64,000 bases of DNA. Origin: Streptomyces venezuelae. Lineage in GTDB: Bacteria; Actinomycetota; Actinomycetes; Streptomycetales; Streptomycetaceae. The position numbers and the translations under genes are program-made. The stretch covers positions 434,001 to 498,000 of the forward strand of contig NZ_CP029190.1 of assembly GCF_008642295.1 (NCBI RefSeq), read 5' to 3'. The notes beneath the pieces are model-generated. The model was not told the origin of the DNA. It did no database searches and worked only from the letters and a program-made list of their open reading frames with translations. Shown in pieces: positions 1-64,000 of the stretch; the first letter of the stretch is position 1, and each line of letters starts with the position of its first letter.

Positions 1-2286
1 CCATTCGACCACGTAACTGCGGTGCGGGGCGGTGCCGGTGACGGCGGTGAAGACGCCGGAGCCGGTGTCGGCGGCGCCGACCATCAGGTCGTCCCAGAAC
101 GGGTACAGGGCCGCGTTGGGCGTGGTGGTGCTGGGCAGGTCGCCGTTGATGTCACCGCCGTGCGCGCCGCCGAAGCTGACGGTGCCGTTGGTGCTGATCC
201 AGGCCTGGCTGTAGGTCTTGCCGTACAGCGGGAGCGGGAACGGCAGGTCCACCCGTTCCGTGGTGTTGTCGCCGGTCAGTGCGATCCGCCGGTCGCCCGC
301 CTGGTACGGGCGGTCGCCGGCGGCGGCGCAGGCGTAGCCGTAGTTGTCGGTGCGGTCCGGGAGGGTGACGGCGGCGGTGGTGTCGCCGGCGACGGTGACC
401 CGGGTGCTGCCGCCGGTGAGGCACCGGGACGGGTGGCCGGCCTGGATGTCGTACGTGCCGTGCGGGAGGGTCACCTCGAAGCGGCCCTGCGCGTCGGCGG
501 TGGCCGTCACGGGGGTGCCGGAGACGGTGACGGCAGCGCCCGCGGCCGGGCCGGCGGACGAGGACACGGTGCCGGTGAGCCGGCCCGAGGCGGCCTGGGT
601 GAGGGTGAAGTCCGAGGTGGCGGTGGCGCCTTCGGTGACGGTGGCCGTGGCGGTCTGCTGCCCGTAGCCGAACTTGCCGGCGGTCAGGGCGTACTCACCG
701 ACCGAGAGGGACGGGAAGCGGTAGCTGCCGTCGGCGGCGGTGGTGGTCGTACGGTCGATCGGGCCGTCGGCGGTGACCTGCGCACCGGCCACCGGCGCGC
801 CGCCGGACGAAACGGTTCCGGCCAGCGCGCCGAGCGCCCCGCGGGGAGCCGAGGTGACGGCCGCGAGGGCGTCGAGGCGGCCTTCGCCGAAGACGTTGTT
901 GTCGGCGGCGTTGCCGCCGCAGGTGGTGTTGTCGGTGTCCACCGCGGTGCCGTCGAGCAGCGCCTCGGTCGCGGCGACGTCGCCTTCGAGGGCGGGGGCG
1001 GCGGACCACATCAGGGCGACGGTGGCCGCGGTGTGCGGTGAGGCCATCGAGGTGCCGGAGAAGGAGTCGTAGCCGCCGGGCACGGAGGAGCGCACGTTGA
1101 CGCCGGGGGCTGCGATGTTCGGCTTGATGCCGCCACCGGAGGCCGCGCCGCGCGAGGAGAACGAGGCGATGGCGTTGTTGATGTCGAAGGCGCCGGAGCT
1201 GTAGGAGCTCGCGTAGTCGCCGGGCGAGCCGCTGGTGGCGCAGCCGGGCCCGGAGTTGCCGTTGGAGAAGGCCGGGAAGATGCCGGCGGCCCGCCAGGTG
1301 TCGACGATCTCGCGGTACCAGGCGTCACCGCCCGGGCCGCCCCAGGAGTTGTTGACGATGTGCGGGGCGAGGTCGGGCCGGGGGTTCTGGCCGGCCGCGT
1401 CGGTCGGGGCGACGATCCACTGGCCGGAGGCGAGCAGGGAGGCCTCGGAGCAGGAGTTGGTCTCGCAGCCCTTGGCGGCGATCCACTTGGCGCCGGGGGC
1501 GACGCCGGTCTTGTTGGCGCCTCCGTCGTCGCCGACCATCGTGCCCATGGTGTGGGTGCCGTGGTCGTTGTTGTCGCAGGGGGCGCCGCCGGCGCAGACG
1601 CCGGCCGGGTCGAACCAGTTGTAGGCGTGGCTGTACGTGCCGTCGGCGGCCCGGCCGCGGTACGAGGCGGCCAGCGCCGGGTGCTGGTAGTCCACGCCGC
1701 TGTCGATGTTGGCGACCACGATGCCCTCGCCGCGGACGCCGAACTGCTCCCACACCTGGGGGGCGTTGATGCGGTCGATGTTCCATTCGACGGCGTCGGC
1801 CGCGGGTTCCCGCTTGCCCTCGGCGGGCTTGGGGATGGTGACCTTGTCGTCGGCGTCGATCCGGGCGACCTCGGGGCGCTGGGCCAGGGTGCCGGCGAGC
1901 TTCTCGCCGCCGACCACGCGGATCGCGTTGACGATCCAGTACGAGGTGTATTCGGCCCCGGCGCCGTCCAGGGCCTTGCGCAGGTCGGCCTGGGAGCGGT
2001 CGGCGTGGGATTTCTTGGCCTGGTAGACGGCCCCGGCCTTGCCGGCCCGGGTGCTCTGCTTGCCGGCCGCGGTCAGGTCGGCGGCACTGTCGAGGTAGAC
2101 CCAGAAGACCGCTTTGTCGGTCTTGTCGAGCTCAGTGCGGAGCTGGGGTTCGATCTTCCGCTCGATGGCGCTCGCCGCGGGGTCCGGCGGCGGGGCCGCT
2201 GCCGCCGCGCCGATTCCGGCGGGGAGCAGCAGGAGCGAGGTGAAGGCGGCTAACGCCGCGCGTAACGGTATGTTCCGTTGGGCCAC
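1..2286 (-). CDS. Secreted subtilisin-family (S8) serine protease, 3' end outside window
   Basis: Secreted serine endopeptidase acting outside the cell; about 762 residues are visible and the C-terminus lies beyond the left edge. GTG 2286 is chosen because GAGGAG sits about 8 bases before it and a signal peptide follows. Order: signal peptide (1-30), propeptide (about 35-150), catalytic domain with Asp195 (DSGVD), His242 (DHGTH) and Ser413 (GTSMAS), then two carboxypeptidase-regulatory-like beta domains (about 480-545 and 565-615) and the start of a further beta domain from about 650. Codons 8 and 12 are both TTA, so translation probably depends on the developmental leucyl tRNA bldA. Divergent from the exporter gene at 2523. 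The protease call is secure; the substrate is unknown. Confidence 0.93.
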   Translation of the reverse strand, partial: MAQRNIPLRAALAAFTSLLLLPAGIGAAAAAPPPDPAASAIERKIEPQLRTELDKTDKAVFWVYLDSAADLTAAGKQSTRAGKAGAVYQAKKSHADRSQADLRKALDGAGAEYTSYWIVNAIRVVGGEKLAGTLAQRPEVARIDADDKVTIPKPAEGKREPAADAVEWNIDRINAPQVWEQFGVRGEGIVVANIDSGVDYQHPALAASYRGRAADGTYSHAYNWFDPAGVCAGGAPCDNNDHGTHTMGTMVGDDGGANKTGVAPGAKWIAAKGCETNSCSEASLLASGQWIVAPTDAAGQNPRPDLAPHIVNNSWGGPGGDAWYREIVDTWRAAGIFPAFSNGNSGPGCATSGSPGDYASSYSSGAFDINNAIASFSSRGAASGGGIKPNIAAPGVNVRSSVPGGYDSFSGTSMASPHTAATVALMWSAAPALEGDVAATEALLDGTAVDTDNTTCGGNAADNNVFGEGRLDALAAVTSAPRGALGALAGTVSSGGAPVAGAQVTADGPIDRTTTTAADGSYRFPSLSVGEYALTAGKFGYGQQTATATVTEGATATSDFTLTQAASGRLTGTVSSSAGPAAGAAVTVSGTPVTATADAQGRFEVTLPHGTYDIQAGHPSRCLTGGSTRVTVAGDTTAAVTLPDRTDNYGYACAAAGDRPYQAGDRRIALTGDNTTERVDLPFPLPLYGKTYSQAWISTNGTVSFGGAHGGDINGDLPSTTTPNAALYPFWDDLMVGAADTGSGVFTAVTGTAPHRSYVVEW

Positions 2287-2316
2287 GTGGGGTCTCCTCG
2301 TGCGTGTCAGTACGTC

Positions 2317-2392
2317 GCGTGCAGGTGGTGCGTGCGAGTGGTACGGGCGTGCAGGTGCAGGCGTGCAGGTGGTGCAGGCGTGCGGGTGCTGC
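2317..2392. repeat. GTGC-rich direct repeats in divergent intergenic region
   Basis: The 15-mer GCGTGCAGGTGGTGC occurs perfectly at 2317 and 2361, 44 bp apart. A shortened copy lies at 2347 and a two-mismatch copy at 2378. The array fills much of the 236-bp gap between the protease and exporter genes. Its role is unknown; a multi-site regulator target or slippage-born repeat are both possible. Confidence 0.6.
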
Positions 2393-2415
2393 GGGCGCGT
2401 GGTGCAGACCATGTG

Positions 2416-2446
2416 CATGACGCGTGCGTGACGTGTGCGCGTCATG
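2416..2446. promoter_or_regulatory. Candidate operator, 9-bp inverted repeat
   Basis: CATGACGCG and CGCGTCATG form a perfect inverted repeat with a 13-bp spacer, centred 92 bp before the exporter start at 2523. The size and position suit a dimeric regulator of the exporter or the divergent protease. No regulator gene lies beside it, so the partner is unknown. Confidence 0.45.
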
Positions 2447-2522
2447 GTGAGTCATGTGCCGCCGCCGGTACAAGAGGGCCTCCCCGGTCGCGCCCGTACG
2501 CCGGGGCCGCCAGCCTGGAGAC

Positions 2523-4079
2523 ATGGCCGCGCCCGATGTCCGGCTCGCCACCCCGCGCGGGCGGTGGATCCTCTTCACCACCGTCCTCGGCTCGACCATG
2601 GCCATGCTCGACGCGACCGTGGTCAACGTGGCCCTCCCCCGGATCGGCCAGGACCTCCACGCGGACCTCGCGGTGCTGCAGTGGACGGTCAATGCGTACA
2701 TGCTCACGCTGGCCGGGCTGATCCTGGTCGGCGGAGCACTCGGCGACCGGTTCGGGCGGCGCCGGATCTTCGTCCTGGGGGTGGTGTGGTTCGCCGTCGG
2801 ATCGCTGCTCTGCGGACTGGCCCCGAATGCCGGGGTGCTGATCGCGGCCCGGGCGCTCCAGGGCATCGGGGGTGCGCTGCTCACCCCGGGATCGCTCGCG
2901 CTGATCCAGTCCTCGCTGCATCCGGACGACCGCGGGCGGGCGGTCGGGCTGTGGTCCGGCTGGGGCGGGGTGGGCGCGGCGATCGGGCCGTTCCTCGGGG
3001 GCTGGCTGGTGGACGGGCCGGGCTGGCAGTGGGTGTTCCTGCTCAATGTGCCGCTGGCCGCGGTCTGCGTGCCGGTCGCACTGCGGCACGTACCGGAGTC
3101 GCGCGATCCGTCGGCCCACGGCCGGTTCGACGTGGCGGGCGCGGTGCTGGGTGCGAGCGCCCTCGCCCTGGTGACGTACGCACTGATCGAGGCGCCGTCC
3201 GAGGCTGCCGCGGTGCCGTTCGCGGCGGGCGCGGGCGTGCTGCTCGCCGCGGGGTTCGTGCTGGTGGAACGGCGGCGGGCGGATCCGATGGTGCCGCCCG
3301 GGATCTTCGCCTCCCGGCAGTTCACCGCGGTCAACCTGGTGACCCTGTGCGTGTACGCGGCCCTCGGCGGGTTCTTCTTCCTGTCGGTGCTGCAACTCCA
3401 GGTGGTCGCCGGGTACTCGGCGCTGGCCGCCGGGGCCGCCCTGCTGCCCACCACCGCCCTGATGCTGCTGCTGTCGGCCCGGGCGGGCGAGCTCGGGGAC
3501 CTGATCGGGCCGCGCATCCCGCTGACCGTGGGACCGCTGCTGTGCGCGGCCGGGATGCTGCTGTTCCTGCGGGTGGGCCCGGGGGCCTCGTACGCGGCGG
3601 ACGTGCTGCCCGCGATGCTGGTGCTGGGCCTGGGCCTGGCGACCCTGGTGGCGCCGCTCACCGCGACCGTCCTGGCCTCGGTGGATCCGGGACGGGCGGG
3701 GCTGGCCAGCGGGATCAACAATGCGGCGGCGCGGGTGGCCGGGCTGCTGGCGGTGGCCGCGCTGCCGCTGCTGGTCGGCATGGGCCCGGAGTCCTACCTC
3801 TCGGCGGACCTGTTCGACGCCGCCTTCGGGCAGGCCATGGTCTGGTGCGCGGGGCTGCTGGTGCTGGGCGCGGTGGTGGCCCGGATCACCGTACGGACGC
3901 CCGCGCCGGGGGCGGCGCATCCGCAGTGCCATGTGCAGTGCCCGGTGACGGCGCCGCCGCTGGAGCCCTCGCCGGAGTGCGCGGAGGGACCTTCGCCGGA
4001 GCCCGGGCGGCCGAAGCCCGGGCGGCCCGGGCCGGAGCGGCCGGGGCCGCCGGAACCGCCGCCGCAGGCGGGCCGCTGA
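2523..4079 (+). CDS. MFS drug:H+ antiporter of the DHA2 (EmrB/QacA) type
   Basis: Proton-driven multidrug exporter of the inner membrane, 518 residues, with roughly 14 hydrophobic segments as expected for DHA2. Motif A (GDRFGRRR) follows the second helix, and the family block around GPFLGGWLVD with WVFLLNVP lies near residues 150-180. ATG 2523 is preferred over an upstream ATG at 2454 because GGAG lies just before it and the protein then begins shortly before the first helix. The C-terminal 55 residues are a Pro/Gly/Glu-rich tail of low complexity, probably cytosolic. It stands alone and is not flanked by a TetR gene. The substrate cannot be deduced. Confidence 0.9.
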   Translation: MAAPDVRLATPRGRWILFTTVLGSTMAMLDATVVNVALPRIGQDLHADLAVLQWTVNAYMLTLAGLILVGGALGDRFGRRRIFVLGVVWFAVGSLLCGLAPNAGVLIAARALQGIGGALLTPGSLALIQSSLHPDDRGRAVGLWSGWGGVGAAIGPFLGGWLVDGPGWQWVFLLNVPLAAVCVPVALRHVPESRDPSAHGRFDVAGAVLGASALALVTYALIEAPSEAAAVPFAAGAGVLLAAGFVLVERRRADPMVPPGIFASRQFTAVNLVTLCVYAALGGFFFLSVLQLQVVAGYSALAAGAALLPTTALMLLLSARAGELGDLIGPRIPLTVGPLLCAAGMLLFLRVGPGASYAADVLPAMLVLGLGLATLVAPLTATVLASVDPGRAGLASGINNAAARVAGLLAVAALPLLVGMGPESYLSADLFDAAFGQAMVWCAGLLVLGAVVARITVRTPAPGAAHPQCHVQCPVTAPPLEPSPECAEGPSPEPGRPKPGRPGPERPGPPEPPPQAGR

Positions 4080-4122
4080 GGGCGCACGTACGGTGGGAGG
4101 GGGCTGTCCTGCGGAGGTGGGC

Positions 4123-4566
4123 ATGTCCGACGAGGAGATCGCCGAAGTCCGTGAACTGCTGCGCCGCGCGGTGACCCGCAACGATGCGAGTGCCATGCGG
4201 ACGGCGATGGGCAGGCTGTTCGACGGGGGCCCGGAGGCCCTGTCGCCGACGACCGAGTACGAGCTGCGCCACCCGGACTACGTGATGGAGATGCCGCAGT
4301 CCGGAGAGCGGATCCGGGGCCGGGAGGCCATGCGGCGGATGCAGGAGGGCTATCCGGTGCCGCCGACGATCACCGTGCGCCGGGTGACCGGCGCGGGCCC
4401 GGTGTGGGTGCTGGAGACGGTCAACGACTACGCCGGCGACATCTGGCACGCCGTGGTCGTCTTCGAGCTGGACCAGGAGGGCCGGATCCTGCGGGACACC
4501 CGCTACTACGGGCGGCCGTTCCCGCCGGAGGACTCCCGCGCCGCGCTCGTCGAACGCATGGACTGA
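4123..4566 (+). CDS. SnoaL/NTF2-like family protein
   Basis: Small soluble protein of 147 residues with the alpha+beta cone pattern of the NTF2/SnoaL superfamily: N-terminal helices, a YVMEMPQSGERIRGREAMR segment typical of these folds, then alternating strands ending in a conserved DTRYYG. ATG 4123 follows GGAGG at 4111-4115. Members include cyclases, isomerases and ligand-binding proteins, and nothing here fixes the reaction. It follows the exporter gene by 43 bp on the same strand and may share its transcript. Confidence 0.75.
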   Translation: MSDEEIAEVRELLRRAVTRNDASAMRTAMGRLFDGGPEALSPTTEYELRHPDYVMEMPQSGERIRGREAMRRMQEGYPVPPTITVRRVTGAGPVWVLETVNDYAGDIWHAVVVFELDQEGRILRDTRYYGRPFPPEDSRAALVERMD

Positions 4567-4588
4567 GGAGCCCCACAGCCATCGGCCG

Positions 4589-4717
4589 CTACTGGTTCTG
4601 GCCGCCCAGGACGAAGAGCAGGTAGACGAAGAAGGCGAAGAGGTGGCCGACGAAGAGATAGGCGATCAGGCGGATCACCAGACCGCGCGGGAACTTCGAC
4701 TCGATCTGCGGGGGCAT
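4589..4717 (-). CDS. Small membrane protein, DUF6126-like
   Basis: A 42-residue protein starting MPPQIESKFPRGLVIR, followed by one strongly hydrophobic helix (about 15-37) and a short polar tail ending GGQNQ. ATG 4717 is preceded by GGAG. It begins 14 bp after the stop of the XRE-cupin regulator and is surely co-transcribed with it. I recall this pairing as common in Streptomyces and the family being called DUF6126, but the function is unknown. It may act as a membrane partner or effector of the regulator. Confidence 0.75.
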   Translation of the reverse strand: MPPQIESKFPRGLVIRLIAYLFVGHLFAFFVYLLFVLGGQNQ

Positions 4718-4731
4718 GGCAGGCTCCTTGG

Positions 4732-5358
4732 TCAGGGGTGGGTGCTGCCGCCGGCGGCGCCGGTGCCGGTGCCGCCGAGGCAGAGTCCGGCGAGGCTGCT
4801 CTGCAGCAGGGTGTGGATGAACAGCAGGTCGGCGCCTCCGGCGGAGGCGGCGGCGATCCGGTGCGGGGTCAGCGAGTCGAAGTGCGCGCTGTCGCCGGGG
4901 TCCATCAGGTACTCGGTCTCCCCCAGGTGCAGCCGCAGCCGCCCGCCGAGCACGTACAGCCATTCCTCGCCCGGGTGGACGCGGACCAGCTCGCCCTGGC
5001 TGCGGCCGTGCGGAACGTGCACGCGCAGGGCCTGCATGCCCCGGCCGGAGCCGCCGGCCTGCCAGTACGTCCAGCCGTCCGCCTCGCGGGCCCCCGGGCC
5101 CCCGGCCCGTACGATGGGGTCGGGCGGGCCCGCCGTCTCGCCGAGCAGTTCCGAGACGGTCGTGCCGTAGGTACGGGCCAGTCCGAGCAGCAGCGGCAGC
5201 GAGGGCTGGCGCTGCCCGGTCTCCAGCCGGGACAGATGGGCCGGGGAGAGCCTGGCCCGGGCGGCGGCGGCCTCCAGGGTCAGTCCGGTCCGGCGGCGCA
5301 GTTCCCGCAGCTGCGGGGCGACGCTGGGCAGCTCTTCGGGCCCACGGTCGGTGCTCAT
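4732..5358 (-). CDS. XRE-family transcriptional regulator with C-terminal cupin domain
   Basis: DNA-binding regulator of 208 residues. The N-terminal helix-turn-helix (about 14-70) reads LRELRRRTGLTLEAAAARARLS, with recognition helix around SPAHLSRLETG. The C-terminal cupin barrel (about 110-185) contains HPGEEWLYVLGG and DPGDSAHFD motifs and probably binds a small ligand. ATG 5358 is 20 bp below the first of two tandem TTGCC-N5-GGCAA boxes, so the gene probably regulates itself together with the small membrane protein that follows. PuuR- and SutR-like relatives control amine or sulfur metabolism; the ligand here is not evident. Confidence 0.9.
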   Translation of the reverse strand: MSTDRGPEELPSVAPQLRELRRRTGLTLEAAAARARLSPAHLSRLETGQRQPSLPLLLGLARTYGTTVSELLGETAGPPDPIVRAGGPGAREADGWTYWQAGGSGRGMQALRVHVPHGRSQGELVRVHPGEEWLYVLGGRLRLHLGETEYLMDPGDSAHFDSLTPHRIAAASAGGADLLFIHTLLQSSLAGLCLGGTGTGAAGGSTHP

Positions 5359-5378
5359 GCTCCGATTGAGCCAGAGCC

Positions 5379-5414
5379 TTGCCCGGTTGGCAATTCTCCT
5401 TGCCTCCGAGGCAA
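5379..5414. promoter_or_regulatory. Tandem operators TTGCC-N5-GGCAA before the XRE-cupin gene
   Basis: Two 15-bp boxes with the same arms lie at 5379-5393 (spacer CGGTT) and 5400-5414 (spacer TCCGA). Their starts are 21 bp apart, two helical turns, so both face the same side of the DNA. The second is palindromic through the spacer as well. They lie 20-56 bp before the regulator's start codon, the expected place for autoregulation. Confidence 0.65.
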
Positions 5415-5419
5415 AAACC

Positions 5420-6961
5420 TCAGTCGACGGGTCCGGACCGGCCGGCGAGCACCGTCTCCACCGTGTCCGCCTCGCCGGGCCGCTTGTCCGGACGGTGCCG
5501 GACCACCCGGGCGAACCGCAGGGTGATCCCGGCCGGGTAGCGCGGGGAGCGCTGCACCCCGTCGTAGGCGATCTCCACCACCAGCTCGGGGCGCACCCGC
5601 ACGGTGAAACCGTCGTCCCCGGTGGCCAGCTCGCGCAGCCGGCCGGTCTGCCAGCGCAGCATCTCGTCCGTCAGCCCCTTGAACGTCTTGCCCAGCATGA
5701 CGTACGTCCCGTCGGCCGCCCGGGCCCCCAGGTGCAGGTTGGACAGCAGCCCGGTGCGCCGGCCGTGGCCCCATTCCGCGGCCAGCACCACCAGGTCCAG
5801 GGTGTGCACCGGCTTCACCTTCAGCCAGAGCTTGCCGCGCCGCCCCGCCGCGTACACCGAGTCCAGGGACTTCAGCATGACCCCCTCGTGGCCGCGCCGC
5901 AGGGTCTCGTCCCGGAACTCCTCGGCGGCCTGCCGCTGCGCCACCGGGTCCTCGGCCGCCAGCCGCCGTACCCGGGCCGAGGGCGGCACCAGCCGGGCGA
6001 GGGCCGCGTACCGCTCGCGCAACGGCAGGTCGAGCAGCACCCGGTCCTCGGTGGCCAGGACGTCGAAGAAGAACGCGGTGACGGGCCGGGCGGCCCGGGC
6101 CGCCGCCACGTCCAGGCGCGCGCCGACCCGGCTCGCCACCTCCTGGAACGGCACCGGCCGGCCGCCCCCGTCGAGCGCGATCACCTCCCCGTCGAGGATG
6201 AAGCAGGCCCCGGGCAGCTCCCGGGCCAGCTCCGCCACCTCCGGCAGCCGTCCGGTGATCTCGTCCAGGGACCGGGTGTAGACACGGACGGTGTCCCCGT
6301 CCCGGTGCACCTGCACCCGGATGCCGTCCAGCTTCTCCTCCACACTGCACGGCCCCAGGGCCGCCATCGCCTCCGCCACCGAGGCGGCGGTGCTCGCGAG
6401 CATCGGCTGTACCGGCCGCCCGACCCGGAGCGTGAAGGAGTCCAGGGCAGGCGCGCCGCGGGCAAGCACCGCCCCCGCCACCCGCGGCAGCGACCCGTCG
6501 AGCATCACCGCGCGGCGCACTCCGGCGGCCGGCACCCCGGCGGCCACCGCCACCGCCTCCAGGGCGACCGCGTCGAGCGCGCCCTGCCGCACCTCCCCGG
6601 CGAGCAGGCTGCGCAGAAAGCGCTGCTCGGGCCCGGTGGCCGCGCCCAGCAGTCCGTCGACGATGCGCTGCCGCTCGGCCTGGGCGCCGGTGCCCGCCAC
6701 TTCGGTGAGGGAGGTGACGGCCGCGTCCACCTCGGCCACGGTGAGGGCGGGCCGGCCGGCGGGCTCGGTGTCCCGGCTCAGGACACGCCAGCCGACGCCG
6801 GGGCGGCCCTGCGGGAGCCGGCCGGCGAGGTAGGAGATGACCAGGCCGGCCTCCTCGGCGGGGGCCGCGGCGAAGAGTTCCGCGAGGAGGGCGACCTTGC
6901 GCGACCGGGCGGAGGTTTCGGCGACCTCCCGGGACACGCGGGCGACCTCGGCCAGCAGCAT
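5420..6961 (-). CDS. ligB: ATP-dependent DNA ligase (LigB-type)
   Basis: Seals nicks in duplex DNA through an enzyme-AMP intermediate; accessory to the essential NAD-dependent ligase. It has 513 residues, the usual length for the actinobacterial LigB group. Motif I is EEKLDGIR with the adenylated Lys210; motif III is FFFDVL, motif IV HEGVMLK and motif V LWLKVKP. A helical N-terminal domain (1-190) precedes the adenylation domain, and an OB-fold follows motif V. ATG 6961 gives the family N-terminus (MLLAEVARVS), although no clear ribosome-binding site is visible; an in-frame start 123 bp upstream would add an Arg-rich tail and is unlikely. Confidence 0.93.
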   Translation of the reverse strand: MLLAEVARVSREVAETSARSRKVALLAELFAAAPAEEAGLVISYLAGRLPQGRPGVGWRVLSRDTEPAGRPALTVAEVDAAVTSLTEVAGTGAQAERQRIVDGLLGAATGPEQRFLRSLLAGEVRQGALDAVALEAVAVAAGVPAAGVRRAVMLDGSLPRVAGAVLARGAPALDSFTLRVGRPVQPMLASTAASVAEAMAALGPCSVEEKLDGIRVQVHRDGDTVRVYTRSLDEITGRLPEVAELARELPGACFILDGEVIALDGGGRPVPFQEVASRVGARLDVAAARAARPVTAFFFDVLATEDRVLLDLPLRERYAALARLVPPSARVRRLAAEDPVAQRQAAEEFRDETLRRGHEGVMLKSLDSVYAAGRRGKLWLKVKPVHTLDLVVLAAEWGHGRRTGLLSNLHLGARAADGTYVMLGKTFKGLTDEMLRWQTGRLRELATGDDGFTVRVRPELVVEIAYDGVQRSPRYPAGITLRFARVVRHRPDKRPGEADTVETVLAGRSGPVD

Positions 6962-7065
6962 GCCGCCATCGTCCCGCCGACTCCGGGCGGGCGCAGGTCG
7001 GGCGCGAACCGGGCGCGAACCGAACGCAGACCGCGTATCGAGGGGCCGCGCACCGACGGGCCGCA

Positions 7066-7081
7066 TACCGCAGCTGCGGTA
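7066..7081. promoter_or_regulatory. Perfect 16-bp palindrome TACCGCAGCTGCGGTA
   Basis: Self-complementary 16-mer 90 bp before the hydrolase/ABC fusion gene, in the 209-bp gap divergent from the ligase. It is an operator candidate for either gene. A tandem 11-bp repeat GGGCGCGAACC lies a little upstream, near 7000-7025. Confidence 0.45.
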
Positions 7082-7170
7082 CACGGCCGACGGAGCGTAC
7101 TCCTTGAGAAGGTGCTGAGTTCCGCCTGCGGTTGCTCGGGGTGGGAGGGCCGCCAGCTTAGGGTTCCGGT

Positions 7171-9896
<2,726 letters not shown>

Positions 9897-9900
<4 letters not shown>

Positions 9901-10793
9901 GCACGGTGGAGACTCCCCCGGCACCGAAGGGGGCGGCGGGGGCCGAGACGGCACCGGGGTATGCGGCGGGCCGGACGCTGCCGCTGCGGGTGGAGGCGCT
10001 GCGGCAGTGGCGGCGCCGCCGGACGCTGGTGATGGGCGGGGTGCTGGCCGCGCTCCCCTTCATCCTGCTGATCGCGTTCGCGGTGGGCGGCGGCCCGGAG
10101 GACGACCGGAACGGGAACGGCCGGATCACCCTGATCGACACGGCCACCGCCTCGGCCGCCAACTTCGCCGCGACCAGCCTGTTCGTCTCGGCGGGCTTCC
10201 TGCTGGTGGTGCCGGTGGCGCTGTTCTGCGGGGACACGGTGGCCTCCGAGGCCAGCTGGTCCTCGCTGCGCTACCTGCTGGCCTCGCCGGTCCCCCGGGC
10301 CCGGCTGCTGTGGAGCAAGCTGGTGGTGGCGCTGGGGTTCAGCCTGGCGGCGATGGTGCTGCTGCCGGTGGTGGCCCTGGCGGTGGGCACGGTCGCGTAC
10401 GGCTGGGGTCCGCTGCAACTGCCGACCGGCGGGGCGCTGCCGACCGGGGACATCCTGCCGCGGCTGGCGCTGGTGGTGGCCTTCGTCTTCGTGTCGCAAC
10501 TGGTGACGGCCGGGCTGGCGTTCTGGCTGTCGACCAGGACGGACGCCCCGCTGGGGGCGGTCGGCGGGGCGGTCGGCCTGACCATCGTGGGCAATGTGCT
10601 GGATGCGGTGACCGCGCTCGGCGACTGGCGGGAGTTCCTGCCGGCCCACTGGCAGTTCGCCTGGGCGGACGCGCTGCAGCCGCAGTTGGAGTGGGGCGGC
10701 ATGGTGAAGGGTACGGCGGTGTCGGTCTCGTACGCGCTGGTGCTGTTCGCCCTCGCGTTCCGGGGGTTCGCCCGCAAGGACATCGTGTCCTAG
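9897..10793 (+). CDS. ABC transporter permease (ABC-2 type)
   Basis: Membrane subunit of 298 residues paired with the hydrolase/ATPase fusion; its ATG overlaps that gene's TGA by four bases. It has about six hydrophobic segments: one at about 40-60 (LVMGGVLAALPFILLIAF), then four in the middle and one near the C-terminus. Between the second and third lies the cytoplasmic loop ASEASWSSLRYLLASPVPR, which resembles ABC-2 and bacitracin-exporter (BcrB-like) permeases. The complex could export a lipid, peptide or antibiotic that the external hydrolase modifies. Confidence 0.88.
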
Positions 10794-10834
10794 AGGCCGA
10801 ATTCGCGTCCGGGTTCGACTACGTCCGGGTTCGG

Positions 10835-11671
10835 CTACTGGGGATCGGACGGTGTGACGGGCTCTTCGGGCGGCGTGCCGGGCTCATCGGGCGTCGTGTC
10901 CGCGGGCGGCGGGACGGGCGCGCCGGGTTCGGTGTAGTCGTCATAGCCCTTGTCTGCCATGCACTTCTGCATGATCCGCGCCCGGTCCTCGGGCTTCGTC
11001 GTGTACGGGATGGCGGCGGAGCAGTCGGTCACGGCCTTGGCCCGCTTCTGCGCGTCATCGGGCTTGGCGGGCGCGGGACCGGTGTAGTCGTCGAAGCCCT
11101 TGTCCGCCATGCACCCCTGCATGATCCGTGCCCGGTCCTCGGGCTTCGTCGTGTAGGGGATGACCGCGGAACAGTCCTTCTCCGCCTCCGCGCGCTGCTT
11201 CTCCTTCTCGGGGTTCACCCTCGGCTCGGCCGGCGGCGGGGGCGCCGGGGGCCTCTGTGGCACGGGCGGGACGCGGTCGGTCGGCTGGGGCGCCGGGGGC
11301 CGCGGCACGGGCGGGACGCGGTCGGTGGGCTGGGTCGTCGGCGCGCACTTGGCGTCCTTGCGCGCCTCCTCGTAGGCCGAGTTGAAGCCGTCGACGTATC
11401 CGTGCCGGTACCTGTTCCACGGATCGCCGTAGGACTGCGGAGGTTTCGGCTGGCACTTACCACCCACAGCCCACCCCGCGTTCACTCCCGCGCGGCAGCC
11501 GTTCCAGTACGGATCGTCGTTGGTCAGGCACACCTCGCCGATCGCCGGAACGGCCGGGGCGGTCGCACTGGCGGTCCCGGCGGTCCAGCCCCACAGCGCA
11601 AGGGCCGGTGACAGCACCAGCCCGGCGATGAGGCGCGCAGACAGCGTCGTCTTCGGACGGCTGCGATACAT
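10835..11671 (-). CDS. Secreted protein with duplicated Cys-containing repeat
   Basis: A 278-residue secreted protein of unknown function. ATG 11671 follows GGAGAGG, and residues 1-35 are a signal peptide. A conserved N-terminal part contains CLTNDDPYWNGC and NRYRHGYVDGFNSAY. A proline-rich linker repeats the segment PTDRVPPVP. Two nearly identical repeats follow, each with DCSA, IPYTTKPEDRARIMQ and CMADKG blocks, two cysteines and a DDYT end. The tail is Pro/Asp/Glu-rich. The two cysteines per repeat suggest disulfides outside the cell. No enzyme motif is visible. Confidence 0.72.
   Translation of the reverse strand: MYRSRPKTTLSARLIAGLVLSPALALWGWTAGTASATAPAVPAIGEVCLTNDDPYWNGCRAGVNAGWAVGGKCQPKPPQSYGDPWNRYRHGYVDGFNSAYEEARKDAKCAPTTQPTDRVPPVPRPPAPQPTDRVPPVPQRPPAPPPPAEPRVNPEKEKQRAEAEKDCSAVIPYTTKPEDRARIMQGCMADKGFDDYTGPAPAKPDDAQKRAKAVTDCSAAIPYTTKPEDRARIMQKCMADKGYDDYTEPGAPVPPPADTTPDEPGTPPEEPVTPSDPQ
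10932..11176. repeat. Two 95-bp direct repeats inside the secreted protein gene
   Basis: Copies at 10932-11026 and 11082-11176 are about 90 percent identical at the DNA level with a period of 150 bp. The differences are mostly silent or conservative. This looks like a recent internal duplication or gene conversion. Confidence 0.85.
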
Positions 11672-11804
11672 GGCCACAACCTCTCCGGGGAATCGGCCGC
11701 CTGCCGGACACCCGCCGGACACCCCTGGAATGTGCCGCCTCCTGTCCAGTCAACGCCGGGGCCCGGGCGGTGTCAAAACGTGCGCCCGCAACCGCGGCGC
11801 CCGT

Positions 11805-12221
11805 TCAGTGCGAGGCGCCGGCGGCGCGCAGGGCCTCGGCGGTTTCCGGGTGGGGTCCCCGGAGCGCCCAGTACAGCGGGGTGTGGCCGGTGCCGTGGTC
11901 CTCGCGGAGGTTGGGGTCGGCGCCGTGGGCGAGCAGGGCGCGTACGGCTCCGGTGTGGCCCCAGCAGGCCGCCGCGCACAGGGGGGTGCCCTCGTCGCCG
12001 TGACCGCTTTCGGCGTCCGGGTGGGCTCCGGCCTCCAGCAGGCGGCGGACGATGTCCTCGGCTCCGTGCACGGCTGCCGCGTAGAGCGGGGTGGTGCCGT
12101 CGGGATCGGGCGTCCCGGCCGGGGCGCCGGCCCGCAGCAGGGCTCCGGCCTCGGCGGTCCGGCCGAGCCGGGCCGCGGTGACGAGCCGTCGCGACAGCTT
12201 CTTCTGCCGTCTGCGGTTCAC
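11805..12221 (-). CDS. Ankyrin-repeat protein
   Basis: Small protein-interaction protein of 138 residues. Three to four ankyrin repeats are visible: one around TTPLYAAAVHGAEDIVRRLL, one around GTPLCAAACWGHTGAVRALL, and a last partial one with TPLYWALRG. GTG 12221 is chosen because AGGAGG lies five bases upstream; the N-terminus NRRRQKKLSRR is basic. There is no signal peptide, so it is cytosolic. It lies downstream of the aldo/keto reductase gene but is separated from it by a strong hairpin, so it is probably transcribed on its own. Confidence 0.85.
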   Translation of the reverse strand: MNRRRQKKLSRRLVTAARLGRTAEAGALLRAGAPAGTPDPDGTTPLYAAAVHGAEDIVRRLLEAGAHPDAESGHGDEGTPLCAAACWGHTGAVRALLAHGADPNLREDHGTGHTPLYWALRGPHPETAEALRAAGASH

Positions 12222-12263
12222 GGCACCTCCTGATGCTCGGTGCGGGTCGGTGCGGGTGGCCGG

Positions 12264-12305
12264 CCGCCGTGGCGCCCCGGGAACGTGTCCGGGGCGCCGC
12301 GGCGG
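12264..12305. terminator. 17-bp stem-loop terminator after the aldo/keto reductase gene
   Basis: Arms 12264-12280 and 12289-12305 pair over 17 bp with one G:U and an eight-base loop. The hairpin lies between the reductase stop at 12349 and the ankyrin start at 12221. It has no U-tract, as is common for Streptomyces terminators. Confidence 0.7.
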
Positions 12306-12348
12306 AGCCGGCAAAGCCGGCGGGTGGATGGTTCGGCGCGCAGCGCCG

Positions 12349-13323
12349 TCAGGCGTCGCCCTGGCCCGGCCCGAAGCCCGCCGCCTCGGCGATCGCGTCG
12401 ACCGCGGCGAGGAGTTCGGCGTCCAGGGGGCGGTCGGCGACGGCCGCGTTGGCGCGGATCTGCTCGGCGGAGGTGGCGCCGGCGATCACCGAGGCGCAGC
12501 CGGGCTGGGCGGAGAGCCAGCCGATGGACAGCTCCAGCACGCTGCGGCCGTACTTCTCGCCGAGACCGGCCAGGGCCTCGACCACGTCGAGCTTCTGCTC
12601 GGTGAGGTAGTCGTCCTCGCCGACCAGCCGGGAGCCGGCCGGCACGGCCGCGCCGCGGCGGATCTTGCCGGTGAGCAGGCCGTTGGCGAGCGGGTAGTAC
12701 GGCAGCACGCCGACGCCGTAGTGGCGGGCGGCGGGTACGAGTTCCCGCTCGGCGGTGCGCTCCAGCAGCGACCACTCGTTCTGCGCCGAGATGAAGGGGG
12801 CGGCGCCGGTCGCGCGGGCCAGGTGTGCGGCTTCGGCGAGCTGCCAGCCGCTGAAGTTGGAGTGGCCGAGGTAGCGGACCTTGCCCTCGGTGACGAGTTC
12901 GGTGAGCGCGCCCAGGGTTTCGGCGAGCGGAGTGGCCGGGTCGGGGCTGTGCAGCTGGTACAGGTCGATGTGGTCGGTGCCCAGACGGCGCAGGGACTCC
13001 TCGACGGAGCGGCGGATGTAGCGCCGGCCGCCGCGGGAGCCGACGGCCGGGCCGTACCCCATGTCGACGCCGTCGTAGCCGAACTTGGTGGCGAGCACGA
13101 CCTGGTCGCGGCGGCCCTTGAGGGCCTGGCCGAGGTGGCTCTCGGAGGCGCCGCGGGGGGACCCGTAGATGTCGGCGGTGTCGAGCAGGGTGATGCCCGA
13201 GTCGAGGGCCGCGTCGACGACCGCGCGGGTGGCGGCGGCGTCGAGGGTGCGGCCGAAGTTGTTGCAGCCGAGGCCGACGGCGGACACCTGAAGACCAGAG
13301 TGGCCGAGGGGGAGATAGCGCAT
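12349..13323 (-). CDS. Aldo/keto reductase
   Basis: NADPH-dependent oxidoreductase of 324 residues with a TIM-barrel fold. The catalytic tetrad is readable: Asp48, Tyr53 (DTADIYG), Lys80 (LATKFG) and His125 (LYQLHSPD). The C-terminal cofactor block is near SVIAGATSAEQIRANA. The sequence is of the YghZ/Tas/aryl-alcohol-dehydrogenase-like group. ATG 13323 begins the family N-terminus MRYLPLGHSGLQVS; GAGGAG lies 12 or more bases upstream. A 19-bp palindrome 20 bp before the start suggests a dedicated repressor. The substrate is unknown. Confidence 0.92.
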   Translation of the reverse strand: MRYLPLGHSGLQVSAVGLGCNNFGRTLDAAATRAVVDAALDSGITLLDTADIYGSPRGASESHLGQALKGRRDQVVLATKFGYDGVDMGYGPAVGSRGGRRYIRRSVEESLRRLGTDHIDLYQLHSPDPATPLAETLGALTELVTEGKVRYLGHSNFSGWQLAEAAHLARATGAAPFISAQNEWSLLERTAERELVPAARHYGVGVLPYYPLANGLLTGKIRRGAAVPAGSRLVGEDDYLTEQKLDVVEALAGLGEKYGRSVLELSIGWLSAQPGCASVIAGATSAEQIRANAAVADRPLDAELLAAVDAIAEAAGFGPGQGDA

Positions 13324-13342
13324 GGGGACGTTCCGCTCCTCA

Positions 13343-13361
13343 CGTGTGGATGATCCACACG
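13343..13361. promoter_or_regulatory. 19-bp palindromic operator candidate before the aldo/keto reductase
   Basis: CGTGTGGAT and ATCCACACG flank a single central base, giving a perfect 9-1-9 palindrome 20-38 bp upstream of ATG 13323. That position would block transcription start or elongation. TetR- or LacI-type repressors use sites of this size. Confidence 0.6.
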
Positions 13362-13539
13362 CTATCCCGTGCCCGAGCGGCGGCCCACCCGGATTTCGTC
13401 CATCGGGCCGGGTGCAAGCCGGGTGCGGGGGCGGGCGCGAGGCGGGCGGCGCGGGCCGCTGCCGGTCCGGTGCGGACCACCGGCAACAGGTGTGATACCC
13501 ACCACAGTTCGCCGTTCGTGTCACTCTCCGGCACCCCTC

Positions 13540-13568
13540 TTGACCCAGCTGGTCCAGACCAATAGTTT
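13540..13568 (+). promoter_or_regulatory. Chitinase promoter overlapped by a DasR-type site
   Basis: TTGACC (13540-13545) and TAGTTT (13563-13568) with a 17-bp spacer form a good sigma-HrdB-like promoter. The spacer contains TGGTCCAGACCA (13550-13561), one base from the DasR responsive element core TGGTCTAGACCA. DasR represses Streptomyces chitinase genes until glucosamine phosphates relieve it, so a bound dimer here would occlude RNA polymerase. Confidence 0.8.
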
Positions 13569-13638
13569 CCGGCGTGGACCTTGCAACGCCCGCACGACGC
13601 ACGACGCATACTCCCCGCATCCTCAGCAAAGGAAGCCC

Positions 13639-14964
13639 ATGCGCCGCAGCATGCTCGGCAGGCTGGCCGTCGCCGCCTGTTCCCTCTCCCTGCTGGCCGC
13701 CTTCGCGCCCGCGGCCAGCGCCGATGCCGATGCCCGGACCGGCCACGGCCGTTCCCTCAAGCGCGTCGGCTACTTCACCCAGTGGGGCGTCTACGGACGC
13801 GACTTCCAGGTGCAGGACCTCGACACCAGCGGCACCGCCGCCAAGCTCACGCACATCAACTACGCCTTCGGCAACGTCAGTCCGGACGGCAAGTGCTTCA
13901 CCGGGAACGTGCCGGGCGAGGCCGACGCCTGGGCCGACTACGTCCGGCCGCTGGCTGCGTCCGACTCGGTCGACGGGGTCGCCGACGACTGGCAGCAGCC
14001 GGTCGCAGGCAACTTCAACCAGCTGCGCGAGCTCAAGGCCAAGTACCCGCACCTCAAGGTGCTGATCTCGCTGGGCGGCTGGAGCTGGTCCACCCACTTC
14101 TCGGACGCCGCCCTCACCCCCGCCTCCCGCAAGGCCTTCGTCGCCTCCTGCATCGACCTCTACCTCAAGGGGAACCTGCCGCAGGACGGCAGCCGCGGCG
14201 GCCCCGGCTCGGCGGCCGGCATCTTCGACGGCATCGACCTCGACTGGGAGTGGCCCGGCTCCGAGGGCGACACCGACACGAAGTTCCGCCCGGAGGACAA
14301 GCGCAACTTCACTGCCCTGGTCGGCGAGTTCCGCAGCCAGCTGGATGCGTACGGGCGCACCCAGCAGCGGCGGTACGAGCTGTCGGCCTTTGTGCCGACC
14401 GCTCCCGCGAAGATCGATGCCGGCTTCGAGGTCCGCCGGATCATGCGGGACCTCGATTTCGTCACCCTCCAGGGCTACGACTTCCATGTGTCGGGTGAGA
14501 AGACCACCGCCCAGCAGTCCGCCCTGTACGCGCGCGGCGACTTCAGCGTGGACGGCACCGTGGACGCCTGGCTGCGGCGCGGGGCGCCCGCGCACAAGCT
14601 GGTGATGGGCATGCCGTTCTACGGGCAGGGCTGGACCGGTGTGAGCGGCGGCGGGGACGGTATGGGGCAGCCCGCGACCGGACCGGCCCCGGCCACCTGG
14701 GCGGCGGGGTACGAGGACTACAAGGCGCTGAAGAAGCTGGCCGAGGGCGGCACCTACCAGGTCCACCGGGACCGGCGCGGCGGGCACGCCTGGCTGTTCG
14801 ACGGCACCACCCTGTGGACATACGACGATCCGCAGGTGCTGCGTACGAAGTCGGCGTACATCCGTGAACACGGCCTGGGCGGGGCGATGTTCTGGTCGCT
14901 GGACGCGGACACCGCGGACGGGGAGCTGATCACCGCCGTCGACCGGGGCCTGCGAGGCCGCTGA
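13639..14964 (+). CDS. Secreted family-18 chitinase
   Basis: Hydrolyses chitin outside the cell; 441 residues. A signal peptide (1-30) is followed directly by a GH18 barrel beginning KRVGYFTQWGVYGRDF. The active-site motif DGIDLDWEW carries the acid/base Glu204, and SLGGWSWS is the SxGG substrate motif. There is no carbohydrate-binding or fibronectin module, so this is a compact single-domain enzyme. AAAGGAAG lies before ATG 13639. The promoter with its DasR-type box shows induction by chitin breakdown products. The serpin gene follows 81 bp downstream on the same strand. Confidence 0.95.
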   Translation: MRRSMLGRLAVAACSLSLLAAFAPAASADADARTGHGRSLKRVGYFTQWGVYGRDFQVQDLDTSGTAAKLTHINYAFGNVSPDGKCFTGNVPGEADAWADYVRPLAASDSVDGVADDWQQPVAGNFNQLRELKAKYPHLKVLISLGGWSWSTHFSDAALTPASRKAFVASCIDLYLKGNLPQDGSRGGPGSAAGIFDGIDLDWEWPGSEGDTDTKFRPEDKRNFTALVGEFRSQLDAYGRTQQRRYELSAFVPTAPAKIDAGFEVRRIMRDLDFVTLQGYDFHVSGEKTTAQQSALYARGDFSVDGTVDAWLRRGAPAHKLVMGMPFYGQGWTGVSGGGDGMGQPATGPAPATWAAGYEDYKALKKLAEGGTYQVHRDRRGGHAWLFDGTTLWTYDDPQVLRTKSAYIREHGLGGAMFWSLDADTADGELITAVDRGLRGR

Positions 14965-15045
14965 ATCCGGTGCCATGGACCGGCGCCGCCGGGCCGCGGG
15001 AAATGCCCCGGCCCGGCGGTGCCTTCACCCCGTACTCTCCCCGGC

Positions 15046-16248
15046 ATGAGAACGACGACAACGCGCGCGGTCAACCGGCTCACGGCCCGCTGGGCCCGCG
15101 AAGCGGCCGAGGCCGGCGGCGGGACCGTGGTGACGGCGGCCGGCGTGTGGCCGCTGCTGGCCCTGCTCGCGGACGGCGCGGCCGGACCGGCCCGCACCGA
15201 ACTGGCGGAAGCGCTCGGCATACCCGCCGAGGCGGCGGCCGAGGCGGCCCGCGAGCTGCTGGCCGGGCTGGCCGGAGTACGGGGTCTGGAGACGGCCACC
15301 GGGCTGTGGGCGCGGCGGGACCTGCCCCTGGAGGAGCCCTGGACGGCCGGTCTGCCGCCCGGCACCCGCGGGGAGTTGACCGGGGAGCCGGACACGGACC
15401 GGGCGGTCCTCGACCACTGGGCGGCGGAGCACACCGGCGGGCTGATCGACCGGATGCCGGTGCCGGTGTTCCCGGACACCTTGCTGGTGCTCGCCTCCGC
15501 GCTCGCCCTGCAGCTCACCTGGCTCCAGCCGTTCACCGAGCGCCCCCGGCCGATCACCGCGGGGCCCTGGGCCGGACGGACGGTCCGTGGCCTCGGCCGC
15601 TGGACCTCGCTGCTGGACCGGGTGCGGGTCGCCGACACCACCGCCGGTCCGCTGACCCTGCTGGAGGTGGTGGGCGACGGCGGGGTCGACGTCCACCTCG
15701 TCCTGGGCGAGCCCGCGGCCGGCCCGGGGGAGGTGCTGGCCGAGGGCATTGCGGCCGTGACCGGGGGCGGCGGCGGGGCCGGCGCCCGACCGGTGGCCGG
15801 GTCCGCGCTGCCGGAGGGAACTCCCGGTCCGGGACTGGACATCCGTAGGGAACTGTCGTACTCCCCCGAGCCTCGGCTGGCCGTACAGACGGTGGCGTTC
15901 TCCGTCGAGGCCCAGCACGATCTGCTGGCGCAGGCACGGCTGTTCGGCCTGGAGACGGCCTCCGACGACCGTTTCGGGCATTTCCCCGGCATCAGCGGCA
16001 AGCCGATGGCCATCGGCGCCGCGGCGCAGTCGGCGCTGGCCCGGTTCCACGCCGAGGGCTTCGAGGCGGCGGCCGTCACCGCCGTCGCGATGGCGCCCGG
16101 CGGCGCAGCCCCGCCGCGCCCGCGGTACCGGACCCGCCGGATCGGCCTGGTCATCGACCGCCCCTTCGGCTTCCTCGCCGTCCACCGCACCTCGAAGCTG
16201 GTCCTGGCGGCGGGCTGGGTCGCCGATCCGCTGCCCGGCTCCTGGTGA
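15046..16248 (+). CDS. Serpin-family protein
   Basis: A 400-residue serpin-fold protein with no signal peptide, therefore probably cytosolic. The C-terminal signature IDRPFGFLAVHRTSKLVLAAGWVADP-like segment matches the serpin end pattern. The hinge and reactive loop lie at about 337-357 (EGFEAAAVTAVAMAPGG). The hinge has the small residues needed for loop insertion, but the position usually Thr or Ser is Phe339, which could weaken inhibitory action. Its target protease is unknown; self-protection from secreted subtilisin-like proteases is one idea. Confidence 0.82.
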   Translation: MRTTTTRAVNRLTARWAREAAEAGGGTVVTAAGVWPLLALLADGAAGPARTELAEALGIPAEAAAEAARELLAGLAGVRGLETATGLWARRDLPLEEPWTAGLPPGTRGELTGEPDTDRAVLDHWAAEHTGGLIDRMPVPVFPDTLLVLASALALQLTWLQPFTERPRPITAGPWAGRTVRGLGRWTSLLDRVRVADTTAGPLTLLEVVGDGGVDVHLVLGEPAAGPGEVLAEGIAAVTGGGGGAGARPVAGSALPEGTPGPGLDIRRELSYSPEPRLAVQTVAFSVEAQHDLLAQARLFGLETASDDRFGHFPGISGKPMAIGAAAQSALARFHAEGFEAAAVTAVAMAPGGAAPPRPRYRTRRIGLVIDRPFGFLAVHRTSKLVLAAGWVADPLPGSW

Positions 16249-16264
16249 GGCCGGCGCGGACGGG

Positions 16265-17254
16265 TCAGTCCGGGCCGGCCTGTCTGCGGGCCAGGGCGGC
16301 GGTGTCCCCGAAGGCGGGAACGAGTCCGGTGCCGCCCCGCCCGGACACCGAGAGGGAGGCCGCCGCCACGCCGTAGGCGACGGCATCCGCAAGGGTGTCG
16401 CCCAGGGCCAGCCGTGCGGTTGTTGTGCCGGTGAAGCAGTCCCCGGCCCCGGTGGCGTCCACCGGGGCCGGATTGGCCGGGACCGGGAGGTACCGGGCCC
16501 CGGCCCCGTCGTGCAGCAGCAGCCGTCCGGAGCCGGCGGTCACCGCCACCGTACGGGCGCCCAGCCGGCGGTAGCGGGCGGCGGCCTCCCCGGGGTCGTC
16601 GGTGCCGACCAGGGCCAGGGCGTCGGCCGGGCAGGAGGTCTTGAGGAGTCCGGTGCGCGGGGCGACCCGGGCGAGCAGTTCCCGTGCCTCGGACCGGCTG
16701 GTGAGCCGGGAACGGAAGTTGGGATCGTACGAGAGGTGCCCGCCGGCCCGGTGCACGGCCTCGGCGGCGGCCAGCACCGCCTCGCGGCTGCTCGGCGAGA
16801 GCGCCCCGGTGATCCCGCTGGTGATCAGGGCCGGGGTGGTGGTGAGCAGGTCCTGCCAGGACTCGATGTGGGCGCGCGAGAGGGTGGAACCGGCGCTGCC
16901 GGTGCGCCAGTAGACAAAGGCGCGGTCGCCCTCGGTGTCGGCGGACAGCAGGTAGGCCCCGTTGGGGCGGGGGGCACGGCGTACATGCGCGACGTCGATG
17001 CCGAGTCCGGCCGCCCGGTGCAGCAGCGGCCCGCTCAGTTCGTCCTCGCCGACCACGGCGAGCAGGGCGGTACGGGCCCCGGCGGCGACGGCGGCAGCCG
17101 CGGCGTTGAGCGCGTCGCCGGAGTAGGAGATCCGGGCGCCGGTGCCGTCGACGGCGCTGTGCAGGGCGGTGCCGGCCTGGACCTCGACCAGTACCTCGCC
17201 GAGCACCAGCACGTCGTACGGGCCGGCCGGCGTCGTGAGCCCTCTCACCGCCAC
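16265..17254 (-). CDS. kdgK: PfkB-family sugar kinase, probably 2-dehydro-3-deoxygluconokinase
   Basis: Phosphorylates a sugar acid, most likely KDG to KDPG; 329 residues. The PfkB signature DATGAGDCFTG contains the catalytic Asp272 and the anion hole. The N-terminal substrate half includes YSGDALNAAAAAVAAG. GTG 17254 overlaps the end of the aldolase gene by 10 bases, so translation is coupled. Together the two enzymes turn KDG into pyruvate and glyceraldehyde 3-phosphate, the end of the uronate/pectin and related routes. The kinase family is certain; KDG as substrate is inferred from the neighbour. Confidence 0.85.
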   Translation of the reverse strand: MAVRGLTTPAGPYDVLVLGEVLVEVQAGTALHSAVDGTGARISYSGDALNAAAAAVAAGARTALLAVVGEDELSGPLLHRAAGLGIDVAHVRRAPRPNGAYLLSADTEGDRAFVYWRTGSAGSTLSRAHIESWQDLLTTTPALITSGITGALSPSSREAVLAAAEAVHRAGGHLSYDPNFRSRLTSRSEARELLARVAPRTGLLKTSCPADALALVGTDDPGEAAARYRRLGARTVAVTAGSGRLLLHDGAGARYLPVPANPAPVDATGAGDCFTGTTTARLALGDTLADAVAYGVAAASLSVSGRGGTGLVPAFGDTAALARRQAGPD

Positions 17255-17979
17255 CGCCCGGGCTCGGGCTCGGACTCGGCCCCGGGCTCGGGCACGGCCA
17301 GGTCGGCGAAGAGGGCGGCCAGTTCGGCGGGGCGGTCCGGCAGGCCACTGCCGATGCCGACGGCGCCGGCCCCCGCGTCGAGCCAGTCCCGGACCTCGGC
17401 GGGCCGGATGCCGCCGGTCGGCAGGATCAGCGCCGAAGGCAGGACGGCGGTGAGGGAGCGGATGAACTGCGGACCGCCGACATGGGCCGGAAAGACCTTG
17501 GCGGCGCCGGCCGCCCGGACCGCCGCGGCGATCTCCCCGGGGGTGAACCCGCCCTCGATGAAGACGGCGTGACGGCGCCGCGCCACCGCGCGCACCTCGG
17601 GGGCGGGATGGGGCGAGACCAGGAATCCGGCACCGGCGTCCAGCGCGGCCTCGGCCTGCTCGGCTCCGGTCACCGTGCCGACCCCGATCAGGGCGGGCCG
17701 GCCGTGGGCGTCGGCGAGCGGGACGGTCCGGGCGACGGCCTCGGCCCAGCCGGGGGTGGAGGTGGTCAGTTCCACGGCGCGGCAGCCGGCGGCGAGCAGA
17801 GCGGTGGTCCGCCGGACGGCCTGCTCCGCGTCGGGGGTGCGCAGCACCGGCAGCAGCCGCTGGGCGGCGATGACCGCGTACGGATGGCAGGCCCCGGGCC
17901 CCGGCACGGAACCCGGAACGGAACCGGGCACGAAATCCGGTGCGGAACCCGGCATGGAGCGCGGCTTGGAACCCGACAA
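17245..17979 (-). CDS. eda: KDPG/KHG aldolase
   Basis: Class I aldolase cleaving 2-keto-3-deoxy-6-phosphogluconate to pyruvate and glyceraldehyde 3-phosphate. The core runs from RLLPVLRT through AVELTT (catalytic Glu) and FIEGGFTP to AAKVFPAHVGG, where Lys161 forms the Schiff base. The start is unsure: TTG 17979 has GGAG five bases upstream and gives 244 residues; ATG 17955 is an alternative. Either way the first 30 residues (GSVPGSVPG-type repeats) are a non-conserved extension. It is first in a two-gene operon with the sugar kinase, behind two palindromic sites. Confidence 0.85.
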   Translation of the reverse strand: MSGSKPRSMPGSAPDFVPGSVPGSVPGPGACHPYAVIAAQRLLPVLRTPDAEQAVRRTTALLAAGCRAVELTTSTPGWAEAVARTVPLADAHGRPALIGVGTVTGAEQAEAALDAGAGFLVSPHPAPEVRAVARRRHAVFIEGGFTPGEIAAAVRAAGAAKVFPAHVGGPQFIRSLTAVLPSALILPTGGIRPAEVRDWLDAGAGAVGIGSGLPDRPAELAALFADLAVPEPGAESEPEPGRWR

Positions 17980-17993
17980 GGACCCTCCCTTTC

Positions 17994-18010
17994 GTTCCAC
18001 GCAGTGGAAC
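17994..18010. promoter_or_regulatory. Inverted repeat GTTCCAC-GCA-GTGGAAC before eda
   Basis: Perfect 7-3-7 palindrome 15-31 bp upstream of the likely eda start. IclR-type regulators of sugar-acid genes bind sites of similar build, which would fit KDG metabolism. No such gene lies nearby. Confidence 0.55.
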
Positions 18011-18034
18011 TGGGCATCACACACCGGAACGTGC

Positions 18035-18046
18035 TGGTATAGACCA
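18035..18046. promoter_or_regulatory. DasR/GntR-type site TGGTATAGACCA before eda
   Basis: On the minus strand it reads TGGTCTATACCA, one base from the DasR core TGGTCTAGACCA. It lies 56-67 bp upstream of the likely eda start, near the expected promoter. The operon's product links to sugar acids rather than aminosugars, so another GntR protein could be the owner. Confidence 0.55.
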
Positions 18047-18069
18047 TACGCAATGGCCCGCGCCCGCGG

Positions 18070-20310
18070 CTATGGCCGCCCCGGCTCCGCTGCCCTGAGG
18101 CCGGCCAACAGCTCCCGGGCCAGCCGGAGATGGCGGTGGCCGGGCTCCAGTACGGCCTCGGCCTCCGCCAGGGCCCCGAGGAGCAGGGCACGGGCCGGTG
18201 CCGGCCGCCCTCCGACGGCCAGCGCCCGGGCCCATTCCAGCCGCGCGTACAGGGCGTGCGGGTGGTCGGCGCCGAGCAGCCGGGTACGGTCGGCGGCGAG
18301 GGATTCCCAGGCGGCGGCAGCCTCCGCGGTACGGCCGGCCCGGGCAGCCAGGTCCGCCTGGCTGGCCCGGATGGCCAGGGTGTGCGGGTCGTCGGGGCCG
18401 AGGCTGCGCAGGGCGTCGGCGAGCAGTGCGTCCAGACTGCGGGCCGTCTCGGCCGGGCGCCGGTCCTCGAACCAGATCAGGCCGCGCCGGGTGGCCAGTA
18501 CCTGCGCGTGGTCCGGCCCCTGGACCCGCAGCCGGTCGGCGAGCAGCCGGGTCAGCTGCCGGGCGGCCTCGGCCCGGTACCCGGCCTCGCCGGTGAAGTA
18601 CGCGAGTTGGTGGCGGGCCGCCAGGGTGTCGGGGTGGTCCGGGCCGAGGACCGCGGCGGTGTCGGCGGCCAGGGCGGCGAACCGCTCGGCGGCGGCGGGG
18701 GCGTCCCCGGCCTCGCCGGTGAAGTAGGCCAGTTGGTGGCGGGCGGCCAGGGTGTCGGGGTGCCGGGGGCCGAGCCGGGCCTCACGGCGGTGGGTGACCC
18801 CGGCCAGGTCGGCCGCCGCACGGCGCGGCCGGCCGGCGTCGCCGACCGCGATGGCGAGCAGGAAGTCGGCTCCGGGCACCCGGCCCCGGCGGGCCTTGGC
18901 CAGCGCCTGGGCGGCCCGGGCGAGCCGGGATTCCTGGTGGGCGAGCAGGCCCATGTCATAGGCCTCGGCCGGCTCCACCCGGGCGAGCAGGGCCTGCCAC
19001 AGGTGGTCGGGCACCGGAGCCAGGCCCGGGTCCCCGAGCAGGTAGTCGAAGGCGGTGTAGCCCTGGGTGTAGTTGCCGATCAGCAGGCCGCTGGTGGCGT
19101 AGGCGGCGGTACAGGCCCAGGCCATGGCGTCCGGGAAGGGCTCCGGCTGGAGGTCGCCGCCGCCGCGGGCGGTGAGGTAGGGCGGGTGGAGGTCGCGGAG
19201 CCAGTCCCGGCTGACCGGGCGGCGCAGTCCGGCCCGCCGGCAGTCCACCGCCGCAGCCACCAGCGCCGCGCCGCGCGGATTGGCGCCGGGCGCCCAGGCG
19301 TTGTGCCAGGAGGCGAGCAGCTCGGGTCCTGCGGCGAGCACTTCGGCGATCCCGAAGCGTTCGCCGGCCCGCAGCGCGGTGCCGATCCGTGGGTCGTCGG
19401 CCTGGGCGGCGGCCCGGCGGCGCTCCTCCGGCGTCCAGTGCCGGTTCAGCCGTACCACGGCGGCCAGGTGCAGCACCTCCCGCTGGGCCCGCCAGGCGTC
19501 CCGGTCGGAGCCGGTCAGCCGGCTCTCCTCGCGGGCCTCGTAACGTCGGTGTTCCTGGGAGCGCAGGGTGGCGATCACCACACGTCGGCCGGGCGGCCCG
19601 GCGAGCAGCGCGGTCAGCCGGCCGGCGTCCAGGCCTTCGGCGCCGAGGAAGTCCTCCAGGTCGTCCAGCCAGAGCACCGCTCGCCGACGGCGCGCGGCGG
19701 TGCGCAACGCCTCGGGCAGGGCGGCCCGGTTCAGCGGGCGGACGAAGGCGTGCCGTGGGTACAGCATCCGGGCCACCTCGTAGGCGAGCCGGGTCTTGCC
19801 GGCCGTGGACTCCCCCACCACGAGGACGAACCCGGACCGGCCGAGGGCCTCGCGTAGCCGGGGCTCGGCATCGCGCCGGATGTAGGCGGGCGAGGCCGGT
19901 GAGCCGGTTGAGCCGGAGGCTACGGGGAACGCGGCGGAACCGGCGGATAAGCCGGTGGCCGGGCTCGGGTCGGCAGGGTGGGCGCCGGCCTGCTCCGGCC
20001 GGTCGAGTTGGCCGGTCCGGGGTATCCGGCCGCCGGGGGTGCGCAGCAGCGCGCCGCGGCCGGCCGCGGGGTTTTCGGCCGGGCGGAGCCGTTCCGCGGC
20101 CAGCCCGGACAGCGTGGTCACGGCCGCCCCGATGCCGGTGGCCCAGGCCCCGGAGGTCCACAGGGAGGCGAGGGCGAGCGCGCCCGCGCCCAATCCCACC
20201 GCTGCGAGATAGGCCGGCCAGCCCCGCGCACGACCGGTCTCCCGCCGTCCCCGTACGAGCAACACCGGCATGCCGCCCCCCACACGCGTCCCGTGGCCGC
20301 CGCTCCTCAT
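18070..20310 (-). CDS. Membrane-anchored P-loop ATPase with TPR repeats, TTA-containing
   Basis: A protein of about 746 residues. One or two hydrophobic helices (about 30-75) anchor it; a Pro/Ser/Gly-rich linker follows. The P-loop GESTAGKT (Lys172) and the Walker B-like VLWLDDLEDF mark a STAND-like ATPase. The C-terminal third holds kinesin-light-chain-like TPRs of about 42 residues with the pattern LGPDHPDTLAARHQLAYFTGEAG, two of them almost identical. Codon 121 is TTA (19948-19950), implying bldA dependence. Start uncertain: ATG 20310 is used; 20271 and 20364 are alternatives. It diverges from the sigma-CAP gene across a shared palindrome. Such proteins are often signalling or conflict ATPases; the role is unknown. 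Confidence 0.8.
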   Translation of the reverse strand: MRSGGHGTRVGGGMPVLLVRGRRETGRARGWPAYLAAVGLGAGALALASLWTSGAWATGIGAAVTTLSGLAAERLRPAENPAAGRGALLRTPGGRIPRTGQLDRPEQAGAHPADPSPATGLSAGSAAFPVASGSTGSPASPAYIRRDAEPRLREALGRSGFVLVVGESTAGKTRLAYEVARMLYPRHAFVRPLNRAALPEALRTAARRRRAVLWLDDLEDFLGAEGLDAGRLTALLAGPPGRRVVIATLRSQEHRRYEAREESRLTGSDRDAWRAQREVLHLAAVVRLNRHWTPEERRRAAAQADDPRIGTALRAGERFGIAEVLAAGPELLASWHNAWAPGANPRGAALVAAAVDCRRAGLRRPVSRDWLRDLHPPYLTARGGGDLQPEPFPDAMAWACTAAYATSGLLIGNYTQGYTAFDYLLGDPGLAPVPDHLWQALLARVEPAEAYDMGLLAHQESRLARAAQALAKARRGRVPGADFLLAIAVGDAGRPRRAAADLAGVTHRREARLGPRHPDTLAARHQLAYFTGEAGDAPAAAERFAALAADTAAVLGPDHPDTLAARHQLAYFTGEAGYRAEAARQLTRLLADRLRVQGPDHAQVLATRRGLIWFEDRRPAETARSLDALLADALRSLGPDDPHTLAIRASQADLAARAGRTAEAAAAWESLAADRTRLLGADHPHALYARLEWARALAVGGRPAPARALLLGALAEAEAVLEPGHRHLRLARELLAGLRAAEPGRP

Positions 20311-20367
20311 GATGACCCCGTGTGCGCGTTCGGTACCCCGTCCGGTCCGCATCCAGTCCGACAATCC

Positions 20368-20380
20368 GATAACTGTTATC
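20368..20380. promoter_or_regulatory. AT-rich palindrome GATAAC-T-GTTATC between divergent genes
   Basis: A perfect 6-1-6 palindrome in an otherwise GC-rich gap, 58 bp from the ATPase start and 69 bp from the sigma start. Its arms could serve as -10 elements in both directions (TGTTAT on plus, CAGTTAT on minus) or as an operator that couples both genes. Confidence 0.5.
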
Positions 20381-20448
20381 CGGGACCCTCTCGACGGTCT
20401 CCCAGGTATTGGGCATCATCGACCGGCGCCACGGACAGGGATCGACAC

Positions 20449-22275
20449 ATGAGCACAGAGCACGGCACGGCAGCACTCACGGCACTCGTCGCGGCAGCCC
20501 GCGAGGGTGACCCGCGGGCCCAGGACGAGCTCGTCAGCACCCATCTGCCCCTCGTCTACAACATCGTCGGGCGGGCCCTGGGCGGTTCCTGCGATGTGGA
20601 CGACGTCGTCCAGGACACCATGCTGCGGGCGCTGGACGGGCTCGGCGGTCTGCGCGCCCCGGAGAGCTTCCGGTCCTGGCTGGTGGCGATCACCATGAAC
20701 CGGGTCCGGGCGCACTGGCGGGAGCGGGAGTTCGGGCCGTCCGGCCTGGAGGGAACCGAGGAACTCGCCGACCCGGGCGCCGACTTCGTCGACCTCACCG
20801 TGGTACGGCTCCAGCTGGCCGGACAGCGGCAGGAGACCGCCCGGGCCACCCGCTGGCTGGAGCCGGACGACCGGGGACTGCTGTCGCTGTGGTGGCTGGA
20901 GTGCGCGGGCGAGCTGACCCGGCCGGAGGTCGCGGAGGCGCTGGGGCTGTCCCCGCAGCACACCGCGGTCCGGGTGCAGCGGATGAAGGCGCAGCTGGAG
21001 GCGGCCCGGGTGGTCGTACGGACGCTGGACGCGGTCCCGCCCTGCCCGGACCTGCGGCCGATGCTGTCGGCCTGGGACGGCCGGCCGTCGGCGCTGTGGC
21101 GCAAGCGGATAGCCCGGCATGCGCGGGACTGCGTGCGCTGCGCCGGCCTGTGGAACGGCCTGGTCCCGGCGGAGGGCCTGCTGGCGGGCCTGGCCCTGGT
21201 CCCGGTGTCGATGGCCCTGCTGTCGGGCGTACGCTCGGCCGCCGCCGGATTCGCCCCGGCGGGCACGGCGTCCTACGCCGATCCGGGTACGGCGGCCTAC
21301 TCCGATCCGGACGCCGTGGGCTACGCCGACCCGAACACGCTCGCGTACGCCGATCCGGCCGCGGCCGGGTACGCCGGTCCGGACACGGTGGCGTACGGAG
21401 CCACGCCCGAGGCCGGGTACGCCGTCACCGGCAGCCCGGCCGGAGGCCACGGCACCGCCGAGGCCGGCCGGCACCGCGCGGGCGACGGCCGGGACGGCGT
21501 TCGGAGCACCGCCCGCAAGCGGCGGCAGAACCGGCGCCGGGCGGTCGGCGCGGCAGTGGTCGCGGCCTGCATGGCGAGCGGTGGCATCTGGTACCTCGGC
21601 ACCGGGCCCGGGGACGGCGAGGACGAGGCCGCGTCGCGGACCCCCGCCTCCCCGCTCGCCGTGCTGACCGCTCCGGACGCCTCCCCCTCCGCGGCCTCGC
21701 CCTCCGGTTCCGCCGCCGCCTCGCCGTCCGCCTCCGCTTCTGCTTCCGCCTCGCCGTCCACCGGTACGAGCGCGTCCGCCCAGGCGGGCGCGTCCGGCAG
21801 CCCGAGCGCATCCAAGACCGCCGGCCCCGCCAAGACCTCCGCCAAGGCCGCCCCGCGCCCGTCCAGCCCTCTCCCGGCACCCCCCGCCCCGCAGGGCGAT
21901 GCGGCCCAGGTGGTGGCCCTGGTCAACAAGGAGCGGGCGGCGGCCGGCTGCGGTCCGCTCAAGGACGACCCGCAGCTGCGGGCAGCCGCCCAGGGCCACT
22001 CCGACGACATGGCGGCCCGGGACTTCTTCTCGCACACCGCCCCGGGCGGCAGCGACCCCGGCGACCGCACCACCGCGGCCGGCTACCGCTGGTCCACGTA
22101 CGGCGAGAACATCGCCAAGGGCCAGCAGACCCCGGAGCAGGTGATGGACTCCTGGATGAACAGCTCCGGGCACCGCGCCAACATCCTCAACTGCTCGTTC
22201 AAGGACATCGGCGTGGGCATCCGGAAGGGTTCCGGCGGCCCCTGGTGGACCCAGAACTTCGGCGCCAGGATGTGA
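20449..22275 (+). CDS. Sigma-70 (ECF-like) factor fused to zinc motif, membrane helix and external CAP domain
   Basis: A 608-residue transmembrane sigma factor. Region 2 (about 25-95: VDDVVQDTMLRAL, SFRSWLVAITMNRVR) and region 4 (about 140-195: LTRPEVAEALGLSPQHTAVRVQRMK) are intact. Next comes an H-x3-C-x2-C motif (His224, Cys228, Cys231), as in zinc-binding anti-sigma domains. A tandem Tyr-Ala-Asp-Pro-type repeat (about 273-323) precedes a membrane helix (about 365-383). Outside the cell a long Ser/Ala/Pro linker leads to a CAP/SCP domain (about 487-608) with SHTAPGG, GENIAKGQ and GHRANILN. The polypeptide thus joins sensor, anchor, possible built-in anti-sigma and sigma. ATG 20449 is the first reasonable start; no strong ribosome-binding site is seen. 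Confidence 0.87.
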   Translation: MSTEHGTAALTALVAAAREGDPRAQDELVSTHLPLVYNIVGRALGGSCDVDDVVQDTMLRALDGLGGLRAPESFRSWLVAITMNRVRAHWREREFGPSGLEGTEELADPGADFVDLTVVRLQLAGQRQETARATRWLEPDDRGLLSLWWLECAGELTRPEVAEALGLSPQHTAVRVQRMKAQLEAARVVVRTLDAVPPCPDLRPMLSAWDGRPSALWRKRIARHARDCVRCAGLWNGLVPAEGLLAGLALVPVSMALLSGVRSAAAGFAPAGTASYADPGTAAYSDPDAVGYADPNTLAYADPAAAGYAGPDTVAYGATPEAGYAVTGSPAGGHGTAEAGRHRAGDGRDGVRSTARKRRQNRRRAVGAAVVAACMASGGIWYLGTGPGDGEDEAASRTPASPLAVLTAPDASPSAASPSGSAAASPSASASASASPSTGTSASAQAGASGSPSASKTAGPAKTSAKAAPRPSSPLPAPPAPQGDAAQVVALVNKERAAAGCGPLKDDPQLRAAAQGHSDDMAARDFFSHTAPGGSDPGDRTTAAGYRWSTYGENIAKGQQTPEQVMDSWMNSSGHRANILNCSFKDIGVGIRKGSGGPWWTQNFGARM

Positions 22276-22307
22276 CCCGGAGGTGACGAGGTGCCCCGGA
22301 GGTTCGG

Positions 22308-22327
22308 GGCCGCCCCGCCGGGCGGCC
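22308..22327 (+). terminator. Stem-loop terminator after the sigma-CAP gene
   Basis: GGCCGCCC and GGGCGGCC pair over 8 bp around a four-base loop, 33 bp after the stop codon at 22275. Confidence 0.6.
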
Positions 22328-22419
22328 TGCGCCCGTTCGCTTCGTTTTCGGTACAGGATGGAGACTGGAGCCGAAAAGGCTGATCACAGCGGGCGGGATC
22401 GGGGAACGGAGCGGGGACC

Positions 22420-24972
22420 ATGGCGAGGAAGCAGCTCCGGCCGCACCAGCGGGAGGCCGTCGACGCGGTGCTCCGGGCCCTGGAGCTGCCGCCCGGCGGG
22501 CCGCTCCCGGCGGGCGGGCTGCGCACTCAGGTGATCATGGCCACCGGGTCCGGGAAGTCCCTGGTGGCCGTGCGGTCCGCCGAGGAACTGCGGGCCGCCC
22601 GGGTGCTGGTGCTCGTCCCGTCCCTCGATCTGCTGGTGCAGACCGGTGCCGCCTGGCGGGAGGGCGGCCGGTCCGGGCGGATGGCCGGGGTGTGCTCGCT
22701 GCGCGCCGAGGACGCGGGCTTCCCCACCACCACCGATCCGGCCGAACTGGCCGCACTGGCCTCCCGGGGCGGGCCGGCCGACCGGCTCACGGTCTTCGCC
22801 ACGTACGCCTCGCTGGGACTGGGCACCCTGGAGCGGGCCCACCGGGCCGGGCTGCCGGCCTGGGACCTGGTGGTGGTGGACGAGGCGCACCGGACCTCGG
22901 GGCGGATCGGCAAGCCGTGGGCGGTGGTGCACGACAACCGCCGCATCCCGGCCGCCCGCCGGCTGTACATGACGGCGACGCCCCGGGTCTGGCGGGACCC
23001 CGAAGGCGCCGACGGCGGCGAGGCCGGTGAGGGCACCGGGGAGCCCGGCGGTCCGGGGTCCGGGCGGGGCGAGCTGGTCGCCTCGATGGAGGACGACCCG
23101 GACGGGCCGTTCGGCGCCCGCTGCCACACCCTGTCCCTGAGCGAGGCCATCGACCGGGGCATCTGTGCGCCGTACCGGGTCGTCTGCGTGGACGTCACCG
23201 ACCCCGGCTTCCAGGCGGCCGTGCTGCTGGGCCCGGACGGCCGCTCGGACGCGGTGCGCGGCCCCCGGCTGGCCGCCCTGCAGACGGCCCTGCTGAAGGC
23301 GGCGGCCGACCAGGACTTCCGGCGGACCCTGGTCTTCCACCACCTCACCCGGGAGGCCGAGGCCTTTGCGGCCGGACTGCCGGCGGTCGCCGCGCGGCTG
23401 CGGCGGTCGAGCCGGGCGGTCCGGCCCGCCTACCCGCGGACGGTGTGGGCCGACTGGCTGTGCGGCCGGCATCCGGCGGCCCACCGGCGGCGGGTGCTGG
23501 ACGCGTTCGCGGACCCGCGGGTGGCCGACCGGGCGTTCCTCGGGAGTGTGCGGGTGCTGGGTGAGGGGGTGGACACCCGGGAATGCGATTCCGTGTTCTG
23601 GGCGGACGTCCGCGGATCCATGCCCGATCTGGTGCAGGCGGTGGGGCGGGCGCTGCGGATCCGGCCGGGTGAGGGCAAGGTGGCTTCACTGGTGGTGCCG
23701 GTGCTGCTGGGCCCGGGCGAGTCTCCGGAGGCGATGCTGACCTCGCGGGCGTACGGGGATCTGGCCCGGCTGCTGGAGGCGCTGCGCGCGCACGACTCGC
23801 GGCTGGTGGAGGCGCTCGCCCAGCCGCAGGCGCAGAGCCGGACCCCCAAGGCGGTGCGGGAGTCGGGGTCGGGAGCCGGCGGCGCGGGCGCGGGTGCCGG
23901 TGCCGGTGCCGGTGCCGGGCCGGGCCGGGTCAGTGCGGAGGCGCAGGCCCTGCTGGCCTTCTCGGTACCGCGGGATCCGGCTCTGCTGGCGGCCTTCGTC
24001 CGGCTGCGGGTGCTGCATCCGGAGCGGGAGCACTGGCGGCGCGGGGTGGCGGCGGCGACCGTCTACCGGCGGCTGGCCGGGGACCTGAAGGTTCCGTTCG
24101 GCTTCCGGGCGCCCACGGGCAGGCCGGGCGCGCCGGATGCGGGTGGGCCGGGCGGCCCCGGCGGGCCCGGCGCGGAGGAGTGGCCGGCCCCGCTCGCCGG
24201 CTTCCCGCTCGGCCAGTGGATCGCCGACGCCCGGCGGACGTACCGGCGGGGCGGGCTCGGCGCGGAGCGGGTGGCCTCGCTGGATGCGCTCGGCATGGTG
24301 TGGAGCCATTTCGACGTGGCGTTCGACGAGGGGCTGGCCGCCGCCCGGGCCTGGGCGGCCGAACACGGTCATCTGCTGCCGCCGGCGGACGCCACCTGGA
24401 ACGGGGCCCCGGTCGGGATCTGGATGAAGAACAACCGTGCCGCCGCCCGCCGCGGCGACTTCCCGGTGGAGCGCCGGGAGGCCCTGGACGAGATCGACGC
24501 ATCCTGGTGCCCGGCCTGGGACATCGCCTGGCAGCGGGCCTTCCATCTGACCCGGGCCCTCCTCGCGGCGGGCGGCCCCCCGCCGGCCGGCCCGGGCGAG
24601 GCCGTGGTGCAGGGCGAGGACCTGGGCGCCTGGGTGCGCGCACAGCGGCTCGGCTGGGAGCGGCTGGGCTGGGCCCAGCGCTGGCTGCTGGAGCACGTCC
24701 TCGGGCTGTCGCCCGCAGCGGAGTCGGAGCGCCCGGAGCCGCGCCGCAGCCAGGCCGAGAAATGGGCGGCCCAACTGGCGGCGGCCCGGCAGTTCCAGGC
24801 GCGCGAGCAGCACCTGCGGGTGCCGCGGGGCCATGTGGAGCGGGTGGGCGAGCGGGACCTCCGGCTCGGCGCCTGGATCGCCAACCAGCGCTCCCGCGCC
24901 GCCACCCTCCCCCCTGAACGGGTCCGGCAACTGAACGCCCTCGGCATGCAGTGGCCGACCCAGCGCGGCTAG
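22420..24972 (+). CDS. DEAH-box superfamily 2 helicase with helicase-associated repeats
   Basis: An 850-residue putative helicase. RecA domain 1 has motif I ATGSGKS (Lys46), motif II DEAH (154-157) and motif III MTATPR. RecA domain 2 includes VRVLGEGVDTRECDSV and motif VI QAVGRALRI. A Gly/Ala-rich linker then leads to three or four helicase-associated (HA) repeats of about 65-70 residues with conserved tryptophans and end marks such as LDALGMVW and LNALGMQW. Streptomyces encode several HA-repeat helicases of unclear job; nucleic-acid binding by the repeats is likely. It is transcribed alone. ATG 22420 gives the canonical LRPHQREAVDAV start. Confidence 0.9.
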   Translation: MARKQLRPHQREAVDAVLRALELPPGGPLPAGGLRTQVIMATGSGKSLVAVRSAEELRAARVLVLVPSLDLLVQTGAAWREGGRSGRMAGVCSLRAEDAGFPTTTDPAELAALASRGGPADRLTVFATYASLGLGTLERAHRAGLPAWDLVVVDEAHRTSGRIGKPWAVVHDNRRIPAARRLYMTATPRVWRDPEGADGGEAGEGTGEPGGPGSGRGELVASMEDDPDGPFGARCHTLSLSEAIDRGICAPYRVVCVDVTDPGFQAAVLLGPDGRSDAVRGPRLAALQTALLKAAADQDFRRTLVFHHLTREAEAFAAGLPAVAARLRRSSRAVRPAYPRTVWADWLCGRHPAAHRRRVLDAFADPRVADRAFLGSVRVLGEGVDTRECDSVFWADVRGSMPDLVQAVGRALRIRPGEGKVASLVVPVLLGPGESPEAMLTSRAYGDLARLLEALRAHDSRLVEALAQPQAQSRTPKAVRESGSGAGGAGAGAGAGAGAGPGRVSAEAQALLAFSVPRDPALLAAFVRLRVLHPEREHWRRGVAAATVYRRLAGDLKVPFGFRAPTGRPGAPDAGGPGGPGGPGAEEWPAPLAGFPLGQWIADARRTYRRGGLGAERVASLDALGMVWSHFDVAFDEGLAAARAWAAEHGHLLPPADATWNGAPVGIWMKNNRAAARRGDFPVERREALDEIDASWCPAWDIAWQRAFHLTRALLAAGGPPPAGPGEAVVQGEDLGAWVRAQRLGWERLGWAQRWLLEHVLGLSPAAESERPEPRRSQAEKWAAQLAAARQFQAREQHLRVPRGHVERVGERDLRLGAWIANQRSRAATLPPERVRQLNALGMQWPTQRG

Positions 24973-24990
24973 GCCCTGCCAGCCGGGCCA

Positions 24991-25669
24991 TGCCATGACC
25001 CCCCGCACACCCCAGCCCTGCGCCCGGCCAAGCCCCCCGTCCCTCGCCACGGCACGTCGCCGGGCCGGACCACGCAGCTGCGACCGGCCAGGGCCCCGCC
25101 CGCGGCACCTGGCACGGCGCCTCGCCGTGCCAGGCCACGCCAGTACGTACGGTACGAGGGCATCCCCCGGCCCCGGGCCGGATGGCCCGAGGCGTCCGGT
25201 GCCGTGGATGGCGGGCCGCCGTGCAGTGCCGGGCCCGGCCCTGGCCCGCCGAACGTCCCAGCCCTCCGACCGGCCAGGGCCGGCCCGCGCCACCCGGCCC
25301 GGCACCTCGCCGGGCCGGACCACGCGGCTGCGACCGGCCTGGGCCCCGGCCGGCGGCACGGCACCTCGCCGTGCCGGGCCACGCCAGTGCGTCCCCCGGG
25401 CCGAGCCCCGGAAGCCGGCCGGGACGTCGGCGGCCGACGACAGCGCGGCTGGCCGCAGTGCCGGGCCCGGCCATGACCCGCCGGACACCCCAGCCCTCCG
25501 ACCGGCCAGGGCCGGCCCGCGGCACCCGGCCCGGCACCTCGCCGGGCCGGGCCGGGCCACGCCAGCACGTCCCCGGGCCGAGCCCCGGGAAGCCCGCCGT
25601 GCACTGCCCGGCCCGCCAGGGCCGGCCGGCAGGGCCGCCTCCAGTGCCGGGCCCGGCCGGGCCGGCCGG
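24991..25669. repeat. Non-coding tandem repeat region of hairpin-forming units
   Basis: The 720-bp gap 24973-25692 between two convergent genes holds no credible gene although frames are open on both strands. It carries a degenerate repeat of about 233 bp (best copies from 25224 and 25457; a weaker one from 24991; a fragment at 25642). Inside are five subunits of 60-75 bp with the pattern CGACCGGCCAGGGCC ... CTCGCCG. Four fold into a GC stem with a five-base [A/G]CCTC loop: 25111-25131, 25294-25318, 25525-25551 and one at about 25357-25377. Stem sequences differ by a paired A-T to C-G exchange. Confidence 0.75.
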
Positions 25670-25692
25670 CGCCGCCGGGCGGCCCGCTGGGC

Positions 25693-27090
25693 TCAGTGGT
25701 GGAAGCCGGACTGGCGCGGGGCTTCGGCGCCCGTGCCGCGGGGGCCCGTGGTGGTCAGGTGGTCGATGGCCCGGCGCATGTCCTCGACCAGCAGGGCGAT
25801 CTGGTCCCGGGTCACCCCGTGCCGGATCAGCACGCGCTGGATGACCGTGTCGTCGCGGTCCGCGGGCAGCGGGTACGAGGGGACCTGCCAGCCGCGCATC
25901 CGCAGCCGGTCGGAGAGGTCGTACAGGCTGAACCCGGCGCCCTCCGGGTCGGTCAGGGCGTAGGAGACGGCGGGGAGGGCGCCCCGGCCGTCGTACAGCA
26001 GGGTGAAGGGCCCCAGTTCGGCGATCTGCGCGGCCAGGTACTGGGCGGTCTCGGCGCAGGCCTGCTGCACCCGGCGGTAGCCGCCGTGGCCGAGCCGCAG
26101 GAAGAGGTAGTACTGCGCGATGATCTCGCCGCCGGGACGGGAGAAGTTGAGGGCGAAGGTGGGCATGTTGCCGCCCAGGTAGTCGACCCGGAAGACCAGG
26201 TCCTCAGGCAGCAGGTCGGCGGTGCGCCAGACGATCCAGCCGACCCCGAGAGGGGCGAGGCCGTACTTGTGGCCGGAGGTGTTGACGGAGGCGACCCGGG
26301 GGAGGCGGAAGTCCCAGACCACGTCGGGGTGGAGGAAGGGCGCGACGAAGCCGCCGCTGGCCGCGTCCACGTGGATGGGGACGTCCCAGCCGTGGGCGGC
26401 CTGGATCCGGTCGAGTTCGGCCGCGATCTCGGCGACCGGTTCGTAGTCGCAGGTGTAGGTGACGCCGAGGATGGCCACCACTCCGATGGTGTTCTCGTCC
26501 ACGTACTGGGCGAGCTGGTGCGGGCGCAGCCCGGTGGCGCCGGGCTCCACCGGGACCTGGCGGAGTTCCACGTCGAAGTACCGGGCGAACTTGTCCCAGC
26601 AGATCTGCACCGGGCCGCAGACCAGGTTGGGGCGGTCCACGGGCTTGCCCTCGGCGCGCCGCCGTTCCCGCCAGCGCCATTTGAGGGCGAGTCCGCCCAG
26701 CATGGCGGCTTCGCTGGAGCCGGTGGTGGAGCAGCCGGTGGCCGCGGTGCCGGGCGGGGCGTTCCACAGGTCGGCCAGGATGTTCACACAGCGGGCCTCG
26801 ATCTCGGCGGTCTGCGGGTACTCGTCCTTGTCGATCATGTTCTTGTCGAGGCAGACGTCCATCAGCCGGCGGACCTCGTCGTCCGACCAGGTGGTGCAGA
26901 AGGTGGCGAGGTTCTGCGCCGCGTTGCCGTCGAGCAGCAGTTCGTTGCGGAGCAGCGAGTAGACCACCTCTGCGGGGGTGTGGTCCTCGGGCATGCGGTA
27001 CTTCGGGAGCACCCGGCCGCTCATCGGGGAGGCGAACACGTCCGCGTCGGCGTCCAGAGCGCGGGGATCCTTCATCTCATGAAGTGCCAT
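25693..27090 (-). CDS. gadB: Glutamate decarboxylase
   Basis: PLP-dependent enzyme converting L-glutamate to GABA and CO2, consuming a proton; acid resistance and GABA supply. It has 465 residues, like E. coli GadB (466). The PLP lysine is Lys275 in NTSGHKYGL; HVDAASGGFVAPF carries the Asp that binds the pyridine nitrogen. The protein ends with two histidines, reminiscent of the C-terminal His that locks the E. coli enzyme at neutral pH. ATG 27090 has no ribosome-binding site, but TATAGT lies seven bases upstream, so the mRNA is probably leaderless. Divergent from melC. Confidence 0.95.
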   Translation of the reverse strand: MALHEMKDPRALDADADVFASPMSGRVLPKYRMPEDHTPAEVVYSLLRNELLLDGNAAQNLATFCTTWSDDEVRRLMDVCLDKNMIDKDEYPQTAEIEARCVNILADLWNAPPGTAATGCSTTGSSEAAMLGGLALKWRWRERRRAEGKPVDRPNLVCGPVQICWDKFARYFDVELRQVPVEPGATGLRPHQLAQYVDENTIGVVAILGVTYTCDYEPVAEIAAELDRIQAAHGWDVPIHVDAASGGFVAPFLHPDVVWDFRLPRVASVNTSGHKYGLAPLGVGWIVWRTADLLPEDLVFRVDYLGGNMPTFALNFSRPGGEIIAQYYLFLRLGHGGYRRVQQACAETAQYLAAQIAELGPFTLLYDGRGALPAVSYALTDPEGAGFSLYDLSDRLRMRGWQVPSYPLPADRDDTVIQRVLIRHGVTRDQIALLVEDMRRAIDHLTTTGPRGTGAEAPRQSGFHH

Positions 27091-27097
27091 AGGTGGA

Positions 27098-27103
27098 CTA
27101 TAT
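27098..27103 (-). promoter_or_regulatory. -10 element TATAGT for leaderless gad mRNA
   Basis: On the minus strand TATAGT ends seven bases before ATG 27090, which would place the transcription start at or next to the A of the start codon. No Shine-Dalgarno sequence is present and the -35 region is poor. Confidence 0.5.
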
Positions 27104-27209
27104 GGGACATTTCAACAACAGAGGCTTCCGGTCGACTCCGTGGTGTGAGCCCGCTCATCCCCACCCCCGCTCACCGGAGAATTTCCGGTCGGGTAGGCTC
27201 AGGCCGCAA

Positions 27210-27254
27210 GATCTTCCCACCCGGGCCACTGGAGCCGGTGCGGGCGGGAAGATC
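27210..27254 (+). promoter_or_regulatory. Long inverted repeat upstream of melC1
   Basis: GATCTTCCCACCC (27210-27222) and GGGCGGGAAGATC (27242-27254) pair over 13 bp with one G:U and a 19-base GC-rich loop, followed by CTCAATCTTGTTC. It lies 84 bp before ATG 27338. It may be a leader hairpin, an attenuator or the end of an upstream transcript. Confidence 0.5.
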
Positions 27255-27337
27255 CTCAATCTTGTTCTATGGGCAACATATCCGCGGATGTCCGGATCTC
27301 CGCCAACTGCCCTGCGGGCCCTGGTACTTCTTCCCCC

Positions 27338-27775
27338 ATGAACATGATCACCAGACGTCGGGCACTCGGCACCTCGGCCGCCACCCTCACGGCCCTCGGC
27401 CTCGCCACGACGGCCCACGCCGTCACCCTCGGCCACACCGCACCCTCCTCCTCGCCCTCCCCGGCGCCCGCCCCCGGCGCCACCGTGGCCGCCACCCCGC
27501 CGGGTGCGGTCGACGAGGTCTACCTCGGCCGCCGGATACAGATCACGCCCGCCGCGACGGGCGGGCACGGCGGCCACCACGGCGGCCACCACTCCCCCGA
27601 CGGTCCCACGGTCCGGATAGACGGACGCGAGCTGCACGTGATGCGCAACGCCGACGGCACCTGGATCAGCGTGGTCAACCACTACGAGACGTTCCCCGAG
27701 GTGCGCGCGCTGGCCCGGGCCGCGGTCCGCGAGCTCCAGGGTGCCGCCCTCGTCCCGTTCGGCGGTGCGGCATGA
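27338..27775 (+). CDS. melC1: Tyrosinase copper chaperone MelC1
   Basis: Helper that loads copper into tyrosinase MelC2 and carries it out through the Tat pathway; 145 residues. TRRRALGTS at the N-terminus is a twin-arginine signal. A Pro/Ser-rich stretch is followed by the cofactor domain: VYLGRRIQI, a His-rich segment ([11 protein letters not shown]) suited to copper, then the family core [15 protein letters not shown] and SVVNHYETF. No clear ribosome-binding site precedes ATG 27338; ATG 27344 is an alternative. The stop overlaps the melC2 start (ATGA). Confidence 0.93.
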
Positions 27776-28626
27776 CCGTCCGCAAGAACCAGGCCACGCT
27801 GACGGCAGCGGAGAAGAAGAGCTTCACCAATGCCCTGCTGGAGCTCAAGCGGACCGGGGTCTACGACCGGTTCGTCACCACCCACAACGGGTTCATCACG
27901 GGCGACACCGACAACGGCGACCGGGTCGGCCACCGCTCCCCCTCCTTCCTCCCCTGGCACCGCCGCTTCCTGATCGAATTCGAGCAGGAGCTCCAGAAGG
28001 TGGACCCGGCGGTCGCCCTGCCCTACTGGGACTGGACCGCCGACCGCACCTCCCGCTCCTCGCTGTGGGCGGCCGACTTCCTCGGCGGCACCGGCCGCGC
28101 CCGCGACGGCCAGGTCATGGACGGGCCGTTCGCCTACTCCACCGGCAAGTGGGACATGAGGGTCCAGGTGGACGGGCGCCCGTACCTGCGCCGCGCGCTG
28201 GGCAGCGCGGTGGCCCAGCTGCCGACGAAGGCCGAGGTGGACAACGTCCTCGCCATGCCGGAGTACGACATGGCCCCGTGGAACAGCGCCTCCGGCGGCT
28301 TCCGCAACCACCTGGAGGGCTGGCGCGGCGCCAACCTGCACAACCGGGTGCACGTCTGGGTCGGCGGCCAGATGGGCACCGGGGTCTCGCCCAACGACCC
28401 GGTGTTCTGGATGCACCACGCCTACGTCGACAAACTGTGGGCGGACTGGCAGGCCCGGCACCCGCAGTCGCCGTACCTGCCGGCGGCCGGCACCGTGAAC
28501 GTGGTGGACCTGCACGACACCATGCGGCCGTGGGGCAATGTCACCCCCGCCGACATGCTCGACCACCGGAAGTTCTACACGTTCGACACCGAGCCGGCCG
28601 CGCCGGCCTCCGGCACCCAGCGGTAG
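27772..28626 (+). CDS. melC2: Tyrosinase MelC2
   Basis: Type-3 copper monooxygenase oxidising tyrosine to DOPA and dopaquinone, giving melanin; exported with MelC1. At 284 residues it has all six copper ligands at the classic Streptomyces positions: His38, His54 and His63 for CuA, His190, His194 and His216 for CuB. The start is fixed by the four-base overlap with melC1. The 3' end overlaps the convergent response-regulator gene by 52 bp. Confidence 0.96.
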
Positions 28627-29333
28627 GTCAGTTCCGGGCGGCCCACCTGCCCGTACCGGGGTGCGCGTACCGCGCGCCCGGTGTCGACCAGATGCTCCAG
28701 GTAGCGGCGGGCGGTGATCCTCGACATGCCCGCCGCCTCCGCGGTCCCCGCCGAGGTGAGCCCGTCCGGGGCCGCCCTGAGCAGGGCGCCGACCCGGTCC
28801 AGGGTGGGGGCGCTCAGCCCCTTGGGCAGAGCGGCCGGGCGGGGCGCGCGCAGGGCGGCCAGCGCGCGGTCCACATCGTCCTGCCCGACCGCCTCGCCCG
28901 CGGCGGCACGGTACTCGGCGTAGCGGAGCAGCCGTTCGCGCAGGGTGGGGAAGGCGAAGGGCTTCAGTACGTACTGGACCACGCCGAGCGAGACGCTCTC
29001 GCGCACCACCGCGAGGTCCCGGGCCGAGGTCACCACGATCACGTCCGCCGGGTACCCGGCGGCCCGCAGGCCGCGCGCGAAGCGCAGCCCGTGGCCGTCG
29101 GGCAGGGTGAGGTCGAGCAGCAGCAGGTCCACCGGGGTGCGCTCCAGCACCCGGGACGCCTCGGCCAGTGAGTGGACGGCGCCGACGGCCGTGAAGCCCG
29201 GCACCCGGCCGACGTACAGGGCGTGCGCGGCGGCGGCGACGGGGTCGTCCTCGACCACGAGCACCCGCACCGCGGCCTCCGCGGGCACCGCCCGGCCGCC
29301 GCCGCTGCCGTCCTTCTCGCGGTCGCCGGTCAT
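28575..29333 (-). CDS. CitB/DcuR-type response regulator
   Basis: DNA-binding partner of the sensor kinase encoded just upstream; 252 residues. The receiver domain (about 22-140) has the acidic pair VEDD, phospho-acceptor Asp74 in LLLLDLTLP and Lys in VLKPF. The C-terminal helix-turn-helix (about 190-240) is of the CitB kind: DGLTSAGTAEAAGMSRITARRYLEHL. ATG 29333 overlaps the kinase stop. Its probable target is the divergent dicarboxylate carrier gene dctA. Confidence 0.92.
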   Translation of the reverse strand: MTGDREKDGSGGGRAVPAEAAVRVLVVEDDPVAAAAHALYVGRVPGFTAVGAVHSLAEASRVLERTPVDLLLLDLTLPDGHGLRFARGLRAAGYPADVIVVTSARDLAVVRESVSLGVVQYVLKPFAFPTLRERLLRYAEYRAAAGEAVGQDDVDRALAALRAPRPAALPKGLSAPTLDRVGALLRAAPDGLTSAGTAEAAGMSRITARRYLEHLVDTGRAVRAPRYGQVGRPELTYRWVPEAGAAGSVSNV

Positions 29334-30964
29334 CCGTGGCCTCCTTCGGGGGTGCCGGTGCCGGTGCCGGCCGCCCGCCCCGGCACCGGGATCGCCGCCG
29401 GCAGTGGCAGCCGGACGGTGAACTCCGCTCCGCCGCCCGGGACTTCCGCGGCGGCCACGGTGCCCCCGTGCCGGTGTGCGGCCTGGCGGACCAGGGCGAG
29501 GCCGAGGCCCCGGTCCTCCCCCTTGCCGGACCAGCCGCGCCGGAAGACATCGGCGCCCTCGGGCAGCCCGGGGCCGTTGTCCGCCACCCGCAGCAGCAGG
29601 TCCCCGCCGTCCGGGCGGGCGGTCACGGTGATCCGCGCGCCCGGGGTGCCGGTCAGCGCATCGACAGCGTTGTCTATCAGGTTGCCCAGCACGGTGACCA
29701 GGTCCCGGGCCGGCAGCGCCCCGCCTCCCGCGGTCAGCCGCCGGCTGTCCGCGGTGACCACCAGCTCCACCCCCCGTTCGTGCGCCTGCGCGGCCTTGGC
29801 CAGCAGCAGGGCCGCCAGTACCGGTTCGTCCACCGCGGTGAGCACCTGGTCGGTGAGGGCCTGGGCCAGCTCCAGTTCGGCGGTGGCGAAGTCCACCGCC
29901 TCGGCGGTGCGGCCGAGTTCGACCAGCGAGACCACGGTGTGCAGCCGGTTGGCGGCCTCGTGCGCCTGGGAGCGCAGGGCCTGGGTGAAACCGCGCTCGT
30001 GGTCCAGTTCGCCGGTCAGCGCCTGGAGTTCGGTGTGGTCGCGCAGGGTCACCACGGTGCCGCGCCGGCCGCCGCCGGCCACCGGGGCGCTGTTCACGAC
30101 GAGGACCCGGTCGGCGGTCAGATGGACCTCGTCCACCCGGGGCCGGTCGGCGAGCAGGGCGCCGGTGAGGGGAGCCGGCAGGCCGAGGTCGGCGACATTG
30201 CGGCCCACCACCTCGCCCCGGACCCCGAGCAGCTCCCGTCCGGCGTCGTTGACCAGGGAGATCCTGCGCTGCCCGTCGAGCATCAGCAGTCCTTCCCGGA
30301 CGGCGTGCAGCGCGGCCTGGTGGTAGTCGTGCATCCGGCTGAGTTCGGCGGCGTTCATGCCGTGGGTGTGCCGGCGCAGCCGGGCGTTGATCACATGGGT
30401 GCCGGCCCCGCCGAGGGCGAGGGCGCCGGCCGCGACCCAGCCGAGCGCCGTGAGCTGGCCGCCGAGCCGGTCGCTGATCGCACGGACGGTGATGCCGGCG
30501 CTGACCAGGCCGGTGATCCGGTCGCCGTCGCGCACCGGGCTGACCACCCGGATGGACGGTCCGAGGGTGCCGGTGTAGGTCTCGGTGAAGGTCTTGCCGC
30601 GCAGGGCGGGCCCGGTGTTGCCGAGGAAGCGCTCGCCGATCCGGCGGGGATCGGGATGGGTCCAGCGCCGGCCGTCCGGGGCCATGATCGTGACGAAGTC
30701 CACGCCGGCGCCGGTGCGGACCTGCTCGGCGTACGGCTGGAGCACCGGCGTGGGGTCGGGTCCGCGTACGGCCTCCCGTACGGACGGGGAGTCGGCGACG
30801 GCCCGGGCGACGGCGCGCGCCTGGCGCCCGGCTGCCTCTTCCGCCTGGCGGCGTGCCGTGGCGTACGCGAACACCGCGCAGCAGGCGACCACCACCGCGA
30901 CCAGCACGACCTGCATGGCGAACAGCTGTCCGGCCAGGCTGCGCGGACGGGGGATGCGGAACAT
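29330..30964 (-). CDS. CitA/DcuS-type sensor histidine kinase
   Basis: Membrane sensor for C4-dicarboxylates or citrate; 544 residues. A helix at about 14-36 and another at about 170-195 enclose an extracytoplasmic PDC/PAS sensor with the family block VRVVSPVRDGDRITGLVSAG-like sequence. A cytoplasmic PAS domain (about 215-310) follows, then the H-box SQAHEAANRLHTV with His335, and the ATPase N-box GNLIDNAVDAL with DNGPGLPEG and GLGLALVRQ. ATG 30964 begins MFRIPRPRSLAGQLF. It diverges from dctA over a 117-bp gap. Confidence 0.93.
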   Translation of the reverse strand: MFRIPRPRSLAGQLFAMQVVLVAVVVACCAVFAYATARRQAEEAAGRQARAVARAVADSPSVREAVRGPDPTPVLQPYAEQVRTGAGVDFVTIMAPDGRRWTHPDPRRIGERFLGNTGPALRGKTFTETYTGTLGPSIRVVSPVRDGDRITGLVSAGITVRAISDRLGGQLTALGWVAAGALALGGAGTHVINARLRRHTHGMNAAELSRMHDYHQAALHAVREGLLMLDGQRRISLVNDAGRELLGVRGEVVGRNVADLGLPAPLTGALLADRPRVDEVHLTADRVLVVNSAPVAGGGRRGTVVTLRDHTELQALTGELDHERGFTQALRSQAHEAANRLHTVVSLVELGRTAEAVDFATAELELAQALTDQVLTAVDEPVLAALLLAKAAQAHERGVELVVTADSRRLTAGGGALPARDLVTVLGNLIDNAVDALTGTPGARITVTARPDGGDLLLRVADNGPGLPEGADVFRRGWSGKGEDRGLGLALVRQAAHRHGGTVAAAEVPGGGAEFTVRLPLPAAIPVPGRAAGTGTGTPEGGHG

Positions 30965-30987
30965 GGCGCTCAGTGTGCACCGGACCG

Positions 30988-31021
30988 TGAACTCAATGAA
31001 CGCAAGGGTGACCGGGGTCAC
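30988..31021. promoter_or_regulatory. Direct repeat and palindrome in the kinase/dctA intergenic region
   Basis: TGAAC occurs at 30988 and 30997, and GTGACC-GG-GGTCAC (31008-31021) is a perfect 6-2-6 palindrome. Both lie between the divergent two-component and carrier genes, the natural place for the response regulator to bind. Confidence 0.45.
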
Positions 31022-31081
31022 AGGACTGGGCGATGGTCTCCCGGAACGCATTCGCACTACCTCGCAATACCAGGAGGCAAC

Positions 31082-32509
31082 GTGGCCGCCCGCCGGGACA
31101 GAACCCACTATCTCTACATCGCGGTGATCGCCGCGGTGGTGCTCGGTGTCGTGACGGGCTTCGCTGCGCCCGGCGTGGCGGTCGAGCTGAAGCCGCTCGG
31201 CACCGGCTTTGTGAACCTGATCAAGATGATGATCTCGCCGGTGATCTTCTGCACGATCGTGCTGGGCGTCGGATCGGTCCGCAAGGCGGCCAAGGTCGGC
31301 GCGGTCGGCGGGCTGGCGCTCGGCTACTTCATGGTGATGTCGACCGTGGCGCTGGCGATCGGGCTGCTGGTGGGCAATCTGCTGGAGCCGGGCAGCGGAC
31401 TGCACCTGACGGAGGCGGTGCGCAGCGCGGGCGAGGCCCAGGCGAAGGCGGGCGGTGCCGAGTCGACGGCGGACTTCCTGCTGGGGATCATCCCGAAGAC
31501 CCTGGTGTCGGCCTTCACCGAGGGTGAGGTGCTGCAGACGCTGCTGGTGGCGCTGCTGTGCGGGTTCGCGCTCCAGGCCATGGGGGCCGCCGGCGAGCCG
31601 GTGCTGCGCGGGATCGGGCATGTGCAGCAGCTGGTCTTCCGGGTGCTGTCGATGATCATGTGGGCGGCGCCGGTGGGCGCGTTCGGTGCGATCGCGGCGG
31701 TGGTCGGTGCCACCGGCGTGGACGCGCTGAAGTCCCTTGCGGTGATCATGCTGGGCTTCTACGCGACCTGCCTGCTGTTCGTGTTCGTGGTGCTGGGCAC
31801 GCTGCTGCGGGTGTGCACCGGGATCAGCGTGTTCGCGCTGCTGAAGTATCTGGGCCGGGAGTTCCTGCTGATCCTCTCGACCTCCTCCTCGGAGTCGGCG
31901 CTGCCGCGGCTGATCGCCAAGATGGAGCACCTGGGGGTGTCCAAGCCGGTCACCGGCATCACCGTGCCCACCGGCTACTCCTTCAACCTGGACGGTACGG
32001 CGATCTACCTCACCATGGCCTCGCTGTTCATCGCGGAGGCCATGGGCGATCCGCTGGCCCTCGGCGAGCAGATCTCGCTGCTGCTGTTCATGGTGATCGC
32101 CTCGAAGGGTGCGGCCGGGGTGACCGGTGCCGGGCTGGCGACCCTGGCGGGCGGCCTGCAGTCGCACCGGCCGGAACTCGTCGACGGGGTCGGGCTGATC
32201 GTGGGCATCGACCGGTTCATGAGCGAGGCGCGGGCCCTGACGAACTTCGCGGGCAATGCGGTGGCCACGGTGCTGGTGGGGACCTGGACCAAGGAGTTCG
32301 ACCGAGCACGGGCGGCCGAAGTCCTGGCGGGCCGCCTCCCGTTCGACGAGGCCACCCTGCTCTCCGACGGCCACGGTCCGGCACCGGACGGGGACGGAAC
32401 GGCCGGGCACGGCGACAGAACGGCCGACGACGGAACGGCCGGGCACGGACGCAACGAAGCGGGCCCGTCCGAGGCGCCCGCCGAGGCCAAGGACCCCGCT
32501 CGGGTCTGA
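31082..32509 (+). CDS. dctA: C4-dicarboxylate:cation symporter DctA
   Basis: Uptake of succinate, fumarate and malate across the inner membrane; 475 residues with the DAACS topology of eight helices and two hairpin loops. The serine-rich re-entrant loop STSSSESALPRL and the binding-site segment GYSFNLDGTAIYLTMA are both intact. GTG 31082 has AGGAGG four to ten bases before it. The last 60 residues are a Gly/Asp/His-rich hydrophilic tail not found in E. coli DctA. Control by the divergent CitA/CitB-type system is very likely. Confidence 0.95.
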   Translation: MAARRDRTHYLYIAVIAAVVLGVVTGFAAPGVAVELKPLGTGFVNLIKMMISPVIFCTIVLGVGSVRKAAKVGAVGGLALGYFMVMSTVALAIGLLVGNLLEPGSGLHLTEAVRSAGEAQAKAGGAESTADFLLGIIPKTLVSAFTEGEVLQTLLVALLCGFALQAMGAAGEPVLRGIGHVQQLVFRVLSMIMWAAPVGAFGAIAAVVGATGVDALKSLAVIMLGFYATCLLFVFVVLGTLLRVCTGISVFALLKYLGREFLLILSTSSSESALPRLIAKMEHLGVSKPVTGITVPTGYSFNLDGTAIYLTMASLFIAEAMGDPLALGEQISLLLFMVIASKGAAGVTGAGLATLAGGLQSHRPELVDGVGLIVGIDRFMSEARALTNFAGNAVATVLVGTWTKEFDRARAAEVLAGRLPFDEATLLSDGHGPAPDGDGTAGHGDRTADDGTAGHGRNEAGPSEAPAEAKDPARV

Positions 32510-32603
32510 CCCCGCGGCTTCTCCGCAGGCGGCCGGCCGACCCGAACGGCCCCCCGTGGAGACCCCGGTGCACCGCCCTTCCCCTCCTCACAGGTGCACC
32601 GGC

Positions 32604-32650
32604 GGCCGGCCGGGCAGGGCTCGCCCCCATGGTGCCCCGCCCGGCCGGCC
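32604..32650 (+). terminator. 12-bp GC stem-loop downstream of dctA
   Basis: GGCCGGCCGGGC (32604-32615) and GCCCGGCCGGCC (32639-32650) pair perfectly; the 23-base loop has further GGGC/GCCC pairing. It lies 95 bp after the dctA stop and before the protease promoter region. Confidence 0.6.
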
Positions 32651-32806
32651 TCCCCCGTGAACGATCGTTTTCAGCCAGCCACGATGCAACTGACGTGCGC
32701 CGAAAGGTACTTCCGCCCGGGGGCATCCTTCTGCCATCTTGCGTCCACCACTCGTTTCGTACGACCCGGTAGGTGCCACCCGCACCCCGGGTCCTCGGAG
32801 GACGCA

Positions 32807-34621
32807 TTGATACCCCACATATCCAGCCGCCCCCGACGCAGCCTCGCGGCCCTGGCCTCGATCGGTGCCGCCCTGACCCTCGCGGCTCCGGCCGCATTCG
32901 CCGACACCGCTCCCGTCTCCCCTTCCGGTGCACCCGCCGCGGCCTTCCGGTCCGCGGCACCGGCCGCACCGGCCGCGCCGACCGCCCAGAGCGCGACCTG
33001 GGCCGCCGGCACCCGCGCCTACCTGGTGATCACCGCTCCCGGTGACACCTCGGCGGTACGGTCCGCCGTCACGGCCAACGGCGGTACGGTCTTCTCGTAC
33101 TTCGACGCCATCGGCGTGATCGTGGCCCACTCCACCTCCGGCACCTTCGCCACGACCATGCGCGGGGTCTCCGGGGTCCAGAAGGTCGGCGCCACCCGCA
33201 CCTCCGACGTGCCGGCCGACGCCTACAACCCGGCCCTGCCCGCCAACCCGGCGCAGTCCGCGGCCCCTGCCACCGAGCCGGTCCGCGCCGACATGAGCCA
33301 GATCAAGGCCGACCAGGCCTGGGCCGTCACCACCGGTTCGCCCTCCGTCAAGGTGGGAATCCTGGACACCGGCGTGGACGACCAGCACCAGGACATCGCG
33401 CCGAACTTCAACGCCGCCGACTCGGTGTCCTGCGCGTACGGAAAACCCGACACCCGGGCCGGTGCCTGGCGGGACGTGGACCAGCACGGCACCCACGTGG
33501 CCGGCACGGTCGCGGCAGCCAAGAACGGCAAGGGCGCCATCGGCGTCGCCCCCGGTGTGAAGATCTCCTCGGTCCGTATCGCCGAGCCCGGCACCACGCT
33601 GTTCTTCCCCGAGAACACCATCTGTGGGTTCATGTGGGCCGGCGACCGCGGCTTCAAGGTCACCAACAACAGCTACTACACCGACCCGTGGCAGTTCAAC
33701 TGCCCCAACAACCTTGACCAGGCCGCCATCCTGGAGGGTGTGGGCCGCGCCCAGAAGTACGCCGAGGGCAAGGGCTCGCTCCAGGTCGCCGCGGCCGGAA
33801 ACGCCAACTACAACCTGGCGAACAAGACCACCGACACCGCGAGCCCGAACGACTCGACCCCGGTGACCCGCACCATCACCAACGACTGCCTCGACATCCC
33901 GGCCGAGCTGCCGGGCGTGGTCACGGTCGCGGCGAACGGCTCCGGCACCACCAAGGCCTCGTTCTCCAACTTCGGCCGCGACATCATCGAGGTGTCCGCT
34001 CCCGGCGAGGGCGTCTACAGCACCGTCCCCGGCGGCAAGTACTCCTCGCTGAGCGGTACGTCCATGGCCTCGCCGCACGTCGCGGGCGTGGCAGCGCTCC
34101 TGGCGAGCGTCAACCCCTCCCTCACCCCGGCCGACATCCGCGCCCGGCTGGCCACCCAGGCCAATGACATCGCCTGCCCGTCCGACAGCCGTTGCACCGG
34201 CACCACCGCCAACAACAGCTTCTTCGGCGAGGGCCAGGTCGACGCCCTGAAGGCGGTCGGCGGCTCCACCCCGCCGCCCGGGAAGTACTTCGAGAACACC
34301 GGCGATGTCGCGGTCGGCGACAACACCACCGTGGAGAGCCCGATCGCGGTCACCGGGGTGACCGGCAACGCTCCGGCCACCCTCAAGGTGGGCGTGGCCA
34401 TCCAGCACACCTACATCGGTGACCTGAAGGTCGACCTGGTCGCGCCGGACGGCACCGTCTACACCCTGCACAACCGCAGCGGCGGCAGCACCGACAACAT
34501 CAACCAGACCTACACGGTCAACGCCTCCGCCGAGGTGGCCAACGGCACCTGGAAGCTGCGCGTGAACGACAACGCCAACCAGGACACCGGCAAGATCGAC
34601 GCCTGGAACCTCACCTTCTGA
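32807..34621 (+). CDS. Secreted subtilisin-family (S8) protease with P-domain
   Basis: Secreted endopeptidase of 604 residues. TTG 32807 is the only start that suits: GGAGG lies six bases upstream and a signal peptide (1-35) follows. The propeptide domain spans about 65-130. The catalytic triad is Asp187 (ILDTGVD), His227 (QHGTHVAGT) and Ser419 (GTSMASPHVAG). The C-terminal 110 residues form a proprotein-convertase P-domain: VAIQHTYIGDLKVDLVAPDG through NGTWKLRVND. Actinobacterial relatives of this kind are broad extracellular proteases. It is followed by a terminator and stands alone. Confidence 0.94.
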   Translation: MIPHISSRPRRSLAALASIGAALTLAAPAAFADTAPVSPSGAPAAAFRSAAPAAPAAPTAQSATWAAGTRAYLVITAPGDTSAVRSAVTANGGTVFSYFDAIGVIVAHSTSGTFATTMRGVSGVQKVGATRTSDVPADAYNPALPANPAQSAAPATEPVRADMSQIKADQAWAVTTGSPSVKVGILDTGVDDQHQDIAPNFNAADSVSCAYGKPDTRAGAWRDVDQHGTHVAGTVAAAKNGKGAIGVAPGVKISSVRIAEPGTTLFFPENTICGFMWAGDRGFKVTNNSYYTDPWQFNCPNNLDQAAILEGVGRAQKYAEGKGSLQVAAAGNANYNLANKTTDTASPNDSTPVTRTITNDCLDIPAELPGVVTVAANGSGTTKASFSNFGRDIIEVSAPGEGVYSTVPGGKYSSLSGTSMASPHVAGVAALLASVNPSLTPADIRARLATQANDIACPSDSRCTGTTANNSFFGEGQVDALKAVGGSTPPPGKYFENTGDVAVGDNTTVESPIAVTGVTGNAPATLKVGVAIQHTYIGDLKVDLVAPDGTVYTLHNRSGGSTDNINQTYTVNASAEVANGTWKLRVNDNANQDTGKIDAWNLTF

Positions 34622-34643
34622 GAATCATGAGGTTCTGAGGTCC

Positions 34644-34687
34644 TGAGGGCCATCGGGGGCGGTGCAACTGCCTCCCGGTGGCCCTCA
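34644..34687. terminator. Bidirectional terminator between the S8 protease and FhuF-like genes
   Basis: Arms 34644-34659 and 34672-34687 pair over 16 bp with two G:U pairs. The hairpin fills the gap between two convergent genes. Confidence 0.7.
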
Positions 34688-34688
34688 C

Positions 34689-35390
34689 TCAGTTCTGCCG
34701 GCCGGTCCGCTGCCGGGTCCGCAGGACGCAGTCCCCGCAGAGGCCGCCGCCGGGCGCCCGGTAGTAGAGACAGCAACTGCGGCGGACGAACGCCACACCG
34801 AGGCCCTCCTCGTGGACGAAGGTGCCCGTCCCGGCGAGCGGTCCGTCCGCAAGGAGTCCGGCGACGACGCCCGCGGCGGCCCGCTCCGTGTCCGGCCTCC
34901 ATTTGGTGAGCTCGCGCAGCGCGCCGACCAGCCCGGAGGCGGAGTTGCCGCGCAGGGTCTGCAGCGGCACCCGGTAGCCGACGCGCAGGGCCTGCTCCAG
35001 AACCGCGAGGTGGCGGAGGACCGTCTCCCCGAGCTCCTCGCCCGGCCGGGCCCCGGGTTCGGGCAGCCACAGCTCCACCGAACTCCCCTCGGGCAGCCGC
35101 CACCACACCCGTACCGGGTCCAGGTCGGGGGCCAGGCCGCTCAGCGCCACCGCCCCGAGGCCGAGGGACCACATCCGGGCCGCCAGCCCGAACTGCAGCG
35201 TGGACGCGGCCACCCGCGGCTCCGCCCCGCCCATCCGCCGGCCCACCTCGGCCACATAGCCGGCCAGGACCGGGCCGCCCCCGTAGAGCTCGGCCAGGGT
35301 CCGGAACCCGCCCCCGGACGGCGGCTCCGCCCCGCAGCGCACGGTGAAGAACGGCCCGGCCGTGCCGAGCCGGCGCAGTGTCTCTTCCAT
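34689..35390 (-). CDS. FhuF-like [2Fe-2S] protein, putative ferric-siderophore reductase
   Basis: A 233-residue cytosolic protein whose C-terminus carries the FhuF iron-sulfur motif: two adjacent cysteines in RRSCCLYYRAPG, then CGDC ten residues later. This C-C-x10-C-x2-C layout binds a [2Fe-2S] cluster used to release iron from siderophores by reduction. The N-terminal 190 residues are the variable FhuF domain with conserved LQFGLAARMWSLGLGAVAL. It is the last gene of a MFS/VOC/FhuF-like string on the minus strand, 32 bp after VOC. The MFS protein could be a siderophore carrier. Confidence 0.85.
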   Translation of the reverse strand: MEETLRRLGTAGPFFTVRCGAEPPSGGGFRTLAELYGGGPVLAGYVAEVGRRMGGAEPRVAASTLQFGLAARMWSLGLGAVALSGLAPDLDPVRVWWRLPEGSSVELWLPEPGARPGEELGETVLRHLAVLEQALRVGYRVPLQTLRGNSASGLVGALRELTKWRPDTERAAAGVVAGLLADGPLAGTGTFVHEEGLGVAFVRRSCCLYYRAPGGGLCGDCVLRTRQRTGRQN

Positions 35391-35422
35391 ACCGAGACGG
35401 TATCCCCCGCCCCGGCCGGGGC

Positions 35423-35836
35423 CTACGCGGGCTCGTCCGGCCCCTCGGGACCCAGCATGTCGAGGTAGTGCGGGTTGGTCATGATGCCGAGGATGTTGCC
35501 GAAGGGGTCGGTGACCGAGGCCGTGACGAATCCCGCATCGCCCCAGGCCGTGACCGGCTGGTACTCCGAGGCGCCGAGGTCCAGCAGCCGCTTCAGGGTC
35601 GCCGCCAGGTCGTCCACGTGCCAGTACGCCACCACCCCGGCGGGGCCGCCGGCCGCGCCCGGCGGGGCGTACCGGGCGTCGACCAGGCCCAGTTCCTGCT
35701 GGTGGTCGCCGATCCGGAACTCGGCGTACCCGGGGCGCTCGAAGTACGGGCCGAAACCGAGCAGTTCGGTGTACCAGCGGATCGCGGCGGGGTGGTCCGC
35801 GGCCCAGAAGTTGATCGTGGCCAGTCCACGCAGCAC
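35423..35836 (-). CDS. VOC (glyoxalase/bleomycin-resistance) family protein
   Basis: A 137-residue metal-site fold made of two beta-alpha-beta-beta-beta units: TINFWAADHPAAIRWYTELLGF, then VVAYWHVDDLAATLKRLLDLG and the closing DPFGNILGIM. GTG 35836 is chosen because AGGAGG lies exactly six bases before it; an ATG at 35863 would put that ribosome-binding site inside the gene. Members isomerise, cleave or simply bind small molecules. It lies 28 bp after the MFS stop. Confidence 0.85.
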   Translation of the reverse strand: MLRGLATINFWAADHPAAIRWYTELLGFGPYFERPGYAEFRIGDHQQELGLVDARYAPPGAAGGPAGVVAYWHVDDLAATLKRLLDLGASEYQPVTAWGDAGFVTASVTDPFGNILGIMTNPHYLDMLGPEGPDEPA

Positions 35837-35864
35837 AGCGTTCCTCCTCGGTTCCGACGACATG

Positions 35865-37115
35865 TCAGAACGACCTTACGACAGGCCGAACAGGCTGCCC
35901 GGCGCGCCCCTCGGCCGCCGCGGCGGCCCACCGTACCGCCGGCCCCATCGCGTACGAGGCGGCCAGGAAGACCGCGCCCAGCAGCAGCCAGCCCGGGATG
36001 CCCCAGAGCAGCAGCAGGGAGGTCAGGACCAGCGGCCCCAGGGTGCGGGCCACCGGGACACCGACGCCGAAGAAGCCCTGGTACTCCCCCATCCGGTCGG
36101 CCGGGGCCAGCCCGAAGCCGATCTGCCAGGAGCCCGCGGACTGCCGCATCTCGCCCGCCACCAGCAGGGCGGCGCCCAGCACCAGCAGCCCGCCGGCCGC
36201 CGTGGCCGAGCCGGGCAGGGCCGACAGGGCGAACACCGCGCAGCAGGCCAGCATGATCCGCCCCGAACCGCGCACGGCCGAACGGGCGCTCGCCAGATCC
36301 GTGACCGGGCGGGCCATCCGCACCTGAAACAGCATCACGGCCCCGGTGTTCAGCACGAACAGTGCCGACACCAGCCACCCCGGGGCCTGCGTACGCTCCA
36401 CGATCCACAGCGGAAGGGCCAGGCTGAGCAGGGGCATCCGCAGCAGCAGCACCGCGTTCAGCAGGGTGACCACGGCGTACGGCCGGTCGCGCAGCACCGC
36501 CGCCCGCCGGGGTTCCGCAGCCGGACGCACCGGGGCCGGTGCGACCGCGGGCAGCCGCGCCAACAAGGCCGCGCACAGCAGGAATCCCAGGGCATCCAGC
36601 ACGAACACCGCCCGGTACGCAGCCGCGCTGTCCACGCCCAGCGCCAGCCCGCCGGCCGCCGCCCCGAGCGCCAGCCCGGCGTTCAGCATGGCCTGGAGGT
36701 GGGCCAGGACCCCGGTGCGCCCGGCCGGCGGGACCAGCCCGGCCAGCAGGGCCTGCCGGGCGGCGGCCAGCCCGCACTGCGCGATCGCGTACCCGCAGGC
36801 GGCCAGCAGGAAGGGCCAGAAGGAGCGGATCGCCAGGAAGGAGGCGACCGCGGCGGCGGTGGCCAGGGCGAGCAGCACCGAGGTGCCGCGCGGGCCGCGG
36901 CGGTCGGCGAGCGCGCCCAGCGGGACCCCGGCCACCGAGCCCACCGCCCAGGCCACCGTCAGTCCGAGGCCGATCTGGGCGGGCGGGAGTCCGACCACAC
37001 GGGTGAAGTACAGGGCCGAACATACGTAGTAGGCACCGTCACCGACAGAATTGCTCAGCTGAGCGGCGGCCAGTCGGCGCGGCGCTCCGGGCGGGGGCAG
37101 GATCCGTATCGTCAC
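35865..37115 (-). CDS. MFS transporter, 12 transmembrane segments
   Basis: A 416-residue permease with two six-helix halves. The loop after helix 2 reads GALADRRGPRG, a motif A variant, and the second half has the matching RSAVRGSGR loop. GTG 37115 directly follows AGGGG, too near to act as a usual ribosome-binding site, so leaderless translation is possible. It is first in an apparent operon with VOC and FhuF-like genes; an iron-chelate or toxic small molecule is the likely substrate class. Confidence 0.88.
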   Translation of the reverse strand: MTIRILPPPGAPRRLAAAQLSNSVGDGAYYVCSALYFTRVVGLPPAQIGLGLTVAWAVGSVAGVPLGALADRRGPRGTSVLLALATAAAVASFLAIRSFWPFLLAACGYAIAQCGLAAARQALLAGLVPPAGRTGVLAHLQAMLNAGLALGAAAGGLALGVDSAAAYRAVFVLDALGFLLCAALLARLPAVAPAPVRPAAEPRRAAVLRDRPYAVVTLLNAVLLLRMPLLSLALPLWIVERTQAPGWLVSALFVLNTGAVMLFQVRMARPVTDLASARSAVRGSGRIMLACCAVFALSALPGSATAAGGLLVLGAALLVAGEMRQSAGSWQIGFGLAPADRMGEYQGFFGVGVPVARTLGPLVLTSLLLLWGIPGWLLLGAVFLAASYAMGPAVRWAAAAAEGRAGQPVRPVVRSF

Positions 37116-37494
37116 CCCCTGATCACACCAGAGTCATGGCCCAGCCGGCAGAGCCATTTCGCTCCGGGTTCGGTGGGCCATTTCCGGGGCTTCGGCGACG
37201 TCTCCGGCCGGTGCCCGGGCGGTCCGGGAGGGCCCCGGGATCGGGGGCGGAACCGGCGGACGGCGGCTTTCCGGGTAGCACCGCCCTCCGCCCGCAGCCC
37301 CGCAGGTCAGGGGGCCGCCACCGGCTGTCCGGAGGCCGTCGGTGCCGCCGTCTGGGCGTGCCACGACGTGCGATGGAACGGGCGTCCGGGAACCATCAGT
37401 ACGGGCAGCCCAACCCCCCGAATCAGGCCCGTCTCAAAACTGTGTCGTGCCGTTCTCGGCAAGGGGGTTCATGTGATCACGGTAAGGAGCTACA
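37116..37494. other. Intergenic region without a recognised gene
   Basis: Between the MFS gene (minus) and the leader/acetyltransferase genes (plus). Frames are open but lack plausible starts and protein character. The last 60 bp become AT-richer (CTCAAAACTGTG; TGTGATCACGGTAAGGAG) and probably hold the acetyltransferase promoter. No clear -10/-35 pair can be named. Confidence 0.5.
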
Positions 37495-37596
37495 TTGAGC
37501 CACTCGCGTTCACCTGACCGCCTGTTCCCTTTCATCCGTGTTTTGCCCGGGGACCGCTGTCCGGAGCGCACACTGTGCAACCACCCACCCGCCTAG
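37495..37596 (+). CDS. Possible 33-residue leader peptide before the acetyltransferase
   Basis: TTG 37495 has AAGGAG five to eight bases upstream, one of the best ribosome-binding sites in this part of the window, and opens a 33-codon frame starting MSHSRSPDRLF. Its TAG ends 13 bp before the acetyltransferase GTG, close enough for translational coupling. There is no homology I recognise, so it may be only a chance frame. Ribosome profiling would settle it. Confidence 0.35.
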   Translation: MSHSRSPDRLFPFIRVLPGDRCPERTLCNHPPA

Positions 37597-37609
37597 AAGG
37601 ACCGGCGCC

Positions 37610-38299
37610 GTGCCCGTACCCGTACTCCTCGCCGGCCGCACCGTGCGGCTCGAGCCCCTCGCCCCCCACCACACCGAGGCCCTGGCCGTGGCCGGGGCCG
37701 AGAATCGTACGACTTACGCCTTCACCCCCGTGCCCCACGGCGTGCAGGCGTCCCACGAGTACATTCACCGTGCCCTCGCCGATCAGGCGGCGGGGCGCTC
37801 GCTCCCCTTCGCCGTGGTGAGGGCCAAGGACGGGCGAGTGGTCGGGTCGACCCGGTTCCTGGAACTCGACTACTGGCAGGGTCCGCTGGTGTGGCCCGCC
37901 GTTCCCGGCGTCCCCTACGGGGATCCGGTGACCGCGGTCCCCGATGCCGCCGAGATCGGGAACACCTGGCTGTCGCCGAGTGCCCAGGGAACCGGCATCA
38001 ACACCGAGGCCAAGCTGCTCATGCTCCGCCACGCCTTCGAGACCTGGGGGGTCCGGCGCATCTCGCTGCGCGCGGACGCCCGGAACACCCGCTCCCGGGC
38101 CGCCATGGAACGGCTCGGCTTCACCTCCGAAGGGGTCCGCCGGGCCCATTCGCGGGGGCTGGACGGCGCGGTGCGCAGTACGGCCTTCTACTCGGTCCTG
38201 GACGAGGAGTGGCCGGCCGTACGGTCGATCATCGAACTGCGGCTCGCCGCCCGGGCCCCGGCCCGTCGGCGCCGCCGCAAGACGCTCGTTCCGGCGTAA
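37610..38299 (+). CDS. GNAT-family N-acetyltransferase (RimJ/RimL-like)
   Basis: Transfers acetyl from acetyl-CoA to an amino group; 229 residues. The acetyl-CoA loop is SPSAQGTGINTEAKLLMLRHAFE (Q-x-x-G-x-G type), and the RimJ/L features VRRISLRADARNTRSRAAMERLGF and a C-terminal R-rich tail are present. GTG 37610 follows GAAGGA by eight bases. RimJ/RimL relatives modify ribosomal proteins or small amines. A short upstream frame ends just before the start. Confidence 0.9.
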   Translation: MPVPVLLAGRTVRLEPLAPHHTEALAVAGAENRTTYAFTPVPHGVQASHEYIHRALADQAAGRSLPFAVVRAKDGRVVGSTRFLELDYWQGPLVWPAVPGVPYGDPVTAVPDAAEIGNTWLSPSAQGTGINTEAKLLMLRHAFETWGVRRISLRADARNTRSRAAMERLGFTSEGVRRAHSRGLDGAVRSTAFYSVLDEEWPAVRSIIELRLAARAPARRRRRKTLVPA

Positions 38300-38332
38300 C
38301 GGTCCTGCGCCCGTGGCTCCCGCCCTTCCCGG

Positions 38333-39343
38333 TCAGCGCGGACCGAGGAGGGCGGGGGCCAGGGCCGAGGACATCAGCCGGCGGGGGGTGCCGCTCCCGT
38401 CGGCCGGTACGGCGTACAGATCGGCGCCGAAATCCCCGGGCAGCGAATAGACCACCGTGTTCGCGTCCGTCCACACCACCTGGTCGTCCACGCTCCGCTG
38501 CTCGCCGAGCGGGGTCTCCCGGCCGGAGGCCAGGTCCAGGGCGTACAGCCGCCACGGCGCCTCGGCCGGCTGCCCGGCCACCCGCTTCTTGAAGACGATC
38601 CGGGTGCCGTCGGGTGACAGGGAGGGGCATTCCACGTTCTCGCGGACCGTCCGGACGGTCCGCTCGGCCAGGTCGCCGCGGACCAGGTGGGTCTTGCCGC
38701 CGGTGGACAGGGTCGCGTAGAAGGTCCGCTCGTCGGCGGCGAAGGTGACCCCCCAGAAGTTCACGTCGGCGGCCCGGTGCACCCGGCCGTCCTTGTGGAT
38801 CGTGAACTCCTCCAGGGAGGCCTCCAGCCGGCCGGTGCGCAGGTCGAGCACCGAGGTGCGGGTGGAGAAGTTCGTCCCGGCGTACGAGTCACCGCCGACG
38901 AACACCGTCCAGGCGGCCAGCCGCCCCCCGGGCGAGATCCGGGCCCGGGTGGGTATGCCGGGGGCCGGATGCGCCGCGATCTCCTTCAGGGAGGCGTCGA
39001 GCACCGCCGCCCGGCCGCCGGACTGGAGGCAGATCCCGGTGCCTGCGGCGGCGTGGAAGCGCAGGCAGTTCACCCCCGAGGCGGTCCGCGGGCCGTCCGG
39101 GCGGGCGGCCGGGACCGTGGCGAGCTCGTCCCGGTGCGGGCCCCAGGCCATGTTCCGGAAGGCGATGCGCTGCTCGCCGCCGGGGGCGAGGGACAGCGGG
39201 CCCCGGGTGACCGCGGGTCCGTCGTCCCGGGCCCGGTTCTTCTCCTCGGCCCGTTCGGCGGCCCGGAGCACGGCGATCCCGGCCACTGCCGCGAGCAGGG
39301 CGATGGCTGCCAACAGGACGAGCAACCGGCTGCGTGTCGTCAT
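38333..39343 (-). CDS. Membrane-anchored TolB/WD40-like beta-propeller protein
   Basis: A 336-residue extracytoplasmic protein. An N-terminal helix (about 6-27) anchors it, and the rest repeats propeller-blade patterns such as ARISPGGRLAAWTVF, NVECPSLSPDGTRIVFKK and DDQVVWTDANTVVYSL. The S-P-D-G-T-R-I-V/L pattern is the PD40 (TolB) signature. It has no enzyme residues; a binding or scaffolding role is likely. It is divergent from the esterase gene at 39521, sharing a 177-bp gap with a decamer array. Confidence 0.82.
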   Translation of the reverse strand: MTTRSRLLVLLAAIALLAAVAGIAVLRAAERAEEKNRARDDGPAVTRGPLSLAPGGEQRIAFRNMAWGPHRDELATVPAARPDGPRTASGVNCLRFHAAAGTGICLQSGGRAAVLDASLKEIAAHPAPGIPTRARISPGGRLAAWTVFVGGDSYAGTNFSTRTSVLDLRTGRLEASLEEFTIHKDGRVHRAADVNFWGVTFAADERTFYATLSTGGKTHLVRGDLAERTVRTVRENVECPSLSPDGTRIVFKKRVAGQPAEAPWRLYALDLASGRETPLGEQRSVDDQVVWTDANTVVYSLPGDFGADLYAVPADGSGTPRRLMSSALAPALLGPR

Positions 39344-39439
39344 GGCGGGCAAGGTATGCCCTCGGTCATCCCAAGAGAAGGAAAAGGACGGAACCCGGCT
39401 GCTCCGATCGGCATCCTCGATCGGGAAGCACTTCCTGCA

Positions 39440-39509
39440 CAGCCGCGTGCAGCCACGTGCAGCCACATGCAACCCCGTACAGCCACGCACCGCCACGTAC
39501 AGCCGGAGA
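39440..39509. repeat. Seven tandem 10-bp repeats (CAGCCACGTG type)
   Basis: Seven consecutive decamers beginning at 39440 follow the pattern CAGCCACGTG with one to four differences each. The exact 10-bp period equals one DNA turn, so equivalent bases lie on one face. The array ends 11 bp before the esterase ATG at 39521, inside its promoter or leader region. Confidence 0.75.
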
Positions 39510-39520
39510 CCACAGCGCAG

Positions 39521-40657
39521 ATGTCGTACCCCCACCAGCAGTCCGAGCAGCCCGACCGGCCCGAGCAGGCCCCTTGGTCCGAACCGCCGGAGGGGCGCCG
39601 CCGCCCGTCGCGAGCCCGCCGCTGGGTGGTGGCCGGTGTCTCGCTCGCCGTGCTCGGGCTCGGGGCCGCCGCCGTGATGACCCACTTCGAGATACCCCCG
39701 TTCACGGACAAGGGTGACCCGGTCTCCTTCGGGCAGGCCCCGGGCGGCGGCAAGGCGGGCGCTGCCGGCCAGGCCGCGGACTCCAAGGTGCTGATGCCGA
39801 CCGGGCCGGCGGCCTCCTTCAAGAACACGATGACCCTGGACGACGGCACCCATGTGGCCGTCACCGAGCTGGACGGCAAGAAGTCGGGCTTCAAGGGCAA
39901 GGTGTGGGTGTGGGCGCCCAAGGAGTACGGCGACCCGAAGTACGCGAACAGCGGCTTCCCGGTGATGATCGCCCTGCCGGGCGGTGCCGGGTACCCGAAG
40001 AACTACTGGATGGGCACCGACCTCGGGCTGCAGAAGAGCATCAGCCAGTGGTACCGGGAGGGCAAGGGCAAACCGTTCCTGCTGGCCATGCCCGTGCTGA
40101 ATCCCGGCCCCGACGACAAGGGCATCTACTGGGACGGCTCCGACATCCCCGGCCAGCCCAAGATGGGCAGCTGGCTGACCGAGGACGTCCCGGACCTCAT
40201 GAAGGCCAACTTCCGCACCATCAGGTCGCGGGACGGCTGGGCCTTCATGGGCTCCTCCACCGGTGGGTTCGCCGGCCTGAAGGCCGTGCTGAAGCACCCT
40301 GACCGGTTCAAGGCCGTCATAGCCTCCGGCCCGGACATCGTCCCGGACTCCCCGCTGTGGAAGGGCCACGAGAAGGAGAAGGCCGAGAACAACCCGGAGG
40401 TGCTGGCGCAGCAGCTGATCCGGAGCAAGGGGCCGGACGTCTACCTCGCCTTCCAGGTCGGCACCGACGAGAGCAACAAGAAGACCCTGCCGGACGTGCA
40501 GAGGTTCATCGCCACCTACGGCAAGGGGCCCATCCACACCGACCTGAACGTGATCCAGGGCGGCAGGCACAACGCGAAGACCTATGTGCCGGCGATGGGG
40601 CAGCAGGCGATCGAGTTCATCAGCAAGGTCATGGAAGGACCCGTTCCGGCTTCGTAG
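39521..40657 (+). CDS. Membrane-anchored alpha/beta-hydrolase esterase (mycolyltransferase-like fold)
   Basis: A 378-residue extracytoplasmic hydrolase. A short cytosolic Pro/Arg/Glu-rich N-terminus is followed by a single helix (about 36-58), then the catalytic domain. The nucleophile is Ser246 in GSSTGG; VMIALPGGAGYPKNYW precedes it, and the His in IQGGRHNAKTY completes the triad with an Asp in between. The layout resembles esterase D/antigen-85-type proteins. ATG 39521 has no good ribosome-binding site beyond GGAG in the repeat array 16 bp upstream. The 3' end overlaps the convergent carboxylesterase gene by 29 bp. Confidence 0.87.
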   Translation: MSYPHQQSEQPDRPEQAPWSEPPEGRRRPSRARRWVVAGVSLAVLGLGAAAVMTHFEIPPFTDKGDPVSFGQAPGGGKAGAAGQAADSKVLMPTGPAASFKNTMTLDDGTHVAVTELDGKKSGFKGKVWVWAPKEYGDPKYANSGFPVMIALPGGAGYPKNYWMGTDLGLQKSISQWYREGKGKPFLLAMPVLNPGPDDKGIYWDGSDIPGQPKMGSWLTEDVPDLMKANFRTIRSRDGWAFMGSSTGGFAGLKAVLKHPDRFKAVIASGPDIVPDSPLWKGHEKEKAENNPEVLAQQLIRSKGPDVYLAFQVGTDESNKKTLPDVQRFIATYGKGPIHTDLNVIQGGRHNAKTYVPAMGQQAIEFISKVMEGPVPAS

Positions 40658-42137
40658 CCCCGCCCGGACCGTCCTGCCAGTCCTGCCCGTACTCCGCCAC
40701 CGGCCCGCCGAACACCTTCGGCGGGCCGGAGCCGTCCCAGGGGGCCCAGCCCGGGTCCCCGGTGACGGCGAAGGACACCCAGGCCGAGTGCATGGCGTCG
40801 GCGAGCGCCTGGGGGGTCTCGGAACCGGCCAGCCAGGCCGCCTCGGGCACCGCGAGGGTGTCGAAGACAAAGCCCAGTTCCAGGGCGTGGCAGCAGCCCA
40901 TGCCGGGAACCCCGGAGGGCCAGGCGAACTCGTACACATGGCCCGGGGCCGTACGCCGGGCGTCCGCGAGCCGCCGCAGCGGGTCCCGCAGCAGCCGGTC
41001 GGTGATCAGCTGCCCGGCGATCTCCCCGGGGCCGGCCGCCGGGTACATCGTGCGCAGCGCCCGTACGGCGGCCCGGTCCTTCCCCGTGCGCAGCCGGGCC
41101 AGCGCCGGGGCGAGCGGGCCGAGCCGGTCCAGGACCCGCAGGGTGCCGGTGGGCGCCAGCCAGAGCCGGTACTCCTCGGTGGTCCAGCCCAGCAGTAGCG
41201 GGATCCGGTCCGAGAGCCGGTCCGGGCCGCTGGCGGTGAGGGCCTCGAGCGGGTCCGAGGGAACCGAGCCGGGGTCGGTCACCAGGCCGAAGGCGGGTCC
41301 GCCGAACAGCAGGCCGGATCGTTTCAGCACGGCCGCCTGGGCGGTCAGCAGCACGGACCGGTCGACGGCTGTGAAGGCCGCGGCGGTGGCGGGCACCTTC
41401 AGCAGCGAGGCCATCCGGCGGACCATGGTCCGCACCCGGTCGCGCGGCAGCACCTCGGGGGCCCCGCTCTGCATCACGGCCCGGGCGAAGAGACCGGCGG
41501 CGCGCGGGGCGGCCAGCAGCGCCCCGACGCTGATGGCTCCGGCCGACTCGCCGAAGACGGTGACCCGGTCCGGGTCGCCGCCGAAGGCCTCGATGTTGTC
41601 CCGGACCCATTCCAGGGCGGCGATCTGGTCCAGCAGGCCGCGGTTGGGCGGGGCGTCCGGGAACAGCCCGTAGCCGAGGACGCCGAGCCGGTAATTGAGC
41701 GAGACCAGCACCACGCCGTCCCGGGCGAAGGAGGCCCCGTCGTAGACGGGGACGGCGGCGGAGCCACGGGTGAGCGATCCGCCGTGGATCCAGACCATGA
41801 CCGGCAGCCGGGCCGACCGGGCGGGGTCGGGGGTCCACACATTGAGGTTCAGACAGTCGTCACCAGGCACCTCGGGGTCGGGGAGCAGCCGGTCGAACGG
41901 CGGCGGATTGGGCACCTTGGGCGCGGTCGGGCCGAACTCGGTCGTCCGGCGTACGCCGTCCCAGGCCGCCGGGGGTCGGGGCGCGGCGAACCGCAGTGCG
42001 CCGACGGGAGGGGCGGCGTACGGGATGCCGCGGAAGACGGCGACCCGCCGCCCGGTCCGGGCCTCGGCCTCGAACCGCCCGCCGACCGTGCCGTACCGGG
42101 TGACCACCGTGACCAGGGACCCGTCCGCCTGTTCCAT
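40629..42137 (-). CDS. Type-B carboxylesterase
   Basis: Hydrolyses carboxylic esters; 502 residues, typical for para-nitrobenzyl-esterase/cholinesterase relatives. RGIPYAAPPVGALRF is the family N-terminal block, DCLNLNVWTP the second signature, and FGESAGAISVG holds nucleophile Ser198. The oxyanion hole is WIHGGSL and the catalytic His is in GCCHALEL. ATG 42137 follows AGGAGAAGG. There is no signal peptide, so the enzyme is cytosolic. Confidence 0.93.
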   Translation of the reverse strand: MEQADGSLVTVVTRYGTVGGRFEAEARTGRRVAVFRGIPYAAPPVGALRFAAPRPPAAWDGVRRTTEFGPTAPKVPNPPPFDRLLPDPEVPGDDCLNLNVWTPDPARSARLPVMVWIHGGSLTRGSAAVPVYDGASFARDGVVLVSLNYRLGVLGYGLFPDAPPNRGLLDQIAALEWVRDNIEAFGGDPDRVTVFGESAGAISVGALLAAPRAAGLFARAVMQSGAPEVLPRDRVRTMVRRMASLLKVPATAAAFTAVDRSVLLTAQAAVLKRSGLLFGGPAFGLVTDPGSVPSDPLEALTASGPDRLSDRIPLLLGWTTEEYRLWLAPTGTLRVLDRLGPLAPALARLRTGKDRAAVRALRTMYPAAGPGEIAGQLITDRLLRDPLRRLADARRTAPGHVYEFAWPSGVPGMGCCHALELGFVFDTLAVPEAAWLAGSETPQALADAMHSAWVSFAVTGDPGWAPWDGSGPPKVFGGPVAEYGQDWQDGPGGATKPERVLP

Positions 42138-42254
42138 CGCCTTCTCCTGCCGTCTCGTGTGTCTCCGGTGCCGGAACATGCCGGAAGTCCATCCTGCGGG
42201 GCCGGTGGGGCGGGCGCACCTGCGGGGCCGGTTTCACCGGGTAGGCCGAGGGGC

Positions 42255-42282
42255 CGTGACCCCTGGGCGGCAGCGGCGTTGT
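42255..42282 (+). promoter_or_regulatory. BldN-like promoter for the chaplin gene
   Basis: CGTGAC (42255-42260) and CGTTGT (42277-42282) are separated by exactly 16 bp. The published BldN consensus is CGTAAC-N16-CGTTGA, so each half differs by one base. BldN is the developmental sigma factor that drives chaplin and rodlin genes. The start would lie about 50 bp before ATG 42341. Confidence 0.72.
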
Positions 42283-42295
42283 ATGCCATGTCAAA

Positions 42296-42314
42296 TGCCG
42301 CAGTCCTTGCGGCA
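42296..42314 (+). promoter_or_regulatory. Hairpin in the chaplin 5' leader
   Basis: TGCCGCA-GTCCT-TGCGGCA is a perfect 7-bp stem with a five-base loop, ending 26 bp before the start codon and 16 bp before the AAGGAG ribosome-binding site. It may protect the mRNA or regulate it. Confidence 0.6.
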
Positions 42315-42340
42315 GCCCCACATCTCACAAGGAGATCTTG

Positions 42341-42625
42341 ATGTCGCGTATTGCGAAGGCAGCTGCTCTCACCGCTGCCGCCGGCTCCGTTCTGGCCGCC
42401 GGTGCCGGCGTGGCCGTCGCCGATGCCGGAGCGCACGGTGCGGCGGTGGGCTCCCCCGGTGTCCTGTCGGGCAACCTGGTCCAGGTTCCGGTCCACGTGC
42501 CGGTGAACGTCTGCGGCAACACGGTGAACGTGATCGCGCTGCTGAACCCCGCGTTCGGCAACACCTGCGTGAACGCGTCCGGCTCGGAGAAGGACCACCA
42601 CACCTCCGGCGGCTACGGCCACTGA
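42341..42625 (+). CDS. Short chaplin (secreted amyloid-forming surface protein)
   Basis: Chaplins coat aerial hyphae and spores with a hydrophobic fibrous sheath. A signal peptide (1-27) is followed by one chaplin domain: AVGSPGVLSGNLVQVPVHVP, then VNVCGNTVNVIALLNPAFGNTC with the disulfide pair Cys58-Cys76. Being a short chaplin (94 residues) it has no sortase signal. Unlike ChpE/F/G/H it carries an extra His/Gly-rich tail (SGSEKDHHTSGGYGH). AAGGAG precedes ATG 42341, and a BldN-like promoter lies upstream. Confidence 0.94.
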   Translation: MSRIAKAAALTAAAGSVLAAGAGVAVADAGAHGAAVGSPGVLSGNLVQVPVHVPVNVCGNTVNVIALLNPAFGNTCVNASGSEKDHHTSGGYGH

Positions 42626-42640
42626 GCCAGACCACCCAGG

Positions 42641-42670
42641 AGGGCCCCCGCCGAGTCCGGCGGGGGCCCT
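42641..42670. terminator. 13-bp terminator between chaplin and melD2 genes
   Basis: Arms 42641-42653 and 42658-42670 pair perfectly around a four-base loop, followed by TCCCCTTG. It lies between convergent genes and can serve both. Confidence 0.8.
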
Positions 42671-42729
42671 TCCCCTTGTGCGCCTTGTGCCGTGCGCCGT
42701 GTGCGCGGCCCTTGGGCGCGGTGCGCCGG

Positions 42730-43596
42730 CTAGGTCTCGTAGCGGTAGATGCCCTGGTGGCCGAGGAGCTCGCTGGGCGGGACGTTCCAGGGCGGCATGG
42801 GCTCGTTCAGCGCGATCACCCGGCCGTACTGGAGGTCGTACCGCTCCAGCGGGGCGGCGGGCAGGTAGCCGGAGCGGGGGTGCTTCTTCTGCCAGCGGTC
42901 CCAGACCAGGTCCACAAAGGCGTGGTGCAGCCAGAACACCGGATCGTTGGGGGCGGTGCCGCCGGTCATATGGCCGCCGACCCACTGGTGGACCTTGTTG
43001 TGGTTGCGCCAGCGCTCGCTCCGAGGGGCGGCCCAGCCCTCGAGCTTGTTGCGGAAGCCGCCCTCGGAGGCCGTGGAGTCCCACGGGTCGGTGTCGTACA
43101 CCGGATCGTCGATCGCCCATTGGAGTTCGGCCGCGGTGGGCAGGGTGATCGGGTTCTGGGGGCGGCCGAGGTTGCGGGTCAGGAAGCGGCCCTCGGTGAT
43201 GCCCACCGTGATCGGCCAGTTGCCCTTGGCGTGGGCGAACGGGCCGGTGGTCACCTGCCGGTCGGAGGCCCGGCCGGTACCGCCCATGAAGTCCTCGGCC
43301 CACAGGGAGGACGCCGGGCTGCGGTCGGCGGTCCAGTCCCAGTAGGGGATGGCGAGGCCCGGGTCGAGCTCGCGCAGCTTCTTCTCGAAATCGAGGAGGT
43401 AGCGGCGGTGCCAGGGGAAGAAGGACGGGGACATGTGCCCGACCCGGAGCCGGCGCTCGCGGTCCGGAACGAACCAGCGGTCGTGCGTACGGACGAACTG
43501 GTCGTAGGTGCCGTTGCGCTTGAGCTCCAGGAGCGCGGCGACGAACCTCTTCTTCTGGGCACTGGTGAGGTTCTTCTGGTTCTGCCGGGTGTACAC
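42730..43596 (-). CDS. melD2: Second tyrosinase, MelD2-type
   Basis: A 288-residue type-3 copper oxidase, homologous to MelC2 but clearly diverged. The CuA motif region RTHDRWFVP, RVGHMSP and PWHRRYLLDFE keeps its three histidines; CuB has NHNKVHQWVGGHM and FWLHHAFVD. GTG 43596 follows GGAGGAG. It lies 14 bp after its own chaperone gene melD1. MelD-type enzymes of Streptomyces are reported to act on other phenols than MelC2, often secreted or cell-associated; here that is inference. Confidence 0.92.
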   Translation of the reverse strand: MYTRQNQKNLTSAQKKRFVAALLELKRNGTYDQFVRTHDRWFVPDRERRLRVGHMSPSFFPWHRRYLLDFEKKLRELDPGLAIPYWDWTADRSPASSLWAEDFMGGTGRASDRQVTTGPFAHAKGNWPITVGITEGRFLTRNLGRPQNPITLPTAAELQWAIDDPVYDTDPWDSTASEGGFRNKLEGWAAPRSERWRNHNKVHQWVGGHMTGGTAPNDPVFWLHHAFVDLVWDRWQKKHPRSGYLPAAPLERYDLQYGRVIALNEPMPPWNVPPSELLGHQGIYRYET

Positions 43597-43610
43597 GCGG
43601 GCTCCTCCGT

Positions 43611-44003
43611 TCAGCCTTGGTGGGACACGGCGGCTGCCAGCCGGGCCGTGCCGAGTTCGTCGACGGCCGCGCGGGCGAGCTCCAGGGGCGTGGCGAAGGA
43701 CTCGAAGTGGTTGACCCCGCTGAGGTAGCTGCCGTCGGCGCGGCGCATCACATGCAGCGGCCGGCCGTCGATCCGCACGCCGGCCGCGTCCACGGCGATG
43801 TGCCGGCCCCGGTAGGTCTCCTCCAGGACCGGTACGGGCTCCCGGCCGGGGGCCGTGGCGGGCCGCTGCCGCCGGGCCCGGAGCAGCGGTCCGAGGGCGG
43901 CGGCGGTCCCGGCGAGCACGGCCGCGGTGAACGCCGTGCGCAGCATCGTGCGGCGGGTGAGGAGGCCGGATCCGGGTGCGGGTCCGGTTGCCGTCGGGTT
44001 CAT
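43611..44003 (-). CDS. melD1: Tyrosinase chaperone, MelD1-type
   Basis: Copper chaperone for the tyrosinase encoded next; 130 residues. LTRRTMLRTAFTAAVLAG is a Tat-type signal. The cofactor domain shows EETYRGRHIAVDAAGVRIDG and the HVMRRADGSY block shared with MelC1. It lacks the His-rich insert of the MelC1 protein at 27.3 kb, so copper delivery may differ. ATG 44003 has only a weak ribosome-binding site. Confidence 0.9.
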   Translation of the reverse strand: MNPTATGPAPGSGLLTRRTMLRTAFTAAVLAGTAAALGPLLRARRQRPATAPGREPVPVLEETYRGRHIAVDAAGVRIDGRPLHVMRRADGSYLSGVNHFESFATPLELARAAVDELGTARLAAAVSHQG

Positions 44004-44098
44004 ACCGGAACTAACGCGGGGCGGGGGTCGAGGTCACCTCTTCGGTGTGCTTGGAGAAGAGGGTGGTGGGGTGGAGGTGGCCGGCCGCCGCCGGCGGG

Positions 44099-45226
44099 TC
44101 AGGGGGACGGGAGGTCCGCCAGGGCCGCGAGGCGGGTGCGGTGGTGGGCGGCGGTGCCGAGGGCCAGGGAGTCGGCCTTGGCGCGCTTCAGGTACAGGTG
44201 CGCCGGGTGCTCCCAGGTCATCCCGATGCCGCCGTGCAGTTGTACGCATTCCTCGGCCGCCCGGACCGCGACTCCGGAGCAGTAGGCCTGTGCCACCGAG
44301 ACCACCAGCTCCGTATCGGCCGCTCCGGTCGCCAGCGCGTCGGCGGCGGCCCGGGCGGCTGCCCGGGCGGAGGCCACGTCCAGCCACAGCTGGGCGAGCC
44401 GGTGCTTGAGGGCCTGGAAGGAGCCCACCGGGCGGTTGAACTGGTGCCGGGTGCGGAGGTGGCCGACGGTTTCGGTGAGGCACCAGTCGGCCAGTCCGAG
44501 TTGTTCGGAGGCGAGCAGCCCGGCCCCGGCGAGCAGACCACGGCGGACCGCGTGCCGGGCGGTGGCCGGGTCGGCGAGCAGGGTACCCGCGCCCGGGTGC
44601 GGGGTGACGGTGGCGAGCGGGCGGGTCAGGTCCAGCGGAGTCCGGTCGGCGCGGGTGGCCTCGGCGGCGGGGACCGCGTACAGGCCGGAGTCGGCGAGCA
44701 CCAGGAAGGTGTGCGCGGCGGCTGCGTCCGCAACGGCGGCGACGGGGGCGGTGGGCGGCCCGGCGGGCAGCGGACCGCCGGGGCCGAGGGTGAGCGGCAG
44801 GGCGGGCACGCAGACGGTCCGGCCCGCGGCCAGCTCGCCGAGCAGGGCGGTGGCTCCGGGCGACGCGGGGGCGCAGGCCAGCAGGATCTCGGTGGCCACG
44901 ACCGCACTGGTCAGGTAGGGGGCCGGGGTCACGGACCGGCCCAGTTCCTCCAGGACCACGGCGGCCTCGCGGTGGCTCGCACCCTGGCCGCCGAGTTTCT
45001 CGGGGACGAGCAGCCCGGCCGCGCCGATGCCGGTGGCGAGGGTGTTCCACAGCTCGGGGTCGTAGGGGCGGTCCTGTTCGAGGCGGGCCAGGACGGCGGC
45101 CGGGGAGCTGCGGTCGGCCAGCAGGGACCGTACGGCGGCGCGGAGTTCGTCCTCGGTGTCGGAGTAGAGGAGATCCGCGGGCGCGGCGGATGCGGCGGAA
45201 GCGGCGGATGCGGTGGATGCGGTCAT
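44099..45226 (-). CDS. Acyl-CoA dehydrogenase (second subunit-like)
   Basis: FAD-dependent desaturation of acyl-CoA; 375 residues. The C-terminal domain is well kept: TRHQFNRPVGSFQALKHRLAQLWLDV and QLHGGIGMTWEHPAHLYLKRA. The N-terminal half is shorter and more diverged than usual, with an Ala-rich start. The gene overlaps the upstream dehydrogenase by four bases (ATGA), and such pairs often form alpha2beta2 enzymes in which one partner has lost the catalytic base, as in steroid side-chain catabolism. It is last in a three-gene operon. Confidence 0.9.
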   Translation of the reverse strand: MTASTASAASAASAAPADLLYSDTEDELRAAVRSLLADRSSPAAVLARLEQDRPYDPELWNTLATGIGAAGLLVPEKLGGQGASHREAAVVLEELGRSVTPAPYLTSAVVATEILLACAPASPGATALLGELAAGRTVCVPALPLTLGPGGPLPAGPPTAPVAAVADAAAAHTFLVLADSGLYAVPAAEATRADRTPLDLTRPLATVTPHPGAGTLLADPATARHAVRRGLLAGAGLLASEQLGLADWCLTETVGHLRTRHQFNRPVGSFQALKHRLAQLWLDVASARAAARAAADALATGAADTELVVSVAQAYCSGVAVRAAEECVQLHGGIGMTWEHPAHLYLKRAKADSLALGTAAHHRTRLAALADLPSP

Positions 45227-46434
45227 CGGGCGAGGTCCTTCCAGGGGAGGTCCTTGTCGTCACGGGGTTCGGACGGCAGGCCGAGGACCCGCTCGGCGAC
45301 GATGTTGAGGAGGACCTCGCTGGTGCCTCCTTCGATGGAATTGCCCTTCGCCCGCAGGTAGCGGTAGCCGGCGTCGCGGCCGGTGAAGTCGACCAGTTCG
45401 GGCCGGCGCATCGTCCAGTCCCCGTACAACAGGCCTTCCTCCGCGAGGAGTTCGACTTCCAGGCCGCTGATCTCCTGGTTGAGGCGGGCGAAGGTGAGCT
45501 TCATGCCAGAGCCCTCGGGGCCGGGCCGGCCGGCCGCGAGCTGCTGGCGCAGCCGCTCGGCGGCGAGCCGGGCGACCTCGGCCTCGGTCCAGAGGGTGAG
45601 CAGCCGGTCGTGCAGGGCGTGGGTGCGGAGTTCGGGACGGGCCCGCCAGGCGGCGGCGACCGGGGCGATCATGCCGCCTTCGCGCGGGATCCGCATGCCG
45701 CCGATGGAGACGCGTTCGTTCATCAGGGTGGTGCGGGCGACCTCCCAGCCCTGGCCGACGGCACCGAGCCGGTGGCTGTCGGGGATGCGGACGCCGGTGA
45801 GGAAGACCTCGTTGAACTCGGCCTCGCCGGTGATCTGGCGGAGCGGGCGGACCTCCACGCCGGGGTCGGTCATATCGCAGAGGAAGTACGTGATGCCCTG
45901 GTGTTTGGGCAGGTCGGGGTCGGTGCGGGCGATGAGGATGGCCCATCGGGCGGTGTGTGCGCTGGAGGTCCACACCTTCTGGCCGTCCACCACCCAGGTG
46001 TCCCCGTCGCGTACCGCGCGGGTGCCGAGGGCGGCGAGGTCGGAGCCGGCTCCGGGTTCACTGAAGAGCTGGCACCAGACCTCCTCGCCCACCCACAGGG
46101 GGCGCAGGAAGCGCTGCTTCTGTTCTTCGGTGCCGTAGGCGAGGATTGTCGGGGCTGCCATGCCGAGGCCGATGCCGATCCGGCGCGGGTCGTTGTCGGG
46201 GGCGCCGGCGGCTTCGAGTTCGGCGTCGACGACGGCCTGGAGGGTACGGGAGGCGGCCAGTCCGCCGAGGCCTTCGGGGTAGTGGACCCAGGCGAGTCCG
46301 GCGTCGAACCGGGCCCGCAGGAAGGTGGCGCGGTCGGTGTCGGCGGGCGGGTGAGCGGCGAGGAACTCCCGGGTGCGGGCGGTCAGTTCGGCCGCGGTGG
46401 GAGACGTGGGAGGCGTGGGAGGCGTGGCGCTCAT
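45223..46434 (-). CDS. Acyl-CoA dehydrogenase
   Basis: A 403-residue dehydrogenase with the family marks: WCQLFSEPGAGSDLAALGTRA (FAD/substrate), WTSSAHTARWAILIARTD, and the C-terminal IEGGTSEVLLNIVAERVLGLP. It is of the FadE17/IpdE-like group that pairs with a second subunit, here the next gene. ATG 46434 overlaps the preceding quinone-oxidoreductase stop by four bases. A fatty-acid or steroid-side-chain CoA ester is the likely substrate. Confidence 0.93.
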   Translation of the reverse strand: MSATPPTPPTSPTAAELTARTREFLAAHPPADTDRATFLRARFDAGLAWVHYPEGLGGLAASRTLQAVVDAELEAAGAPDNDPRRIGIGLGMAAPTILAYGTEEQKQRFLRPLWVGEEVWCQLFSEPGAGSDLAALGTRAVRDGDTWVVDGQKVWTSSAHTARWAILIARTDPDLPKHQGITYFLCDMTDPGVEVRPLRQITGEAEFNEVFLTGVRIPDSHRLGAVGQGWEVARTTLMNERVSIGGMRIPREGGMIAPVAAAWRARPELRTHALHDRLLTLWTEAEVARLAAERLRQQLAAGRPGPEGSGMKLTFARLNQEISGLEVELLAEEGLLYGDWTMRRPELVDFTGRDAGYRYLRAKGNSIEGGTSEVLLNIVAERVLGLPSEPRDDKDLPWKDLAR

Positions 46435-47429
46435 CGGGCGGCTCCTGGGGCTGCTGTTGCCGCCGCTGCCGCTCCGGACGGCAGGACGACCAGCCGGCCG
46501 GTGGTGCTGCCGTCCGCGAGGCGCTGGACTGCGTCGGCGGCTCCGGCCAGTGGAACGCGTTCGCTGATCAGGGGTTTGATGGCCCCTTCGGCCGCGAGCC
46601 GGGTCAGTTCGGTGTGGCAGGCGCGGACGGATCCGGGGTCCTTGGCGGCGTACAGGCCCCAGTGGAGGCCCAGCAGCGAGTAGTTCTTGACCAGGGCGTG
46701 GCTGAGGGCGGGGGCGGTGATGGCGCCGCCGGCGAAGCCGACGATGACGATCCGGCCTTCGAAGGCCACGCATTTGGCGGAGGCGGTGTGGGCGTCGCCG
46801 CCGACCGGGTCGTAGACCACGTCGGCGCCGCGCCCGCCGGTGAACTCCTTGACCCGTGCGGCGATGTCCTCGCCGGTGCGGTCGATGACCAGGTCGCAGC
46901 CGAGTTCTTCGGCGGTGCGGACCTTGTCCTTGCCGCCGGCCACGCCGATGACGGTGGCCCCGGCGGCCTTGCCGAGCTGGACGGCGGCGCTGCCGACGCC
47001 GCCGGCCGCGGCGTGGACGAGGAGGGTTTCGCCGGGTTGCAGGGCGGCCCGGCGGTGCAGGCCGAACCACCCGGTCTGATAGCCGATGTGGAGGGCGGCG
47101 GCCTCGGCGTCGTCGAGGGAGTCGGGGGCGGGGAGCAGGGCGGCCTCGGGGGCGGTGACGTACTCGGCGAAGCCTCCGTGGGGGAGGCTGGGATTGGCGA
47201 TGACCCGGCGGCCGTCCTCGGTCTCACCGCAGATCTCCACGCCGGGGGTGAAGGGCAGCGACGGGCGGATCTGGTACTGGCCGCGGCAGAGCAGGGCATC
47301 GGGGAAGTTGATGTTGGCCGCGCGCACCCTGAGCCTCACCTCGCCCTCGCGGGGCTCGGGCTCCGGGACCTCCTCGAGCCGCATGACCTCGCGGGGCTCG
47401 CCGTGGGTGTGTACTCGCCATGCCTGCAT
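46431..47429 (-). CDS. NADPH:quinone oxidoreductase (zinc-free MDR family)
   Basis: A 332-residue MDR-superfamily reductase. The GroES-like N-terminal domain contains RAANINFPDALLCRGQYQ, and the Rossmann domain LVHAAAGGVGSAAVQLGKA binds NADPH. The zinc-ligand cysteines of alcohol dehydrogenases are absent, as in quinone or enoyl reductases. First gene of an operon with two acyl-CoA dehydrogenases, so it could reduce an enoyl-CoA or accept their electrons indirectly. A palindrome overlapping its -10 lies 43-59 bp upstream. Confidence 0.9.
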   Translation of the reverse strand: MQAWRVHTHGEPREVMRLEEVPEPEPREGEVRLRVRAANINFPDALLCRGQYQIRPSLPFTPGVEICGETEDGRRVIANPSLPHGGFAEYVTAPEAALLPAPDSLDDAEAAALHIGYQTGWFGLHRRAALQPGETLLVHAAAGGVGSAAVQLGKAAGATVIGVAGGKDKVRTAEELGCDLVIDRTGEDIAARVKEFTGGRGADVVYDPVGGDAHTASAKCVAFEGRIVIVGFAGGAITAPALSHALVKNYSLLGLHWGLYAAKDPGSVRACHTELTRLAAEGAIKPLISERVPLAGAADAVQRLADGSTTGRLVVLPSGAAAAATAAPGAAR

Positions 47430-47471
47430 CCGGGGCCTCCAGCCGCCGTCGAGGGATCACGCTCCGCGGGC

Positions 47472-47488
47472 ATACTAAGCGGTCGCTT
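47472..47488 (-). promoter_or_regulatory. Promoter -10 TAGTAT overlapped by AAGCGGTCGCTT operator
   Basis: On the minus strand TAGTAT (47477-47472) is a good -10 box. Directly against it lies AAGCG-GT-CGCTT (47477-47488), an inverted repeat of the kind TetR-family fatty-acid regulators bind. Repression of the oxidoreductase/acyl-CoA dehydrogenase operon is likely. Confidence 0.6.
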
Positions 47489-47761
47489 GCGTCGTTGGGA
47501 ACAGTACGGGGCGCGGGCCGTCCCCGGCGGGCCGGCCACGTTCCGGCCCGGTGATCGCGCAGCCTAGCCGGGTGCTGCCGGGGCGGCCCCTCACCGGCCG
47601 GGCCGGGCGCTGCCCCGGGGCGGCACAGCACCGCGTACCGCCCGGAATCGGTCCGTCTGGAGCCGGATCCGGGCAATCCGTAGCGGTATGCGCCATTCCG
47701 GGTCCATGCCCGCCGATCACCGGGCAACATGATCTTCCGCACACCTGAACGAGGGGGAGAG
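47489..47761. other. Divergent intergenic region, nothing else recognised
   Basis: Beyond the operator just described, this stretch before the secreted protein gene contains GC-rich partial inverted repeats (around 47570-47630) and no credible open frame. Confidence 0.4.
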
Positions 47762-48892
47762 ATGAGGAAATCCATGGCGGCCGGCGCCGCCGCGGTCGCG
47801 CTGGCCGCACTGATCGGCACGACCGGTCCGGCATCCGCGGCGGGCCCGGTCTCCGGGTCCGGCACGACGGCCGGCGCCTGCAAGCCCGGCCTGTCGGTCC
47901 TGGGAGCGCTGCCGGGCCCGGAGGCCGGGTGGCTCAAGGAGGGCGTCCGCGCCCTGGGCAAGGGCAACCTGTCGGTGGGCTCGTCCCGGGCCAAGGCCGT
48001 GTACTGGACCGGCACCACGGTGCGGCGGGTGCCGGTGCCCGACGCCCAGGCGAGCGGCGAGCTGCTCGCGGTGAACGCGAACGGCCTGATGGCGGGCCGC
48101 TACACGCCCACCGGCTCCTCCGTTCCGGTGGCCTTCACCTACCGGGCGGGCGATGCCGCGGTGACCCCGCTGCCCGCCGGGACGAACGGCTCGGTGGGCC
48201 TGGACCTGAACGACTCCGGCCGCGTGGTGGCCGCCGGCTCCGGCCTGCAGAGCCTCCTGGTCGTCGCGAACGGCACGGTGGAGCGGACGCTGACCTTCCC
48301 GGAGGGAATCGGAGCGGACGCCCGGGTGGAGCACCTCGGTGGCATCAACGCCCGCGGTGACGTGGTGGCCACCGTGAACTGGCCGGAACCGGACACCGGC
48401 GGCCGGGTCGAGCACTCCGTACCCGTGCTGTGGCCCGGCGACGGCGGGCCGGCCCGGCTCCTGACCGCCACCGGCAACACCAGCTGGGTGGCGGATATCG
48501 CGGCGGACGGCACGGTCGTCGGCAGCGACTGGTTCGGGTTCGGCTACGAGTGGCGCCCGCGGGTGTGGGCCGCGGCGGACGGCGGCGTCGGATCCTCGCC
48601 GGCCCCGTTGAGCACCCACTCGTCCACCAGCCTGGACGGGATCAGCCCGACCACGGGCGTGGTCGCCGGGACGGCCCGGGTACACATCGACGACCTGCAG
48701 CTGACCGAGCAGGCGGTGCTCTGGCCGGGGTCCGGCCCGGTACTGGCCCTGCCCCGGCTGGCGGCCGGCAAGGCCTCCGAAGGGGTGGCGGTATCGGACG
48801 ACGACCGGGTCGGCGGCAGCGCGGTCAACGCCAACGGCAAAACCCGGGCGGTCATCTGGAAGTGCGCCTCCGCGCAGGCCTACACGCCGTAG
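47762..48892 (+). CDS. Secreted protein of unknown function with internal repeats
   Basis: A 376-residue exported protein. A signal peptide (1-32) is followed by blocks with a weak common pattern, for example LLAVNANGLMAGRY, GLDLNDSGRVVAAG, HLGGINARGDVVATV and ADIAADGTVVGS. The N/D-x-x-G-x-V/I-V-G pattern every 45-50 residues resembles HAF-type extracellular repeats and propellers. There is a single Cys near each end. ATG 47762 has GGGGGAG close by; ATG 47774 is an alternative. The function is not recognised. Confidence 0.75.
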   Translation: MRKSMAAGAAAVALAALIGTTGPASAAGPVSGSGTTAGACKPGLSVLGALPGPEAGWLKEGVRALGKGNLSVGSSRAKAVYWTGTTVRRVPVPDAQASGELLAVNANGLMAGRYTPTGSSVPVAFTYRAGDAAVTPLPAGTNGSVGLDLNDSGRVVAAGSGLQSLLVVANGTVERTLTFPEGIGADARVEHLGGINARGDVVATVNWPEPDTGGRVEHSVPVLWPGDGGPARLLTATGNTSWVADIAADGTVVGSDWFGFGYEWRPRVWAAADGGVGSSPAPLSTHSSTSLDGISPTTGVVAGTARVHIDDLQLTEQAVLWPGSGPVLALPRLAAGKASEGVAVSDDDRVGGSAVNANGKTRAVIWKCASAQAYTP

Positions 48893-49014
48893 CCGGGCGG
48901 AACTCCGGCACCCACGTGCCGGGCGGCCCGGGACCGGGGCCGGAGGCCGGCGCCCCGGGCGCCGGAGGTTCGTGGGTCTGGTGATCTGCGGCTGGGTGCG
49001 CTACGGATGCCCGC

Positions 49015-49923
49015 ATGACCGATACGTCCTCGACCCCGCCCCGGCCTCCCGGACTCCCCGGCCCGCCGCCGCTCGGGGCCGCCGCGCTGCCCGCCGGCAC
49101 GTACGCCGGGCAGCTGGTGCTGGTCACCGGGGGTGGGAGCGGGCTGGGGAAGGCCATGGCCGCCGAGTTCGGGCGGCTGGGGGCGGATCTGGTGATCGCC
49201 GGCCGGCGGGCGGGGCAGCTGGAGGCGGCCCGGGCCGAGTTGGCTGCGGTACCCGGCGCGGGCCGGGTGTCGGTCGCCGTCTGTGACATCCGCGAACCGG
49301 AGCAGGTGGCGGCGGCGTTCGATGCCGCCGGCCGTCTTCCCGACGTCCTGGTGAACAATGCCGCCGCCAACTTCCCCAGCCCCGCCGAGGACCTCTCCCC
49401 CAACGCCTGGCGGGCGGTCGTGGACATCACCCTCACCGGCACCTGGTTCACCACCCGCGAGTTCGGCCGCCGCCACCTCGCCGCCGGTACGCCCGGCTCC
49501 ATCATCAACGTCGGCGCCTCGTACGCCTGGACCGGCGGTCCGGGCTTCGCCCACAGCTCTGCCGCCAAGGCCGGGGTGAAGAACCTCGTGGAGACCCTCG
49601 CCGTGGAGTGGGGGCCGTACGGGATCCAGGTCAACGGGCTGGTGCCGGGGCTGGTCCCGCACGAGGACATGACCGCCGACATCCGGGACGGACTCGACCG
49701 CGCAGCGGCGGCCCCCGGCGCCCGGGACGCGCGGCAGCCGGCGCTGCGGGTCGGCCTGCCTCGCGAACTGGGCTGGGCCGCCACCTTCCTGGCCTCCCCG
49801 TACGCCCGCTTCATCACGGGCCACACCCTGGTGGTGGACGGAGCGAACTGGCAGCGCCGGTCCCTGGTGAACCCCGAGGTGGTCACGGTCCGCGAGCAGC
49901 TCGGGCGGGGCCCGTTCCGATGA
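49015..49923 (+). CDS. SDR oxidoreductase, probably 2,4-dienoyl-CoA reductase
   Basis: A 302-residue short-chain dehydrogenase. TGGGSGLG binds NADPH and LVNNAA is the central motif. The classical Y-x3-K is absent: Lys185 is preceded four residues earlier by Ser181, and a Tyr lies 15 residues before it (Tyr170). This Tyr/Ser/Lys layout is exactly that of mammalian 2,4-dienoyl-CoA reductase (Tyr199, Ser210, Lys214), which processes unsaturated fatty acids. A Pro-rich N-terminal extension is present. The enoyl-CoA hydratase gene converges on it. Confidence 0.88.
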   Translation: MTDTSSTPPRPPGLPGPPPLGAAALPAGTYAGQLVLVTGGGSGLGKAMAAEFGRLGADLVIAGRRAGQLEAARAELAAVPGAGRVSVAVCDIREPEQVAAAFDAAGRLPDVLVNNAAANFPSPAEDLSPNAWRAVVDITLTGTWFTTREFGRRHLAAGTPGSIINVGASYAWTGGPGFAHSSAAKAGVKNLVETLAVEWGPYGIQVNGLVPGLVPHEDMTADIRDGLDRAAAAPGARDARQPALRVGLPRELGWAATFLASPYARFITGHTLVVDGANWQRRSLVNPEVVTVREQLGRGPFR

Positions 49924-49971
49924 CCGGCGCCCGCCGCCCGCCGCCCGCCGTCAGACGTCAGTTCTCGGACG

Positions 49972-50805
49972 TCAGCCGCCCGTGAAGTGCGGGGGGCGGC
50001 GGGCCGCCTTGGCCGTGTAGCCCTCGCGGCAGTCCTCCGAGGTGAGGGTGAGGGCGGCGGTCATCGCGACCCGGTCCAGGGCCGCGGGCAGCGCGGCATC
50101 CGCGTACGCGTCCACCGCCCGCTTGATCCCCTGTACCGCGAGCGGCGCATTGCCCGCGATCTCGGCCGCCAGGGCCTCGGCCGCGCCGTCCAGCTCGGGA
50201 CGCGGTACCACCAGTTGGACCAGGTTGAGCCGCTCGGCCGTGCCCGCGTCGATCCGGCGGCCGGTCAGCGCCAGCAGTTTGGCCCAGCCGGCCCCGGCCT
50301 CGCGGGCGATGCGGAGATCGCCGCCCGCGTCCACCGCGACGCCCAGCCCGGCCTCGGGGAGGGCGAACACCGCGTCCTCGGCGGCGATCCGGATGTCGGC
50401 CATCAGGGCCAGTTCGAAGCCGAAGCCCAGGCAGTACCCCTGAACCGCCGCGATCACCGGCTGCGGGAGCCGGGCCAGCACGGTGAAGCGCTCGTGCACC
50501 CAGCGGATGCCCTCGTAGTAGTTCCGGGTACGGGCGGCGGGCGTGTCCCCGGTGATGGCGCCGCCGGGGGCGGTCACATCGATGCCCGCGCAGAAGGCGC
50601 GGCCCTCGGCACGCAGCAGCACCACCCGGACCGCCTCGTCGAACCGGATGCGGTCGGCGAGCAGTCCCAGCTGCCGGGTCGACTCCCAGCTCCAGCCGTT
50701 GAGCCGGTCCGGGCGGCAGAGGGTGAGGACCGCGCATCCGTCCGCGATGTCGAGACGGATGCGCTCCTCGCCCTCGGCGATCTCCGTGGACAGCGTGTCG
50801 ATCAC
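49972..50805 (-). CDS. Enoyl-CoA hydratase/isomerase family protein
   Basis: Crotonase-fold enzyme of 277 residues acting in fatty-acid beta-oxidation or related CoA chemistry. CAGIDVT and the oxyanion-hole segment GYCLGFGFELALMADIRIA are typical, and PEAGLGVAVDAGGDLRIAR follows with possible catalytic acids. The delta3,5-delta2,4-dienoyl-CoA isomerase group has Asp residues in this place, which would suit the neighbouring dienoyl reductase, but this is inference. GTG 50805 is used. A complex palindromic operator lies 24-60 bp upstream. Confidence 0.88.
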   Translation of the reverse strand: MIDTLSTEIAEGEERIRLDIADGCAVLTLCRPDRLNGWSWESTRQLGLLADRIRFDEAVRVVLLRAEGRAFCAGIDVTAPGGAITGDTPAARTRNYYEGIRWVHERFTVLARLPQPVIAAVQGYCLGFGFELALMADIRIAAEDAVFALPEAGLGVAVDAGGDLRIAREAGAGWAKLLALTGRRIDAGTAERLNLVQLVVPRPELDGAAEALAAEIAGNAPLAVQGIKRAVDAYADAALPAALDRVAMTAALTLTSEDCREGYTAKAARRPPHFTGG

Positions 50806-50828
50806 CGGGCGCCCCTCCCCGCAACAAC

Positions 50829-50865
50829 ATCTGACGCAACGTCATACGCATCGGATGCGTCAGAT
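50829..50865. promoter_or_regulatory. Nested palindromes upstream of the enoyl-CoA hydratase gene
   Basis: ATCTGACGCA (50829-50838) and TGCGTCAGAT (50856-50865) form outer 10-bp arms. Within lie TGACG-CAA-CGTCA (50832-50844) and ACGCAT-CGG-ATGCGT (50846-50860). Such paired palindromes suit two repressor dimers on one promoter. Confidence 0.62.
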
Positions 50866-50879
50866 TATGCCGGGTCCGG

Positions 50880-51677
50880 TCAGCGGGGGAAGACCTCGAA
50901 CGGCACGGCGGGCCGGCCGCCGAAGCGGGCCGAGGCCTGCTGTGCATTGCCGGTGAGGAAGGTCCGGCAGTACGTCTCCGGGTCCTCCTCCGTGAGCACC
51001 TCGATATACGCCTTGTGCTCCATCAGGGACCGTACCGAACGCTCCAGCCCCGGGCCGGCGTCCGCCGCGTGCGTCGGCGTGCTCGATCCGGCCACCGCCA
51101 CCCACCGCACCCCGTTCCAGGGCTCCAGGCCCTGCTCGGCGATGAGTTCGGGGAAGATCCAGCGGTTGCCCGCGTCGGCCGCCGCGTCCAGGGTGGCCCG
51201 GCCGACCGCCCGGTGGTCCGGGGTGTTCCAGTAGCCGCCCGGCCCGGGCCCCCAAACTTCCCGGTGGTTGAGGGTGATGACCAGCTCGGGCCGGTGCCGC
51301 CGGATGGCTGCCGCGATGTCCCGGCGCAGGTCCAGTCCGTACTCGATGATGCCGTCCCGGTGGTCCAGGAACTCCACTGCGGACACGCCGACCACGGCGG
51401 CGCTGGCCCGCTGCTCGGCCTCGCGCAGCGGTGCGCACTCCTCGGGGGCGATGGTGTCGATGCCGGCCTCGCCCCGGGTGGCCAGCAGGTAGACCACCTC
51501 CCGGCCGCCGTCCGTCCAGTCCGCGATGGCCGCGGCGCAGCCGTACTCGAGGTCGTCGGGGTGGGCGACGACGGCGAGGGCGCGCTGCCAGTCCGTGGGC
51601 ATGGGGGCGAGCTGCTCCGGGCCCTGCTCCGGGCCCTGGTTCCGGCGGCCCTCTTCCTGATCCGTGTGCTCCGTCAT
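50880..51677 (-). CDS. PIG-L family deacetylase
   Basis: Zinc-dependent deacetylase of the LmbE/MshB fold, 265 residues. The zinc motif is VVAHPDDLEYGC, and the second His is in NTPDHRAVG. GEAGID and NHREVWGP are family-typical. Relatives deacetylate GlcNAc-inositol in mycothiol synthesis, teicoplanin or other glycosides. The N-terminal Gln/Glu/Pro-rich 25 residues may not be translated; ATG 51602 is an alternative start. It is placed between an S33 peptidase and an enoyl-CoA hydratase on the same strand, without clear shared function. Confidence 0.9.
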   Translation of the reverse strand: MTEHTDQEEGRRNQGPEQGPEQLAPMPTDWQRALAVVAHPDDLEYGCAAAIADWTDGGREVVYLLATRGEAGIDTIAPEECAPLREAEQRASAAVVGVSAVEFLDHRDGIIEYGLDLRRDIAAAIRRHRPELVITLNHREVWGPGPGGYWNTPDHRAVGRATLDAAADAGNRWIFPELIAEQGLEPWNGVRWVAVAGSSTPTHAADAGPGLERSVRSLMEHKAYIEVLTEEDPETYCRTFLTGNAQQASARFGGRPAVPFEVFPR

Positions 51678-51762
51678 GATCCGCAGAATAGGCGACCCGG
51701 CCCGGCGCGGACCGGCGCGACGGCAGCCGCCGGCCGGAGTCCGTCAGGTCCGCCGGGCCGGC

Positions 51763-53091
51763 TCAGGCCTCGTCGCGGACCAGGGCCAGCAGGCGGTCCA
51801 GGACGCGGGGGCCGCCGGCCCGGACACCGTCGTGTTCGAACTCGTCGGTGACCCAGGTGCGCAGGCCGCGGATGGCCCGCGCGGTCTCCAGGGAGTGGGC
51901 CGTGTCCACGTACATGTCGTCGTGGTAGACGGCTGCGGCCACCGGCACCTCGTTGGCCGCGAGCCGGGCCGGGTCGTAGAGGGGGGTCCAGCCGGTGCGG
52001 GCGGCGAGGAGTTCGGCGGTCTCGCGGAGCGGTTCGAGCGCCGGGTCGGTGGTGAAGTGCCAGGGGTGGATGGTCTCCCCGGTGAAGAGGAGCGGCTCGT
52101 CCCCGGCCAGGGCGGCGGTCGGGTCGAAGCGGGGGTGCCGGGCTCGGATCCGTTCGGCGGCCCAGCCGGTGGGGGCGGCCGGGTCCTGGGCGTAGATGGA
52201 CTCGTGGAGCAGGGCGTAGAGGGGGTGCCCGGCGAAGGACAGCTGGCCGCGTACGCCCTCCAGGAAGGCGTCGGAGAGGGCCGGGCCGGCCGGAGTGGCG
52301 ACGAAGGCGTTTTCCATCAGGTAGTGCAGCTGGTGGCTGCCGTCGCCGGTGCCGAGGAGCATGCCGAGGGACTGGAAGGCCTCGGCGGTGAGGCGGTGGC
52401 CGCCGGGGATGACGGCGGGCCGCTCGGCGAGGTGCGCGGCGATCCGGCGGGCGCGTTCCACGTCCATCGGGTAGCGGGCGTAGTGGGCCTGGTTCTTGCG
52501 CTCGATCCGGGGGAAGGCGGCGGCGTACACCTGGTCGGCGGTGGCCGTCAGGCCGGGCAGGCCGCCGGTGATCAGGGCGGTGGCCAGGCCTTCGGGAGCG
52601 GTGGAGAGGTAGCGGGTGGTGCAGAACCCGCCGAAGCTCTGGCCGAGCACGGTCCAGGGGGCGCCGCCGGTCAGGGCGGGCCGGATGGCCTCGCAGTCGC
52701 GGACGATGGAGTCGGCGCGGAAGTGGGCCAGGTACTCGGCCTGTTGGGCGGGGGTGCCGCGGAGCGGCAGGGTCTGCCGGTTGGCGGGGGTGGACCGGCC
52801 GGTGCCGCGCTGGTCCAGGAGAAGCACCCGGTACTCGGTCAGGGCCCGCTCCAGCCAGGCCTGCCGGCCGGTGAACCGGCGGGCGCCGAAGCCGGGGCCG
52901 CCCTCGAGATAGAGCAGCCAGGGCAGCCCCTCCGGGTCCTTGCCGGCCGCGACCACTTCACGGGCGTACAACTCGATACGGTCGCCACTGCCGGGGCGAT
53001 CGTGATCGAGCGGCACCTCGAAGTGGTGGTCGGTGAGGACCACTCCGGGCTGGCGGTAGCGAGCGGCGGCAGGGCGGTGGCTGCTGGTCAC
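51763..53091 (-). CDS. Alpha/beta hydrolase, proline-iminopeptidase-like (S33)
   Basis: A 442-residue cytosolic hydrolase. LLYLEGGPGFG provides the oxyanion hole and LLLDQRGTGRS the next signature, both typical of S33 prolyl aminopeptidases; the nucleophile is Ser152 in GQSFGG. A long helical cap (about 190-330) precedes the acid. The catalytic His appears to be in the last 30 residues (EFEHDGVR). GTG 53091 is the first plausible start. It would release N-terminal proline from peptides. Confidence 0.9.
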   Translation of the reverse strand: MTSSHRPAAARYRQPGVVLTDHHFEVPLDHDRPGSGDRIELYAREVVAAGKDPEGLPWLLYLEGGPGFGARRFTGRQAWLERALTEYRVLLLDQRGTGRSTPANRQTLPLRGTPAQQAEYLAHFRADSIVRDCEAIRPALTGGAPWTVLGQSFGGFCTTRYLSTAPEGLATALITGGLPGLTATADQVYAAAFPRIERKNQAHYARYPMDVERARRIAAHLAERPAVIPGGHRLTAEAFQSLGMLLGTGDGSHQLHYLMENAFVATPAGPALSDAFLEGVRGQLSFAGHPLYALLHESIYAQDPAAPTGWAAERIRARHPRFDPTAALAGDEPLLFTGETIHPWHFTTDPALEPLRETAELLAARTGWTPLYDPARLAANEVPVAAAVYHDDMYVDTAHSLETARAIRGLRTWVTDEFEHDGVRAGGPRVLDRLLALVRDEA

Positions 53092-53223
53092 GGGTGGTCC
53101 AGGTGTGCGGCGGTACGGGCGGTGCGGCGAGTCTAGTACGGGGCCGGGGCCCGCAAAATCCGGTGGGTCCTTCGCCGTGGGCGAGGCACAATTCCCGGGG
53201 AATCGGGGCGAGGGGGAGCTTGT

Positions 53224-54267
53224 TTGGACGTGTTCGCGTGTGCCGGGTGCGGCACGGAGCTGACGGCGCCGGTGTCCCGGGTGGCCCTCCCGGTCCACAC
53301 CCATCACGGGGGCTGGGAAGAACTCCATCCTCCGCTGATGGAGCCCGCGACGTACGCCGTCGACCCCCGACCCACCGGACCGCCGTGGCGGTCGTGGGAG
53401 GAGGTCGGAGAGGACGCGGCTGCCCGGCAGGGCGTGTACGCGCCGGGGCGCTCCGTCTCTTTCGGAGCGCGGAACAGGATCGTCATCGCCCCCGGCGACT
53501 CCCGGTCCATGGCCCTGATACCCGAGAAATGCGAGGGCTACTGCCAGGGTGTGGACGGCCGGGCCGGCCCCAACCTGGCGTGCGAGGGGTGCGGGCGGGC
53601 CGTGGCGACCCGCATGGACGACTGCGGACTGTGGCAGACGGTATGGCTGGAGCCCGACGCGGTCGTACGCCGCCCCTCGGGGCTCCCCGCCGGTCTGCCT
53701 CCCGACTGGGACGACCTGGAGCGCGCCGAGCACCGCGTCCCACCCGTCGGGCCCGACGGGGCGTGGAGCCGTCGCTGGGAGGCGGCGGTCGGGGTCGCGC
53801 TGGCCCACCTCGTGGCGGCCACAGGGGACCGCCCCGTGACCCTCCCTGCCGGCCCCGTCACCGAGCTGCTCAGCCACGCCGTCGGGCGGTACCTGCCGAC
53901 CGGGCCTGATGCCCGTACCGTGGGGCTGGCCGGCCCGGGAATCCGCACGCCCCGGCCCCGTCCCGACGTCCTCCTCGTCCCCCGCCACCCCCTCACAGGC
54001 ACGCCCTGGCGCCCACCCGACGACGACGCGGCCGTGGTGCCGCTGGACAGCGGGGTCTGGGCGTACCTCGCCCACCATGGCGAGACCTCACCGATGCCCG
54101 CGACCGGGGTGCTTCCCGACGGAGTCCTGCGCGACGACTATCCCCTGCCGCCGCGCCCCTGGTGCCCGCTGACGCCCCACCACCACGCCTTCGAGGACAC
54201 CCTGGTCGGGCTGCCCGCCATACGCGCCCCCCGGCTGCGCCGATATCACGACGCGTACCGATCATGA
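53224..54267 (+). CDS. Zinc-ribbon-containing protein of unknown function
   Basis: A 347-residue soluble protein. The N-terminus has CAGCGTEL, half of a zinc ribbon, and a second cysteine group lies at about 103-135 (CEGYC, CEGCGRAV and a later CGLW). The rest is a Pro/Asp/Arg-rich region without known motifs: PDVLLVPRHPL, VPLDSGVWAYLAHH, and a histidine-rich end near TPHHHAFEDTLVGL. TTG 53224 has GGGGGAG five bases upstream; GTG 53230 is an alternative. I recall similar Streptomyces-specific hypothetical proteins but no function. Confidence 0.72.
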   Translation: MDVFACAGCGTELTAPVSRVALPVHTHHGGWEELHPPLMEPATYAVDPRPTGPPWRSWEEVGEDAAARQGVYAPGRSVSFGARNRIVIAPGDSRSMALIPEKCEGYCQGVDGRAGPNLACEGCGRAVATRMDDCGLWQTVWLEPDAVVRRPSGLPAGLPPDWDDLERAEHRVPPVGPDGAWSRRWEAAVGVALAHLVAATGDRPVTLPAGPVTELLSHAVGRYLPTGPDARTVGLAGPGIRTPRPRPDVLLVPRHPLTGTPWRPPDDDAAVVPLDSGVWAYLAHHGETSPMPATGVLPDGVLRDDYPLPPRPWCPLTPHHHAFEDTLVGLPAIRAPRLRRYHDAYRS

Positions 54268-54398
54268 ACGTCTGACTGAGGGAACATCGCGCTGATCCGA
54301 GGCGCCGGAAGGCCGCCGCTGCGCCGGGCCGCCGCGCGGGGTGCACCGCGCAGCGGGCCGGCGACGTCAGGCAGGCCGACGACGTCAGGCCGGTCGGG

Positions 54399-55496
54399 TC
54401 AGAACTGGACCACCGAGCGGAGGACTTCGCCGCGCTCCATTCGGGCGAAGGCCTCTTCCACCTCATCGAGGGCGATGGTTTCCGAGACGAACGCGTCCAG
54501 GTCCAGGCGGCCCTGCAGGTACAGGTCGATCAGCAGCGGGAAGTCGCGTTCCGGGAGGCAGTCTCCGTACCAGGAGGACTTCAGCGCGCCGCCCCGGCCG
54601 AACACGTCCAGCAGGGGCAGGTCCAGGCGCATGTCCGGGGTCGGGACGCCGACCAGGACCACCGTGCCCGCCAGGTCGCGGGCGTAGAAGGCCTGTTCGT
54701 AGGTGTCGGGGCGGCCGACCGCCTCGATGACCACGTCCGCGCCATGGCCGTCCGTCAGCGCGCGGATCGCCTTCACCACGTCCTCGCTGCGGGCGTTCAC
54801 CGTGTGGGTGGCGCCCAGTCCGGTGGCCCAGCCCAGCTTGCGGTCGTCCAGGTCCACCGCGATGATCTTCGCCGCACCGGCCAGCCGGGCTCCGGCCACG
54901 GCCGCGTTGCCCACTCCCCCGCAGCCGATGACGGCCACCGTGTCGCCGCGCCCCACGTTCCCGGTGTTGAGGGCCGCGCCGAGGCCGGCCATCACCCCGC
55001 AGCCGAGCAGGCCGGCCGCGGCCGGCGAGGCGGCCGGGTCGACCTTGGTGCACTGGCCAGCCGCCACCAGGGTCTTCTCCGCGAAGGCGCCGATGCCCAG
55101 GGCGGGCGACAGCGGGGTGCCGTCCTCCAGGGTCATCGGCTGGGTGGCATTGTGGGTGGCGAAGCAGTACCAGGGCCGGCCGCGCCGGCACGCCCTGCAC
55201 GTGCCGCACACCGCACGCCAGTTGAGGATCACGAAATCGCCGGGGGCGACGGAGGTGACGTCCGGGCCCACCGACTCGACCACCCCGGCCGCCTCGTGGC
55301 CGAGCAGGAACGGGAACTCGTCGTTGATCCCGCCCTCCCGGTAGTGCAGGTCGGTGTGGCAGACCCCGCAGGCCTTGACCTGTACCAGGGCCTCACCGGG
55401 GCCCGGGTCCGGGACCAGGATGGTGGTGGTCTCCACCGGTGCGCCCTTGCTCCGCGCGATGACTCCCCGGACCCGGTGCGTCACGTCGTTCCCCAC
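54399..55496 (-). CDS. mscR: S-(hydroxymethyl)mycothiol dehydrogenase
   Basis: NAD-dependent, zinc-containing alcohol dehydrogenase that oxidises the formaldehyde-mycothiol adduct and can reduce S-nitrosomycothiol. It has 365 residues. [15 protein letters not shown] holds the catalytic-zinc ligands, GHEAAGVVE the next, and [15 protein letters not shown] the four structural-zinc cysteines. The Rossmann motif is [15 protein letters not shown]. Mycothiol is found only in actinobacteria, in line with the host. Start GTG 55496 or GTG 55484; the GGGGAACGACGT sequence is duplicated there. It lies 42 bp after the LysR gene on the same strand. Confidence 0.93.
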
Positions 55497-55538
55497 GTCG
55501 TTCCCCGCTCTGCTCGTTCCTTGCCGGACCGTCGAACG

Positions 55539-56504
55539 TTACTCCGGCGGGAGTTCGGGCGGTACGGCTCCGCGCAGGGCCGCGCCGAAGGCGGCCACGG
55601 CCGGGTGGCCGGCAGCCCCGCTGCGGAACGCGATCCGGGTACGCCGCTGGAGGCGCAGCCGGGTGAGCCGGACGGCCGGGTCCGCCGGGCGGGCGATGCC
55701 CAGCTGCGGCACGAGCGCGACGCCCTGGCCGGCCGCCACCAGGGCGAGGACGGTGGCGAACTCGTCGGCCTGGTGGCGGACCCGCGGGGTGAAGCCGGCC
55801 GCCTGGCAGGCCCGTACGGTCATCGCCCGGCACAGCGTCCCCGGGGTGGCGGTGATCCACGGGGCGTCTTCCCCGCGGCGGAGCACCTCCGCGTCCCGCT
55901 CCTCCTCCTCCGGTGCACCGGGTCCGCCGGCCGGGTCCGCCGGTTCCGCCCGGTCTGCGGGTTCCGCCCGGTCCGCCGGTTCGGCCAGGTACATGGCCTC
56001 GGCGTACAGCGGTTCGGTGGCGAGGCCGGGCTCCGCTGAGGCGGGGACGAAGTCGTAGACGTGGACCAGGGCCACGTCCAGGTCACCGGCCCGCAGGGCG
56101 TGGGCGACGGCCGCCGGGTCGGTCTCGGAGACCATCGGCTCCAGGCCCGGATGACGGCGGGCCAGCGAGACCAGCGCGGCCGGGACGATGGCCCGGGTGG
56201 CGGTCGGGAACGCACCGATCCGCAGGACGCCCGCCAGGCCGACCCGTGCCTCGGCCAGCTCGGCCTCGGCCTGTTCGAGGCGTTCGAGCACGGCTTCGGC
56301 GTGGCGCACCAGGTTCTCGCCGGCCGGGGTGAGCCGGACCCGGCGGCCGGTCCGCTCCAGCAGGGCCAGACCGGCCTCCCGTTCGAGCACTCCCAGTTGC
56401 TGGGAGACGGCCGAAGGGCTGAAGGCGAGGGCCTCGGCGACGGCGGCGATGGTGCCGCGGCGGGCGAGTTCGCGCAGCAGGCGCAGGCGTCGTACGTCGA
56501 GCAT
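55539..56504 (-). CDS. LysR-family transcriptional regulator
   Basis: A 321-residue regulator. The N-terminal winged helix-turn-helix (about 1-60) reads LDVRRLRLLRELARRGTIAAVAEALAFSPSAVSQQLGVLE. The effector domain follows at about 88, with an unusual low-complexity insert of repeated AEPADR units (about 175-190) likely in a surface loop. It diverges from the dihydrodipicolinate-synthase-like gene; a palindrome with the LysR T-N11-A core lies nine bases before its ATG. It probably regulates itself and the divergent gene. Confidence 0.93.
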   Translation of the reverse strand: MLDVRRLRLLRELARRGTIAAVAEALAFSPSAVSQQLGVLEREAGLALLERTGRRVRLTPAGENLVRHAEAVLERLEQAEAELAEARVGLAGVLRIGAFPTATRAIVPAALVSLARRHPGLEPMVSETDPAAVAHALRAGDLDVALVHVYDFVPASAEPGLATEPLYAEAMYLAEPADRAEPADRAEPADPAGGPGAPEEEERDAEVLRRGEDAPWITATPGTLCRAMTVRACQAAGFTPRVRHQADEFATVLALVAAGQGVALVPQLGIARPADPAVRLTRLRLQRRTRIAFRSGAAGHPAVAAFGAALRGAVPPELPPE

Positions 56505-56512
56505 CGGCCCAG

Positions 56513-56529
56513 CTTACGTTTGGCGTAAG
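56513..56529. promoter_or_regulatory. LysR-type binding site CTTACG-N5-CGTAAG
   Basis: Perfect 6-5-6 inverted repeat with the T-N11-A core in the gap between the LysR gene (start 56504) and the dihydrodipicolinate-synthase-like gene (start 56575). Confidence 0.75.
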
Positions 56530-56574
56530 AAATGCGAACTGGATTTGACGGTCAGTGCGGGCGAGGCTCGGTCC

Positions 56575-57486
56575 ATGGCACAGGACACCGCCCTGCGGGG
56601 CATTCACGTACCGCTCGTCACCCCCTTCGATGGCACGGGCGCGGTCGCCGCCGAGGCCCTCGAACAGCTCGCCCGGGACGTACTCGACGCCGGCGCCGCC
56701 GGGATCGTCGCGCTCGGGACCACCGCGGAGGCGGCGGCGCTCGACCCGGCCGAGCGTGACCTCGTCACGGAGGTGTGCGCGCGGGTCTGCGGGGAACGCG
56801 GCGCATGGCTGACCGTCGGCGCCGGGAGCAACGACACCCGGGCGGGCGAGGCGGCACTGGCCCGGCTCGGCGGGCGGCCGGAGGTGCGGGCGGCGCTGGT
56901 GACGGTGCCCTCGTTCATCCGGCCCTCGCCGGCCGGCGTGCTGGCCCACTTCGAGCGGCTGGCATCGGCGAGCCCCGTGCCGCTGATCGTCTATCACATC
57001 CCCTACCGCACCGGTCTGGAACTGGACGCGGCCACCCTGCGGGCACTGGGCACGCTGCCGGGGATCGCCGGGATCAAGTACGCGGGCGGCGGTATCGGCC
57101 CGGAGACGGTGGCCCTGCTCGGGGACCTGCCGGACGGGTTCACGGTGCTGGCCGGCGATGACGCGTACCTGGTGCCGCTGCTGGCCATGGGGGCTTCGGG
57201 CGGCATCCTCGCCTCGGCCCATCTGGCGACCGGGCGGTTCGTGGAGCTGGCCGCCGCCTGGGAGGCGGGCGAGGTGGCGCGGGCCCGGGAGCTGGGGCAT
57301 GCGCTGGCCCGGCTGTCGGCGGCGTCGTTCGCCGAGCCGAACCCGGCCGTGGTGAAGGGGGTGCTGCACGCGCAGGGCCGGATCCCCACGCCCGATGTGC
57401 GGCTGCCGCTGCTGCCCGCCGCGGCGGAGTCGGTGGCGGGGGCGCTGCGGCGACTCGCCGAGCTCGCCCCCGCCGGACGTCTCTGA
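56575..57486 (+). CDS. Dihydrodipicolinate synthase (DapA) family aldolase
   Basis: Class I pyruvate-dependent lyase with a TIM barrel; 303 residues. Lys168 (GIKYAGG) forms the Schiff base and Tyr140 (VYHIPYRTG) is the proton relay. The usual GTTGE is GTTAE. It is controlled by a divergent LysR rather than lying with lysine genes, so it may be a KDG-, hydroxyproline- or sialic-acid-type aldolase instead of the biosynthetic DapA. ATG 56575 fits the N-terminal conservation although the ribosome-binding site is weak. It converges with helR, nine bases apart. Confidence 0.87.
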   Translation: MAQDTALRGIHVPLVTPFDGTGAVAAEALEQLARDVLDAGAAGIVALGTTAEAAALDPAERDLVTEVCARVCGERGAWLTVGAGSNDTRAGEAALARLGGRPEVRAALVTVPSFIRPSPAGVLAHFERLASASPVPLIVYHIPYRTGLELDAATLRALGTLPGIAGIKYAGGGIGPETVALLGDLPDGFTVLAGDDAYLVPLLAMGASGGILASAHLATGRFVELAAAWEAGEVARARELGHALARLSAASFAEPNPAVVKGVLHAQGRIPTPDVRLPLLPAAAESVAGALRRLAELAPAGRL

Positions 57487-57495
57487 TTCCGGTCG

Positions 57496-59661
57496 TCAGG
57501 AGCTCGTGAGGATGACGAGCTGCCGGGTCGCGCGGGTCATCGCGACATAGCGGTCGACGGCTCCCTCCGTGCCCTCGCCGAACCTCTCGGGGTCGATGAG
57601 GACGACCAGGTCGAACTCGAGGCCCTTCGACAGTGTCGGTGTCAGCGACCGCACGCGGGACGACGCCGCCCGGAACGTACCGTCGCCGGTGTCACCGGTG
57701 GCGATGACGCAGGCGGTTCCTTCGGCGTGCGCAGCCAGCCAGGTATCGAGGATCGCGTCCAGGTCCGCCACGGCTCCGTGGACGACGGGAATGCCGCTGC
57801 TGCGGATGGAGGACGGCACATTGGCGTCCGGGAGCGCGGCCCGGATGGCCGGCTCGGCCACCTCCATGACCTCTGCCGGCGTACGGTAGTTGACGGTCAG
57901 GGAGGCCACGGTGATCCGGTCGAGCCCGGCCCGCTCCAGGCGCTCCTGCCAGGACTCCGTGAACCCGTGCCGGGCCTGGGCGCGGTCGCCGACGATGGTG
58001 AAGCTCCGGGACGGGCAGCGGAGCAGCAGCATCTGCCACTCGGCGTCGGTCAGTTCCTGGGCCTCGTCGACGATGATGTGTGCGAACGGGCCGGCGAGCA
58101 GGTCCGGTTCGGCACCGGGGAGCCCGCTCCCGTCGATCAGGGTGTCCTGCAGGTCCCGGCCGCGCAGCATCGTGACCGCGCCTTCACCGTCGTCGTCGGC
58201 CTCCAGCAGGCCGTCGATGACATCGGCCCTGCGCGCGCGTTCGGCGGCGACGGCGGCGTCGTGCCGGCGCTTGCGCACGGACGCCTCCGGGTCGCCGAGC
58301 CGCTGCCGGGCGGCGTCGAGGAGCGGCAGGTCGGACACCGTCCAGGCCTGGGCGTCCGGGCGCTGGAGGGCGCGGACCTCGTCGGGGGTGAGCCCGGGAG
58401 CGCACTTGCGCAGGTAGGCGGGTACCGACCAGAGGTCTCCGACGAGGTCGGTCGGCTCCAGCATCGGCCATGCCCGGTTGAGGGTCCCGATCAGGTCCCG
58501 GTCCTGCAGCAGCGACCGCCGGAGCAGGTGGGGCGGAGCGTCGCTGTCGTCCTTGTCCATCAGGATCGCAAGCAGCTCCTCCAGGATCTGGTCACGGGCC
58601 AGGTTGTGCGGAGTACCTGGTTCCACTGCGGCGAAGGCCGCCGCCCAGTCATCGGCGCCAAGCCAGATGTCGGACCAGTGGCTGGAGACCGTCATCCCCT
58701 CGGTGGGCGGCTCCTCGTAGATTCGGACGGCCGGTTCGATCGCCTTCACCAGGTCCGCGGAGGACTTCAGACGGGCCACCTCCGGATCGGTCTCGACCGT
58801 GGCTGCGGCTCCCTCGGCGACGAGGTCGCGCACGGTGCAGGTCTGTACGCCCTCCTCGCCGAGGCTGGGCAGGACATCGGCCACATAGGCCAGGTAGGGC
58901 CGGCTCGGACCGACGAAGAGCACGCCGCCCCGGCGGTGGCCGAGACGGGGATCCGAGTAGAGGAGGTGGGCGGCCCGGTGCAGGGCGACCACGGTCTTGC
59001 CCGTGCCCGGACCGCCGTCGACAACGAGGGCCCCGCGGGATCCCGCCCGGATGACGGCGTCCTGATCGGCCTGGATGGTGGCGAGTACATCGCGCATCCG
59101 AGCCGACCGGTTGCCGCCCAGACTGGCGATGAACGCGGACTGGTCGTCGAGTGCGGCGTGCCCCTCGAGCCCGTCGGCGGTGAACACCTCGTCCCAGTAG
59201 TCGCTGATCCGGCCGCCGGTCCAGCGGTAGCGGCGGCGGCTCGCCAGGCCCATCGGGCTTGCGTGGGTGGCCGCGAAGAACGGCTCGGCCGCGGCGGACC
59301 GCCAGTCGGTCAGCAGCCGCCGCCCCGTGCTGTCGGTCAGGCCGAGCCGTCCGATGTACACCGGCTCGGGGTCGTCGGTACGGACGAAGTGCCCCAGGCA
59401 CAGGTCCAGGCCGAAGCGGCGCAGGGTGCGCAGTCGGCCGGTCAGGCGGTGGATCTCGGCGTCCCGGTCCATCGCCTGCCGGCCGAGGCCGCCGGGCGCC
59501 CTGCGCGCGGCCTCCAGGAGGTCGGACAGTTCGGTGGTCGCCTGTTCGAGGCTCTCCGAGATGGCTGCGAAATGCCGCTCGTCGGCGGCGGTCAGCGCCG
59601 GGTCGGCCTTGGAGGAAAGGTGCTCGGGAAGGTCGAACGCACTGGACAGCTCAACACGCAA
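57496..59661 (-). CDS. helR: RNA polymerase recycling ATPase HelR (rifamycin protection)
   Basis: HelD-like UvrD-family ATPase of 721 residues. Actinobacterial HelR removes rifamycin-stalled RNA polymerase from DNA and displaces the drug. The N-terminal coiled coil (about 20-85) is the arm that enters the secondary channel. Walker A is GGPGTGKT and motif II is IIVDEAQELTDAEW; NYRTPAEV and VAMTRATRQLVIL mark domain 2B. TTG 59661 is the only start before a late ATG; GGGGG lies nine bases upstream. The identity is strongly supported by a perfect rifamycin-associated element 64 bp before the start. Confidence 0.92.
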   Translation of the reverse strand: MRVELSSAFDLPEHLSSKADPALTAADERHFAAISESLEQATTELSDLLEAARRAPGGLGRQAMDRDAEIHRLTGRLRTLRRFGLDLCLGHFVRTDDPEPVYIGRLGLTDSTGRRLLTDWRSAAAEPFFAATHASPMGLASRRRYRWTGGRISDYWDEVFTADGLEGHAALDDQSAFIASLGGNRSARMRDVLATIQADQDAVIRAGSRGALVVDGGPGTGKTVVALHRAAHLLYSDPRLGHRRGGVLFVGPSRPYLAYVADVLPSLGEEGVQTCTVRDLVAEGAAATVETDPEVARLKSSADLVKAIEPAVRIYEEPPTEGMTVSSHWSDIWLGADDWAAAFAAVEPGTPHNLARDQILEELLAILMDKDDSDAPPHLLRRSLLQDRDLIGTLNRAWPMLEPTDLVGDLWSVPAYLRKCAPGLTPDEVRALQRPDAQAWTVSDLPLLDAARQRLGDPEASVRKRRHDAAVAAERARRADVIDGLLEADDDGEGAVTMLRGRDLQDTLIDGSGLPGAEPDLLAGPFAHIIVDEAQELTDAEWQMLLLRCPSRSFTIVGDRAQARHGFTESWQERLERAGLDRITVASLTVNYRTPAEVMEVAEPAIRAALPDANVPSSIRSSGIPVVHGAVADLDAILDTWLAAHAEGTACVIATGDTGDGTFRAASSRVRSLTPTLSKGLEFDLVVLIDPERFGEGTEGAVDRYVAMTRATRQLVILTSS

Positions 59662-59724
59662 GGTGTGAATCCCCCGTAATTTCTTGCCGGTTCTGGGTCA
59701 GGTCCGCGATTCTGCCCGGCGGAC

Positions 59725-59744
59725 GGGGCCTTGCCGCAAGCCCC
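59725..59744. promoter_or_regulatory. Rifamycin-associated element (RAE)
   Basis: On the minus strand it reads GGGGCTTGCGGCAAGGCCCC, the inverted repeat known from rifamycin-resistance genes of actinobacteria. It lies 64-83 bp before the helR start. TTGCGG within it can be a -35 toward helR (possible -10 CAGAAT, 19-bp spacer), and TTGCCG a -35 in the plus direction. Confidence 0.9.
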
Positions 59745-59759
59745 CCAGTGCGCTATAAG
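59731..59759 (+). promoter_or_regulatory. Strong plus-strand promoter with -35 inside the RAE
   Basis: TTGCCG (59731-59736) and TATAAG (59754-59759) with a 17-bp spacer, directed at the Nudix gene. The expected start is about 59766, immediately before an intrinsic terminator hairpin. Because the -35 lies in the RAE, rifamycin response may extend to this direction. Confidence 0.65.
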
Positions 59760-59767
59760 TTGAGAGT

Positions 59768-59805
59768 GGCAAGGAGTGGGATTCCCTCCTTGCCTTTGTT
59801 TTTTG
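59768..59805 (+). terminator. Intrinsic terminator/attenuator before the Nudix operon
   Basis: GGCAAGGAG (59768-59776) and CTCCTTGCC (59786-59794) pair over 9 bp with a nine-base loop, followed by TTTGTTTTTT. No plus-strand gene precedes it, so it can only stop transcripts from the promoter just upstream, which suggests attenuation or a very short RNA. Confidence 0.75.
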
Positions 59806-59879
59806 CTCGTGTGACCGTGTCAGAACGGGCGCTGTCTGCGTTGGTCCGGTGTCGTCCCGGACCTGTACAGGAGCCGCCC

Positions 59880-60995
59880 GTGCCCGCGCCGCCCGCATCT
59901 CCCTCCCCGCCGGGACAGCCCGGACGGCAGCCCGGACAGCAGCCCACCCCGGAGGAGGTCCGGGCGCACTACGCGGCCCGGCCCTCGCCGCTGGTCGCGG
60001 CGACCGGGATCGTCCTGGACGATGCCGGCCGGGTGCTGCTGCTGACCCCCTCCTACAAGGAGGGGGTGGAGCTGCCCGGCGGCAGCGTGGAGGACACCGA
60101 GACGCCCGAGGAGGGCCTGGCCCGGGAGCTCACGGAGGAACTCGGGCTGGACGTGCCGGTGGGCCGGCTGCTCGCCGTGGACGCGCGGGCGCCGGGCGAG
60201 CTGGGCCGGTCCCTGGTGGTGCACGTCCATCTGGTGGGGCCGCTGACCGCGGAGCAGGCGGCGGCGATCCGCTACGCCAACGGCGAGGTGGCCGAGGCCC
60301 ACTGGCACACCCCGGAGGAGGCCCACCGGCTGCTGCCGGAGCGGATCGCGCCGCGGCTGCGGGCCGGGCTGGCCGCGCTGTACGTGGGCTCGATCGCCCA
60401 TCTGGTCAACGGCGTCCCGCAGCCCGGCTCCCCCGCCGCACTCGACCCCGAGCGGCGGGCCGCGCTGGAGCATGCCAACGCGCTGGACTCGGCCAGCCAC
60501 CGGGCCAACCGGCCGAAGGCGTTCACCGCCGCGCACATGCTGCTCACCGACCGTTCCGGCCGGGTGCTGCTGGTACAGCCCGCCTACGGCGCCGGCGGCC
60601 GGTGGCATCTGCCGGGCGGCGGGGTGGACAGCGACCTCGGGGAGAGCCCGCGCGACGGGGCGCGGCGCGAGGTCTGGGAGGAGCTGGGGCTGGAGGTGGA
60701 GCCCGGCAGGCTGCTGGCCGTCAACTGGGCGAGCCATGCGCCGTATCCGGCCCGGGTGGCGTTCACCTTCGACGGCGGGGTCCTGGACGACAGCACCCTC
60801 GCGCAGATCAAGCTGCCTCCGGAGGAGCTGCGGGAGTGGCGGCTGGCCGGGCAGGAGGAGCTGGGCTCGCTGGTCCGGCCGAAGCTGCGGCGGCGGATCG
60901 AGGCCTGCCTGACCGCGCTCCGGGAGGGCACCGGGCCCCTGGAGCTGCACGCGGGCCGGCCCTGGACCGGCCCCGGCCCGGACCCGGCGCCGTGA
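59880..60995 (+). CDS. Tandem Nudix hydrolase
   Basis: A 371-residue protein with two Nudix domains. Box 1 starts at residue 67 (GGSVEDTETPEEGLARELTEELG) and box 2 at residue 246 (GGGVDSDLGESPRDGARREVWEELG). Both keep the G-x5-E-x7-R-E-U-x-E-E-x-G-U residues, so both halves could hydrolyse nucleoside diphosphate derivatives. GTG 59880 is chosen because AGGAG lies six bases before it. Its stop overlaps the kinase-like gene start (GTGA). The leader contains an intrinsic terminator. Confidence 0.92.
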   Translation: MPAPPASPSPPGQPGRQPGQQPTPEEVRAHYAARPSPLVAATGIVLDDAGRVLLLTPSYKEGVELPGGSVEDTETPEEGLARELTEELGLDVPVGRLLAVDARAPGELGRSLVVHVHLVGPLTAEQAAAIRYANGEVAEAHWHTPEEAHRLLPERIAPRLRAGLAALYVGSIAHLVNGVPQPGSPAALDPERRAALEHANALDSASHRANRPKAFTAAHMLLTDRSGRVLLVQPAYGAGGRWHLPGGGVDSDLGESPRDGARREVWEELGLEVEPGRLLAVNWASHAPYPARVAFTFDGGVLDDSTLAQIKLPPEELREWRLAGQEELGSLVRPKLRRRIEACLTALREGTGPLELHAGRPWTGPGPDPAP

Positions 60996-62041
60996 ACGAA
61001 GGGACGGCCGCACTGCTGGCCCGGGCGTACGGACTGGTCCCGCACACGGTGGAGCCCGGCCCCGCGGGCACCGAAAGCGTCAACCACATCGTCACCGAAG
61101 CGGGCGGAGCACGCTGGTTCGTCAAGGGCCATCCGCCGGGCGCCGATCCGGTGGCCGTGGAACAGGCCCTGGAACTGGGCCGGTTCGCGGGCCGGGCCGG
61201 GGTGCCGGTGCCCGAGGTACGGGAGACCGGGGACGGCCGGCTGCTCGCCCGCGCCCCGGCCGGCGGCAGCCCGGCCGCCGTCTCGGTCTCGGCGTACGTG
61301 GCCGGGGCGGAGACCGCCGAGGGCGGGTTGTACGGGGGCCGCTGGGCCGCCGTCGGCCGGACCCTGGCCCGGCTGCACACGGCGCTGGCCCGGCACCCGG
61401 GCGGCCATGTCCGGCTGGCGCCGTCCACCGTCGTCCACGACCCCGGAGCCCGGCGGGACCGGCTGCGCCGGCTGATCGAGCGGTACGAGGAGCGGCCCCG
61501 CGAGGGCTTCGAGGGGTGGGCGCTGGACGCCGCTCGGGACCGGCTCGCGCTGCTGCCGCGGATCGACGAGCTGGCCGCAGCGCTCCCGGACCGGCTGACC
61601 GTCCAGGCCGTACACGGCGACCTCGCCTCCCCGAACCTGCTGCTGCGCGGGGAACGGGTGGCCGCGGTCATCGACTTCCGGCCGCCCGGCCCGCGGGCGG
61701 CGGTCTGGGAGATCGCCCGGATCGGCTGCGATCCGCGGACGGTGGTGACCCGGGCCGACTGGCCGGCCGGTCTGGCCCGGCTGATCGCCGCCTACCGCGC
61801 GGCCCGCCCCGGCTTTCCGGCGGCCGAACTGGCCGCCGTACCGAGGACCGCGCTGTGCGCCCTGGCCGGCTCCGTGTACCCCCTGAACGAACCGCTGGAC
61901 CACCCGCAGTCCGTCACCCGCTCCCTCCGCACCTACGCCGTGACCCGCGACCGCGCCATCACCCTGCTCCTGGAGCGCCTCCCGGAGGCCGAACGGGCCG
62001 TCGCCGAAGCCCTAAAACATGTCCGCTTTGCTCCGCTATAG
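60992..62041 (+). CDS. Aminoglycoside-phosphotransferase-family kinase
   Basis: A 349-residue APH/choline-kinase-fold protein. The ATP-binding half has ARWFVKGHPPG; the catalytic loop is VHGDLASPN with His208 and Asp210; the metal-binding aspartate is in VIDFRPPGP. Relatives phosphorylate antibiotics, sugars, choline or homoserine. GTG 60992 overlaps the Nudix stop, so both are co-translated. The presence next to HelR raises the idea of drug modification, but this family is broad and not the rifamycin phosphotransferase type. Confidence 0.87.
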   Translation: MNEGTAALLARAYGLVPHTVEPGPAGTESVNHIVTEAGGARWFVKGHPPGADPVAVEQALELGRFAGRAGVPVPEVRETGDGRLLARAPAGGSPAAVSVSAYVAGAETAEGGLYGGRWAAVGRTLARLHTALARHPGGHVRLAPSTVVHDPGARRDRLRRLIERYEERPREGFEGWALDAARDRLALLPRIDELAAALPDRLTVQAVHGDLASPNLLLRGERVAAVIDFRPPGPRAAVWEIARIGCDPRTVVTRADWPAGLARLIAAYRAARPGFPAAELAAVPRTALCALAGSVYPLNEPLDHPQSVTRSLRTYAVTRDRAITLLLERLPEAERAVAEALKHVRFAPL

Positions 62042-62177
62042 CGACACAAAAACCGGTTTAAGAATTGATCAGTGAGACCGGTCATAGTGCGTAATTCCTC
62101 TCTTGTTTCAGCCACTCTGGCTCGTTTACGGTCACCGCAATCCCGATGGGTCCCCCCAAAACCTGAGGAATTGCGCC
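62037..62177 (+). promoter_or_regulatory. 5' leader of the LysM gene with SD-sequestering helix
   Basis: GCGTAATTCCTC (62089-62100) can pair along its whole length with GAGGAATTGCGC (62165-62176): 12 bp with one G:U. The right arm contains the GAGGAA ribosome-binding site and ends one base before ATG 62178. The 64-base loop has small hairpins (AGCCA-CTC-TGGCT). TATAGC at 62037-62042 could be the -10. The palindrome AAACCGGTTT lies at 62050-62059. It is a candidate riboregulator. Confidence 0.55.
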
Positions 62178-62918
62178 ATGGCCGGAAAAGGCAAGCACCG
62201 TCGCCCCAAGAACAACCCGCTCACCCGTGGATTCCTTTTCGCGGGGACCGGCGGCGCCGCACTGGTCCTGCCGCTCGTCGGAGCGACCGGGGCGCAGGCC
62301 GCCGCGCCGGCCGCAGTACCTGCCGCAGTACCGGCCGCCGCGCCGGTGAAGGCCCCCGGTACGTACTCCGTGGCGACCGGCGACTCGCTTTCGAAGATCG
62401 CCGCGAAGTACGGGGTGGCCGGGGGCTGGAAGAAGCTCTACGAGGACAACCGCGCGGTGATCGGCAACGACCCGTCGCTGATCCGACCGGGGATCAAGCT
62501 CACCCTCAACGGGGACGGCGGCCGGCCGGCCGCCGAGCCCGCCCGGGCCGCCGCCGAGCCCGCCCGGGCCGACCGGTCCACGCGCACCCCGCTCTACGCG
62601 AACAACCTGGACGGCTGGATCAAGGAATCCCTCGCCATCATGGCCGAAAAGGGCATTCCGGGCACCTATCAGGGCCTTTACAAGAACATCATGCGCGAGT
62701 CCAGCGGCAACCCGCGGGCGATCAACAACTGGGACATCAACGCCAAGAACGGCATCCCCAGCAAGGGGCTGCTCCAGGTCATCGACCCGACCTTCAAGGC
62801 GTACCACGTGCCGGGAACCTCGTTCGACTCCTACGACCCGGTCGCGAACATCACCGCCGCCGCCAACTACGCCGCCGCCCGCTACGGCTCGATCGACAAC
62901 GTGAACGGGCCCTACTAG
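62178..62918 (+). CDS. Secreted LysM-domain transglycosylase-like protein
   Basis: Cell-wall enzyme of 246 residues. After a signal peptide (1-42) and Ala/Pro linker comes one LysM peptidoglycan-binding domain (about 61-113: YSVATGDSLSKIAAKYG). The catalytic part (about 135-240) is of the SLT/resuscitation-factor kind: NIMRESSGNPRAIN with likely catalytic Glu174, then SKGLLQVIDPTF and AAANYAAARYG. ATG 62178 follows GAGGAA by seven bases. The stop shares CTAG with the convergent terD stop. Such enzymes act in spore germination and hyphal growth. Confidence 0.92.
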   Translation: MAGKGKHRRPKNNPLTRGFLFAGTGGAALVLPLVGATGAQAAAPAAVPAAVPAAAPVKAPGTYSVATGDSLSKIAAKYGVAGGWKKLYEDNRAVIGNDPSLIRPGIKLTLNGDGGRPAAEPARAAAEPARADRSTRTPLYANNLDGWIKESLAIMAEKGIPGTYQGLYKNIMRESSGNPRAINNWDINAKNGIPSKGLLQVIDPTFKAYHVPGTSFDSYDPVANITAAANYAAARYGSIDNVNGPY

Positions 62919-63457
62919 ACCGCGCCCATCAGGCGGGTGAACTCCTCCGGGTCCGCGGTGAAGCCGTGGACCGCCGGACGCAGGGTCCACCCGCCGGAGG
63001 CGTCCCGGGCGAATTCGGCGACCGTGGCCGCCGAGGCGTCGGCCACCGACGCGAAGTCGTCGGACACAAGATCGGTGTGGCCCTCCCGGATACGGAGGGC
63101 CGTGCCCGCGACATCACCGAAGGTCTTCGTGCCGTCGCCGCCCTGGATCACCACACCGATCACCACCCGGGCGAGCGCCTCGCTCATCCGGTCCAGTTCC
63201 AGGGTCATCACCTCGTCGAAGCCGAAGCCCTGCCCGGTGCGGCTGTCCCGGTTGAGGGTGATGGTGCCGTCCGGGGACCGGTGGCCGAAGTGCACCAGAT
63301 GGACCGGGGCACCACGGAGGCCGTCCGCGGCGTAGACCGCGGCGACGATATCGAGATCGTTGGCCGGGCTGCCGGCCGGGCTCGGGTCCCATTTCAGTGC
63401 GACCTCGACCTTGGCCAGGCCCTTGCGCACACTGCTTCGGCTGCCGCTACCGCTCAT
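62915..63457 (-). CDS. TerD-family protein
   Basis: Calcium-binding beta-sandwich protein, 180 residues, of the tellurite-resistance/stress family. KVEVALKWDPSP and DLDIVAAVY are the N-terminal marks; NRDSRTGQGFGFDEVMTLELDRM carries the acidic calcium site. Streptomyces encode many TerD paralogues tied to stress and differentiation. The last stop codon interlocks with the LysM gene stop in the shared CTAG. ATG 63457 is preceded by GAGGGGAAG. Confidence 0.93.
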   Translation of the reverse strand: MSGSGSRSSVRKGLAKVEVALKWDPSPAGSPANDLDIVAAVYAADGLRGAPVHLVHFGHRSPDGTITLNRDSRTGQGFGFDEVMTLELDRMSEALARVVIGVVIQGGDGTKTFGDVAGTALRIREGHTDLVSDDFASVADASAATVAEFARDASGGWTLRPAVHGFTADPEEFTRLMGAV

Positions 63458-63489
63458 CGAACTTCCCCTCCTCGACCGGTCGTTCCACC

Positions 63490-64000
63490 CTACTCCCGCT
63501 CGGGGAGCACCACGACGCCGTCCTCGTCCGCGTACACCGTCCCGCCGGGGCGGAAGGTGATGCCGCCGAAGGACACCGGCTCGTCGACGGTGCCCGCGCC
63601 GGTCTTCCCGCTCTTACGGGGGACGGTGCCGAGCGCCAGCACCCCGAGGTCGAGCCCGCCGAGGGCCACGCTGTCCCGGACCGCCCCGTGGACGATCAGC
63701 CCGGCCCAGCCGTTGCGCTGGGCCGCACCCGCGATGAGGTCCCCGACCAGGGCGGTGCGGAGCGAGCCGCCGCCGTCCACGACCAGCACCGCGCCCTCGC
63801 CCGGCGTGTGCAGCAGCTCGCGCAGCAGGGCGTTGTCCTCGTGGCAGGCGACCGTCCGTACCGGCCCGGCGAACATCCGGCGGCCCCCGATCCCGCGGAA
63901 CTGGAGGCCGCAGACCGCCAGCCGCTCGCCGTACTCGTCGTACAGGTCGGCGGTGGGTACCGGCTTGACGGCGGAGGCGGGCGTGGCGGGTGTGGCAGGG
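63490..64000 (-). CDS. RraA/HMG-aldolase family protein, 5' end outside window
   Basis: The frame is open to the right edge with no start codon before it except ATG 63876, which would cut off conserved residues; hence the beginning is missing. About 170 residues are visible, starting near VPTADLYDEYGERLAVC, the family N-terminus. GDLIAGAAQRNGWAG and VRDSVAL carry the substrate and metal-site residues (Arg-Asp), so it may be either an RNase E regulator or a 4-hydroxy-4-methyl-2-oxoglutarate aldolase. Confidence 0.88.
   Translation of the reverse strand, partial: PATPATPASAVKPVPTADLYDEYGERLAVCGLQFRGIGGRRMFAGPVRTVACHEDNALLRELLHTPGEGAVLVVDGGGSLRTALVGDLIAGAAQRNGWAGLIVHGAVRDSVALGGLDLGVLALGTVPRKSGKTGAGTVDEPVSFGGITFRPGGTVYADEDGVVVLPERE

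Follow-up and report, generated by a model that had tools for sequence, protein, structure and literature searches.

The rifamycin-associated element (RAE) is a palindrome found upstream of helR and other rifamycin-resistance genes. How it senses the drug in actinobacteria was called unresolved in the Discussion of a January 2026 paper (PMC12802891), and the mechanism was left open in the accessible text of another study (PMC10719064). The locus analyzed here raises this question in a concrete form, since its RAE carries promoter-like elements on both strands, one of which faces away from helR and runs directly into a terminator-like hairpin. We use ‘the window’ for the whole 64-kb stretch of DNA that was analyzed, ‘sense’ for the direction toward the resistance gene and ‘anti’ for the opposite direction. 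The reading that we favor, at somewhat better than even probability, is a back-to-back dual-promoter rifamycin switch centered on the RAE, which would require an extra element to work.

Promoter-like elements in the RAE upstream of helR

A 15-base RAE query, which we take to identify the element, matched within 59725–59744 with no mismatches, the sole exact match in 64 kb; allowing up to three mismatches gave four matches, not more than expected by chance (mean 5.8). The minus strand from 59744 to 59725 reads GGGGCTTGCGGCAAGGCCCC, and the 19–20-bp RAE palindrome is present on that strand upstream of a rifamycin-resistance gene, helR, which scored above the HelR profile cut-off (Table 1). A head-to-head LysR-type regulator and a dihydrodipicolinate-synthase-like gene adjoin helR (window 55539–57486). 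On the minus strand at 62915–63999, ORFs resembling a TerD-type protein and an RraA-like protein were recognized by eye.

An earlier note on this DNA had described the perfect RAE as bearing −35 elements on both strands, which we confirmed: TTGCCG (+) and TTGCGG (−) share 3 bp within the palindrome. It had further proposed a plus-strand promoter of the form TTGCCG-N17-TATAAG with a start at 59766. A TATAAG at spacer 17 does exist, but across taxa it is TAAGTT, at spacer 19, that is conserved, and the start is, therefore, likelier to be 59768. The putative promoter pair is symmetric about the RAE, with overlapping −35 hexamers, spacers of 19 bp on both sides and predicted starts 66 bp apart. 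A generic consensus scanner returned neither promoter nor terminator within 57000–62000 because its limits (spacer 16–18, loop 3–8) leave no room for spacers of 19 bp or loops of 9 bases.

Table 1 Features of the helR–RAE region in the window, with the evidence for each.
Feature	Position	Strand	Evidence
helR, RNA polymerase recycling ATPase HelR	57496..59661	−	NCBIfam NF041254, 1250 bits (cut-off 750)
helR leader, from predicted start (~59702)	59662..59702	−	equivalents partly conserved in sequence, not in structure
−10 hexamer CAGAAT, putative helR promoter, spacer 19	59709..59714	−	NANNNT at spacer 19 in 156/159 sites
RAE, palindrome with arms GGGG/CCCC flanking TTGCNGCAA	59725..59744		exact query match
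−35-like hexamer TTGCCG, putative anti (dead-end) promoter	59731..59736	+	sequence; core seen in site comparison
−35-like hexamer TTGCGG, putative sense (helR) promoter	59734..59739	−	sequence
−10 hexamer TAAGTT, putative anti promoter, spacer 19	59756..59761	+	TANNNT at spacer 19 in 152/158 gene-oriented sites
Probable anti-transcript start, G59768, 7 nt past the −10	59768	+	GG kept in 99% and 96%, 138 sites
Putative terminator hairpin, 9-bp stem GGCAAGGAG/CTCCTTGCC, from predicted +1	59768..59794	+	folding; stem pairing in other sites
Terminator T tract TTTGTTTTTT	59795..59804	+	sequence; average of 5.2 T over 10 nt behind the stem, 169 sites

Conservation of the geometry across resistance-gene classes

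Searches with RAE patterns gave matches in 33 of 61 genomes comprising the window's own genome and its relatives (reversed control patterns, zero), 209 of 295 genomes of the genus (some 20 reversed-control matches) and 83 of 394 genomes of the class, representing 26 of 137 genera (six reversed-control matches). These patterns miss sites because GGGTC frequently takes the place of GGGGC as the sense-side arm (65 of 138). Many genomes contained more than one RAE site, and one (G204) contained four distinct ones. A subset of the matches, in which 180 loci yielded 176 sites, 164 of them unique, served as the first set.

A homologue of a rifamycin-resistance protein was encoded within 1.5 kb of 163 of the 164 unique sites, as assessed by tblastn with five reference proteins; by class, these were HelR (83), Rox (39), Rgt (23), Rph (9) and Arr (9). 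Three references scored over their cut-offs (HelR, 1250 bits against 750; rifampin monooxygenase, 894 against 800; Arr, 192 against 130). The Rgt reference was best matched by Rgt at 519 of the 800 demanded, and the Rph reference, a fragment, was likewise best matched by Rph below the cut-off. All gene counts come from tblastn; longest-ORF calls took some wrong frames, for example at locus L056.

Orientation by the neighboring gene was possible for all but five of the 164 sites (four implied a gene start more than 400 bases away and one was geneless), and one oriented site had too little flank to be counted on the anti side. Among these sites, which are related by descent and do not count as independent events, the anti strand carried TANNNT exactly 19 bp from TTGCNG in 152 of 158, compared with zero to two sites at each other spacer from 13 to 24 and a local chance of ~0.002 at any one position. 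This spacing was kept in every class (HelR, 75/79; Rox, 38/39; Rgt, 21/22; Rph, 9/9; Arr, 9/9). On the sense strand, 156 of 159 sites had NANNNT at spacer 19; any other spacer accounted for at most three, save spacers 21 and 22 (33 and 34 sites). The sense −10 was CAGAAT or CACAAT in 235 of 279 cases, and both spacer-19 boxes were found across all five gene classes. The base 3′ of the −10 was usually G on the anti side and C on the sense side. Two spacer-19 exceptions, L115 and L117, have both −10 boxes at spacer 18, moved jointly, as though the two sides change together. The anatomy of the putative promoter pair and its conservation are direct readings of these alignments.

A terminator-like hairpin behind the putative anti promoter

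The earlier note had placed a 9-bp hairpin and T tract directly behind the plus-strand promoter, with no gene ahead of the terminator, and both statements hold. The RNA of 59766–59811 (46 nt) folds at −19.5 kcal/mol (z −4.2), a stability equaled by none of 200 shuffles; the TTTTTT at 59799 is the sole run of A or T of at least six in 64 kb; and no gene-like ORF of at least 90 aa lies between promoter and terminator. The note's further suggestion that the plus-strand transcript ends after about 40 bases is supported by the comparison of sites, from which a length of 35–40 bases would be expected.

Other loci were then compared from the predicted +1 onward, using 274 distinct sites (duplicates merged; sites with short flanks or without a rifamycin gene left out). 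A stem with at least eight of nine pairs was present in 169 of them, compared with 1,840 of 5,480 combinations with swapped partners and 487 of 2,740 shuffled ones. The 10 bases 3′ of the stem at these 169 sites contained a mean of 5.2 T versus 2.6 overall, and several stem positions exchange A-T for G-C or C-G for A-T. Arms differing from GGCAAGGAG at three or more places paired with their own partners in 34 of 112 cases, not above the swapped control (890/2,240). In the first set, the stem occurred at 90 of 103 Streptomyces sites and 15 of 54 others. Stem plus at least four T behind it occurred at 74 of 103 and 8 of 54, so the RAE followed by a plus-strand terminator, which the earlier note had suggested looking for in other Streptomyces, is indeed common there. 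None of 15 arr sites had the hairpin. A strict ungapped scan (stem of at least seven, at least five T), which overlooks bulged stems, had hits on 50 of 134 anti sides and 0 of 134 sense sides; the controls gave 0 of 134 for that stretch in the opposite reading direction and 21 of 670 for shuffles. Among the matches listed, the succession of RAE, CGCTATAmGTTGAGAGTGG, hairpin and T tract is found repeatedly, not only at helR but also next to unrelated genes. Judged from these comparisons, the putative promoter pair appears general, and the predicted terminator belongs mainly to Streptomyces, with sporadic cases outside the genus.

Searching by architecture recovers rifamycin-resistance genes

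In a reverse test, we searched with a module pattern made up of the two −10 boxes and the core TTGCNGCAA, without demanding the arms. Matches were obtained in 158 of the 394 genomes of the class and in 49 of the 137 genera, the reversed-pattern control columns were zero, and the window's own genome had a single match. Among the matches listed, 151 were examined, drawn from 30 class-search loci and a scan of public genome contigs. Sixteen of these appeared chance-like: 13 come from records whose titles name other bacteria or archaea, and three, in loci without a shown title, have no arms (GC content 0.33–0.54); none of the 16 had a rifamycin gene. The other 135, 37 of them in loci without a shown title, had a GC content of at least 0.63. 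Titles among the matches listed included Streptomyces, Kitasatospora, Micromonospora, Nocardia and Rhodococcus, as well as Amycolatopsis, Pseudonocardia, Leifsonia, Arthrobacter and Mycolicibacterium.

A helR, rox, rgt, rph or arr gene accompanied 131 of the 135 sites, with the best match always on the sense side (HelR, 67; Rox, 33; Rgt, 14; Rph, 11; Arr, 6). With the eight sites that were already in the first set taken out, the figure is 123 of 127. An extra rifamycin-gene match on the anti side was seen at three sites in two loci (one in L254 and two in L317). L317, an 8-kb locus, has one module for Rgt and another for HelR, on opposite strands. The four sites without a resistance gene comprise two cut by a contig end (L251 and L312), one followed by an efflux transporter (L235) and one in a transposase region (L328), where transposase-like ORFs follow the module in place of a resistance gene. 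In this second set, the GG start was kept in 122 of 135 sites. The anti arm (at least three of four C) was also retained in 132 of 135, even though the pattern did not demand arms, which points to a further DNA-binding factor. As an argument against the model below, such a protein might account for the regulation entirely on its own.

A dual-promoter model and its kinetics

From this anatomy we infer promoter activity, start sites and drug response as follows. The RAE would be the shared center of a dyad-symmetric, back-to-back promoter pair, forming one module of actinobacterial rifamycin-resistance genes. The sense promoter (19-bp spacer, CAGAAT) would be directed at helR and the anti promoter (19-bp spacer, TANNNT, purine-rich discriminator, GG start) away from it, the latter yielding a dead-end RNA of ~35 nt that, at most Streptomyces sites, would consist only of the terminator hairpin and U tract. 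Overlap of the −35 hexamers would leave room for a single RNA polymerase. In the absence of drug, most initiations would go to the anti promoter, which has the better −10, and sense expression would be low; rifamycin would tilt the site toward the sense promoter. The terminator would shield the upstream gene, whichever it is, from the idle transcript.

Competition alone does not account for such a flip. In a kinetic model in which polymerase, drug-bound or free, enters a shared site either way, the largest induction over 200,000 random parameter sets and seven doses was 1.0, and on this ground simple competition between the two orientations was rejected as the sensing mechanism. A further element would, therefore, be needed, which may be a protein reading the GGGG/CCCC arms or cooperative feedback from firing of the anti promoter; in the model, feedback with a Hill coefficient of 1 gave no induction, whereas coefficients of 2 or 4 can give it. 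For a convergent layout, 6,089 of 50,000 parameter sets exceeded fivefold induction. We prefer the dual-promoter switch with an extra element because the shared-site model never induces, while cooperative repression or a convergent layout can. A broader version, held more tentatively and at clearly less than even confidence, is that actinobacteria in general may use the RAE to sense the state of their RNA polymerase: the symmetric, two-way promoter would idle on a dead-end 35-nt RNA and, once rifamycin traps the polymerase, reverse direction and switch on the resistance gene. If true, this sensor design would be independent of the convergent alarm of Bacillus subtilis, with promoter geometry itself helping to detect an antibiotic.

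Alternative explanations

The main rival, which we regard as rather unlikely, takes the RAE as an operator for a rifamycin-responsive regulator that covers both −35 hexamers, with sense control by protein only. The anti promoter would then arise only as a side effect of the site's symmetry, and the terminator would do no more than insulate the upstream gene. The arms, GGG[T/C]C..GCCCC, for which RNA polymerase by itself should have no use, are kept without being required, and a factor of this kind is named as a possibility in the accessible text of PMC12802891 and PMC10719064. Without a function, the anti promoter would be expected to degenerate; its −10, however, stands at exactly 19 bp almost throughout, and the GG start is kept too. 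An arrangement like that of B. subtilis, in which a drug-induced sense promoter further upstream converges with the anti promoter and anti firing causes collisions, appears improbable. In its favor, the sense promoter P1 of M. smegmatis starts ~20 bp upstream of the RAE (PMC10719064, accessible text), and the convergent layout induced strongly in the kinetic model; against this, no conserved sense promoter was seen by eye upstream of the RAE at Streptomyces sites, and P1 and the anti promoter would overlap by position.

Two further possibilities concern the hairpin RNA and the genes beyond it. The earlier note's idea of a functional short RNA is backed by stem changes that are compensatory in the common hairpin type, but the absence of the hairpin at arr sites and the lack of excess leader pairing weaken it. 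The predicted pairing of anti RNA with its own sense leader (−25.8 kcal/mol) did not exceed that of swapped (−26.2 kcal/mol) or shuffled (−27.0 kcal/mol) combinations, and pairing of this kind was rejected as the mode of regulation. For the window at 59600–59900, Rfam returned only a 14-bit match to OxyS (gathering score 75); with no Rfam family, a riboswitch or known regulatory RNA was rejected as well. A 35-nt hairpin RNA that acts in trans, its loss under rifamycin derepressing resistance genes, could draw on the compensatory changes and on the inducibility of the shared-site model under cooperative feedback, but these pairing, arr and Rfam results make it very improbable, and a sequence-specific role of the short RNA is unlikely. 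Least credible is a conditional terminator through which the drug would control transcription of the Nudix and kinase genes, which do lie downstream of it in the same direction. This read-through under stress, proposed in the earlier note, is not supported by tblastn against 329 fetched loci (some with short flanks), in which either protein was matched only in the window's own genome. The longest anti-side ORFs are mostly unrelated between sites (largest cluster, 4 of 164), in contrast to sense-side genes, which form a few large families. Read-through control of the two genes was rejected for the absent conservation of both genes and of anti-side neighbors.

A structured sense leader was also considered and rejected, as no RNA structure was detected in the sense leaders (median z 0.46). 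The ~30 bases past the sense −10 (CGGCCGAAGCCAGGACCTGCGGAAA) are partly conserved ahead of non-homologous rifamycin genes.

Relationship to known systems

The closest described system is that of B. subtilis helD and pps, for which the accessible text of PMC12802891 reports an antisense promoter with a 19-bp spacer. There, helD is held down by this strong antisense promoter, rifampicin stops the antisense promoter, the short antisense RNA ends at a putative intrinsic terminator and mutation of the antisense −10 renders helD constitutive. The RAE module resembles it in gene class, in the 19-bp spacer of the anti promoter and, by sequence, in a predicted anti RNA ending at a near intrinsic terminator in the window, at most other Streptomyces sites and at a minority of sites elsewhere. 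It differs in layout: both conserved elements stand back to back around the RAE with overlapping −35 hexamers, whereas the B. subtilis promoters converge, their starts lying 39 bp from each other. Convergence is essential to the B. subtilis mechanism, which counts against its transfer to a back-to-back layout with shared −35 sequences, and its authors set the RAE genes of actinobacteria apart as a problem still to be solved (PMC12802891). The dual-promoter module is, by this comparison, most likely related to, yet different from, the convergent pair of B. subtilis helD.

In mycobacteria, according to the accessible text of PMC10719064, one sense start is located ~20 bp upstream of the RAE, and the −35 of a second promoter, P2, overlaps the element, as the sense −35 does here; deletion of half the RAE abolished induction. 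The tandem rpoBC promoters of M. smegmatis are similar in that the drug shifts use between two promoters but differ in that both serve one operon, the first interfering with the second, and are not back to back (PMC10719064). Unlike our reading, literature accounts, in the text accessible to us, treat the actinobacterial RAE as a palindrome, a 5′ untranslated region element or a putative factor site. An opposite promoter, 19/19 spacing or a dead-end terminated transcript at the RAE found no mention in the accessible parts of the open-access literature searched, a corpus separate from the original RAE and HelR papers. Likewise, an anti promoter at the RAE is not mentioned in the accessible text of PMC8655204, PMC11077062 and PMC12709188.

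The comparison supplies a testable anatomy of two −10 boxes at near-invariant 19-bp spacing, overlapping −35 hexamers, arms suggestive of a binding factor and a predicted dead-end transcript, and inactivation of the anti −10 alone would separate the main mechanisms. The module pattern is also sharper than the RAE letters alone for finding rifamycin-response genes. An example is provided by Actinoplanes aureus, in which a complete module is followed by a DHA2-type MFS efflux transporter (L235:229–1794, plus strand), a candidate rifamycin-response efflux gene.
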